Shown: positions 1 to 37,738 of the stretch, piece by piece | Position numbering within the stretch: position 1 is the stretch's first letter | How the letters are laid out: each line of letters begins with the position of its first letter | Source: Hellea sp. | GTDB lineage: Bacteria; Pseudomonadota; Alphaproteobacteria; Caulobacterales; Maricaulaceae | Assembly: GCA_023300105.1 (NCBI GenBank) | Contig: JALZWM010000076.1 | Location: 1 to 37,738, forward strand | Reading direction: 5' to 3' | Length of the DNA stretch: 37,738 nt | Notes under the pieces: generated by a model | Seen by the model: the letters and a program-made list of their open reading frames with translations, nothing else | Databases searched by the model: none | What the model was told of the DNA's origin: nothing | Translations under genes and position numbers: made by a program

Positions 1-1826
1 CATCATTTAATGCCTCTCTTGGTAAAGCGTTCTGGCCGTGGTGTGTTTTTGTAGCGGCCTTGTTTGGAGGCGCTGTTTGGTTGTCTCGCGAAGATGAGCA
101 GGCTAACCAAAACTCCAATAAATTTCTGGAAACTGACTTCGATTTAGGCCGCTTTAACGGCGTAGTGGCTGTGGCTTGGTTTGCACTTTGGGCCGTTATT
201 TTTGTACAGTTGGTTGTTCTCTTTGAGTTTGGGCGTACACATATTGTTGTTTCCGCTTTGGCTGCGGGCGTTTTGATGGGCGCGGGTTATCTTCGAAAAC
301 AATTGCCGCAATTAATTCTAATCGGCGGCCTGCTAGGTCTTGTTGTTGCTGCCTTATCGAGTTTTGCCGCTCCAACCCAAGTGCCTGTAATATTTTGGGT
401 GTTTATAACATTTAGTTTAGCCGCGTTCTTTATGGGACTATCCGCTTTGAAATCGAAGGAGGAATCAGTCCTCAATTCTGATACTTGGCCTGCAGCAGTC
501 TGGGCTTCACTCAGCGTCAGCTTTCCGATTTTAATGCTTTTGACATCTACCTTCATCAAGAATTATCCCGACGCTAATACAGCTTTCCTTATGGCGGTTT
601 TGCTTGTCGGGAATATGTTTTTAGCTTGTGTGATGCCACGCAGTAATCCTGCTGAAAAAAGTGCAGACGCATTCGCTGGACCGTCCGCGTTTTACTGCAT
701 AGGCGCAGTGGTTACTTACAGCCTTGCGGCGGGATATGGTTTTGACGGGTGGCCGTTTTCACTTGCGATGATGCTTGGCCTACCTCTGGTCTTGGCGGCA
801 TATCAATTTTTGAAAGAACCTATTTTAAAAATCACCATGGTTGGTTTTGCAGGGCTGACTGCGGTTCATGTTTTACTTGTGCAGTTACCGATGGGGAGCT
901 CAGTCGGGTCACAAATTATATTTAATGCGCTTTGGTTTTATTTGGCGCTACCTGCTGTGATTTGTGGGGCGGGAGCTTGGTACCTGTCTCTGCAGGATAA
1001 GAAGACCGGCCGTAGCACTGAAATATGGACAGAATTATTGCAGGTTTTCTCTCTTGCGTTTGCGGCTTTATTTGCTGTCTTCCAAGTCAGGCACTTGATG
1101 AACGGCGGTGACCTCCTCAGTAATAAATTCACTTTCGACGAAATAGCTATGCAGGTTTTAACGGGGCTTTGTTTCACATTAGGTGGGCTGTATTTAGGCC
1201 GTAACCGCGATCTTAATAACCCAAGCTTACTGTCAGGCTTAGCGATGGGAATATCTGGTTTAACGCTCGCGCTTTTTGTTTTAGGCGTTTGCGTCTTTCA
1301 CAATCCGTTATTGAACTGGGGAACTGCGGTAAAAGGCGGGGTTATTTTTAATAATTTGATGTTGGCTTTCCTTCTGCCTTCTTTGGCCTTAGGCGCGATT
1401 GGATGGTTAGGCCGTAAGACTCGTTCACCGCTTTATTTGCGTATCTGCGGTGGACTTAGTCTTGTGAGTTTCATCCTTTATATGACAGCAATGATTAGGC
1501 GCGGCTTTAGCGGCGATATGATATCTATCTTTAAAGACTGGCCAGGTGATGTTGAACTTTATACGGTCAGCGCCTCATGGCTTATTCTTGGCGTAACCCT
1601 TCTTGCTCTAGGCATGAAACTTGGCCGCCGTGATGTACGCTTGGCGTCTGCTTTCGTCATTACCCTAACCGTTTTGAAGGCGTTTCTTGTAGATATGGCC
1701 TCATTGGAAGGGGCGTTACGGGCGATGTCATTTGTTGTGCTGGGCGTTGTCTTGATTGTTATAGGGCGCGTCTATCAACGCATCTTATTTTCTAACACTG
1801 ATACGCAAGAGATTATTGCTGAATAA
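1..1826 (+). CDS. DUF2339 family multi-spanning membrane protein (C-terminal part)
   Basis: The reading frame is open from base 3, so the gene begins before the window; 607 residues are visible. Almost the whole visible part is hydrophobic helices separated by short polar loops, giving at least a dozen membrane segments. The last 80 residues match my memory of DUF2339 C-termini: a Gly/Leu-rich helix, a short basic turn (GRRDVRLAS), then 'LTVLKAFLVDMASLEG', another helix and 'GRVYQRIL'. DUF2339 proteins are usually 800-1100 residues, so roughly a third is missing here. Function of the family is unknown; an envelope role is only a guess. The gene ends just before the convergent SH3-domain gene, with 21 bases between the two stops. 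A TTG at base 60 could be a start but the frame continues upstream without a break, so I treat the gene as truncated by the window. Confidence 0.8.
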   Translation, partial: SFNASLGKAFWPWCVFVAALFGGAVWLSREDEQANQNSNKFLETDFDLGRFNGVVAVAWFALWAVIFVQLVVLFEFGRTHIVVSALAAGVLMGAGYLRKQLPQLILIGGLLGLVVAALSSFAAPTQVPVIFWVFITFSLAAFFMGLSALKSKEESVLNSDTWPAAVWASLSVSFPILMLLTSTFIKNYPDANTAFLMAVLLVGNMFLACVMPRSNPAEKSADAFAGPSAFYCIGAVVTYSLAAGYGFDGWPFSLAMMLGLPLVLAAYQFLKEPILKITMVGFAGLTAVHVLLVQLPMGSSVGSQIIFNALWFYLALPAVICGAGAWYLSLQDKKTGRSTEIWTELLQVFSLAFAALFAVFQVRHLMNGGDLLSNKFTFDEIAMQVLTGLCFTLGGLYLGRNRDLNNPSLLSGLAMGISGLTLALFVLGVCVFHNPLLNWGTAVKGGVIFNNLMLAFLLPSLALGAIGWLGRKTRSPLYLRICGGLSLVSFILYMTAMIRRGFSGDMISIFKDWPGDVELYTVSASWLILGVTLLALGMKLGRRDVRLASAFVITLTVLKAFLVDMASLEGALRAMSFVVLGVVLIVIGRVYQRILFSNTDTQEIIAE

Positions 1827-1847
1827 TTGGGCTTGAATAACCGCAAT

Positions 1848-2411
1848 TTAATAGAGTTTGTGCGCGCCCCAAAGCTTGTGTTTGGGAGCCCAGCCTTTGT
1901 GGCCGTCATCTGATTGGATTAAGCACCATTGAACATTATTGCACTCTAAAAGCGTCATAAGAGCGTTACGGTCCAATTCTGCTTTAACGCGGGCATTATC
2001 TCGCGGTTTGGCGTGAAGTGTTGAATTTTCTAAAATTAATACGCGGCGTTCACCAGAGAGGGCAGGCTTATGTATCCAGCTCTCATCGCCTTGAACATCG
2101 CGAACTTTACGCCACATGTCAGTTTCAGCCACGACGACCAAGGGCAGGCCGCGGCGTTGATATTTCCAAGCGACTGGATGTTGGCGCGAAGGGCCTGTCC
2201 GTCCATTAACCCGTCCGACTTTAAGACTAACATATCTTGGGACTGGGAACCCTGACGGCGTTTTAGCCGCCGAGACACGGTAGATATTTTTTAAAGTTGG
2301 GACGTCCTCGACGACGCGCCGCATAGAGTCTTGCGCATGTGCATAGGCACTGGTCCCAAGGGCCAGCACTAGGGTTAAGCTTATAAGGTTTATGCGTCTC
2401 ATCCGCGTCAC
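1848..2411 (-). CDS. Exported bacterial SH3-domain protein (SH3_4 type)
   Basis: 187 residues beginning with a signal peptide: basic start (MTRMRR), hydrophobic stretch 'LISLTLVLALGTSAYA', cleavage likely after AHA. The mature part holds two SH3-like repeats. The first runs about 65-120 and includes 'NGRTGPSRQHPVAWKY', 'GLPLVVVAETDMWRKV' and 'DESWIHKPALSG'; the second runs about 122-185 and includes 'LHAKPRDNARVKAEL' and 'GHKGWAPKHKLWG'. This is the pattern of the alphaproteobacterial SH3_4 (PF06347) family, periplasmic proteins thought to bind cell-wall or protein ligands. It is divergent from the 2-hydroxyacid dehydrogenase gene, with a 105-base shared upstream region. A second ATG (Met4) is an equally good start. 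Specific function unknown. Confidence 0.8.
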   Translation of the reverse strand: MTRMRRINLISLTLVLALGTSAYAHAQDSMRRVVEDVPTLKNIYRVSAAKTPSGFPVPRYVSLKVGRVNGRTGPSRQHPVAWKYQRRGLPLVVVAETDMWRKVRDVQGDESWIHKPALSGERRVLILENSTLHAKPRDNARVKAELDRNALMTLLECNNVQWCLIQSDDGHKGWAPKHKLWGAHKLY

Positions 2412-2516
2412 TCATGCGCGTAATCCTTAAACCAAAGGTAAACTTTTGCGTGAAATTGCAGTTAATTTATTGGCTTTAGTCTTGCAAAACTCATTCAAAG
2501 GGCGTGTATTGCGGTA

Positions 2517-3527
2517 ATGGTAAAACAGTCAGTCCCAGACCCCCGCGTTATTGTTACTCGCCGCCTGCCGATCGAAATCGAGACGCGCATGCGTGATTTG
2601 TTTTCAGCCAATTTAAGGGCTGAAGATGTCGCTATGAGTCAAGCAGAGCTCAAACAGGCTGTTGCAAATTGTGATGTTTTAGTTCCCACCGTTACTGATG
2701 TTATTGATGCGGATGTGATAGCGGCCGCGACTGACCTCAAATTAATTGCTAATTTCGGCGCAGGGACAGACCATATTGATGTCGCCGCGGCGCATGCACG
2801 CGGGATTATGGTCACGAATACACCCGGTGTTTTGACCGAAGATACAGCCGATTTGACGATGGCCTTGATACTCGCGGTCCCGCGCCGCTTAGTCGAGGGC
2901 GACCGCCGCACGCGCGAAGGTAATTTTGATGGCTGGAGCCCGACCTTTATGTTGGGGCACCGGGTTAGAGGCAAGAAGCTCGGTATCATTGGTATGGGGC
3001 GCATTGGTCAGGCCGTTGCACGGCGCGCGAGTGCGTTTGGGCTTGATGTGCATTATCATAATAGACGCCGGGCACCTGGCCCTATCGAAGAAGAGCTAAA
3101 TGCCACTTATTGGCCAGAGCTTGACGCGATGCTGACCGCTATAGATATCCTTTCGATTACTTGCCCAAGCACGCCGAGCACATATCATCTGATAAATGAG
3201 ACACGGCTTAAGCTCATGTCCAAAAATAGTTACATCGTGAATACATCGCGCGGAGAAGTTATTGACGAAGCCGCGCTTGCGAAAGCCTTATCGCAAGGCC
3301 AGCTTGGCGGTGCGGGTTTGGATGTCTATGAGAATGAGCCAACGGTGCATCCCGATTTAATGAAATTACCGAATGTCATCCTTGCGCCTCACATTGGCTC
3401 CGCGACCCATGAGAGCCGCCGCGAGATGGGCGAAAAAGTGATGATTAATATCCGCGCGCTAGTGGATGGTCATGCCTATCCAGACCGTGTGCTGCCTCCA
3501 GGCGCGAGTTTTTCTAAAGATATTTAA
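2517..3527 (+). CDS. D-isomer-specific 2-hydroxyacid dehydrogenase (glyoxylate/hydroxypyruvate reductase-like)
   Basis: 336 residues, usual length for the family. It should reduce a 2-oxoacid to the D-2-hydroxyacid with NAD(P)H in the cytoplasm; glyoxylate or hydroxypyruvate is the commonest substrate for this subgroup in alphaproteobacteria, but the substrate cannot be read from the sequence. The Rossmann motif is 'LGIIGMGRIGQAVARRA' (about 162-178). The catalytic triad is visible: Arg245 in 'NTSRGEVID', Glu274 in 'DVYENEP' and His292 in 'APHIGSAT'. After the Rossmann beta2 strand comes 'YHNRRR', arginines that commonly favour NADP(H). The start is the ATG at 2517; no strong ribosome site is seen. 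It is transcribed away from the SH3 protein gene and followed by a long gene-free stretch, so it is probably monocistronic. Confidence 0.88.
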   Translation: MVKQSVPDPRVIVTRRLPIEIETRMRDLFSANLRAEDVAMSQAELKQAVANCDVLVPTVTDVIDADVIAAATDLKLIANFGAGTDHIDVAAAHARGIMVTNTPGVLTEDTADLTMALILAVPRRLVEGDRRTREGNFDGWSPTFMLGHRVRGKKLGIIGMGRIGQAVARRASAFGLDVHYHNRRRAPGPIEEELNATYWPELDAMLTAIDILSITCPSTPSTYHLINETRLKLMSKNSYIVNTSRGEVIDEAALAKALSQGQLGGAGLDVYENEPTVHPDLMKLPNVILAPHIGSATHESRREMGEKVMINIRALVDGHAYPDRVLPPGASFSKDI

Positions 3528-3555
3528 TAAAGACGAAAGCATGCTTGTCGCCCTG

Positions 3556-3577
3556 ACTGCCTGCTAACTGCCTGCTA
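3556..3577. repeat. Perfect tandem duplication of an 11-base unit
   Basis: The unit ACTGCCTGCTA occurs twice head to tail in the gene-free region just after the dehydrogenase gene. No function is apparent; it may be a slippage product. Confidence 0.7.
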
Positions 3578-3925
3578 CTGTATGGTCTCATGATTTCGTT
3601 TTATTCCTGATTAACGATGATAGGAAATTATCTCTCTCATAGCTTTTTAGCTGTCAAAGCTGAGCGAATAAAAACACAAGACATATTGAAAGATATTTAA
3701 AAACCGTGTAAATCCGTCTTCTATTGGCGCAACCCTAGAAGATATATCAGTAAAAGACCTTATCAGTGACCTGAAAACTATTTGGCGTCACTTGTAACGA
3801 GAACGAGTTAAGTTTGCACGCTAGTCTCTGAGCCTTAACGCACAGATATGGGGTGCTATGGAGCGTGAGTAAAGCGGTGGATACCCTCCCCCAATTGGGT
3901 CTGCCATTAGCTTTATGATCGACGG

Positions 3926-3953
3926 CCCTCTCTCGGTGCAAGCCGAGGGAGGG
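3926..3953 (+). repeat. 11-bp inverted repeat (stable hairpin)
   Basis: Arms CCCTCTCTCGG and CCGAGGGAGGG pair over 11 positions (one G-U) around the loop TGCAAG when read as plus-strand RNA. No T-run follows on either strand, so it is not a standard terminator. It lies about 100 bases beyond the tRNA-Thr 3' end. It may be part of an unrecognised structured RNA or the remains of an integrated element. Confidence 0.5.
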
Positions 3954-4053
3954 TAGTTCTAAGTAAGCGTTTATATACCCTTCCTTCAAGCTGGTTCATC
4001 CGCGCGCGATAAATGGCGCGTCTAACGATGTTCATGAAAACATATAAGAAAAC

Positions 4054-4128
4054 TGGTGCCGCGAGGGAGAATTGAACTCCCGACCTCATCATTACCAATG
4101 ATGCGCTCTACCACTGAGCTACCGCGGC
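4054..4128 (-). tRNA. tRNA-Thr (anticodon GGT)
   Basis: Read on the minus strand, the 5' acceptor arm GCCGCGG pairs with TCGCGGC (last pair G-U), followed by discriminator A and an encoded CCA end. The D arm is GCTC...GAGC. The anticodon stem CATCA/TGATG encloses loop TTGGTAA, giving anticodon GGT for threonine. The T arm has the GTTCAAT loop. Length is 75 bases including CCA. Confidence 0.97.
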
Positions 4129-4138
4129 TACTGTGTTT

Positions 4139-4167
4139 GAACATCTATTTAGGGCAGATAGTGTCAA
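4139..4167 (-). promoter_or_regulatory. Probable sigma-70 promoter of tRNA-Thr
   Basis: A perfect TTGACA (minus strand, 4162-4167) lies 17 bases from a poor -10 at 4139-4144 that ends about 10 bases before the tRNA 5' end. The spacing fits a stable-RNA promoter, and weak -10 boxes are common in alphaproteobacteria. Confidence 0.5.
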
Positions 4168-4320
4168 AACGCGTATTATTTGAGTTCAAATAGGGTGAGC
4201 TCAATGTGTCGAAATACACCATTTTTAGAACCAATCAACAAATATTCGACTCGTAGTTCGGTTTGCATGTTGACCAAATATAGTCCTAGAGGTTTTGGAG
4301 GCGCGGCTATAAATTTATAA

Positions 4321-5046
4321 TTAGGCTATTATTCTATATCCGCCGACTTCAGTTTTAATAATAGTATTACCACCTAAGGCAGGGCCTAGTTTTTTTCTTA
4401 ATCTATAGATATGTGTTTCGACTGTATGCGTATGCGCGGAGCCATTATATCCCCAAACATGATGTAAGAGATCAACGCGTGATACGATTTTGCCCTTATG
4501 TATTAATAGGAATTGGAGAACTTGAGCTTCCTTTTCCGTTAGTTTTATATTTGGAGCATTTAACCTGATTAAAGACTTTGTTTCCTTATTAAATTCAAGA
4601 GTACCAATTTTAACAAAATTATTATTGTTAAAATATCGCCACCGATTGAGGGCCTTGATACGGGCTAATACGAGAGGGGCTGTAATTGGTTTAGATATAA
4701 CATTGTCTGCACCTTGATTAAGGCAATCTATCTCCGTTAAGTGATCGGATTGCTCTATCAATATTATCAACGCTGTATTGTGCGAGGCTTGTTTAAAGCG
4801 GGCTATCGTTTGGCTTGTAGTTGTTTCGTGATCACAAAAATCAGTGATTACGACATCGTAGTATTGATTAATTATCGCTGACAGACTGTCAAAAATATTA
4901 TCATACACATCGATGATAACGCCTTTTTTTAAGGCCCTCATCTTCATTAATTCGTTTTGCGAATCTGAGCTATCAATGAGTAATAAAATTCTAAACCGTG
5001 TTGTGTCTTCCGTAGAAGGTTGATTTAGAGGTCTCCCGCGACTCAT
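4321..5046 (-). CDS. OmpR/PhoB-type response regulator with atypical receiver domain
   Basis: 241 residues. A CheY-like receiver covers about 18-133 and a winged-helix trans_reg_C domain about 144-240 ('LTEKEAQVLQFL', 'VSRVDLLHHVWGY', 'VETHIYRLRKKLG', 'GGYRII'), so it should bind DNA as an OmpR-family regulator. In the receiver the phospho-acceptor is probably Asp69 ('VVITDF') and the conserved Lys is Lys119 ('SKP'). The acidic pair after beta1 is reduced to Asp25-Ser26, and the conserved Thr/Ser after beta4 is Ile97. Phosphorylation may therefore be altered or absent. No histidine kinase gene lies nearby, so it is an orphan in this window. Upstream (5105-5134) is an ECF-type promoter-like element matching those before the DoxX and Rieske operons, and a 7-bp hairpin sits just before the start codon. 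I expect it to belong to the same stress circuit. Confidence 0.88.
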   Translation of the reverse strand: MSRGRPLNQPSTEDTTRFRILLLIDSSDSQNELMKMRALKKGVIIDVYDNIFDSLSAIINQYYDVVITDFCDHETTTSQTIARFKQASHNTALIILIEQSDHLTEIDCLNQGADNVISKPITAPLVLARIKALNRWRYFNNNNFVKIGTLEFNKETKSLIRLNAPNIKLTEKEAQVLQFLLIHKGKIVSRVDLLHHVWGYNGSAHTHTVETHIYRLRKKLGPALGGNTIIKTEVGGYRIIA

Positions 5047-5059
5047 GGTCTTTTATAAT

Positions 5060-5077
5060 CTGTAAGGACTCTTACAG
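5060..5077 (-). promoter_or_regulatory. Leader hairpin upstream of the response regulator gene
   Basis: CTGTAAG and CTTACAG form a perfect 7-bp stem with a 4-base loop, ending 13 bases before the start codon of the regulator gene. It would lie in the 5' untranslated region if transcription starts at the ECF-type element upstream. It could shape ribosome access or be an operator for a dimeric protein; neither is proven. Confidence 0.35.
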
Positions 5078-5104
5078 GCTTAAATTTACTATAACACATA
5101 GTAA

Positions 5105-5134
5105 CAAGACGCAGTAAGTAGGCTTATGGTTACA
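5105..5134 (-). promoter_or_regulatory. ECF-type promoter-like element before the response regulator gene
   Basis: Minus strand reads TGTAAC (5129-5134), 17 bases, then CGTCTTG (5105-5111). The two boxes match those before the Rieske operon (TGTAAC/CGTCTTG) and the DoxX operon (TGTAAC/CGTCTAA), where the spacer is 16. The start codon is about 60 bases downstream. Assignment to the nearby ECF sigma factor is inference. Confidence 0.55.
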
Positions 5135-5246
5135 ATAAAGAGTCTTTTTTGAACACTTATTCTGACATGGTTTTTATGTGTTTTGACAACACATCTCGTA
5201 TTCGTAATGTTATCCAGATTAATGAATTAAATTGAGTGAGTTGGGC

Positions 5247-5658
5247 ATGAAAACAAACATAAAAAACGAACCTTATAATGTTGTGACTTTCCTATCTGGC
5301 TCAAGTTTTCCTTGTCTTTTGTCCCGTTCCTCGTTCTTGGAATTGCGATGTTTGTGCACCCTGATCAGAAGGTGCCCGTTCAGTCGTTATTATGGGGGCT
5401 AGGGCCATAATGGGATTATGGAATATGGGGCTGCTACATTTCTCAAAGACCATGAGTCCTAAAGATCACTTGATTGCGGGGGCAGTTATTGGATTATGTT
5501 TTACAATTTTTGGCGTTATGACAGGCGCTCCATCCGAGCTGTATAATTTACAAGGTAAGCAGAAGTATATCATGATTCCTATTGGGACTTTATCACATAC
5601 CTTAATTTGGGGCGTGATTGTTTATTGGGTGAATGGTAAACTTGGTGTGAGAGGCTAA
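5247..5658 (+). pseudogene. Small membrane protein gene, apparently frameshifted
   Basis: A clean 3' frame from about 5410 to 5658 encodes roughly 80 residues with two membrane helices ('HLIAGAVIGLCFTIFGVMTG' and 'IPIGTLSHTLIWGVIVYWV'). An ATG at 5247 opens a different frame (MKTNIKNEPYN...) that soon loses protein character. A third frame (about 5285-5410) encodes a believable membrane helix and loop ('LKFSLSFVPFLVLGIAMFVH', 'PDQKVPVQSLLWGLGP'). The three pieces read in order look like one roughly 135-residue membrane protein broken by two frameshifts, or a chance arrangement with only the last 80-88 residues real. I do not recognise the family. It is on the opposite strand to both neighbours. 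Confidence 0.4.
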
Positions 5659-5663
5659 TAAAA

Positions 5664-5697
5664 CCCGTAACGTTAATGAGCTTTCATTACTCTGCGG
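5664..5697. terminator. Possible bidirectional hairpin between convergent genes
   Basis: CCCG...CGGG encloses an inner TAATGA-GCTT-TCATTA stem between the end of the small membrane protein gene (+) and the DedA gene (-), overlapping the latter's stop. There is no clear T-run, so this is only a candidate. Confidence 0.3.
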
Positions 5698-6229
5698 GAC
5701 GTTTGACTTTTTTAAAAACTAGCAATGCTATAAACGCGATTATAGCCACGATTGGGAGGTATTTTTTTGCCTCTTCTCCGGCAACTTCTCCCAAAATATT
5801 GAAAAGTCCAAATGCAATTGTGATGTAAATGAGGGCTGACAATAAGATAAAGCTAGAAAATTTTAGGAAAGAGGCCTGAAAAAAACCAGCAGCAATATAG
5901 AGTGGTATGCGTGTTCCGGGCACAAACCTAGCTATCATGATGGATTTACCAAGGTTGTGAACTATACTGTCCTTAGCTTTTAAAATACGTGGACTCTCAG
6001 CGTGTTTTTTTGCCCAAGGTTGAGAAATAGCCGCGCGGCCTAACCAATACTTCCACAAGTCGCTCAACGTTAGGCCGACAGTAATTGCTATAAACATCCC
6101 CATAGGCTTAGCCATACCGCTGACAGAGGCAGATGCTGCACCTAACACGGCCGCATCCTCCTGAATAAAAGGCCCTATTAAGGCGCAGACATATGTGAAC
6201 CATTCAGAATTTTCGAAAATATTTTCCAT
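5687..6229 (-). CDS. DedA/VTT-family inner-membrane protein
   Basis: 180 residues with about four to five hydrophobic segments. DedA (SNARE-associated, VTT) features are an early acidic re-entrant segment 'GPFIQEDAAVLGAA' (about 19-32) and the signature 'ARFVPGTRIPLYIAAGF' (about 99-115), where the Phe-x-Pro-x2-Arg core is canonical. Known DedA members translocate undecaprenyl phosphate or phospholipids and support membrane potential and envelope integrity; which applies here is not visible. It is the last gene of a seven-gene minus-strand operon and a paralogue of the DedA gene at 7599-8159, with which it shares the same domain order and many positions, such as 'WAKK' and 'ILGEVAG'/'VFGEVAG'. 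The spacing to the preceding hydrolase gene is 48 bases. Confidence 0.85.
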   Translation of the reverse strand: MENIFENSEWFTYVCALIGPFIQEDAAVLGAASASVSGMAKPMGMFIAITVGLTLSDLWKYWLGRAAISQPWAKKHAESPRILKAKDSIVHNLGKSIMIARFVPGTRIPLYIAAGFFQASFLKFSSFILLSALIYITIAFGLFNILGEVAGEEAKKYLPIVAIIAFIALLVFKKVKRPAE

Positions 6230-6277
6230 TTTACCAGACTGTTATACAAGAGTATTTAGCGAGTGTAATATATTATG

Positions 6278-7612
6278 TTATAGAATTGGGGCTTCGGCCG
6301 CATCTAAATAGTTCAGATCCAATGACCAGAAATTACCTTCTATATGTGTGAGGGGGCGTTGTTCTGTGCCGGGTTTGCTATTGGTTTTAATGACCGTTAT
6401 TATATCAGATAATGCGCCGGGGTGGTTGCTGAAATAACCGTGGCCGACAAATCCTTTGACGCCCTTTACGTTGACGAATGAAACATTTTTTATATTATTA
6501 AATATCTGCGATTCACGCTCACTCTGACTTTCCGCCGTGAGTTTTCCAAACCGTATTCCGCGCATAAGTGACTGCGCAAAGCCAAGGGCATTATCGTCTT
6601 TATTCATATAGATTGTGATTTGTCCAAATGCAGGACCAAATTTTTCTGCTATAAGCCGTTGAGTGACAACACCATAATCCAAGTCTGGTGCTGCAAGCAT
6701 TAGATTTCTTATTTTGAGGACGTCTTGAGGGTTTTTCCCAGATGCGCGGGTTTCGATGACTAATTCTCTTAGAGCAGTTGTTGAAATATCGGTGCCGCGG
6801 CTATGCGCCAATAGGTGAATGTTTTCGACCTCTGGCATTGCGGATATCATGCGGATGGTTTCTTTCAGGTGATAAACGGTAAACTCCCCGGATTCACGGT
6901 CCGTAAAATAACCGAGTAAATTACCACTTCCTGATGGCCAAGTGTAAGCAATAGGTACGCCATGCCTTCCACTAAAGTGCCAAACATCATTAAGGTCCAA
7001 AACGGCGTTCTCAAATGAGTTATTGAAGCCGTGGACATACAAAATAACATCGCGTTGGTTAGCGGTTTTTAACCGTTCCCGAATTTGTTTTTGTAGAGTA
7101 TTTGTACTCGCTCTATAAAGAGCTTTTTCTTTGGCATCTAAGCGAATGCCATCGGGTGTCGCGCTGAATATCAAAGGTGTTTCAGGAAAGCGTTGAATTT
7201 CATCTATTGATGAAATTACAGACTTTATATTTGGCCGACCTGCCTTTGTTTGACTTAACTGGACAAGAGTGTCCCACGTTAATTCCTCTTTGGACTTACT
7301 TTGTTCATATGTAATTTTGGCAGCTCCAAAAGCCATGGATTCAGACCTGCGGTTGCTGTATTCAATAAGCGCGTTAGGTTCCTTGTCTTCGTCTGCTTTT
7401 CTGTCCGTTACGTAAAATATCTTCGTCTCCACGCCTTGTTCAGCTGTGTTGATACTTTGAGCTGGATAGGGCGTATTCGGGCCATATATATTGGGCGTTG
7501 GCGGCGCTTTATGTATTGATGAGCATGCCGTTACTAAGGGTAATAAAATCAGAAGGCTAAGCTTACGCATTGATAAGAATGGGCGCGTAGGGTTTTTCTT
7601 AAAGCCTATCAT
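6278..7612 (-). CDS. Lipoprotein alpha/beta hydrolase (DUF900 family)
   Basis: 444 residues. A signal peptide ends in the lipobox 'LVTAC', making Cys30 the likely lipid-modified residue, so the protein should sit on the periplasmic face of a membrane. The hydrolase core begins with 'TKIFYVTDRK', typical for DUF900, followed by 'VILYVHGFNNSFENAV' (oxyanion region). The nucleophile is Ser in 'LLAHSRGT', with a probable acid in 'LAAPDLD' and a His near 'GHGYFSNHPGALSD'. Substrate unknown; an esterase or lipase-like activity is inferred. I keep the first ATG because CGGAG lies about 9 bases upstream, although it makes the gene overlap the previous DedA gene by 14 bases. The alternative Met15 start (7570) gives a shorter n-region but has no ribosome site. 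It is sandwiched between two DedA paralogues, suggesting a shared role in envelope lipids. Confidence 0.85.
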   Translation of the reverse strand: MIGFKKNPTRPFLSMRKLSLLILLPLVTACSSIHKAPPTPNIYGPNTPYPAQSINTAEQGVETKIFYVTDRKADEDKEPNALIEYSNRRSESMAFGAAKITYEQSKSKEELTWDTLVQLSQTKAGRPNIKSVISSIDEIQRFPETPLIFSATPDGIRLDAKEKALYRASTNTLQKQIRERLKTANQRDVILYVHGFNNSFENAVLDLNDVWHFSGRHGVPIAYTWPSGSGNLLGYFTDRESGEFTVYHLKETIRMISAMPEVENIHLLAHSRGTDISTTALRELVIETRASGKNPQDVLKIRNLMLAAPDLDYGVVTQRLIAEKFGPAFGQITIYMNKDDNALGFAQSLMRGIRFGKLTAESQSERESQIFNNIKNVSFVNVKGVKGFVGHGYFSNHPGALSDIITVIKTNSKPGTEQRPLTHIEGNFWSLDLNYLDAAEAPIL

Positions 7613-8159
7613 TGGCTATGCTCCGGTTAGTTTTAATTTTTGTGAAAACAAAGTAAATCACAAGAATAACCATGGCGAAGATAGGTAAATATATCTTTAG
7701 TTTATCTCCAGCTACTTCCCCGAAGACATGAAAGAGAGCAAAGGCTATCCCAAGGTAAAGTGCGGCAGAGGTAACAACAAAAAATAAAAATTTAAGGAAG
7801 TTGACGTTGAAAAATCCTGCGCCGATATAAAACGGCAAGCGGACGGCGGAAATAAATCGAGCCATGTATAGAGATTTTCCGAGATTGCTTTTAACCTGAT
7901 CTCCGGCTTTTAGAATTTTTGGATTTTGTGCATATTTCTTAGCCCATTCACGGCTCGTGGCTGCGTGCCCGAGTCCGTATTTTAAGGACGCGCTTGCGGT
8001 CAGCCCTGCACCTGTAAATAAGAACCCTAAAAACGGATCTCCTAATCCACTAGCACAAGCCGAGGCCGCACCCAGAATTGAGACATCTTCTTGAAGGAAA
8101 GGGAGTAAGAAAAAACAAAGATAGAGACCTAGTTGATATTGCTGTATAAATTCTATCAT
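7599..8159 (-). CDS. DedA/VTT-family inner-membrane protein (second paralogue)
   Basis: 186 residues, same layout as the DedA gene at 5687-6229: 'LLPFLQEDVSILGAASA' early, 'ARFISAVRLPFYIGAGF' in the middle, and C-terminal helices ending in a basic tail. The signature has Ser where the other copy has Pro (F-I-S-A-V-R against F-V-P-G-T-R), so it is the more divergent member. It likely sits in the inner membrane and handles a lipid or lipid carrier, by analogy with the family. Its start codon overlaps the stop of the upstream small membrane gene by 4 bases (ATGA), indicating translational coupling, and its end overlaps the start of the DUF900 lipoprotein gene. Confidence 0.85.
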   Translation of the reverse strand: MIEFIQQYQLGLYLCFFLLPFLQEDVSILGAASACASGLGDPFLGFLFTGAGLTASASLKYGLGHAATSREWAKKYAQNPKILKAGDQVKSNLGKSLYMARFISAVRLPFYIGAGFFNVNFLKFLFFVVTSAALYLGIAFALFHVFGEVAGDKLKIYLPIFAMVILVIYFVFTKIKTNRSIANDRL

Positions 8160-8566
8160 AATGCGTCATTTGTTTTGAGGGCGATTTTGAATGAGCCTAA
8201 ACATATTAGAGCGATAGCCAATGAGAAAAAACATTGTGGTATTCCAATTGGGCCTGGCGGGCATGTGTGACCTTTGACTAAACCTAGTATAAGGCCTATT
8301 TCCGCGGTGACACCTATCAAGGCTAGTAAAAAAACTGGGGTCCATCCAATATAGAACAATCGTTTAACGAATGATTTTTTTACAAATATCGCCGCCAAAA
8401 CAACACAGAAATAACCAAGGAAGACAATTATACAGGCTGGAATAGGTCCGAGCATTGGACAAACTTCACCGTGTTGGATGTGGTCTATAGACAGTTTTAG
8501 GGTCGATAGAGATGCGAACCCTGCTACGATGACCATAGCGAGACGAGAGAGTATATTAATGGACAT
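8156..8566 (-). CDS. Four-helix membrane protein with two Cys-Pro...Ile-Pro-x-Cys loops
   Basis: 136 residues with four predicted membrane helices. I do not recognise the family. Its halves look like an internal duplication: 'CPMLGPIPAC' (about 36-45) and 'CPPGPIGIPQC' (about 102-112) each precede a membrane helix and each carry a pair of cysteines 9-10 residues apart. The Cys-pair-before-helix layout loosely recalls vitamin K epoxide reductase proteins, but the second CxxC motif of VKOR is absent, so I do not assign it. Paired cysteines on what may be the periplasmic side suggest disulphide bonds or redox work. It is fourth in the DoxX operon, 12 bases after the preceding gene and 4-base overlapped with the DedA gene that follows. 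Confidence 0.75.
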   Translation of the reverse strand: MSINILSRLAMVIVAGFASLSTLKLSIDHIQHGEVCPMLGPIPACIIVFLGYFCVVLAAIFVKKSFVKRLFYIGWTPVFLLALIGVTAEIGLILGLVKGHTCPPGPIGIPQCFFSLAIALICLGSFKIALKTNDAL

Positions 8567-8578
8567 AGCTATGCCTCC

Positions 8579-9244
8579 TTACGAGATGATGTTTTTTTCT
8601 CGCGTCGTGAACATTGCCAAGGCAAAGACAATAAAATGTGCGGCATTCATGGCGACGGGGAATACATAGAGACCAATTTTTGTATTGGTAAAATAAAGCG
8701 CTGCCATCGTCGCGAGTAAGACTATAGGGCTAAAGATAGCCATCCACTTAGGGAACGCTGTTTTACCCGTTAGGATCAATTTAATCCAAAGCACAGACAC
8801 GATAACCATGGCCAGTCGAAGCACATTGACGAAGGGTTCGTTATGTTCTGAAAAAAGGGTCAATAAGGTCTTGATGTCTTGCCCTGCTGCGATTTCATGA
8901 ACTGTTGCGGCGAGGAAAAAACGTTGCCCAATCCAAGCCGTACCGACAGCAAACGCATAAGCGCCAATAAGGAAAAAGGCTTTGGATTGTTTTGGTCCAG
9001 CGGGTTCTAGTTTTTTAGATAGATGCCAATAGCCGAGCATATAAAGCGGAGCTGAGAGAACAGCTATGAAGTGCCCAAAGGACAAACGTTCAGCAGACAC
9101 ATCATTGAAGTAGAGATAGTCTTTAACATCCTCAATGCCGCCATTGGGCGTGAACTGGAGTGAGAACTCCCCGATGCCGACAAGGATAGCACCAAGGCAG
9201 CCTGCTAAGCCTGCCAAGGTAATGAATTTAGATTCAGTACTCAT
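8579..9244 (-). CDS. Six-helix membrane protein, DUF6796-like
   Basis: 221 residues, about six membrane helices. The opening 'LAGLAGCLGAILVGIGEFSL', then 'GHFIAVLSAPLYMLGYWH' and the conserved-looking 'HEPFVN...RLAMV' region resemble a family I remember as DUF6796, annotated only as hypothetical membrane protein; this match is from memory and moderate. No catalytic motif is visible. It is third in the DoxX operon, 8 bases after the FG-GAP/ASPIC gene and 12 before the Cys-pair membrane gene, so it is co-translated with envelope proteins. Confidence 0.72.
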   Translation of the reverse strand: MSTESKFITLAGLAGCLGAILVGIGEFSLQFTPNGGIEDVKDYLYFNDVSAERLSFGHFIAVLSAPLYMLGYWHLSKKLEPAGPKQSKAFFLIGAYAFAVGTAWIGQRFFLAATVHEIAAGQDIKTLLTLFSEHNEPFVNVLRLAMVIVSVLWIKLILTGKTAFPKWMAIFSPIVLLATMAALYFTNTKIGLYVFPVAMNAAHFIVFALAMFTTREKNIIS

Positions 9245-9252
9245 TATAAACC

Positions 9253-10875
9253 TTACTCTGCTGATGCTGAAATAAGTGATCCGTTTTTGGGTGCGTCAAA
9301 ACTGCGGGTTACGCCATTTTGAAATGCGACCGTAACAGAGATAACGCTTTCTGCATCGCCTAGACCGAAGATTAAATCACGTCCTTGGTCAGAACCAAGA
9401 CCTTGTGATGTTAAAAGTTGTTTCGTCTGAGTGAGGCCGTTAGATGCGACGACAGTGACACGTGCATTCAAAGAACGAGCCGTATTTGGCAGACGGACTT
9501 TGATCCAGTTTCTATCTCCGCCCTTATTCATATAGGCCAAAGATGCGCCGTCTAGATTAGCCCAAACAAGATCAGGCCAACCATCGCCGTTAAAGTCAGA
9601 AACGATAGGCGAGATGCCAAAGAGACGGTTTTCCGCGCCAGCGACTTTTTCAACAGGTTGGAATTTATCACCGTAATTTTGAAGAATTTTACCGGGATAA
9701 TGCTGAAGTAAATTATTTGCAGGGAAGCGAGCATAATTTTGCGCCGCTAGCAAATCTTCGCGCCCATCAAGATTCATATCAGCCATAACAGTGCCCCAGC
9801 CAAAGCCGTATTTCGCAGCATTCATAGCGACGGCTGTGTCTGTGAATTTAAGAGCGCCATCATTATGAAACAACATATAAGCAGGGTTGAAGACATCATT
9901 TTTCTTTAGATCACCACGCAAGATGGCAGGCGGCAATGTGTAACCCACGTTAGAGAAATAAAGATCAACGAGGCCGTCATTATCATAATCACCAACAGCC
10001 ACGCCCATGGGATAGGAATAATCAGATGGGTTCTCAATTGGAGAAAATGTCATGTCTCCATTATTTGAATACATTTCAACACGGCCTGTATCCTGTGCAA
10101 TAACTAAGTCACTATCAAGATCGTTATCAAGGTCGGCAAAGACACCTAGGAATGTATTATGCTGACGGAAAACGCCGGCTTCCTTGGAGATGTCACGCCA
10201 ATTACCTTCGCCTTCATTGAGGAAGAGGTAACTAAACCCACCGTAATTATCGGCGAAAATTGTTTCACCTTCGACAAGAGCAATTTTGATATACCCTGCG
10301 ATATACATATCAGCGAGCCCGTCTTTGTTGATATCGCCAAACCCAATCGAAAGCGGGACCGTATTGTCAGCGAGACTCAAGCCGAGGTTAACACTGCCAA
10401 ATTGTCCGTCAGTGTTTTCATGGAACCAGATGCCGCTTTCTCGAGCTGTAAAGAGATCTGTATCCCCGTCATTGTCTATATCCATCGTCGCCGCGCCGTG
10501 CGTGGCATCAACGGCATCTTTGGTGAAGGTGAGGGGCAGTTTTTCAAAACGGTTGTTTCTGAAAGTAAAAATTTCGTCAGCCTGCTCATCTCCTCCGCCC
10601 AAAAAAAGCTCATCGCGGCCATCACCGTCAATGTCTATGGCTGCGCTAGCAAGAAATGGGAGGGAGTTTACGAGATCAGCTTTATGCACAAAGGGTAAAG
10701 CGGCAGCTTCGAATGCCAAGTCTGTCTGGCCTTGAGGTGTTTTCTCTGCTTGCCAAAACCTTAGCGCGCCGAACGCACTAAATAATGCAAATACGATTAC
10801 ACCAACGAGAACAACAATCCCGCACCACAATATAGCGAGTTTGCCCTTGTGCATTTGTTTTTTTGTTTCAGCCAT
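9253..10875 (-). CDS. Membrane-anchored FG-GAP/VCBS repeat protein with ASPIC/UnbV C-terminal domain
   Basis: 540 residues. One membrane helix near the N-terminus (about 13-36) with the rest probably periplasmic. At least seven calcium-binding repeat motifs are seen in order: DIDGDGRDE, DIDNDGDTD, DINKDGLAD, DLDNDLDSD, DYDNDGLVD, DMNLDGRED, DFNGDGWPD. These imply a seven-bladed beta-propeller. The last 80 residues match the ASPIC/UnbV (CRTAC1) domain: 'NWIKVRLPNTARSLNARV', 'LTSQGLGSDQGRDLIFGLG' and 'VTVAFQNGV'. Such proteins are secreted or surface calcium-binding proteins of mostly unknown role. It follows the DoxX gene by 34 bases. A 179-residue frame on the opposite strand here is an artefact of the repeats. 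Confidence 0.88.
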   Translation of the reverse strand: MAETKKQMHKGKLAILWCGIVVLVGVIVFALFSAFGALRFWQAEKTPQGQTDLAFEAAALPFVHKADLVNSLPFLASAAIDIDGDGRDELFLGGGDEQADEIFTFRNNRFEKLPLTFTKDAVDATHGAATMDIDNDGDTDLFTARESGIWFHENTDGQFGSVNLGLSLADNTVPLSIGFGDINKDGLADMYIAGYIKIALVEGETIFADNYGGFSYLFLNEGEGNWRDISKEAGVFRQHNTFLGVFADLDNDLDSDLVIAQDTGRVEMYSNNGDMTFSPIENPSDYSYPMGVAVGDYDNDGLVDLYFSNVGYTLPPAILRGDLKKNDVFNPAYMLFHNDGALKFTDTAVAMNAAKYGFGWGTVMADMNLDGREDLLAAQNYARFPANNLLQHYPGKILQNYGDKFQPVEKVAGAENRLFGISPIVSDFNGDGWPDLVWANLDGASLAYMNKGGDRNWIKVRLPNTARSLNARVTVVASNGLTQTKQLLTSQGLGSDQGRDLIFGLGDAESVISVTVAFQNGVTRSFDAPKNGSLISASAE

Positions 10876-10909
10876 TTTGTACCTCGGGAGTTAAAGTGAG
10901 ACTTGTTTT

Positions 10910-11293
10910 CTAAGATAATGAACTTTGTTTTCTTAAGAGAATAAATAGAACGGCGGTCAATATCAGCATGATAACAGCTGTAATGAAGAGACCATGTCCT
11001 ATGCCCGGAACGTTGATGCCGAGCCATGGCGAAAGATGAAATCCAATTGCGCCAGACAATACGCCCAGACCAGCTAAGGCTCCAAGTAAACGCGTGCGGG
11101 GAATGAGGATGAGTATAGCCGTTCCAATTTCTGCAACGCCAGTTAGCATCCTTATAATGGGTTCAAATAATGAAATGCCTGATCTTTCTGCAATAACTGA
11201 AAAGATAGGGTTTGTGGCTCCGAATTTTTGCATTCCAAAAAAGAGAAACCCTGCGGCGACAACAAGTGATAAAATTAGTACTGATTTTTTCAT
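10910..11293 (-). CDS. DoxX family membrane protein
   Basis: 127 residues, four membrane helices, usual length for DoxX. The first helix carries 'AAGFLFFGMQKFG', the DoxX family hallmark (small-x-F-x2-x-G-x-x-K-F/L). The second segment 'MLTGVAEIGTAILILIPRTR' has the family's G-x-x-E-I-G motif. DoxX-like proteins are linked to membrane redox or thiol stress and often lie in ECF-sigma regulons. It is the first gene of the seven-gene minus-strand operon; the promoter-like element at 11360-11388 lies about 67 bases upstream, consistent with direct control by the ECF sigma gene 1 kb away. Confidence 0.85.
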   Translation of the reverse strand: MKKSVLILSLVVAAGFLFFGMQKFGATNPIFSVIAERSGISLFEPIIRMLTGVAEIGTAILILIPRTRLLGALAGLGVLSGAIGFHLSPWLGINVPGIGHGLFITAVIMLILTAVLFILLRKQSSLS

Positions 11294-11359
11294 TTTAAAC
11301 TTCCCAGTTTTTACTAAGATTCCTTAATACGCCTAAAATTTTTCAAAGGCTAGTAAGAG

Positions 11360-11388
11360 TTAGACGGTTTGGATAATGTTTCGTTACA
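11360..11388 (-). promoter_or_regulatory. ECF-type promoter-like element of the DoxX operon
   Basis: Minus strand reads TGTAAC (11383-11388), a 16-base spacer and CGTCTAA (11360-11366). The box sequences and spacing match the element at 13005-13033 before the Rieske operon. The 5' leader to the DoxX start would be about 60 bases. A 'GTAAC/CGTC' pattern is typical of several ECF sigma groups; the link to this particular sigma is inferred from proximity. Confidence 0.62.
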
Positions 11389-11569
11389 TATTTTTTGATA
11401 TAATTATCTTGCCGTGGTATTTATCTGAACTCAAGTTAGGCCGTAATCTATATAAGCCTTCAGAGCTTATAGTTATCTAACTAATGTATTAGCCTCATTA
11501 ACTCAGGCGATAGTTTTATTTATTTAAAGTCTGAAGAGGTTTAATGAGTGTTTTATGACGCTTATAAAC

Positions 11570-11914
11570 TTATTCAGAACTGGTCTGTTTAACAGCTAAT
11601 ATTGCGTCAATAAGATCCTGTGGTACTTCATCAGGCACATCGATATCTTCATGAGGAAATATGTGACTTTTAGCTTTGTAAGTCGCGATGTAAGTTTTTA
11701 AAAAATTACGGCACATCGGGCATACTTTCATATGCCGTTTAAATAAAGTAACTTGCTTGGTTGTTAATGTTCCCTCGACATATTCTATGATAAAATCATT
11801 GAATTCGCGGCAAGTAATCATGCGGGGCGATACACGAAAATACCACGCGCCCAGAGGTGATATAGGTTGAATTAGAGTATCCAGTTTTAAGCGTTTTAAA
11901 TCAATATACGCCAC
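11570..11914 (-). CDS. zf-HC2-like anti-sigma factor (second of a tandem pair)
   Basis: 114 residues. The core is a zinc-binding anti-sigma (ZAS/zf-HC2) motif: Cys in 'ITCREFNDFI', then His-x3-Cys-x2-Cys in 'RHMKVCPMCRNFL'. It has no membrane helix, so it would be a cytoplasmic anti-sigma or zinc sensor. It is clearly a duplicate of the gene at 11940-12260: both share 'RNFLKTYIATYKAK', 'CREFN' and an N-terminal segment around 'YFR'. It lies 25 bases after its twin and at the end of the sigma operon. ECF sigma factors paired with soluble ZAS proteins often respond to thiol oxidation or metals; that is family knowledge, not visible here. Confidence 0.8.
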   Translation of the reverse strand: MAYIDLKRLKLDTLIQPISPLGAWYFRVSPRMITCREFNDFIIEYVEGTLTTKQVTLFKRHMKVCPMCRNFLKTYIATYKAKSHIFPHEDIDVPDEVPQDLIDAILAVKQTSSE

Positions 11915-11939
11915 TAATTGTCCTTAATGTTATGATAAA

Positions 11940-12260
11940 TTATTCATCAACTCCAAGTTTAGGTACGGATGATTCAAGGTCATGGATGTCTTTATAATGG
12001 ATGTCTTTATAAAGGTATAGGTGGTCTTTAGCTTTATAGGTTGCAATATAAGTCTTTAAAAAATTACGGCAGATGGGACAAGCATGCATATGCCGTTGAA
12101 ATAAAACGTTTTCCTCTTCGGTAAGGTTTTGCTCGATGTGATCAAAAATGTGATTATTGAACTCACGGCATGTGATGTGTTTTGGGTTCAGTCGAAAATA
12201 CTGACCCACTAAGAATCTAGCGGGTTTTCCAATAAAGTATTCGAAGGCACGGCTCATCAT
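11940..12260 (-). CDS. zf-HC2-like anti-sigma factor (first of a tandem pair)
   Basis: 106 residues with the ZAS/zf-HC2 zinc ligands Cys ('ITCREFNNHI'), His and two Cys in 'RHMHACPICRNFL'. Its ATG overlaps the sigma gene's stop (4 bases), the usual arrangement for a sigma/anti-sigma pair, so I expect it to be the direct anti-sigma of the ECF factor. It is soluble, without a membrane segment. The C-terminal tail contains 'YKDIHYKDIH', the product of a perfect 15-base tandem duplication. The second copy downstream may have diverged to bind another partner or sense another signal. Confidence 0.85.
   Translation of the reverse strand: MMSRAFEYFIGKPARFLVGQYFRLNPKHITCREFNNHIFDHIEQNLTEEENVLFQRHMHACPICRNFLKTYIATYKAKDHLYLYKDIHYKDIHDLESSVPKLGVDE
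11982..12011. repeat. Perfect 15-base tandem repeat inside the anti-sigma gene
   Basis: ATGGATGTCTTTATA occurs twice in a row (plus-strand reading), adding five residues in frame and producing YKDIHYKDIH in the protein tail. Being in frame and perfect it is probably recent, and its copy number might vary between strains. Confidence 0.85.
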
Positions 12261-12895
12261 GACGAGTGCTGCATCTGTTTAGGGAAGAAAAAGGTGTCGA
12301 ATTCAAGTTTGATTTTTATTCGGGCGCGATGGACTCTTACTTTTACATTGCTTTCTGAAATTTCTAAAACTTTTGCAATTTCTTTAACTGAGAAGTCTTC
12401 ATAATCTTTCAGCAGAAAGGGTATTCTGTAAATATCGTCTAAATTCTCTATGGCTCTATTCAGGGTTTGTAGGGTTTCTTTTTTTAGCATATCTTCTTCT
12501 GGGGTAGAGGTCTCGCTCCATAAGGGTGCATTTAGAAGACCTGCACTATTATAGCTTATAACATCGTCAAGATTTGCGTGAAAATCTGGCAGACGCTTAT
12601 TTTTACGTAAAATATCAATGGTTTTATGTGTAATAATGCGGCCAATCCAATTGGGTAAAGCTTTCTCGTGGCGCACAGTGTTTTTCTTTTTATAGGCGGT
12701 CAATATGCCTTCTTGTACGGCATCTTCCGCTAGGCTTTTACATTTGAGGTATCCATAGCTTTTTCGAATATATCGCCCATAATTTTCATTTATAATGGAC
12801 ATGAACTGACTATGAGTGATGTTTGCTGAGCCGCTAGTCTGAGGGAGACTATCATTAATTTCAGGGTCGACGTTATGATTAATAGGGTTGTTCAT
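12257..12895 (-). CDS. ECF-family RNA polymerase sigma factor
   Basis: 212 residues. Region 2 covers about 30-100 and includes 'RYIRKSYGYLKCKSLAEDAV', 'QEGILTAYKK' and 'LPNWIGRIITHKTIDILRK'. A linker of about 40 residues follows, then region 4 with a helix-turn-helix at about 147-200 ('LDDIYRIPFLLKDYEDFSVK', 'EIAKVLEISESNVKVRVHRA'). There is no region 3, so it is an ECF (group 4) sigma. It heads an operon with two zinc anti-sigma-like proteins, the first overlapping by 4 bases. Upstream lies a weak copy of the TGTAAC/CGTC element (12949-12975), suggesting autoregulation, and better copies precede the Rieske operon, the DoxX operon and the response regulator gene. Confidence 0.92.
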   Translation of the reverse strand: MNNPINHNVDPEINDSLPQTSGSANITHSQFMSIINENYGRYIRKSYGYLKCKSLAEDAVQEGILTAYKKKNTVRHEKALPNWIGRIITHKTIDILRKNKRLPDFHANLDDVISYNSAGLLNAPLWSETSTPEEDMLKKETLQTLNRAIENLDDIYRIPFLLKDYEDFSVKEIAKVLEISESNVKVRVHRARIKIKLEFDTFFFPKQMQHSS

Positions 12896-12948
12896 TGAGT
12901 TTAGGTCTTATTCTATGGCCGCTCTTATACAAGTCAAACTTTGTTGAA

Positions 12949-12975
12949 GTCGTTTAGTGAATTGTATAGTTTACA
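12949..12975 (-). promoter_or_regulatory. Weak ECF-type element upstream of the sigma gene
   Basis: Minus strand reads TGTAAA (12970-12975), 17 bases, then CGAC (12949-12952). It departs from the TGTAAC/CGTC pattern at one base in each box. Position (about 55 bases before the start codon) fits an autoregulatory promoter, but the match is too weak to be sure. Confidence 0.3.
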
Positions 12976-13004
12976 AAACTTAAGGTTTTATTATTGGGGT
13001 TTAT

Positions 13005-13033
13005 TGTAACCAATCTACGCCAAGAACGTCTTG
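13005..13033 (+). promoter_or_regulatory. ECF-type promoter-like element of the Rieske operon
   Basis: TGTAAC (13005-13010), 16-base spacer, CGTCTTG (13027-13033). Both boxes and the spacing match the element of the DoxX operon; the boxes also match that of the response regulator gene. It implies a leader of about 130 bases before the first gene, which contains a small hairpin at 13103-13117 (TGAGTT/AACTCA). Sigma assignment is inference. Confidence 0.6.
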
Positions 13034-13167
13034 TGTAGTTGATAACTTTTTTAATTTTTTGTAAAGTGAATGTATTGAAAGCTGCAACAGCATCATAATT
13101 CTTGAGTTCTTAACTCACATTTCCAATATTGATTTGGGCATCACACTATAACTGAGGGTTTAACAGT

Positions 13168-15144
13168 ATGAGTACTGCTATAGAATGGCATAAGGTTGCC
13201 GATTTAGATGAGCTTCCTGAAGGACGCTTGAAGTCTGCTAAGGCAGGCCCGCATGCCATTGCTCTATCACATTTTGATGGACAATATGCAGCTATGGATA
13301 ATCGGTGCCCCCATCAAGGTGGGCCGCTCGGTGAGGGTTCTATTGAAAAAGGTATAGATGGAAAGTGTTGGATTCGATGTCCTTGGCACGGTTGGGACTT
13401 TGATCCCTTAACAGGTAAGCCTCCGGGTGGTCATGAGGATACAGGGCAAGAGACCTATCCTGTAGAGGTTCGTGAAGATGGTATCTATGTTGGTCTGCCG
13501 CCAGAAGAAGATCATGAACGGACAGTAACTGATGTTATGGCTGAAACTATGGTCAATTGGGGCGTAACAAGCGTCTTTGGCATGGTTGGACATTCTAATT
13601 TAGGGTTGGCAGATGCTGTTCGCCGTCAAGCTGTTGGCGGCAATATGACTTATTACGGTATTCGCCACGAAGGCGCAGCGTCTTTTGCGTGTTCGGGTTA
13701 CGCTAAGCTTACGGGATTGCCAGCGGCCTGCTTGGCGATTGCGGGCCCTGGCGCTACTAATTTGATGACAGGATTATGGGATGCTAAGGTTGACCGTGCG
13801 CCAGTTCTTGCTTTGACAGGACAGGTTCAAGTTCAAGTCTTTGGACCAGGTGTTTTCCAAGATATCGACCTCAAGGCTGCCTTTGCGCCTGTAACTAAAT
13901 TCAGCCAAAATGTATTGGCGTCGTCTAATCATGCTGAGCTTGCCAATTTGGCTTGTAAATCGGCCCTAGATAATATGGACGTCGCGCATTTGATTTTCCC
14001 AGATAATGTTCAAACGATGCCAGCTGCGGAAGATGCGAAAGCTGGATCGCCCAAAGGGCGTATGGCAGACCGGCGTATTATGCCGCCAGAAGCCTCTTTT
14101 AATGAAGCCCTTAGCGCGCTGAAATCTGCGAAACGTCCAATGATTATTGTCGGTTATGGTGCAAAAGCTGCGATGGGGGATATTATCTCATTTGCTGAAC
14201 GCATTAATGCTCCAATAGCGACAACGTTTAAGGGTAAAGGTCAAATTCCTGACAATCATCCTTTAGCCGCAGGTGTTTTAGGCCGTTCAGGCACACCGAT
14301 TGCCAGCTGGTTTATGAATGAATGTGATTTGATAATCGCTCTTGGAAGCTCGTTCTCAAATCATACGGGGATTGAAAAATCTAAGCCTATTATTCAGGTG
14401 GACTTTGACCCGCTACAATTAGGTCGATTCCATGAGATTGACTTCCCCGTTCTGGGTGAAATTGGCGTTACTGTAAACGCTTTCTCTGCAGCCATTAAGA
14501 CGCCTAAAATGGAAAACCAAAGTGATGAAATAGCGGATCGCTGGAAGATATGGCGAGCTGAAAAAGAGAATCGCCGCGGGGACGCGAGTGAAAAAGGTTT
14601 GAATTCTGCTGTGATTTTCGACGTTGTTTCAACGCTAACGCCAAATGATGCTGTCATAGCTGTTGATGTTGGTAACAATACCTATTCCTTTGGGCGTTAT
14701 TTTGAATGTAAGGGACAAAGCGTTCTTATGTCAGGTTACTTGGGGTCTATTGGATTTTCATTCCCTGCAGCGATGGGCGCATGGGCTGCAACGCAAGATA
14801 AGGCTGAATTCAAAGGCCGAAAAGTCGTGTCTATCAGCGGTGATGGTGGCTTCGGTCAATATGCGATGGAATTCACAACAGCCGTTCAATACGGTATGAA
14901 TATAACCCATATTCTTTTGAATAATTCGCAATTAGGAAAAATATCAAAAGAACAGCGTGCCGGTGATTGGGCTGTATGGCAAACTGACCTGCACAATCCT
15001 AGTTTTGCAGGTTTTGCAAGGGCTTGTGGTGGACATGGTATGCGGGTTACAAAAGCTGAAGATTTACATGCTGCTATTGAAGCGGCACTCGCCTATGATG
15101 GGCCGTCTTTGGTCGAAATTATTTCTGATCCTGACTTAATCTAA
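13168..15144 (+). CDS. Rieske [2Fe-2S] domain fused to a thiamine pyrophosphate enzyme (pyruvate oxidase/acetolactate synthase-like)
   Basis: 658 residues. Residues 1-110 form a Rieske ferredoxin domain with ligands Cys47-x-His49 and Cys71-x2-His74 ('CPHQGG', 'CPWHGWDF'). Residues about 118-655 are a complete three-domain TPP enzyme: N-terminal pyrimidine domain with catalytic Glu168 ('RHEGAAS'), middle domain, and C-terminal domain with the TPP/magnesium motif Gly558-Asp559-Gly560 ... Asn585-Asn586. Relatives such as pyruvate oxidase and acetolactate synthase bind FAD in the middle domain and act on pyruvate; the exact substrate here is not visible. A Rieske cluster on such an enzyme suggests that electrons from 2-oxoacid oxidation leave through iron-sulphur rather than to oxygen. 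It is the first gene of the Rieske operon; a good ribosome site (GAGGGT) lies 10 bases before the ATG. The usual TPP enzyme is about 540-600 residues, so the Rieske part is a true extra domain. Confidence 0.88.
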   Translation: MSTAIEWHKVADLDELPEGRLKSAKAGPHAIALSHFDGQYAAMDNRCPHQGGPLGEGSIEKGIDGKCWIRCPWHGWDFDPLTGKPPGGHEDTGQETYPVEVREDGIYVGLPPEEDHERTVTDVMAETMVNWGVTSVFGMVGHSNLGLADAVRRQAVGGNMTYYGIRHEGAASFACSGYAKLTGLPAACLAIAGPGATNLMTGLWDAKVDRAPVLALTGQVQVQVFGPGVFQDIDLKAAFAPVTKFSQNVLASSNHAELANLACKSALDNMDVAHLIFPDNVQTMPAAEDAKAGSPKGRMADRRIMPPEASFNEALSALKSAKRPMIIVGYGAKAAMGDIISFAERINAPIATTFKGKGQIPDNHPLAAGVLGRSGTPIASWFMNECDLIIALGSSFSNHTGIEKSKPIIQVDFDPLQLGRFHEIDFPVLGEIGVTVNAFSAAIKTPKMENQSDEIADRWKIWRAEKENRRGDASEKGLNSAVIFDVVSTLTPNDAVIAVDVGNNTYSFGRYFECKGQSVLMSGYLGSIGFSFPAAMGAWAATQDKAEFKGRKVVSISGDGGFGQYAMEFTTAVQYGMNITHILLNNSQLGKISKEQRAGDWAVWQTDLHNPSFAGFARACGGHGMRVTKAEDLHAAIEAALAYDGPSLVEIISDPDLI

Positions 15145-15165
15145 TAAAAAACTGGATTTGAACTC

Positions 15166-16797
15166 ATGAAAAGTGAAACTATGAAACCCGTTGCTATAGC
15201 TGTATGGAATGACCTTGAAGACCGTAAACCTGCAGGGGCGTTAGTCGCTAATGTTGACTTAGTCGTTGTCCGTTATGAAGACAAAGTATCTGTATTATAC
15301 GGGCGTTGCCTGCACCGTGGTGCCTTATTAGAAGATGGTCATGTGGATGGTGATAACCTCATTTGCGGTGTTCATAATTGGGATTTCCGTATTGATACGG
15401 GCGTCAGTGAGTATGACAATAAAGAAGCGCTCAACAAGTTCACATCATGGATTGAGGACGGAACCGTCTATGTCGATGAGACTGAGGTTGCTGCTTGGCA
15501 CGTGGATAACCCGCAGCCTTACAGCCGTGACACTTATTTGGGCCAATATGCGGACCCGTCTCACGGTGACCCTGCTGAGCCTTACACAGGCTTAATTCAA
15601 TCCTATGCGAAAGACGGCTTGTCTAAGACGGGTCATCACGGGGTAAGTTCTGCCATGGGCGTGCCGCTCAATGAATTGCCACGTTGGGAAGATATTCAAT
15701 TCATTACGGCGCAGTTGCATAAAGTCCCTTTATTGGACGATGACGCTGTTGGAACAAAAACTATCATTGGGCCACGGGCTAAAAAGCCTCTCGAACTTGA
15801 TATTCCAATCTTTGTCTCAGACATGAGTTTTGGGGCTTTGTCAGCATCCGCCAAAGTCGCTTTGGCGTTAGGCGCTGAGAAGGCTGGTACGGGTATATGT
15901 TCAGGCGAAGGCGGCATGTTGCCAGAAGAGCAAGAGGCCAATAGTCGTTATTTTTATGAGCTTGCCTCAGCGCGGTTTGGCTTTTCCATGGATAAGCTTT
16001 CGAAAGTTCAAGCCTTTCATTTTAAAGGCGGGCAAGGCGCTAAAACGGGTACTGGTGGACATCTCCCCGGGGAGAAAGTTAAAGGCGCAATCGCGAAAGT
16101 TCGGGGTTTGCCTGAAGGCGAGACTGCAATATCCCCGTCGCGTTTTCCAGACTGGACAACAACAGCTCAAATCAGAGACTTTGCACAAGAAGTCCGTGAG
16201 TATACTGGCGGTATTCCAATCGGCTATAAACTCTCCGCTCAGCACATTGAAAAAGATATTGATGCCGCTCTCGAAGTTGGCGTTGATTATATTATTCTTG
16301 ATGGCCGCGGTGGCGGTACAGGGTCTGCGCCCATCATTTTCCGCGATAATATTTCTGTTCCGACAATTCCTGCGCTCGCAAGAGCCCGTAGACATTTAGA
16401 TAGGACTGGAAACAAAGACGTTACTCTCGTGATAACGGGCGGCTTACGTACGCCAGCAGATTTTGCCAAGGCTTTAGCCTTAGGCGCAGACGCTATTGCT
16501 GTCTCTAATTCAGCGCTACAAGCCATTGGCTGCCTTGGTATGAGAGCTTGTCATACCAATAATTGTCCTGTTGGTATCGCGACACAAAAAGAACATCTTG
16601 TTGCGCGTTTGATTGCTGAAAAATCAGCGGAACAACTAACACGTTTCTTCGACACATCCGTCTCCTTAATGAAAATCTTAGCGCGTGCTTGTGGGCATGA
16701 TGACTTTAATAAATTTACTCCAGAAGACTTAGTGACGTGGAAGCGGGATATGGCCGATTTATCGGGTGTTAACTTCGGCGGGGTTGGATTCAAATAA
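15166..16797 (+). CDS. Rieske domain fused to FMN-binding glutamate synthase-like domain
   Basis: 543 residues. N-terminal Rieske domain with Cys48-x-His50 and Cys67-x2-His70 ('CLHRGALLEDG', 'CGVHNWDF'). Residues about 145-530 match the glutamate synthase central/FMN domain (PF01645): 'FVSDMSFGALSASAKVALAL', 'GEGGMLPEEQ', 'KGGQGAKTGTGGHLPGEKV', 'ILDGRGGGTGSAP', 'TGGLRTPADFAKALALGADA'. The [3Fe-4S] ligands are Cys456, Cys462 and Cys467. There is no glutaminase (GATase2) domain, as in archaeal-type and GltB2-like proteins, so glutamine hydrolysis is not expected from this chain. The reaction could be ammonia-dependent glutamate formation, glutamate oxidation, or something else with FMN chemistry. 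It lies 21 bases after the Rieske-TPP gene. Two ATGs (15166, 15181) are possible starts. It ends in TAATG overlap with the next small gene. Confidence 0.88.
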   Translation: MKSETMKPVAIAVWNDLEDRKPAGALVANVDLVVVRYEDKVSVLYGRCLHRGALLEDGHVDGDNLICGVHNWDFRIDTGVSEYDNKEALNKFTSWIEDGTVYVDETEVAAWHVDNPQPYSRDTYLGQYADPSHGDPAEPYTGLIQSYAKDGLSKTGHHGVSSAMGVPLNELPRWEDIQFITAQLHKVPLLDDDAVGTKTIIGPRAKKPLELDIPIFVSDMSFGALSASAKVALALGAEKAGTGICSGEGGMLPEEQEANSRYFYELASARFGFSMDKLSKVQAFHFKGGQGAKTGTGGHLPGEKVKGAIAKVRGLPEGETAISPSRFPDWTTTAQIRDFAQEVREYTGGIPIGYKLSAQHIEKDIDAALEVGVDYIILDGRGGGTGSAPIIFRDNISVPTIPALARARRHLDRTGNKDVTLVITGGLRTPADFAKALALGADAIAVSNSALQAIGCLGMRACHTNNCPVGIATQKEHLVARLIAEKSAEQLTRFFDTSVSLMKILARACGHDDFNKFTPEDLVTWKRDMADLSGVNFGGVGFK

Positions 16798-16988
16798 TGT
16801 TGAATATTGCACAATATATTTCATACGGTCTGGGCATTTATGTTCTGATTGGCTTGGTCTTCGGTTTATATTTTATAACGCTAGGTCTTCGCCGCGAAGC
16901 TCTTGCTGGTAGGGGGATTATCATAAGGTTCATGCTTCTGCCTGGAGCTATTTTAATTTGGCCATTATTGTTGAAGGCAAAAACATGA
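16797..16988 (+). CDS. 63-residue membrane protein of the Rieske operon
   Basis: Two hydrophobic segments ('GLGIYVLIGLVFGLYFITLG' and 'FMLLPGAILIWPLLL') around a basic loop 'RREALAG'. I do not recognise the family with certainty. Its start overlaps the previous stop (TAATG) and its stop overlaps the next ATG (ATGA), so it is translated as part of the operon. A role as a small subunit or anchor of the membrane electron-transfer complex is plausible from context only. Confidence 0.75.
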   Translation: MLNIAQYISYGLGIYVLIGLVFGLYFITLGLRREALAGRGIIIRFMLLPGAILIWPLLLKAKT

Positions 16989-17092
16989 AACGTGCTCACC
17001 GTAAAGTTCACGCAACCATTTGGATTATAATGCCTGTTGTACTGTTTTTGACTCTCTGGACCGCAATTTCAATCTCAGGAGTTGGATCATGA
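16985..17092 (+). CDS. 35-residue single-helix membrane protein
   Basis: ATGAAACGTGCTCACCG... encodes MKRAHRKVHATIWIIMPVVL (first 20 residues), then a hydrophobic segment ending in 'SISGVGS'. A basic N-terminus followed by one membrane helix is typical of a small subunit of membrane redox complexes. Both ends overlap their neighbours by four bases (ATGA at 16985 and at 17089), which is strong evidence that it is a real, coupled gene despite its length. Function unknown; it probably partners the cytochrome b-like protein encoded next. Confidence 0.7.
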   Translation: MKRAHRKVHATIWIIMPVVLFLTLWTAISISGVGS

Positions 17093-18120
17093 GTCATGAT
17101 TATGTACCTGTTCAATGGAACCGGCAGAAGTATTTTTACGACGCAATCTTGCTCGCGGCTGTCTTTATCTTTCTAGTAATATTTATTGTTGCTGGGACAA
17201 AGACTGAGGCTGGCAATATGATGATCTTGATGATTCGTAGCTTTGGGGCTTGCGCGATTGTTCTCCTGCATCTCGTTCTTGCCATTGGGCCGTTGGCGCG
17301 ATTGTCAGACCGTTTCAAACCTTTGCTTTATAATCGTCGTCATTTTGGCGTCATTACCGCATTGATAGGCTTGGTCCATGCGGGTTTGGCCTTAATGATG
17401 TATCACGGTATGGGTGTCATTAACCCAATCGCCTCGGCCATTGGGGGTTACGGTAATTACGGCACCCTCATAGAGTTTCCATTTGAAAGCCTCGGACTTA
17501 TCGCATTAATAATACTGCTGATTATGGCGGCAACAAGTCATGATTTTTGGCTCTCTCGCCTAAGCCCGCCCGTTTGGAAAGGGCTGCATATGAGTGTCTA
17601 TTTAGCTTATGCTGCATTAATCGGACATGTCGCGTTAGGAACAGCGCAATTTGATAAAAGTAACGGGCTTTTTTGGGGATTGGCTGTTGGCGCGGTTCTG
17701 ATTAGCGGATTACATATCTCAGCACTGCTCAAAGGCCGCAGGCTTGATACACAGGCTGATATCAATACGACCTGGGTGAACATTGGGGATCCCATGTCTA
17801 TTCCGCTTAATAAGGCTTTGACGATTACGCCGCAAAACGGAGAACGCATTGCGATTTTCCGTCATGCCAAAGGCATTTCGGCAGTAGACGCAGTCTGTTC
17901 GCATCAAAATGGTCCTCTAGGTGAAGGTTGCATTATTGGCGGCCTTGTCACATGCCCATGGCATGGATTTCAGTTCGACCCTGAAACCGGCGAAGCGCCA
18001 GCACCGTTTACGGATAAAGTACAGACCCATGCTGTTAAAATTGAAAATGGTAACGTCTGGGTCAATGCAGAACCTGATCCATTTGGAACAACGCGTATTG
18101 CTATACAGGTGCCGTCATGA
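17089..18120 (+). CDS. Ferric reductase-like (cytochrome b) membrane protein with C-terminal Rieske domain
   Basis: 343 residues from the ATG at 17089; an in-frame upstream start at 17020 would run inside the previous small gene and is not used. Residues about 18-230 hold six to seven helices of the ferric reductase-like domain, with candidate heme ligands in 'LLHLVLAIG', 'RRHFG', 'GLVHAGL', 'LHMSVYLAY' and 'LIGHVAL'. Residues about 245-335 are a Rieske domain: Cys270-x-His272 and Cys289-x2-His292 ('CSHQNGPLGEG', 'CPWHGFQF'). A heme b membrane domain joined to a Rieske cluster suggests electron transfer across or at the membrane, perhaps taking electrons from the soluble Rieske-fused enzymes upstream. 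It overlaps both neighbours by 4 bases. No flavin or NAD(P)H domain is present, unlike classical ferric reductases. Confidence 0.87.
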   Translation: MSHDYVPVQWNRQKYFYDAILLAAVFIFLVIFIVAGTKTEAGNMMILMIRSFGACAIVLLHLVLAIGPLARLSDRFKPLLYNRRHFGVITALIGLVHAGLALMMYHGMGVINPIASAIGGYGNYGTLIEFPFESLGLIALIILLIMAATSHDFWLSRLSPPVWKGLHMSVYLAYAALIGHVALGTAQFDKSNGLFWGLAVGAVLISGLHISALLKGRRLDTQADINTTWVNIGDPMSIPLNKALTITPQNGERIAIFRHAKGISAVDAVCSHQNGPLGEGCIIGGLVTCPWHGFQFDPETGEAPAPFTDKVQTHAVKIENGNVWVNAEPDPFGTTRIAIQVPS

Positions 18121-18869
18121 GCGATGAAAAAGACTTCTTTGTTGGGTATGGCTCCCTGCCTGATAAAGATAGACGCTTTATTTTAAAGGCCGTGCCAGCT
18201 GGGCTTATAGGTATTGGCGGGGCTGCCGCATTTATTGGGACTCGGGCAGCGTCCGAAGGTGGTGGTAAATGGGAAACTGGAACGCCTGTGATCTTACAGG
18301 GACGTATCGGGTTTCATCCTTATCCTGTACTTTGGGTTGACGGAATTGGACATGTTATTGCGGGCATTGGAAAAGTTCATGCTGACCCTTACTGCAGAGA
18401 GTTTGAAGGGCAAAGTGTTGAAGTTAAAGGTGTCAAAATTACACGTAATGACTGTTTCATGCTTGGCGTTGCTGAGGGTGATATAAAACCAATTGTTAAG
18501 GTGTTACCTCGTATCCCGCCGCTTACTCAAGTTAATGATGTTTCTCTTCTTGGTGAGATTTTGGACGCTCAATGTTACATGGGTATCATGAACCCAGGAT
18601 ATGGTAGAACGCACCGTGGATGTGCTACGCAGTGCATACGCGGCGGACAACCCGTCTTTTTCTCAATGGGTATTCGTGGAAGCGACTCTTCTGGGGGTGT
18701 TCAAACTTGTGGCGGTAACGGATATCTCCTTGCTAATGCTTCAGGTGATAAAGTAAATTCCGAAATTTTAAACGATATCGCTGTACCAGTGACCATTGAT
18801 GCGAAGTTACAAAAAATCGGTAATCTTTACCGGCTTGTCTATAAGTCTGGCAGTTTGAAAAGACTTTAA
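18117..18869 (+). CDS. Membrane-anchored protein with conserved-looking cysteine motif, Tat-like N-terminus
   Basis: 250 residues. The N-terminus has a twin-arginine-like motif 'DRRFILKAVPAG' followed by a hydrophobic helix (about 24-42), similar to the anchor of Rieske and other Tat-exported redox subunits. The mature part has a mainly beta first half and a Cys cluster Cys153 ... Cys169-x3-Cys173 ('DAQCYMGIMNPG', 'HRGCATQCIRGG'), with further cysteines near 93 and 116. I have seen similar 'Cys...HR-x-C-A-x2-C' hypothetical proteins but know no function. It could bind a metal cofactor or form a disulphide. Overlaps (4 bases upstream, 1 base downstream) place it firmly in the Rieske operon, probably as the periplasmic partner of the cytochrome b-like protein. 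Confidence 0.75.
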   Translation: MSDEKDFFVGYGSLPDKDRRFILKAVPAGLIGIGGAAAFIGTRAASEGGGKWETGTPVILQGRIGFHPYPVLWVDGIGHVIAGIGKVHADPYCREFEGQSVEVKGVKITRNDCFMLGVAEGDIKPIVKVLPRIPPLTQVNDVSLLGEILDAQCYMGIMNPGYGRTHRGCATQCIRGGQPVFFSMGIRGSDSSGGVQTCGGNGYLLANASGDKVNSEILNDIAVPVTIDAKLQKIGNLYRLVYKSGSLKRL

Positions 18870-20080
18870 TGACTTTAAATTTATTCCTCATCTTTGGCGT
18901 AGTCTTCTTCGGATTTTCGCTTGTTTCAAAACGCATACAAGGCACGGTTCTAACACCGCCTATATTATTTACCCTTGGTGGTTTGTTGTTGTCGCGTATC
19001 TTAGCGGAGACAGCAGGACTAACTTATAATGAGGGTAGCTTACATACTCTCGCTGAGCTCACGCTTATTCTCGTTCTCGCGGCGGACTCCTCACAAATAT
19101 CATTATCTGAACTTCGCAAAATGAAAGCCATTCCTGTTCGCCTTTTGTTGGTTGCTTTGCCTCTTATAATGTTAATGGGTACCCTCGTCGGTTATCTCAT
19201 TTTTCCTGATATAGGTTGGTATCAGGCGGCACTCATTGCCGCTATTCTAGCGCCAACTGACGCGGCTTTGGGGGCTTCAGTCTTAGCTGATAAAACAATA
19301 CCATTAAAGGTCCGTCAGGGGCTGAATGTTGAAAGTGGTCTTAATGATGGTATTGCTCTGCCTGCTGTATTGTTTTTTGCTTGCTTCCTTAATCTTACAC
19401 ATCAAACAGGCGAAGAAAATTGGCTCGCCTTTCTAAGCCTCCAGCTTATTATGGGGCCAATTGCAGGTATTGCTGTGGGTTGGATTGGCGGGCATCTTAT
19501 TGCATTGGCTGCTAAAAAGAATTGGATGACATCTGAATTCCAAGGCGTTGCCGCTATTGCACTTGCCGTCATCGCTTTTGCTGTAGCTGAAGTATGCCAT
19601 GGTAATGGTTTTATTGCAGCATTCGTTGCAGGTCTAACTTACGGTAATCTTCATGTGAGTTATTCAAAGTTTCTTCATGAATTTACAGAGACTGAAAGTC
19701 AGTTCCTCGCTTATTTAACATTTTTCTTATTTGGCGCATTGATTCTACCTGAAGCCTTACACCACATCACAGGGCAAATCGTATTATACGCCTGTTTAAG
19801 TCTAACCCTCGTAAGGATGCTACCTGTTGCACTCTCAATGTTAGGTATGAAACTTGATCTTGCAACGACTGCATTTATGGGATGGTTTGGTCCGCGCGGC
19901 TTAGCCTCACTTTTATTTGCTTTACTCATTTTGGAAGACTTGCATGTTGAGCAGGCTGAATTTGTTCAAGCTGTTGTCGCCACCACAGTCATTCTAAGCG
20001 TCATATTGCATGGCCTCACGGCTGCGCCGCTTAGTAAGAAATTAGGGCAAGCTCAAATCAGTAAAGACCTATCAAGTTAA
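18869..20080 (+). CDS. CPA1-type cation/proton antiporter
   Basis: 403 residues with about 12-13 membrane helices, typical of NhaP-type monovalent cation/H+ antiporters. The ion-binding region is visible as 'AILAPTDAALGASVLAD' with a following 'VRQGLNVESGLNDGIALP' (about 148-165), the Asp-containing motif of CPA1 transporters, and 'MGWFGPRGLASLLFALLI' near the C-terminus. It lacks a C-terminal TrkA/CorC domain. It should exchange Na+ or K+ for H+ at the inner membrane. Its ATG overlaps the preceding stop (TAATG), so it is co-translated with the redox proteins, perhaps to balance charge or pH from their activity. Confidence 0.87.
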   Translation: MTLNLFLIFGVVFFGFSLVSKRIQGTVLTPPILFTLGGLLLSRILAETAGLTYNEGSLHTLAELTLILVLAADSSQISLSELRKMKAIPVRLLLVALPLIMLMGTLVGYLIFPDIGWYQAALIAAILAPTDAALGASVLADKTIPLKVRQGLNVESGLNDGIALPAVLFFACFLNLTHQTGEENWLAFLSLQLIMGPIAGIAVGWIGGHLIALAAKKNWMTSEFQGVAAIALAVIAFAVAEVCHGNGFIAAFVAGLTYGNLHVSYSKFLHEFTETESQFLAYLTFFLFGALILPEALHHITGQIVLYACLSLTLVRMLPVALSMLGMKLDLATTAFMGWFGPRGLASLLFALLILEDLHVEQAEFVQAVVATTVILSVILHGLTAAPLSKKLGQAQISKDLSS

Positions 20081-20118
20081 CGCGACACTTTTAATTTTAA
20101 CTGCATTTGGGATTATTT

Positions 20119-21756
20119 ATGACCAATTCAAAATCTACTCACGACCACGGTAAAGTGCATGGTCACCATATTTTGCATAATAGTGCGAGCAATAAATCTA
20201 CCGCGTTCACGCGCGAAGAACGAGAAGATATGGGCCTTCGAGGTTTGTTACCTTTTAGCATAAGTAACCAAGACACGCATCAAAAACGGGCTTTAGAAAA
20301 CTTACGCCGTAAAGCGTTTGATATTGAGAAGTATATTTTCTTGAGTGGTCTTCAGGACCGTAACGAAAAACTTTTCTACCGTATGGTGATTGATAATATC
20401 GAAGAAATCATGCCATTGATCTACACGCCAACAGTTGGACAGGCCTGTAAAGAATTTGCGCATATCTTTAGGCGTTCACAAGGCTTTTACATCACGCCGG
20501 ATGATAAGGGTGATATTCGTAAAATGTTGGATAATTGGCATGAAGACGATGTTAAAGTCATTGTTGTTACGGATGGTCAACGTATTCTGGGCTTAGGAGA
20601 TTTAGGCGCTAATGGCATGGGTATTCCGATTGGTAAACTCGCGCTCTACACGGCTTGTGCAGGCATCCACCCGCATCAATGCCTCCCTGTTATGCTTGAT
20701 GTTGGCACTAATAATGAAGAGTTTTTAAACGACCCGCTTTATATGGGCTATCCACATAAGCGCCTTGAAGGCCAAGCTTATCTCGATTTGGTTGAAGAAT
20801 TTGTAGAAGCAATTCAGGATAAATATCCTAGCTCTTTGTTGCAATTCGAAGATTTTCTAACCCCCAATGCCTATAAGCTGCTCGATATTTACCGAGATAA
20901 AATTTTGTGTTTCAATGATGATATTCAGGGAACAGCTGCGGTTGCCTTGTCTGGCGTTATCGCTTCTAGCCGCGTCACGGGGCATGATTTTAAAGATTTA
21001 CGTATCATGTTTTTAGGCGCGGGCTCTGCTGCAACTGGAATCGGGGACTTATTACTTGCGGCCTTTGTGGGGCAAGGGTTGAGCGAAGAAGAGGCTGCAA
21101 AACGTCTATGGTTTGTTGATCAACATGGCATTATTGTTGAGAGCCGAGACGACCTTATGAGCCATAATATTCCTTATGCGCATGATTATCCTCAGCTTGG
21201 TTTTGTTGAAGCCATCGAAGCGATTAAACCTCATATCCTAATTGGCGCGACGGGCGCGCCGGGCACATTTACCCAAGAGGTGATTGAGGCCATGTCAAAA
21301 CACAATGAACGCCCTGCGATATTTGCTTTATCCAACCCTACTTCCCGAGCTGAATGTACGGCTGAGCAAGCGTATGAGTGGAGCGATGGTAAAGCCATTT
21401 TTACTAGTGGAAGCCCATTTGAGGCTGTCGAAAGAAACGGTAAAACTCATCAACCTGGTCAAGGCAATAATGCTTATGTATTCCCGGGTATTGGCCTCGG
21501 GGCTGTTGCGTGTAATGCAAAAACAATTGATGATGGAATGTTCCTTGCTGCAGCGGACGCTTTGGCTCACCAAGTGAGCCGCGAAAACCTCGATGCAGGA
21601 ACACTCTATCCGCCTCTATCAGACATCAGGGATGTATCGCTTCATATTGCGGTTGCTGTTGCAGAAAAAGCTTATGAATCAGGCGTGGCGCAATCAGAGC
21701 GTCCCACAGATCTAACAGCTCATATCAAAGCTATGATGTATGAGCCAAATTATTAA
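20119..21756 (+). CDS. maeA: NAD-dependent malic enzyme
   Basis: 545 residues; decarboxylates malate to pyruvate with NAD reduction. Motifs: 'IYTPTVGQACKEF' (N-terminal), 'VTDGQRILGLGDLGANGMGI', 'LLQFEDF', the family signature 'CFNDDIQGTAAVAL', and the Rossmann loop 'LGAGSAATGIGDL' followed by Asp in 'FVDQHG', which fits NAD. It belongs to the larger SfcA/MaeA type without the phosphotransacetylase-like tail common in alphaproteobacterial MaeB. The N-terminus is rich in His (HDHGKVHGHHILH), a short non-catalytic extension. I prefer the ATG at 20119 because GGGA lies 6 bases before it; a TTG at 20107 would add four residues. It is last in the Rieske operon (38 bases after the antiporter) and could supply pyruvate to the Rieske-TPP enzyme. 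Confidence 0.9.
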   Translation: MTNSKSTHDHGKVHGHHILHNSASNKSTAFTREEREDMGLRGLLPFSISNQDTHQKRALENLRRKAFDIEKYIFLSGLQDRNEKLFYRMVIDNIEEIMPLIYTPTVGQACKEFAHIFRRSQGFYITPDDKGDIRKMLDNWHEDDVKVIVVTDGQRILGLGDLGANGMGIPIGKLALYTACAGIHPHQCLPVMLDVGTNNEEFLNDPLYMGYPHKRLEGQAYLDLVEEFVEAIQDKYPSSLLQFEDFLTPNAYKLLDIYRDKILCFNDDIQGTAAVALSGVIASSRVTGHDFKDLRIMFLGAGSAATGIGDLLLAAFVGQGLSEEEAAKRLWFVDQHGIIVESRDDLMSHNIPYAHDYPQLGFVEAIEAIKPHILIGATGAPGTFTQEVIEAMSKHNERPAIFALSNPTSRAECTAEQAYEWSDGKAIFTSGSPFEAVERNGKTHQPGQGNNAYVFPGIGLGAVACNAKTIDDGMFLAAADALAHQVSRENLDAGTLYPPLSDIRDVSLHIAVAVAEKAYESGVAQSERPTDLTAHIKAMMYEPNY

Positions 21757-21906
21757 TTGGGAGCTCCAGCCTCTCTGGCACGACTTGAATGCAGGATGAT
21801 TATATTATGTCTGATGACATTTAGAAATCATTAGTTGGAGCGGCTGCTTTCGAGCATTTTACTCGTGCTGTGAACTGGTCTGTTTTAACCGATTTTGAGG
21901 AGTATT

Positions 21907-21941
21907 TTGGCATCATCTTCGTAACTTGAAAATGATGCCAA
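21907..21941. terminator. 10-bp hairpin between convergent operons, candidate terminator
   Basis: TTGGCATCAT and ATGATGCCAA form a perfect 10-bp stem around a 15-base loop between the malic enzyme gene (+) and the DM13 gene (-). The flanks are A/T-rich without a strong T-run. Position and symmetry suggest bidirectional termination or transcript-end protection. Confidence 0.45.
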
Positions 21942-21972
21942 TATTAAATCTATATACTCAATTAGATTGGAT

Positions 21973-22458
21973 TTAACCGTTGAGGTCTGCCGCACTCCAC
22001 AATTTTGTGTAAAGCTCACAATGAATGATGATGGACTTGTATTGCGAGACGTCAACATCTGTAGGAATAACGTAGCTCTGAGCGCCTTTATTTGAATCTA
22101 AAGGAGAGATTACGAGTGAACCCTCAAGGGCATTTTTACTATTAACGTCTTCTGATGTGAGAGGAGATAAGAAAAGTTTTAAATCTGGAGCATTCTTAGT
22201 CTTAAACGCCTCATCGAGCGATACAGTTGTAACGCCATTTTTTGTTTCTAGTGTCCAAGTTCCACGAGACTTAAATTTTTTCTTTGTCCAGATACCTGAT
22301 GCAATTGTCTTGTCCATTTGTGCGGTAGGCGCTTCAATAGTCGTAGGTGATACCGCTTGAACAGCTTCGATACTACTTGTTTGCGCGAGAGCAAAAGAAG
22401 AGACCATTAATCCGAGTGCGGAAACTAAAACAGTTGTGTTTTTTCGTGTGATTTTCAT
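21973..22458 (-). CDS. Exported DM13-domain protein
   Basis: 161 residues. Signal peptide 'TTVLVSALGLMVSSFALAQT', cleavage after ALA. The rest is a DM13-like beta-sandwich of about 110 residues: 'GTWTLETKNGVTTVSLDEAF', 'APDLKLFLSP', 'GAQSYVIP', 'VSQYKSIIIHCELYTKLWSA'. The pattern PDL...lfL, Q-x-Y-x-IP and a single Cys in 'IHCEL' are the family marks. DM13 domains occur beside DOMON redox domains in eukaryotes and a redox role has been proposed, unproven in bacteria. It lies 123 bases downstream of the rhodanese gene on the same strand, perhaps a two-gene unit of exported thiol/redox proteins. Confidence 0.82.
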   Translation of the reverse strand: MKITRKNTTVLVSALGLMVSSFALAQTSSIEAVQAVSPTTIEAPTAQMDKTIASGIWTKKKFKSRGTWTLETKNGVTTVSLDEAFKTKNAPDLKLFLSPLTSEDVNSKNALEGSLVISPLDSNKGAQSYVIPTDVDVSQYKSIIIHCELYTKLWSAADLNG

Positions 22459-22581
22459 GACTTAGCCTTTATCGTTTATTTGACTTTAATCTACAAATTT
22501 GTTCATGCAGGGTCTAATGACATCATTTCACATCTGAGTGTAATATTTTCACGCCCGTGTGTTGCCAGTTTTATCAGTGAA

Positions 22582-23157
22582 TTATTGAAGGTCGGTTCTG
22601 TACCGCAGTTTTGAACTATCATTAATCATCCGTCCCCAATACTGATTGTAAGGATGGATGTATAGCGTGAGATTATCAGGGGTAGATTGGAGAGTGCGCT
22701 CTTCATTGTGCCACTTAAAAAGACCACCTTCGAGGTTATATACAGCCCGAGTCCCGCGTCTCATAAGCTCACCTTGAACGTTATTAGCAAGGTGTGATGA
22801 GCGTTGCCCGACTGAACAGTAAAATATAGCCGTCTTGCCGTGTGCCATATCGCTATAGGTTTTAATGAAGCGCTCAGGTGATATATTTGGGGGGATATGA
22901 ACCGCGCCGGCTATATGGCTGACGTCATATTCTGGACGTTCTCTGACATCAAAAACAATAGTTTTTTCGGAAAGAGTATTTGAAAATTCATCAGATGATA
23001 TATGCGCTACACTTGAAAATTGACGCGTAATTTTATTATGCGTTTTAGATAGAGCTTTATTCTCTTTGGCATGTACCAGAGAATTATTCAGTGTGAGCCG
23101 CGCGCTCATAGCCAATACCAAAACCAATATAAGTTTGACTATTATGCGCGGTCTCAT
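22582..23157 (-). CDS. Exported rhodanese-like protein
   Basis: 191 residues. An N-terminal hydrophobic segment ('IIVKLILVLVLAMSARLTL') acts as signal or anchor. The rhodanese domain spans about 52-155: 'TIVFDVRERPEYDVSHIAGA', 'AVHIPP', the active-site loop 'FYCSVGQRSS' with catalytic Cys, and 'VYNLEGGLFKWHNEER'. The loop length fits a single-domain sulphurtransferase. The C-terminal 30 residues ('LYIHPYNQYWGRMIN') are typical of periplasmic rhodaneses. It probably transfers sulphane sulphur in the periplasm; the acceptor is unknown. It is followed by the DM13 gene on the same strand. Confidence 0.87.
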   Translation of the reverse strand: MRPRIIVKLILVLVLAMSARLTLNNSLVHAKENKALSKTHNKITRQFSSVAHISSDEFSNTLSEKTIVFDVRERPEYDVSHIAGAVHIPPNISPERFIKTYSDMAHGKTAIFYCSVGQRSSHLANNVQGELMRRGTRAVYNLEGGLFKWHNEERTLQSTPDNLTLYIHPYNQYWGRMINDSSKLRYRTDLQ

Positions 23158-23248
23158 ACCTCAGTCCTAATTGTCGTGAAGCTTCAATGACGGCAAGCTT
23201 GATATAAGTGTTCTTATACCAATCCCTGCCGCCTGAAAAGCAAGACCA

Positions 23249-24295
23249 TTAGGCGTTAGATGCGGCGTCCATCTCAGCTGTCCATTGACCTAGGCTAGCA
23301 AGACCGTTCATTTTAGCGCGGTGATTAAATGCGGCTTGAGCTGCATCATAATTTTCCGTCTTACCCTTCCAAGCAAATAGTGCTGATTGTTGAAGCGCGC
23401 GGCCGTAAGAGTATGTGATTTTCCAAGGGAAACCGCCGACCTTATTTATCATGTTCAAATGTTCTGTGGCGATTTCATTAGATTGTCCGCCAGAGAGGAA
23501 CGCAATGCCAGGTATTGCGGCAGGGACTGTGTCCTTAAGAACCTTGATTGTCCGCTCAGCGACTTCTTCGATGCTTGGCTGCATGGAACATCTAAGGCCA
23601 GCAACAACCATATTAGGTTTTAAGATGGTACCTTCTAGCTTGACGCCTTGCTCATATAGTTCTGTGAAGAGTGAGTTCAGGACGCGCTCTGTAACTTCGT
23701 GGCAACGCGCGACATTGTGGTGCCCGCCCATAAGGACTTCAGGCTCAACAATCGGTACAATTCCAGCTTCTTGGCAAAGAGAGGCATAGCGGGCGAGGGC
23801 GTGGTTATTGGCTTTAATCGCGCCGTCGGACGGCGTCATACCGACATATTGGTCAGGATGAGAAATCTCAACAACAGCGCGCCATTTAGCAAAGCGTGCG
23901 CCGAGTTTATAATATTCAGCTAAGCGATCACGTAGGCCATCAAGGCCTTCTGTGATAGTTTCGCCGGGACGGCCTGCAAGAGACTTCGCACCCATGTCAA
24001 CTTTAATCCCGGGGATAGAGTCATTGGCTTTGATAAGGTCAACGAGTGTTGTTCCGTCTTTGGCTTTCTGACGAATAGTTTCATCATAAAGGATAACGCC
24101 GGAAATATGATCAGTCATGGCTTTGTCGGTTCTGAAAAGCATTTCGCGCCAATCGCGGCGGTTATCTTCATTGTTTTCAGTCTTGATTGAATCGAAGCGT
24201 TTTCCAATCGTTCCCGTGGATTCGTCAGCGGCAAGAATACCTTGTCCAGGTGTGACCATCTTAACAGCAATAGCGTTGAGGGCTTGAATGTCCAT
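23249..24295 (-). CDS. fba: Class I fructose-bisphosphate aldolase
   Basis: 348 residues from the ATG at 24295 (MDIQALNAIA...). An upstream in-frame start at 24379 would overlap the end of pgk and adds a tail unlike the family. It cleaves fructose-1,6-bisphosphate to two triose phosphates by Schiff base chemistry. Visible class I marks are 'GILAADESTGTIGKRF', 'WRAVVEIS', the Glu in 'VEPEVLMGGHH', the Schiff-base Lys in 'EGTILKPNMV', and 'GIAFLSGGQS'. It closes the minus-strand gap-pgk-fba cluster, 26 bases after pgk, so it likely serves glycolysis or gluconeogenesis with them. Confidence 0.93.
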   Translation of the reverse strand: MDIQALNAIAVKMVTPGQGILAADESTGTIGKRFDSIKTENNEDNRRDWREMLFRTDKAMTDHISGVILYDETIRQKAKDGTTLVDLIKANDSIPGIKVDMGAKSLAGRPGETITEGLDGLRDRLAEYYKLGARFAKWRAVVEISHPDQYVGMTPSDGAIKANNHALARYASLCQEAGIVPIVEPEVLMGGHHNVARCHEVTERVLNSLFTELYEQGVKLEGTILKPNMVVAGLRCSMQPSIEEVAERTIKVLKDTVPAAIPGIAFLSGGQSNEIATEHLNMINKVGGFPWKITYSYGRALQQSALFAWKGKTENYDAAQAAFNHRAKMNGLASLGQWTAEMDAASNA

Positions 24296-24321
24296 CTTGT
24301 TTATCCTTATCTTGTTTCGTC

Positions 24322-25527
24322 TTATTTCGTCTTGTTTTTTAAAATTTCTACGCCAGGCAAAGGTTTTCCCTCCATCCATTCAAGGAATGCGCCGCCAGCG
24401 GTACTGACAAATGTAAAGTCATCAGCTGCGCCCGCATGTTTGAGCGCGGCTACAGTATCTCCGCCGCCCGCAACAGATATCAACTTGCCCGCTTTCGTAA
24501 GTTTTGCCGCATATTTGGCAGCTTCCACAGTGGACGTATCAAAGGGCGTCATTTCAAAGGCGCCGAGCGGTCCATTCCAAATTAAAGTTTTGGCGGAGTC
24601 CATAGCTTTCATAATAGTTTCGACTGTCGCTGTTCCGCAGTCCAAAATCATGTCTTTCGCTTTGACATCATCAATGGCGCATTGTTTGTGCTTGGCATTG
24701 GCCGCGAATTCTTTGGCCGTCACAACATCAACGGGGAGAAGAATTTTACACTTTGCTTTTTTAGCAGCTTTCAAAATTTCGAGAGCTTTATCCTTGAGGT
24801 CATTCTCACACAGAGAGGCTCCAACATTATGGCCTTGCGCGAATAAAAATGTATTCGCCATGCCCCCGCCGATAACGAGGATGTCGAGTTTAGAAACAAG
24901 GCTTTCTAAAAGATCAATCTTAGAGGAGACTTTCGCGCCGCCAACAACGCCCATAACAGGTGATTTTGGATTATCTAAAACTTGCGAAACATGGTCTAGC
25001 TCTCGCTCCATCGCGAGTCCGGCGTAGGCAGGCAATATTTCGCCAACAACCGCGCTCGAGGCGTGGTTGCGATGCGCCGCAGAGAAGGCATCCATGACAA
25101 AGATGTCAGCATGCTTAGCAAGGTTTTCGGCCATACCGCGGTCACCTTTGGTTTCCATTTCATTAAAACGCGTGTTCTCAATGAGCAGGACGTCACCCGG
25201 TTCCATTGTTGAGATTAGAGGTTCTGAGAGTTTTTCACTAAAGCTAACTTCGTCTTCAATCGCTTCAACAAGGGCAGGCACGATGAACTCTAATGATAAT
25301 TTAGGGTCGGCTTTGCCTTTTGGACGGCCATAATGCGATAATAAAATTATTTTCGCGCCTGCCGTTTGCAAAGCTTTGATCGTTGGCACCGCTGCTTGAA
25401 GTCGGGTGTCATCTGAAATTGAACCGTCTTTATTCCGAGGAACGTTAAAGTCCACGCGGACAAGCGCTGTTTTGCCTTTTAAGGCGTTCTTTTTTGGTAT
25501 CGCGTCTTCGAGGCGTTGAAATTTCAT
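24322..25527 (-). CDS. pgk: Phosphoglycerate kinase
   Basis: 401 residues, usual length. It transfers phosphate from 1,3-bisphosphoglycerate to ADP. Signature 'ALVRVDFNVPRNKDGSISDD' at about 22-41, substrate-binding 'LLSHYGRPKG' and 'LLIENTRFNEME', hinge and nucleotide site 'VMGVVGGAKVSSKIDLLESL', 'LVIGGGMANTFL', 'IWNGPLGAFEM' and 'SVAGGGDTVAAL'. It starts 2 bases after gap ends, so translation is probably coupled. A long opposite-strand frame within it is a shadow. Confidence 0.96.
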   Translation of the reverse strand: MKFQRLEDAIPKKNALKGKTALVRVDFNVPRNKDGSISDDTRLQAAVPTIKALQTAGAKIILLSHYGRPKGKADPKLSLEFIVPALVEAIEDEVSFSEKLSEPLISTMEPGDVLLIENTRFNEMETKGDRGMAENLAKHADIFVMDAFSAAHRNHASSAVVGEILPAYAGLAMERELDHVSQVLDNPKSPVMGVVGGAKVSSKIDLLESLVSKLDILVIGGGMANTFLFAQGHNVGASLCENDLKDKALEILKAAKKAKCKILLPVDVVTAKEFAANAKHKQCAIDDVKAKDMILDCGTATVETIMKAMDSAKTLIWNGPLGAFEMTPFDTSTVEAAKYAAKLTKAGKLISVAGGGDTVAALKHAGAADDFTFVSTAGGAFLEWMEGKPLPGVEILKNKTK

Positions 25528-25529
25528 GC

Positions 25530-26543
25530 TTAAGATCCTATTTTTTTGGTCATGGCGCGGGCCACGTCAATCATGCGGTTAGCAAAACCCCACTCGTTAT
25601 CATACCATGCAATAATTTTGACAAGGTGCCCATCAAGAACTTTTGTGAGTGGAGCGGCAAAAATTGCAGAATGCGGGTCATGATTAAGGTCTGAACTTAC
25701 GAGCGCTTCATTACTATACCTTAAGACCCCTTTCATAGGGCCATCAGCAGCTTGTGCCATGATAGCATTTAAATCTTCTGCGGTTGTTTTGAATTCGGGT
25801 TGAAAAGCAAGGTCGACCATAGAGACATTGGCGGTCGGGACGCGTACGGCAGACCCTGACAATAGACCTGATAATTCAGGGATGACAAGACCGACCGCTT
25901 TGGCGGCGCCCGTACTTGTCGGAATCATATTGAGGCCAGCGGCACGTGCGCGGTAGAGGTCTTTATGTGAATTATCCAAAATGCGTTGATCTTGTGTGTA
26001 GCTATGAACCGTTGTCATAAATCCGCGGCGTATGCCCACGGCTTTCATAATAACTTTGGCAATAGGCGCGAGGCAGTTCGTTGTGCAAGACGCGCAAGAG
26101 ACAACTAAGTCAGTCTTAGTCAACTTTTCATGATTAACGCCGTAGACGATTGTTTTATCTACGCCGTCACCGGGCGCTGATATAAGAACCGCTTTCGCAC
26201 CAGCATCAAAATGAGGTTGAACACTGTCTTTGCTACGGAAAATGCCGGTGCATTCCATCACAACATCGACATCAAGATCGCCCCATGCGATTTTCGCAGG
26301 GTCGCGTTCATGGGTCATGCGTACATTCCCGCGCCCGTAATTTATAAAACCGTCACCCTCTTTAACTACCGGGCCGAAACGGCCATGAACAGAGTCGTAG
26401 CGCAAAAGATGCGCGGATGTTTCAGCGCTGCCGGGTGAATTGATTGCAACCAGTTCAACGTCTTTGATATCATATTCTGAAATAGCCCGTGCGACAAGGC
26501 GGCCAATTCGGCCAAAGCCGTTAATCCCAATTCGGATAGCCAT
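25530..26543 (-). CDS. gap: Glyceraldehyde-3-phosphate dehydrogenase with altered cofactor-site residue
   Basis: 337 residues. Rossmann start 'RIGINGFGRIGRLVARAI', catalytic Cys153 in 'SCASCTTNC', and 'RVPTANVSMVDLAF', 'WYDNEWGFANRM'. At the cofactor-selecting position after beta2, the common Asn-Asp of NAD enzymes is Asn35-Ser36 ('VAINSPGSAETSAHLLRYD'), while the Pro in 'VIPEL' that also favours NAD is kept. Loss of that Asp is seen in NADP-using enzymes such as Bacillus GapB, so this protein may use NADP or both. It heads the gap-pgk-fba cluster and is divergent from the DUF4164-zapA genes. The 154-base intergenic region holds a GCACG/CGTGC hairpin at about 26589-26604. Confidence 0.95.
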   Translation of the reverse strand: MAIRIGINGFGRIGRLVARAISEYDIKDVELVAINSPGSAETSAHLLRYDSVHGRFGPVVKEGDGFINYGRGNVRMTHERDPAKIAWGDLDVDVVMECTGIFRSKDSVQPHFDAGAKAVLISAPGDGVDKTIVYGVNHEKLTKTDLVVSCASCTTNCLAPIAKVIMKAVGIRRGFMTTVHSYTQDQRILDNSHKDLYRARAAGLNMIPTSTGAAKAVGLVIPELSGLLSGSAVRVPTANVSMVDLAFQPEFKTTAEDLNAIMAQAADGPMKGVLRYSNEALVSSDLNHDPHSAIFAAPLTKVLDGHLVKIIAWYDNEWGFANRMIDVARAMTKKIGS

Positions 26544-26697
26544 TTATTACTCCGTGCCCATCGGGCGTATTACATAGACCTTAAACCCGCACGCAATGAC
26601 GTGCAGACAATTCAAGGCTCAGATACTATACTCTTGTTGCAAAACTATTAATGCTGGGTCATTCTACCCCCAATATAAGCGAGATTCGAGGTTTATC

Positions 26698-26994
26698 ATG
26701 AATGACAGCGCTGACATGAAAATAGCTGCTGATCGTCTACAAAATGCCTTACGATCGCTTGAAGGTGCGCTAGACCCTTTACTTGATCGTATGACTGTTT
26801 TGGAGGCTTCTGTAAAAGAAGCGGCAACTCTTTCTGAGGATAGGGCTGAGCTTGCTTCACAACTCGATGAGGCCAAGGCTAAGTCCGAAGGCTTAGAAGT
26901 ACGAGAAAAAGAGTTTAACCTTTTGGCAGATGAAACAACGGCTGAGCTGGACCGCGTCATTTCGCAAGTTCGTCGCGCTTTGGGAGAAGGGTAA
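26698..26994 (+). CDS. DUF4164-like small coiled-coil protein
   Basis: 98 residues from the ATG at 26698; upstream in-frame residues from 26596 lack family character. It is almost entirely helical and charged ('ADRLQNALRSLEGALDPLLD', 'ELASQLDEAKAKSEGLEVRE'), a coiled coil. This DUF4164-type gene commonly sits directly before zapA in alphaproteobacteria, as here (3 bases between them), suggesting a link to Z-ring assembly. No direct function is known to me. Confidence 0.8.
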   Translation: MNDSADMKIAADRLQNALRSLEGALDPLLDRMTVLEASVKEAATLSEDRAELASQLDEAKAKSEGLEVREKEFNLLADETTAELDRVISQVRRALGEG

Positions 26995-26997
26995 CCC

Positions 26998-27366
26998 ATG
27001 GCAAAAGTCAGCATTAACATAAATGGGCGTAAATATGCGTTAGGCTGTGAAGACGGCGAAGAAGAGCGTTTGATGCGCCTTGGTCAAAAACTGGATGACC
27101 GGGTTAATAATATGGCGGACCAATTCGGACAAATCGGTGATTTGCGCCTAATGGTTATGGCGGGTATTACAATGCTTGATGAGCTTGATGATATGAATAA
27201 ATCTGTTGATGCCGAAGTTGATAAGCGCGTTGTTGATCTGCGCGAAGAAAACGCTTTTGCTTTAAAAAGTGCGTCTCAGTCAGAAATGCAAGCGACAGAT
27301 AGCCTTTTAAATGCTGCGGAGCGGATTGAACGCCTCGCGAGCCGTTTATCTCGGGATGTTGAATAA
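26998..27366 (+). CDS. zapA: Cell division protein ZapA
   Basis: 122 residues. The ZapA domain covers about 1-75: 'VSININGRKYALGCEDGEEE', 'LMRLGQKLDDRVN', 'LRLMVMAGITMLDEL'. The C-terminal 45 residues are helical, as expected for the coiled-coil dimer stalk. It crosslinks FtsZ filaments in the cytoplasm. The order DUF4164, zapA, 6S RNA, folate cyclo-ligase matches the conserved proteobacterial neighbourhood. Confidence 0.92.
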   Translation: MAKVSININGRKYALGCEDGEEERLMRLGQKLDDRVNNMADQFGQIGDLRLMVMAGITMLDELDDMNKSVDAEVDKRVVDLREENAFALKSASQSEMQATDSLLNAAERIERLASRLSRDVE

Positions 27367-27394
27367 CGTTTTAAGCCGCTATACTTTCATGACG

Positions 27395-27615
27395 CGAGGT
27401 GAATAAGACTTGCACGTAGCTCTATAAAACCCCACATAGCTTTTGACGGTTACTGCGGGTTTCGTGTTTGCACTAATCCACCGGACCTTAAACTACCCTT
27501 CGGGAGTTGGCTCTGAGTAGACCGTGGTTTACTTAATTCCGACGCCCACTTGAACCTTGGTTCATGTTGGTTTCTTAAGCTCCACGGACCAAGTGGGACC
27601 GTCACTTTATAATAC
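27395..27615 (+). ncRNA. ssrS: 6S RNA candidate
   Basis: Location between zapA and the 5-formyltetrahydrofolate cyclo-ligase gene is the classical position of 6S RNA. The stretch is non-coding and highly foldable. A central hairpin with stem CCACCGG/CCGTGG (27479-27526, one bulge) is capped by AACTACCC-TTC-GGGAGTT. A second stem GACGCCCACTTG (27540-27551) pairs with CAAGTGGGACCGTC (27591-27604) with a 2-base bulge. The interrupted long-hairpin shape fits a mimic of an open promoter that traps sigma-70 polymerase. Exact ends and the closing stem are uncertain; limits given are approximate. Confidence 0.6.
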
Positions 27616-27653
27616 TTAGTCGTAGGGGTCGCGTGAACTCAATTATTTTCGCT

Positions 27654-27977
27654 TCACCCTGAAAATGGATAAGCTATTTTATATATAATATTGTTATACA
27701 TCGAGCTGACCGATGAAATGACTACATCTCTTAAATATAACATTAGAAGTATGAATAAAATCGCTTGGAAATAACACAAAAAGAAGACTAATTTCTGGTC
27801 GGGTCCTTTGAAAAAGAAAGGGTAAGAAAGAAAAAATATGATACCAATGATTGTTCCAAGCGGGAACAGTAAGAGTAGGAATAACCCTCCCAAAACAGGG
27901 TAATGGTCTTTTCTTGATAACAATGATTCACTCTCGTTATAGTTTATAGTATTGCGTCTTTGACGGGAAGATACCAC
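27654..27977 (-). CDS. Hypothetical two-helix membrane protein
   Basis: 107 residues with a polar N-terminus rich in Arg/Ser, then two membrane helices ('LGGLFLLLLFPLGTIIGIIF' and 'LVFFLCYFQAILFILLMLYL') and a short tail. I do not recognise it. It is inserted on the minus strand between the 6S RNA candidate and the cyclo-ligase gene, which are normally adjacent and same-strand, and its A+T content is higher than its neighbours. This suggests a recently acquired gene, or a chance frame; the two clean helices argue mildly for a real protein. Confidence 0.5.
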   Translation of the reverse strand: MVSSRQRRNTINYNESESLLSRKDHYPVLGGLFLLLLFPLGTIIGIIFFLSYPFFFKGPDQKLVFFLCYFQAILFILLMLYLRDVVISSVSSMYNNIIYKIAYPFSG

Positions 27978-28069
27978 ATGTATGTTATGTCGCCTAACTC
28001 CTATTGAACGGGCTTTTAAATTAGAGGTTTTTGTTAGCCTTCTGGAGCTCCTCGTGGCAGGTCATAAGC

Positions 28070-28627
28070 ATGGATATAAAGACCCAAAAATCACGCGCGC
28101 GCATTCAGGCCAAACAAAAACGCGCCGCCGTTAATCAGCCTGATGGGGACATTGCTTTATTAAAGTATTTTCCTGCGCTTAAGTTTCGGGGCGCGGTTAT
28201 TGGCGGTTATTGGCCGCTTCCTGGGGAGTTGGATATTCGGCCTTTGCTCCATGCGTGCCATGAAGCGGGACACAAACTGTCGTTGCCGACAACGCCGCGT
28301 AAAGGTTATCCGCTCACCTTTCGTCATTGGAAACCAAGCCATTTATTAAAGGCTGGCCCTTATAATACGCGGGAGCCTTTCTCAGAGCAGCCCGAAGTTT
28401 TGCCGTCACTTGTCTTAGTACCGTTATTGGCTTTCACACAAAATGGCGAACGGCTTGGCTACGGGGGCGGGTTTTATGACCGCACATTAGCGGCGCTGAA
28501 ATCAAAACAAAATGTTTTTGCTTGCGGCGTGGCCTATGCTGGGCAAGAAGCCGCTAGCTTGCCAGTCGATGAATTTGATCACCGGCTCGACGGAATTTTA
28601 ACAGAGAGCTATTTCAAAGCTTTTTAG
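28070..28627 (+). CDS. 5-formyltetrahydrofolate cyclo-ligase
   Basis: 185 residues from the ATG at 28070 (MDIKTQKSRARI...); an earlier TTG at 28031 adds a tail unlike the family. It converts 5-formyl-THF to 5,10-methenyl-THF with ATP. The family signature 'GERLGYGGGFYDRTLA' is present near the C-terminus, and 'GGYWPLPGELDIRPLL' and 'LVPLLAFTQNGERLG' fit. Linkage to zapA and 6S RNA is the usual ygfA context. Confidence 0.9.
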   Translation: MDIKTQKSRARIQAKQKRAAVNQPDGDIALLKYFPALKFRGAVIGGYWPLPGELDIRPLLHACHEAGHKLSLPTTPRKGYPLTFRHWKPSHLLKAGPYNTREPFSEQPEVLPSLVLVPLLAFTQNGERLGYGGGFYDRTLAALKSKQNVFACGVAYAGQEAASLPVDEFDHRLDGILTESYFKAF

Positions 28628-28676
28628 TCAGATATATCCCGATAGATATATTAAGTCAGATAATGAGACGTACATA

Positions 28677-29492
28677 ATGAGATTAGCTTTTTTCGGAGAC
28701 GTAGTTGGCCGCGCAGGCCGCAAAGCCGTCACAGCACATTTACCCAAGCTACGCAGTGATCTAAGCCTCGACGCAGTTGTTATCAACGCAGAGAACGCTG
28801 CGGGCGGTTTTGGTATTACGCGCGCCACAGCGGACGAGCTTTATGATGCAGGCGCGGATGTTTTAACGCTTGGCAATCATAGTTTTGATAACCCGCAAGG
28901 GATTACCGTGATTGAGAATGAGCCTCGAATTCTGCGGCCATGTAACTATCCTCCCAATACGGTGACGGGGCGCGGGTCAGGTCTTTATGATATAGGCGGT
29001 TATCGGTTATTGGTGATTAATGTTTTGGGTCGTGTTTTTATGGACGCATTAGATGACCCCTTTCAGGCTGTTGAACGCGAATTAATGACGGCGCCACTTG
29101 GTGATGTTGCAGACGCGGTTATTGTCGACATCCATGCTGAGGCGACATCTGAGAAACAAGGTATGGGCGTTTTTTGTGATGGCCGCGCAAGTCTTGTTGT
29201 CGGTACGCATCAACATGTTCCGACATCCGATACACGTATTTGGCCCGGCGGGACGGCGTACCAAACGGATGCAGGCATGTGCGGAGATTATAATTCGGTT
29301 ATTGGTATGGAAAAAGAAGAACCGCTCATCCGCTTTACAACGCGTATGCGCCAAGGCCGCTTTACGCCAGCCTCGGGCGCGGGGACATTATCAGGTCTCT
29401 TTGTCGAGACAGATAACAAAACGGGCCTCGCTATTCGCGCTGAACCTATCCGAATAGGCGGTCAACTTTCGGAAACAGTGCCAACGCCATAA
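28677..29492 (+). CDS. YmdB-type metallophosphoesterase (TIGR00282 family)
   Basis: 271 residues. Metal-site motifs in order: Asp8 ('FFGDVVGRAG'), Glu39-Asn40 ('VINAENAAGGFG'), Asn67-His68 ('GNHSFDN'; most relatives have GNHxWD), 'VDIHAEATSEK' and 'VGTHQHVPTSD', then 'DAGMCGDYNSVIGME'. Such proteins hydrolyse cyclic nucleotides (2',3'-cAMP) in Bacillus YmdB; the substrate here is not shown. It is 49 bases after the folate cyclo-ligase gene, probably one transcript, as often found in alphaproteobacteria. Confidence 0.9.
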   Translation: MRLAFFGDVVGRAGRKAVTAHLPKLRSDLSLDAVVINAENAAGGFGITRATADELYDAGADVLTLGNHSFDNPQGITVIENEPRILRPCNYPPNTVTGRGSGLYDIGGYRLLVINVLGRVFMDALDDPFQAVERELMTAPLGDVADAVIVDIHAEATSEKQGMGVFCDGRASLVVGTHQHVPTSDTRIWPGGTAYQTDAGMCGDYNSVIGMEKEEPLIRFTTRMRQGRFTPASGAGTLSGLFVETDNKTGLAIRAEPIRIGGQLSETVPTP

Positions 29493-29664
29493 CCCAAGGG
29501 GCGTGATGTCACGGATGTGTGTATATTTTGAGAGATTTTCATCCGCTCTTTGTGAGTCGATGTGTTTCGCTTTGGCACAAAGTAGGCGGTATTAATTAGC
29601 TATCGAAACAGCCTGTGATCACATTATTTGGTGTGATTATGAGGCGTTAAAAAGGATAGTTGAT

Positions 29665-29844
29665 ATGTTTATACCTTTGAAAAGTAAGCCGTGTTCCGCT
29701 ATGGATATTACGGTTTTTCATCTTTCGCGGAAGCTAAAAAAGCTTGATAGGCGTATTCAAAAAGATAGCGCAAAAACGCATGATTATACTAATCGGGAAC
29801 GCGTTATCACCCAATTGAATGAGGCAAAACGTTATCTTTGTTGA
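29665..29844 (+). CDS. Small hypothetical protein, 59 residues
   Basis: Starts MFIPLKSKPCSAMDITVFHL and continues as a basic, helical segment ('RKLKKLDRRIQ', 'NRERVITQLNEAKRYLC'). A purine-rich AAAGGATA precedes the ATG by about 8 bases. It is unrelated to anything I recognise; Lys/Arg-rich heptads suggest a short coiled coil or nucleic-acid contact. It stands alone between YmdB and the TonB-like gene. Confidence 0.5.
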   Translation: MFIPLKSKPCSAMDITVFHLSRKLKKLDRRIQKDSAKTHDYTNRERVITQLNEAKRYLC

Positions 29845-30016
29845 AAACAAATAAGATGATTTGTTAATTATCCGCACGCTTTTAAGGCGTTTAATTCCTC
29901 TAGTCTGAAAATTCTTGTGGATGATAAGCTACCTTATCCACAGATTGAGTGCCTAGCACTTGCGCCCTTTACAGGAGTCCGTCTTCATAAATCCCAAAGG
30001 TTAGAGGGAGATCGTA

Positions 30017-33000
30017 GTGGGCATTCAAGGGACAAATATTGGTGACGTTACTGACGTTACTGGGGCTAGTATTCTTATTGTTGAACAAGCTTGTGAAAAT
30101 TCACAGCTTCTGGTCAGCCTGTGTAGAAACGGTAATCAATGGCTTTCTCCAGTTGGATGGACAGAGAAACAAAAAATCACACTTTTAGATTGCCGCTCGC
30201 AAGGCGGTAACACAGAGATTGATATACCTGCGGAATTTTCAAAGATTCTGATGTCTGGCGATACATTACTTTTGAAATGCTCAGAGCTTGATTTAGAACA
30301 AAAAATTATCTGGGAAGCGTCAAATATTCAAACTCGCCCCCTTCAGACGCGCTCTGCCGCAGACTTCACTCAAGCTTCAACGCGTTTGTCAGGTGGTTTA
30401 CTGTCACGATTTAAGTCATCACCTAAAGCTGCGGAAAATACGGATACAAAATCAGAAGCTGAGCTTCGTGCTGATGAAGCCGATGTTGCGGCGAAATCTT
30501 ACCGTGCGAAGATGGAAGCTGCGACTGCGGCTAAAGAAGACGCTCAACGGCGCGCGCTTGAAGCTTCAAGAGAAGCCGAAGCAGCACTTAAAATGGAAGC
30601 CGAGCGTATTGCTGATATGGAACGCGCCGCCAAGGCTTTCGAAGAAGCTGAACGGTTAAAGCAAGACGGCTTACGCCGCGTTGAAGAAGAGCGCCGTCAA
30701 GAAAAATTGCGTATTGCAGAAGCGGCCCGCCGTGTAGAAGAAGAGAGCAAGCGCGCAGAAGCTGCTAAGGTTGAAGTCGAACGTAAAGCGGCCTTGGAAC
30801 GTTTAGAATCTGCGTTAGATGCGGATAAAAACGAAAACATGCGTCTTCAAAACCGTCTGTCGAAATTAAAAGTAGATGGTGAGACGCTTAAAGTACAGCA
30901 GTTGGAAACTTCTACGGTCTTATCCACTTTAAATGACGATATAGATACGGTTCAAAACCGCGTAAAAATAACGGGTTCAACTTTTAAGAAAAAAGTGTCT
31001 GAGTTAGACGAATTAAACATTGAACTCGCTAAGCTTCGTTCAAAGTCAGATAGTGGGTCTTCTGAGACCACGGCGATTTCTGACCGCGTTGCACAGGTTG
31101 AAGCGGAATATCTAACAGCCCAACGCGACGCCGAAATGGCTATCGCTCATGCAGAAGAAAAGAGACGCCTTCTTGATGCGGCGCGTGAAGATAAATCTGC
31201 CGTTTTAAGCCAGCAAAAAACACTTGCTAGAACATTAGAAACACAAGCAAGCCTTCTTAGTGAGATGACACTGACAACTCATAACCTTCAGTCTAAGTTT
31301 GATGCGGCTCAAGCCGAGCTTGATGATAAAACTACGAAAATTGCATCTTTAGAGACTGACAAACTGAAGATATTAGATACTCTTCAAACAAACCGAGTTG
31401 AAATTGAAGCCACGCAGCAAGCGGTCGAAGATTGTCTTATACGCCAAACGGCCCATCAGAAAGCCGTTGCACATCTCGAAACGGGAGGGGACCTAGAAAC
31501 TATTCCTGAATTAGATTTAGGAACACGGTTTTTCAAAAAAGAAATTGATAACGACGTGTCTTTTTTTAATACAGATGAAACCTTGTCGAGTGAGGTGAAA
31601 ACGAGTGGATTACTTGGCCGCGTTCGCCGAAGTTTTTTACGTAGCAAAGAGACTGAAATTAGCATTGAAGTTAATGATGTACGGCTAAGTGATGAACCTC
31701 ACGATATAGATGAAATAAATGAAGTTTCGCTTGAAACACCTGCGAAGCCTGATGCTGTTAGTGAAGTATTAGCGCATCAGTTAACTGATGAAGATATACT
31801 TACTGAACCTGATTTAAAAACGGTAGGGTTTGTGCGTCGTCACAGTAAGAGCCTTTTAGCTCTTGGGACTATATTAGGCGGAGCAGCTATATTCGGGGGT
31901 GGTTTTATAGGGACTAAAACCGATCACCTTAATAATTCTTCGGTTAAGTCTTCTTACCCAGCTGCCACAAAATACGCGACTACAGCGCAAGAGGTAAGTC
32001 TTCCAGCTTTAACGCCACCTGTCTCGACGCAAGCCCTTGCGGCACCCGTTATAAAGAAAGACCTGCCAGGTGTTGAAACCTTGCCAGAGGTTCAGCTAGA
32101 GGTGGTTTCACTGGATATTCCAGACGTTCCCGTCATTCCAATACCCAATTTAACTATGACGGGACTGTCTTTAGAAAATTTACCTGGAGAAAATATACCT
32201 GCTGCTAAGGTGGCGGTTATAAAAAAAGCAGCTATAAAAAAAGCAGCTATAAAAAAACCTGTAAAACCGAAGATTACAAAAATTCAAAAACCTAAAAATT
32301 ATCCGGAACTGACAACACGGGTACAACGCCAATTGCAAACGCTCGGATTTTATACAGGCCCCTTAAATGGCCGCAAAACACAGCAAACGACGGAGGCTAT
32401 AAGGACCTTTCAAGAGCTTTATGCGCTTCCACAACATGGTCGTATGAGTGGTAAGTTTTTATCCGAGTTAAGTAATGCAGAAGTACAACATTCTTCGACA
32501 TCTGACACTCAGCTTGTTAATGTACAAGCGGCTAATACTCAGGTGAGAAATATTCAGCTTGCTGAAACATCTTTTTCATCGCCCAGCTTTAATAACACCC
32601 TTGCATTTACGCCAACAATAAAGGTTGTGATGGATTCATTACCAGCATCTAGCAGTTATGTTTCTTCTTCATCTTCTGGAGGTTTTACAGAAAAAGCAGC
32701 AGTCCCTGTTGCGACTGGGTTAACAATTGAATCCGCATTATCTGCGGCAGAACAGAAAGTAACAGAACAGAAAGCAACAGAACCGAAATCAAATGTCGTA
32801 AAACAAGCGTCTGCACCCCGTGTTAAGACACCGACACAAGCACCTACCGTGCAAGACGTCGTTGTTGCTGCCAAAAGAATTAAGGCAGCAAAAGTAAGCT
32901 ATCCACGCAGTGCCGCGGTTAAAAATTATTTTGCGGATGTCCGTATTGTAGTAGGATATGATATTGACCCATTTGGCAAAGTTGTTAATGCGCGCGTTTT

Positions 33001-33148
33001 GACAAATGATCATACAGGACGGTTCAATACTTCATTTGAAAGAGCTGCTGTGAAGGCTGTAAAACAACAAAGGTTCACGGCGAAAACAGTCAATGGTTAT
33101 CCTGTTGGCTCAACTGGGAAAACTCAACGCATTGTCTTTAAAGGGTAA
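30017..33148 (+). CDS. Large coiled-coil protein with one membrane helix, peptidoglycan-binding domain and TonB C-terminal domain
   Basis: 1043 residues starting at GTG, with GAGGGAG 7-13 bases upstream. Order: a beta-rich N-terminal domain (about 10-105); a long Ala/Glu/Arg-rich coiled coil (about 150-480); an acidic linker; a membrane helix at about 612-632 ('LLALGTILGGAAIFGGGFIG'); a Pro/Lys-rich periplasmic stretch with a repeated 'AAIKK'; a PG_binding_1 domain (about 760-815, 'VQRQLQTLGFYTGPLNG', 'TEAIRTFQELYALPQHGRMS'); and a TonB C-terminal domain (about 958-1043, 'VVGYDIDPFGKVVNARVL', 'ERAAVKAVKQQRF'). Most TonB proteins have the helix at the N-terminus and no cytoplasmic part; here about 600 residues would lie in the cytoplasm. 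It may join a cytoplasmic scaffold to the cell wall and an outer-membrane partner. No exbB/exbD genes are nearby. Confidence 0.85.
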   Translation: MGIQGTNIGDVTDVTGASILIVEQACENSQLLVSLCRNGNQWLSPVGWTEKQKITLLDCRSQGGNTEIDIPAEFSKILMSGDTLLLKCSELDLEQKIIWEASNIQTRPLQTRSAADFTQASTRLSGGLLSRFKSSPKAAENTDTKSEAELRADEADVAAKSYRAKMEAATAAKEDAQRRALEASREAEAALKMEAERIADMERAAKAFEEAERLKQDGLRRVEEERRQEKLRIAEAARRVEEESKRAEAAKVEVERKAALERLESALDADKNENMRLQNRLSKLKVDGETLKVQQLETSTVLSTLNDDIDTVQNRVKITGSTFKKKVSELDELNIELAKLRSKSDSGSSETTAISDRVAQVEAEYLTAQRDAEMAIAHAEEKRRLLDAAREDKSAVLSQQKTLARTLETQASLLSEMTLTTHNLQSKFDAAQAELDDKTTKIASLETDKLKILDTLQTNRVEIEATQQAVEDCLIRQTAHQKAVAHLETGGDLETIPELDLGTRFFKKEIDNDVSFFNTDETLSSEVKTSGLLGRVRRSFLRSKETEISIEVNDVRLSDEPHDIDEINEVSLETPAKPDAVSEVLAHQLTDEDILTEPDLKTVGFVRRHSKSLLALGTILGGAAIFGGGFIGTKTDHLNNSSVKSSYPAATKYATTAQEVSLPALTPPVSTQALAAPVIKKDLPGVETLPEVQLEVVSLDIPDVPVIPIPNLTMTGLSLENLPGENIPAAKVAVIKKAAIKKAAIKKPVKPKITKIQKPKNYPELTTRVQRQLQTLGFYTGPLNGRKTQQTTEAIRTFQELYALPQHGRMSGKFLSELSNAEVQHSSTSDTQLVNVQAANTQVRNIQLAETSFSSPSFNNTLAFTPTIKVVMDSLPASSSYVSSSSSGGFTEKAAVPVATGLTIESALSAAEQKVTEQKATEPKSNVVKQASAPRVKTPTQAPTVQDVVVAAKRIKAAKVSYPRSAAVKNYFADVRIVVGYDIDPFGKVVNARVLTNDHTGRFNTSFERAAVKAVKQQRFTAKTVNGYPVGSTGKTQRIVFKG
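32219..32257. repeat. 15-base tandem repeat inside the TonB-like gene
   Basis: The unit ATAAAAAAAGCAGCT occurs twice in full and once in part, encoding the Lys-Lys-Ala-Ala-Ile repeats of the periplasmic linker. It is in frame; the A-runs make it prone to slippage. Confidence 0.75.
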
Positions 33149-33163
33149 TAAACGGTAGCCTCT

Positions 33164-33904
33164 ATGTCTTCATTGGAAATTGCCCTTTTCCCGTGCCTGT
33201 CTGATAATTACGGTCTGTTGATACATGACCGAGATAGCGGAGAAACTGCAGCTATAGATACGCCAGAAGCGGCCAAAATTGAGGCGGCCTGCGAGGCGCG
33301 CGGTTGGAAACTTTCGCAAATTTGGAATACGCATCATCACGCGGACCACACTGGCGGTAACATAACGCTCAAGCAAAACCATGGTCTGACGATTACTGGG
33401 CCGGATCAAATTGCAGGGCGTATCCCAGGATTAGATAAAGGTGTTTCTGGCGGTGATAGTTTTCTGTTTGGCGAACATAAAGTCGACGTGATATTCACAC
33501 CGGGTCATACGCAAGACCATATCATCTATTATGTCGCCGATGCGCATAAAGGTGCAGGCGCCGCTTTTGTCGGGGACACGATCTTTGTCTTAGGTTGCGG
33601 GCGTTTATTTGAAGGAAGTCCAGAAGATATGTTTGGGTCCATGGCCGCAATTGCGAAACTGCCTGAGAGCACAAAACTTTACTGTGCACATGAATATACG
33701 CTTTCAAATGCCGATTTCGCTATAACTGTAGAGCCAAATAATCAGGACCTATTGGATTATGTGGCACGGGCCAAAGCTTTAAGAGAACTTGGTAAACCAA
33801 CCGTGCCGACAACTGTGGCAATAGAAAAACTTACCAACCCTTTCATGCGGGCGAAAAGCGCGAAAAGATTAGGCGAGATCAGAGCGGCTAAAGATAGTTT
33901 TTAA
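33164..33904 (+). CDS. gloB: Hydroxyacylglutathione hydrolase (glyoxalase II)
   Basis: 246 residues, metallo-beta-lactamase fold. The metal motif is His57-x-His59-x-Asp61-His62 ('THHHADHTGG'), followed by 'FTPGHTQDHI', 'FVGDTIFVLGCGRLFEG' and 'LYCAHEYTLSNADFA', the last being typical of GloB rather than general lactamases. It hydrolyses S-D-lactoylglutathione to lactate and glutathione in methylglyoxal detoxification. It follows the TonB-like gene by 15 bases and its stop overlaps the convergent nadC stop by 4 bases. Confidence 0.93.
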   Translation: MSSLEIALFPCLSDNYGLLIHDRDSGETAAIDTPEAAKIEAACEARGWKLSQIWNTHHHADHTGGNITLKQNHGLTITGPDQIAGRIPGLDKGVSGGDSFLFGEHKVDVIFTPGHTQDHIIYYVADAHKGAGAAFVGDTIFVLGCGRLFEGSPEDMFGSMAAIAKLPESTKLYCAHEYTLSNADFAITVEPNNQDLLDYVARAKALRELGKPTVPTTVAIEKLTNPFMRAKSAKRLGEIRAAKDSF

Positions 33905-34779
33905 GACGCGTCCATACCAATATCAAAGTTTGGTGCCGAATGGGTTAAAGCCCCAATAGAAATCACATCAATGCCAGTCTCGGCAAGGCCGCGAACTGTT
34001 TCCAAGTTTACACCGCCAGAGCCCTCAAGGATAGGTCGGCGCCCTGCAAAACCATCAACAATTGCAACGGCTTTTGCTAACTCTGTAGCATTCATATTAT
34101 CAAGAAGAATGACATCAGGCGTATATTTCAAAACTGTTTTCAATTGCGCCAAGGTATCAACCTCCACACTGACGCGTGTCATATGATCGGCATTTTTAGC
34201 AATTGCTTTCAGGGCTTTGTCGACGCCACCTGCGAGTGCGATATGATTATCTTTAATCATAATGGCAGCAGCGAGACTTTCACGATGCGTAAAGCCGCCG
34301 CCTGCCAACACGGCTTGTTTTTCAATAGCCCGCAATCCGGGTGTGGTCTTCCGTGTGGCTGCAATTCGAACGGCCTGCGTCTGTCCTTTGCAGCCTTTCA
34401 CGGCTTTTACATATTGGGCTGTCAGTGTTGCGATGCCAGACATCCTGCCAAGAAAATTAAGTGCGACGCGTTCTGAGGATAAAAGAGCGCGTGTAGGACC
34501 GTCTATGACGGCAATGATTTCACCCTTTTTCACTGGGGCCCCATCATCTTTTTGGATGATGAATTTAACGCCTGGATCTACCATGGCATATGTCATTTGC
34601 GCTGCTTGCATACCGGCAACTATGCCATCTTCTCTTGCTCGCATCATCAACTTACCTTTGGAAGTTGCTGGAACTAAAAGGTTAGCAGTTAAATCACCGC
34701 TATTACCAAAATCTTCATCAAGAGCGCGACGAACTATAGGTTCAATAACAGTGGGGGGAAGCGGGGGGAGGTGTATCAT
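33901..34779 (-). CDS. nadC: Nicotinate-nucleotide pyrophosphorylase (carboxylating)
   Basis: 292 residues. It makes nicotinate mononucleotide from quinolinate and PRPP in NAD synthesis. Family motifs: 'ALDEDFGNSGDLTANLLVPA', 'ALNFLGRMSGIATLTAQYV', 'AATRKTTPGLRAIEKQAVLA', 'HRESLAAAIMIKDNHIALAG', 'VEVDTLAQ', 'ILLDNM' and 'LEGSGGVNL'. nadB lies 1.5 kb upstream on the same strand, with an oppositely oriented gene between, so the nad genes are split here. Confidence 0.95.
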   Translation of the reverse strand: MIHLPPLPPTVIEPIVRRALDEDFGNSGDLTANLLVPATSKGKLMMRAREDGIVAGMQAAQMTYAMVDPGVKFIIQKDDGAPVKKGEIIAVIDGPTRALLSSERVALNFLGRMSGIATLTAQYVKAVKGCKGQTQAVRIAATRKTTPGLRAIEKQAVLAGGGFTHRESLAAAIMIKDNHIALAGGVDKALKAIAKNADHMTRVSVEVDTLAQLKTVLKYTPDVILLDNMNATELAKAVAIVDGFAGRRPILEGSGGVNLETVRGLAETGIDVISIGALTHSAPNFDIGMDAS

Positions 34780-34966
34780 GATTATGCTTTAACTGTATTA
34801 GCTATAATTGAAAACAGAAAAACGATATTGAATATAGGTGATGTCTTGTAGGGCTCAGTACTGCTAAATAAACCGTTTATTAATATTATATCTTACGTTG
34901 CTTTTAAATAAATGAACTTAGTAATTATCTCGAGTGCGTAATTGAGTGGCGCTTTGGGATATAAAA

Positions 34967-36274
34967 ATGATAAATTATATTGTAAATAACATCAGACGTT
35001 TCAAAACTGACTCTGAGGGGTCTATCTCGATACTTGGTGTATCCGTTATGTTTCTCATGATTACGCTTATAGCGATATCGATTGATTTGAGTCGCTTAGT
35101 GCAATCTTCTGAGAAGTTAAAAGCCATAAATGATATGGCTACGATTGCAGCGGTTGAAAATCCAAATATGACGCTCGCTGAACGAGAAAAAGTTTTTGAA
35201 AAAGTAATGGAATGGGGAGTATCGCAAAGTAATGCGATATCTGGCTATGAAATTGATTTAAACGTCGACGATACGGATTTTTTTACAACTGTTAGCGCCA
35301 CGACGCGGTCAAAATCTAAACTATTTTTCCCGTCGGTAACAGGTGAAGATCAATACGTTCAAGCATTTAGTGAAGTCATTGTTGGAAAAGAATTCGTTGA
35401 AGTTGCACTTGTCCTCGATATTTCATCCTCAATGGCTGGGACGCGTATTACGGAAATGAAACAAGCTGCGACAGCCTTTATTGATATATTGTTGGAAGAC
35501 CCAGAAGTTAAGAACCGTGTTGCGGTATCGATTGTTCCTTACGGTGGTAATGTTAGGCTTCCTAATGAGATGCGGGATATGTTAATTGAGCCCGTTTCGA
35601 ATGAGCATTGGCTTAATGGCGAATGGAACGGGTGTTTTCGGATGAGTACGGATGACTTGAATCAGGCACTCTCACCGGATAATCTGTTTACTTATGTCCC
35701 CAGTTTTTACTCGTGGAACAAAAATAACCCTTGGTGTCCGAGCGAAGATAATGAATTGATTGGTTTGTCTAATGATAGCGATCTACTTCTTTCAACAATA
35801 GATAATTTCTCACAACTATCAGATGGCACGGGTACGGATATTGGGGTGGCTTGGGGCTTGGCGACGCTGGACCCACAATGGAGAGGTGAATTTCCAGGTG
35901 TGAATTCTGAATTTCCAAGAGACTTTGCTGAAGGCACAAGAAAGATTATGGTGGTGATGACAGATGGCGGTATTACAGCGCAACACTTTCCGCGTGATGA
36001 CCAGTTTTTCGGTAGCCTGCCATATTTCACACGAAACAAAGGTAATTCGTTCAATGAAAGCTTGAATGGGTATCGAAAATTTTGTGACCGTGCAAAGGAT
36101 ACGGGTATTGATGTCTATACTGTTGGTTTTTCGTTGAAAAATCAGACACAAATTAATAGATTACAAGAATGTGGGACGACGCTAAGTCATAACTTTGAAG
36201 CTGATTTAGGTGAGCTTGAGAGCGTCTTTGCAAATTTAGCAACATCAATAACATCGCTTAGGCTTAGTCAATAG
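34967..36274 (+). CDS. TadG-like protein with von Willebrand A domain
   Basis: 435 residues from the ATG at 34967; a GTG at 34946 would add 7 residues. The N-terminus has a pilin-like helix 'GSISILGVSVMFLMITLIAI' typical of TadE/TadG proteins, with the rest outside the inner membrane. A VWA domain spans about 145-425 with MIDAS residues in 'LVLDISSSMAG' (D-x-S-x-S), 'DGTGTDIGVAWGLATLDP' and 'MVVMTDGG'. A Cys-rich insert carries 'WNGCFRMS', 'NPWCPSED', and 'RKFCDRAKD...LQECGTT' suggests disulphides. Such proteins assist Flp/Tad pili or metal-dependent adhesion. No other tad genes are in view. It is divergent from nadC and converges on nadB. Confidence 0.85.
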   Translation: MINYIVNNIRRFKTDSEGSISILGVSVMFLMITLIAISIDLSRLVQSSEKLKAINDMATIAAVENPNMTLAEREKVFEKVMEWGVSQSNAISGYEIDLNVDDTDFFTTVSATTRSKSKLFFPSVTGEDQYVQAFSEVIVGKEFVEVALVLDISSSMAGTRITEMKQAATAFIDILLEDPEVKNRVAVSIVPYGGNVRLPNEMRDMLIEPVSNEHWLNGEWNGCFRMSTDDLNQALSPDNLFTYVPSFYSWNKNNPWCPSEDNELIGLSNDSDLLLSTIDNFSQLSDGTGTDIGVAWGLATLDPQWRGEFPGVNSEFPRDFAEGTRKIMVVMTDGGITAQHFPRDDQFFGSLPYFTRNKGNSFNESLNGYRKFCDRAKDTGIDVYTVGFSLKNQTQINRLQECGTTLSHNFEADLGELESVFANLATSITSLRLSQ

Positions 36275-36283
36275 GTTTAAATT

Positions 36284-37738
36284 CTAGTCCAGCATGTCAT
36301 ACGTGATATAGCTGGACAGCGCTTTAATCTTCGTTTTGGGAAAGTCATCTCTGAAATGACCGCCGCGAGATTCTTCGCGGGCAAGCGCGGCTGACGCAAT
36401 AATCCGAGACGCGATGAGAGGGTTGGCACGTCCGACTTGCTCAATCAATTCGTCAATATGCGCAATCAGGCTGTTGAGCTTTTTAGCGCTTCTGCGTACG
36501 CCGCAATTCATTGTCATGGCATTACGTAAGGATTGACTGACGTCTGGCCCAATCGCGAGCCAAGGCTGGCTACGTATGGTGCTCGCACGGCGCTCTGTCC
36601 AGTCACGGCCATTGATGTAACTAGCCGCGCGGCCAGCAAAGACAGTGGCTTCAAGCAAGGAATTACTGGCGAGGCGGTTGGCACCGTGAACGCCGACGGC
36701 GGAACATTCCCCAATAGCTATAAGGCTCTCAAGACTGCTTTGGCCATGACTATCGGTGGCGATGCCGCCCATATGATAATGCACAGCAGGGGCAATGGGA
36801 ATTAATTGCGTGCGCGGGTCTATGCCTGCGCCCATGCAGCTCTCAAAGGCTGTTGGGAATTCTGCGTCAAAATGCGCGCCAATCGCTTTGCGGCAATCTA
36901 GATAAGGTTGCCGGCCCGCTTCGATTTCAGCAAAAATTGCGCGGGCCACATCATCACGCGGGGCAAGCTCGCCCTGCTTATGATAGCGGGGCATAAAGCG
37001 AACGCCTTTGGCATTGGTCAAGACAGCGCCTTCGCCGCGTAGGGCCTCGGTGGCGAGCGGAGCAGGGTCTCGGCCTATGTCTATGGCTGTGGGATGAAAC
37101 TGGACAAATTCCATATCGCGCATTTTAGCGCCGACAACAGCGGCCATACCAAGGGCATCTCCGCGCGCAGTACGTGGGTTTGTCGTGACAGCAAATAAGC
37201 CGCCAACGCCGCCCGTTGCCATGACAGTTATATCGGCTTCAATTCCAAGGAGTGCCCCCTCATCATTTCGGGCAAGTGCCCCTGCAACAGCGCCGTTACC
37301 ATCTGTCAAAAGGCTCTCAGCACGCCAGCCAATAAGACCCGTCGTATGCTCAGCCTCGCGTGCGCGCTTGACCATGACTTTGATAATTTCTGCGCCGGCT
37401 GTATCGCCTTTGACGCGGGCAACACGGGGCATGGAATGCGCAGCCTCGAGCGAGAGGTAAAGCTCGCCATTTTCAGTGCGGTCAAAAGGCACGCCAAGGG
37501 CGTCTAAATCATGGACGCGGGCAGGGCCTTCTGTGGCGAGGATACGGGCAATCTCTGGATCGACTAATCCGTCCCCTGCGGCGATGGTATCGCGTGCGTG
37601 GCTCTCTGCCGTATCATCAGGCGATAACGCGGCTGCAATCCCGCCCTGCGCCCAAGCCGAAGCTGAGCCAACAGATGAGCGCCGAGATGTGAGGATATAA
37701 ACTTTTCGCGGCGCAAGCTTAAGCGCGAGGTAAAGCCC
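36284..37738 (-). CDS. nadB: L-aspartate oxidase (5' end outside the window)
   Basis: The frame stays open to the end of the window, giving about 484 residues; roughly 20-30 N-terminal residues, including the dinucleotide GxGxxG, are missing. NadB marks: 'SSVGSASAWAQGGIAAALSP' near the visible start, 'MATGGVGGLFAVTTNPRTAR', 'FVQFHPTAI', 'TEALRGEGAVLTN', 'YHMGGIATDSHGQSS' and 'GVHGANRLASNSLLEATVFA', with a short C-terminal helical domain. It oxidises aspartate to iminoaspartate for quinolinate synthesis. It shares the NAD pathway with nadC downstream on the same strand, interrupted by the TadG-like gene. Confidence 0.95.
   Translation of the reverse strand, partial: GLYLALKLAPRKVYILTSRRSSVGSASAWAQGGIAAALSPDDTAESHARDTIAAGDGLVDPEIARILATEGPARVHDLDALGVPFDRTENGELYLSLEAAHSMPRVARVKGDTAGAEIIKVMVKRAREAEHTTGLIGWRAESLLTDGNGAVAGALARNDEGALLGIEADITVMATGGVGGLFAVTTNPRTARGDALGMAAVVGAKMRDMEFVQFHPTAIDIGRDPAPLATEALRGEGAVLTNAKGVRFMPRYHKQGELAPRDDVARAIFAEIEAGRQPYLDCRKAIGAHFDAEFPTAFESCMGAGIDPRTQLIPIAPAVHYHMGGIATDSHGQSSLESLIAIGECSAVGVHGANRLASNSLLEATVFAGRAASYINGRDWTERRASTIRSQPWLAIGPDVSQSLRNAMTMNCGVRRSAKKLNSLIAHIDELIEQVGRANPLIASRIIASAALAREESRGGHFRDDFPKTKIKALSSYITYDMLD

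Follow-up and report, generated by a model that had tools for sequence, protein, structure and literature searches.

A Hellea operon with three Rieske-domain fusions probably encodes an undescribed electron route between metabolism and the cell membrane

Introduction

An operon of Hellea sp. probably encodes an electron route between metabolism and the cell membrane that has not been described before, and its gene set recurs in distant phyla. The window, the whole stretch of DNA that was analysed, is contig JALZWM010000076.1, forward strand, positions 1-37,738, and the operon occupies positions 13168-18869. Three of its six genes, named A to F here, encode Rieske-domain fusions: A is a thiamine diphosphate (TPP) enzyme, B is a glutamate-synthase-type FMN enzyme, and E is a membrane protein with a ferric reductase domain. 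C-D-E-F is the core of the set, and A-B is an optional linked pair. There is about an even chance that a single redox system is formed by this conserved membrane core and the linked soluble enzymes, with electrons passing from A and B to E and then to F.

Results

All six genes lie on the plus strand. A (13168-15144) matches Pfam Rieske and TPP_enzyme N, M, and C; B (15166-16797) matches Pfam Rieske and Glu_synthase. C (16797-16988) is a 63-aa membrane protein, recognised from profile matches, alignment, and hydropathy. D (16985-17092) is a 35-aa single-helix protein whose gene overlaps C and E and whose relatives are found between C and E. E (17089-18120) is a six-helix membrane protein that matches Pfam Ferric_reduct and, at its C-terminus, Rieske. 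F (18117-18869) is a membrane-anchored Cys-His-Cys-Cys protein, as judged from the alignment and a structure model. By ORF coordinates, A and B are separated by a 21-base gap, B and C are joined by TAATG, and C/D, D/E, and E/F are each joined by ATGA. The ORFs and overlaps are as given in the initial annotation, which described a tightly coupled operon containing two tiny membrane proteins (C and D). Its six-gene extent was too short, however. The coupled unit extends at least one gene past F, because an NhaP-type Na+(K+)/H+ antiporter gene (18869-20080, plus strand; Pfam Na_H_Exchanger) starts at 18869 and is coupled to F by TAATG.

Upstream of A lie a divergent ECF-type sigma factor gene, a possible regulator (12257-12895, minus strand; Pfam Sigma70 r2 and r4), and two anti-sigma-like zf-HC2 genes (11940-12260 and 11570-11914, minus strand; Pfam zf-HC2). 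Within the fetched stretches, 7 of the 82 E loci had an antiporter relative, and so did the relative locus L183, where a sigma factor relative stands divergently beside the operon. An 85-aa protein encoded after F at L183 had no match in a Pfam search. Promoter-like sites in the window were at the shuffled level (22 vs 23.6 shuffled), terminator-like sites barely exceeded it (14 vs 11.0), and the sole match of an Rfam scan of the window was a tRNA.

The genome has seven Rieske-domain places, of which the operon holds three. The presence of three Rieske fusions in one operon was borne out, with PF00355 above cut-off and intact ligands in A, B, and E. In A, the domain (E=5.6e-17) is N-terminal, at about residues 6-108, with the ligands CPHQ..CPWH; these are kept in 34 of 35 A rows, and the remaining row lacks that segment. 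By Pfam TPP_enzyme N, M, and C, A is a pyruvate-oxidase/acetolactate-synthase-type enzyme, and its nearest solved relative is E. coli PoxB (232 bits). PoxB is a pyruvate:ubiquinone oxidoreductase, which oxidises pyruvate and donates electrons to the membrane. The two proteins have the TPP enzyme fold and the catalytic RHE and GDG..N motifs in common. Unlike PoxB, A carries the added N-terminal Rieske domain and lacks the PoxB-type C-terminal tail. A scored below the NCBIfam equivalog cut-offs for pyruvate oxidases/dehydrogenases (best 380.2 bits vs 742). The PoxB segment GFVAMEM is replaced by GKISKEQ in A, which suggests that its substrate may be other than pyruvate.

In B, the Rieske domain (6.8e-12) has the ligands CLHR..CGVH, kept in at least 97% of 45 B rows. 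The FMN domain (PF01645, 295.3 bits) places B with the glutamate synthases, and the Cys triplet CxxxxxCxxxxC is kept (RACHTNNCPVG-type motif). B aligns with glutamate synthase large chains; a glutaminase domain is absent by Pfam, and the alignment to solved glutamate synthase chains spans residues 218-495 only. In some B relatives, a CDGSH domain stands where B has the Rieske domain. At locus L186, where Rieske-B occurs without E, its neighbours are methionine sulfoxide reductase, nitroreductase, OYE-type, pirin, GST, and CDGSH genes; methionine sulfoxide reductase lies near Rieske-B also at L190.

C has a conserved R..PG...WP motif in the alignment and is a membrane protein by hydropathy. A profile search at a lenient threshold called it at 81 of the 82 E loci. 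In D, RxxHxxxW precedes the single helix. Its relatives in other phyla are about 130-180 aa and lie between C and E; four of these longer proteins had no match in a Pfam search. A strict motif scan found D at 49 of the 82 loci, in one case misplaced, and missed visible D genes. At locus L103, a GH43 glycosidase gene separates D from E, which was judged incidental.

The alignment of E comprised the window protein and 74 of 75 E proteins (75 rows), covering ten named phyla. The Rieske ligands of E (PF00355, 1.5e-12; CSHQ..CPWH) are kept in 75/75 rows. Its Ferric_reduct domain (PF01794, 45.7 bits vs a cut-off of 28) places E in the ferric reductase domain (FRD) superfamily. In the structure model (pLDDT 89.0), the membrane part matches the folds of STEAP2 (Z 17.0, 199 aligned, 3.6 A) and NOX5 (Z 16.5, 185 aligned, 3.5 A), and the Rieske domain matches the Rieske ferredoxins of dioxygenases. 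R83, H97, H167, and H180 are present in all 75 rows. They form the YedZ/STEAP pattern, in which, in the available part of the source, Arg replaces the first canonical His and the three other His are retained (PMC3591440). H85 and H151 are also invariant. The charge distribution over the 75 rows gives an N-in/C-in topology. By these signals, the Rieske domain faces the cytosol and would be accessible to A and B. E scored 29.6 bits against the MsrQ NCBIfam equivalog (cut-off 130), and no MsrP-type molybdopterin Pfam domain was found in F or the other tested window genes.

F has an N-terminal membrane helix, a possibly OB-like domain, and a C153-H166-C169-C173 site (model pLDDT 89.5). All four residues are kept in 71/71 rows of an alignment of the window protein with 70 of 75 F proteins. 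Assignment to a known family failed: the window protein had no Pfam or NCBIfam match, and among the 71 rows weak DUF5818 matches and OapA_N matches were found in two each. F had been called Tat-like, and this was rejected. The strict [ST]RRx motif was found in 0/71 rows, as was [ST]RRx[FLMI][LMK], and any RR within the first 45 residues in 27/71; the modelled N-terminal helix would fit a membrane anchor. A sequence search of solved structures gave no relative of F at E<=1, and a Foldseek search with the model gave no match at E<=0.001. Compared with OB folds, residues 49-135 reached a best Z of 7.0 (76 aligned, 3.7 A), a score that common arrangements also reach. E and F distances correlate (Mantel r 0.83, n 82, L073 dropped), shared ancestry being included in this value.

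The relative-locus scan kept the best 80 of 588 related loci; 588 is not a count of E, because a general Rieske pattern was among its queries and its E-value limit was loose. With crude longest-ORF gene calls, the cassette C-E-F was found at nearly all 82 E loci, F being called at 78. B adjoins E at 22 of these loci and A at 18. Since most E loci are without adjoining A or B, the membrane module is independent of the two enzymes.

The co-conservation check proposed with the initial annotation was run and left the proposal standing: the co-occurrence of A, B, and E is far above chance within the order, in the phylum sample, and across distant phyla. Among the relatives, A occurs with E in 8/11 genomes (p 7.5e-5) and B with E in 10/12 (p 3.4e-7), with the own genome omitted and relatedness ignored; E was counted here from matches >150 bits, with G030 split. 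In the sample of 398 phylum genomes, five have A, and all five also have E and Rieske-B. Four phyla have all three fusions together, and these are arranged in at least five gene orders. Co-occurrence also holds when the genes are unlinked. The search for A elsewhere covered 50 of the 62 E loci without adjoining A; nine of these 50 genomes have A elsewhere, eight of the nine have Rieske-B, and five of the nine unlinked A genes adjoin Rieske-B. Among the E hosts are the cultured Pseudovibrio ascidiaceicola DSM 16392 (L120) and Parvularcula maris (L172), each of which has Rieske-B but gave no match for A. A lacks E in 3/11 A genomes among the relatives. Rieske-B lacks E in 7/12 Rieske-B genomes of the phylum sample, all of one family, and in 2/12 among the relatives; these counts were read from match starts, with the partial G594 and G727 included and G616 left out (it has one stop and begins at residue 112).

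Chance clustering of Rieske motifs was rejected, because the three fusions co-occur also when unlinked. On the E tree, A changes 12 times and B 15 times, and gene orders vary, so that a fixed operon spread by one horizontal transfer is unlikely to be the entire explanation. In a tree test of A against B, the independent pairs that differ were too few to reach 0.05.

Discussion

In the proposed mechanism, A would carry out TPP-based oxidative decarboxylation of a 2-oxo acid in the manner of PoxB. B would act on an amino acid and could provide this 2-oxo acid. From the Rieske cluster of each enzyme, single electrons would pass to the cytosolic Rieske domain of E. This domain takes the position that the flavin dehydrogenase domain has in NOX enzymes and ferric reductases. 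One or more b hemes of E, with H97/H180 as putative ligands towards the outside and possibly also H85/H167 towards the inside, would carry the electrons across the membrane to F. The Cys-His-Cys-Cys site of F may be the next carrier or a reductase centre, and C and D may be small subunits. The transfer from soluble Rieske enzymes to E, as first suggested for this operon, agrees with the co-occurrence and the cytosolic topology signals, but most E loci are without A and B, and Rieske-B and A sometimes occur without E. A more specific version, that this is a new system with Rieske clusters as the common plug, in which A and B feed E directly and in sequence, F is the acceptor, and the membrane core, widespread in bacteria, is served by other donors where A and B are missing, is tentative, and we put it somewhat short of an even chance.

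Electrons could also run in the reverse direction, from quinol or the periplasmic side through E to its cytosolic Rieske domain and on to B and A. B would then work in the reductive direction, in an amination, as ferredoxin-dependent glutamate synthase does. Glutamate synthases receive electrons from Fe-S donors, B aligns with these enzymes, and the gene content and topology are compatible with both directions. However, the nearest solved relative of A donates electrons to the membrane and B has no glutaminase domain, and we regard reverse flow as unlikely. A similarly low probability is given to C-D-E-F being a periplasmic repair or stress reductase like MsrPQ with its own donor, and A-B a separate metabolic pair that is merely co-regulated and often co-located. 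The absence of A and B beside most E loci would fit this, as would the upstream ECF sigma factor and zf-HC2 genes, the R-H-H-H pattern common to E and MsrQ-like proteins, and the methionine sulfoxide reductase, nitroreductase, and other listed genes around the Rieske-B without E at L186, of which methionine sulfoxide reductase recurs at L190. Against it, A and Rieske-B track E even when unlinked, the cluster kind is the same in all three proteins, and by Pfam F is no MsrP-type molybdoprotein.

It is very unlikely that the three Rieske domains exchange no electrons with one another and instead each depend on a shared diffusible reductase or carrier whose gene lies elsewhere. CDGSH replaces Rieske in B relatives, which would make the module a possible plug for different partners, and some genomes have A or Rieske-B but not E. 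Yet no such reductase was recognised in the recurring neighbour clusters or the tallied flanking genes, which are part of all neighbours (family scans covered 26/28 upstream and 36/42 downstream genes, not counting A and B), and a common carrier would not explain why A and B are linked to E. The preferred reading remains electron flow from A and B through E to F.

If this reading is true, bacterial bioenergetics gains an additional transmembrane electron route that includes a Rieske-wired TPP enzyme. It would also give a context to C, D, and F, families that are unannotated in the window and found with E in ten named phyla. We know of no characterised TPP enzyme of this Rieske-wired kind. A 2004 paper reportedly dealt with YedZ fusions to electron carriers. 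Our literature search, with most subscription papers outside its reach, found the operon, the cassette, and the Rieske-TPP enzyme nowhere described. The suggestion that the system matches no known complex thus holds for published descriptions of the whole, but not for the Rieske-ferric-reductase architecture alone, which is listed in the available part of a 2013 FRD survey as a bacterial FRD plus Rieske model (M4), an electron-transfer extension (PMC3591440). That part of the survey has the architecture of E and does not mention A, B, C, D, F, or the operon.

Among known systems, MsrQ (YedZ) is, in the available parts of two reports, a six-helix ferric reductase domain protein that passes electrons to periplasmic MsrP (PMC5676040; PMC5449189). 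R83, H97, H167, and H180 are common to E and MsrQ-like proteins in the five valid alignments of eight picks (L203, L204, and L205, in wrong frames, were omitted). Unlike MsrQ, E has a cytosolic Rieske domain, invariant H85 and H151, and F as its putative partner instead of a molybdoprotein. NOX5 and STEAP resemble E in the fold of the membrane part and in a C-terminal redox domain that faces the cytosol; in E, a Rieske ferredoxin domain replaces the NADPH/FAD dehydrogenase of NOX enzymes and ferric reductases. B is comparable to the CDGSH-glutamate synthase fusion described in the available part of a report on type 5 CISD proteins (PMC3174974). By Pfam on two such fusions, tandem CDGSH stands there in place of the Rieske domain of B. 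Both proteins have an N-terminal Fe-S module with His ligation, and the GltS FMN domain is 60-68% identical to that of B over the catalytic part. Rieske and CDGSH, both His-ligated Fe-S modules, thus interchange on one enzyme core, which makes an electron-gate role in GltS-type enzymes directly testable.

Operon organization and gene identities

The six genes A to F lie at 13168-18869, where the initial annotation had placed them, and from B onward they are joined by ATGA or TAATG; the A-B junction is a 21-base gap. The proposed Rieske domains were confirmed above the Pfam cut-off in three proteins: A (13168-15144, three TPP_enzyme domains), B (15166-16797, Glu_synthase domain), and the membrane protein E (17089-18120, Ferric_reduct domain). 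The tiny membrane proteins C (16797-16988) and D (16985-17092) and the membrane-anchored protein F (18117-18869) reached no family in Pfam or NCBIfam, C having one sub-threshold match (E=0.09). The genome has seven Rieske places, of which the operon holds three, and three places each for Glu_synthase and TPP_enzyme_C, this operon counted.

The unit continues directly after F with a TAATG-coupled NhaP-type antiporter gene, followed 26 bases later by a malic enzyme gene (together 18869-21756); just past the latter, the minus strand encodes a protein with a DM13 (electron transfer) domain (21973-22458). An ECF-type sigma factor gene, divergent from the operon, two zf-HC2 genes, and a weakly matched MauE/DoxX-like gene lie upstream. 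The antiporter and malic enzyme genes also follow F at locus L057, the malic enzyme gene follows F at L085 and L087, and the antiporter gene stands before B at L183.

Structure of E and F

E is a member of the FRD superfamily and falls outside the MsrQ equivalog of NCBIfam. In its model (pLDDT 89.0), the membrane part resembled STEAP2 (Z 17.0, 199 aligned, 3.6 Å) and NOX5 (Z 16.5, 185 aligned, 3.5 Å), and the C-terminal part resembled the carbazole dioxygenase Rieske ferredoxin (Z 15.3, 107 aligned, 1.9 Å). Over 75 aligned rows, mean Lys+Arg was 3.2 at the N-terminus, 4.4 in loop 2-3, 1.7 in loop 4-5, and 3.2 past helix six, against 0.4 to 0.7 in loops 1-2, 3-4, and 5-6; this distribution places both termini and the Rieske domain, by prediction, in the cytosol. 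E retains the YedZ/STEAP-type residues R83, H97, H167, and H180 and adds H85 and H151 (75/75 rows) and H209 (72/75). It may possibly bind an inner heme, on H85/H167.

The F model consists of a single N-terminal helix, an OB-like domain, whose best fold match (Z 7.0) is not safe, and a helix pair carrying C153, H166, C169, and C173, all four kept in 71/71 rows. DUF5818 was matched weakly by 2 of 71 F relatives (best E 5.6e-4), and a link to a wider family through it is possible from sequence.

Enzymes A and B

E. coli PoxB is the nearest solved relative of A, which is under every NCBIfam equivalog cut-off shown. A lacks the PoxB C-terminal tail, and where PoxB has GFVAMEM, A has GKISKEQ, which nearly every one of 35 rows retains. 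Because the Lys of this segment might hold a second carboxylate, A may favour a dicarboxylic 2-oxo acid.

B combines a GltS FMN domain with a Cys triplet; the glutaminase domain is absent by Pfam and by alignment to solved glutamate synthase chains. Seven genes for relatives without Rieske carry N-terminal CDGSH motifs, Pfam-confirmed on two (L193:6608-8140, L194, L195, L196, L197, L200, and L075:9526-11058). In G006, a genome of the window's own genus, A comes after such a relative (L075). Rieske and CDGSH, unrelated His-ligated [2Fe-2S] modules, thus stand in for one another on one GltS-type core.

Distribution of the core cassette and the enzyme pair

E was present in 17 of 99 relatives, own genome counted (matches >150 bits), and F was matched in 18 of 385 genomes of the class. 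We compared 82 E loci, namely the best 80 of a named-genome scan with an E alignment, matching at 43-51% identity across nearly the whole protein, and two on Rhizobium plasmids; the 75 E rows cover ten named phyla. F was called at 78 of the 82 loci and C at 81, the latter under a lenient threshold. In the small protein D, RxxHxxxW precedes a membrane helix; a strict motif scan found D at 49/82 loci, one misplaced, and missed other visible D. In Acidobacteriota, Verrucomicrobiota, Cyanobacteriota, Bacteroidota, and other groups, several loci encode a D of 130-180 aa. Since C, E, and F are carried on large Rhizobium plasmids (L097, L098; five plasmid records have E), the cassette can travel.

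Of the 82 loci, 22 had a called B and 18 a called A. The commonest enzymes in neighbour-gene clustering were B (25 loci) and A (21 loci), and an SDR-type cluster ranked third (16 loci); SDR genes lie upstream at 6 of 26 scanned E loci, and nothing links them to E. Among 33 fetched loci with A, mostly fetched for E, 29 had E, 24 had Rieske-B (a B relative with the Rieske domain), and 23 had both. Gene orders include A-B-E, A divergent from B-E, B-E-F-A, E-F-B-A, and B-A-E, and the three occur together in Pseudomonadota, Acidobacteriota, Planctomycetota, and Bacteroidota. A protein of 85-93 aa is encoded between F and A at L183:9113-9370 and L184:7116-7397; the L183 copy matched no Pfam family.

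Co-occurrence

Co-conservation, which the initial annotation had set as one test of its proposal, was borne out among relatives, in a phylum sample, and where A is unlinked. The 99 relatives include 11 with A and 12 with Rieske-B (A+E 8, B+E 10, A+B 8); with the own genome removed and relatedness ignored, hypergeometric p values were 7.5e-5, 3.4e-7, and 2.5e-6, respectively. E was lacking in three relatives with A (G006, G011, and G095) and in two with Rieske-B (G011 and G035). The phylum sample of 398 genomes contained seven with E, five with A, and 12 with Rieske-B; each of the five A genomes also had E and Rieske-B (A+E p=1.5e-8, own genome excluded, relatedness ignored), and seven further Rieske-B genomes, all of one family (f189), lack E. 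Stress-type genes neighbour Rieske-B at loci where E is missing, among them methionine sulfoxide reductase in L186 and L190 and cytochrome b561 in L186 and L187.

Among 50 E-genomes whose E locus lacks A, nine carry A elsewhere (63-67% identity), and 15 of the same 50 have Rieske-B. Eight of the nine unlinked-A genomes also have Rieske-B (p=9e-5, relatedness ignored), which A adjoins in five of the nine. Distance matrices correlated for A-E (r 0.83, n=30), B-E (0.55, n=37), A-B (0.79, n=25), and E-F (0.83, n=82), values reached in none of 5000 permutations, with shared ancestry contributing. When A was set against B across independent pairs taken from the E tree, too few of the pairs differed for the test to reach significance.

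Proposed pathway and comparison with known systems

In the simplest scheme using all the facts, B would oxidise an amino acid and A a 2-oxo acid, perhaps sequentially; their Rieske clusters would pass single electrons to the Rieske domain of E, whose heme(s) b would carry them outward to F. Every arrow of this scheme is conjectural. The majority of E loci lack A and B, and other donors must serve E there. A role in stress repair is kept alive by the ECF sigma factor gene beside the operon and by L186, where Rieske-B without E has methionine sulfoxide reductase, cytochrome b561, YceI, nitroreductase, OYE-type, GST, pirin, and CDGSH genes nearby.

A full-text literature search found no description of the cassette, the Rieske-TPP enzyme, or the triple operon. 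That the operon encodes a categorically new electron-transfer system is a claim we lean slightly against. The literature searched gives no description of the wiring or of F, C, and D, and the large domains are each of a known kind: the CDGSH-GltS fusion is known as type 5 CISD (PMC3174974), and the FRD-Rieske architecture was already listed in 2013 (PMC3591440).
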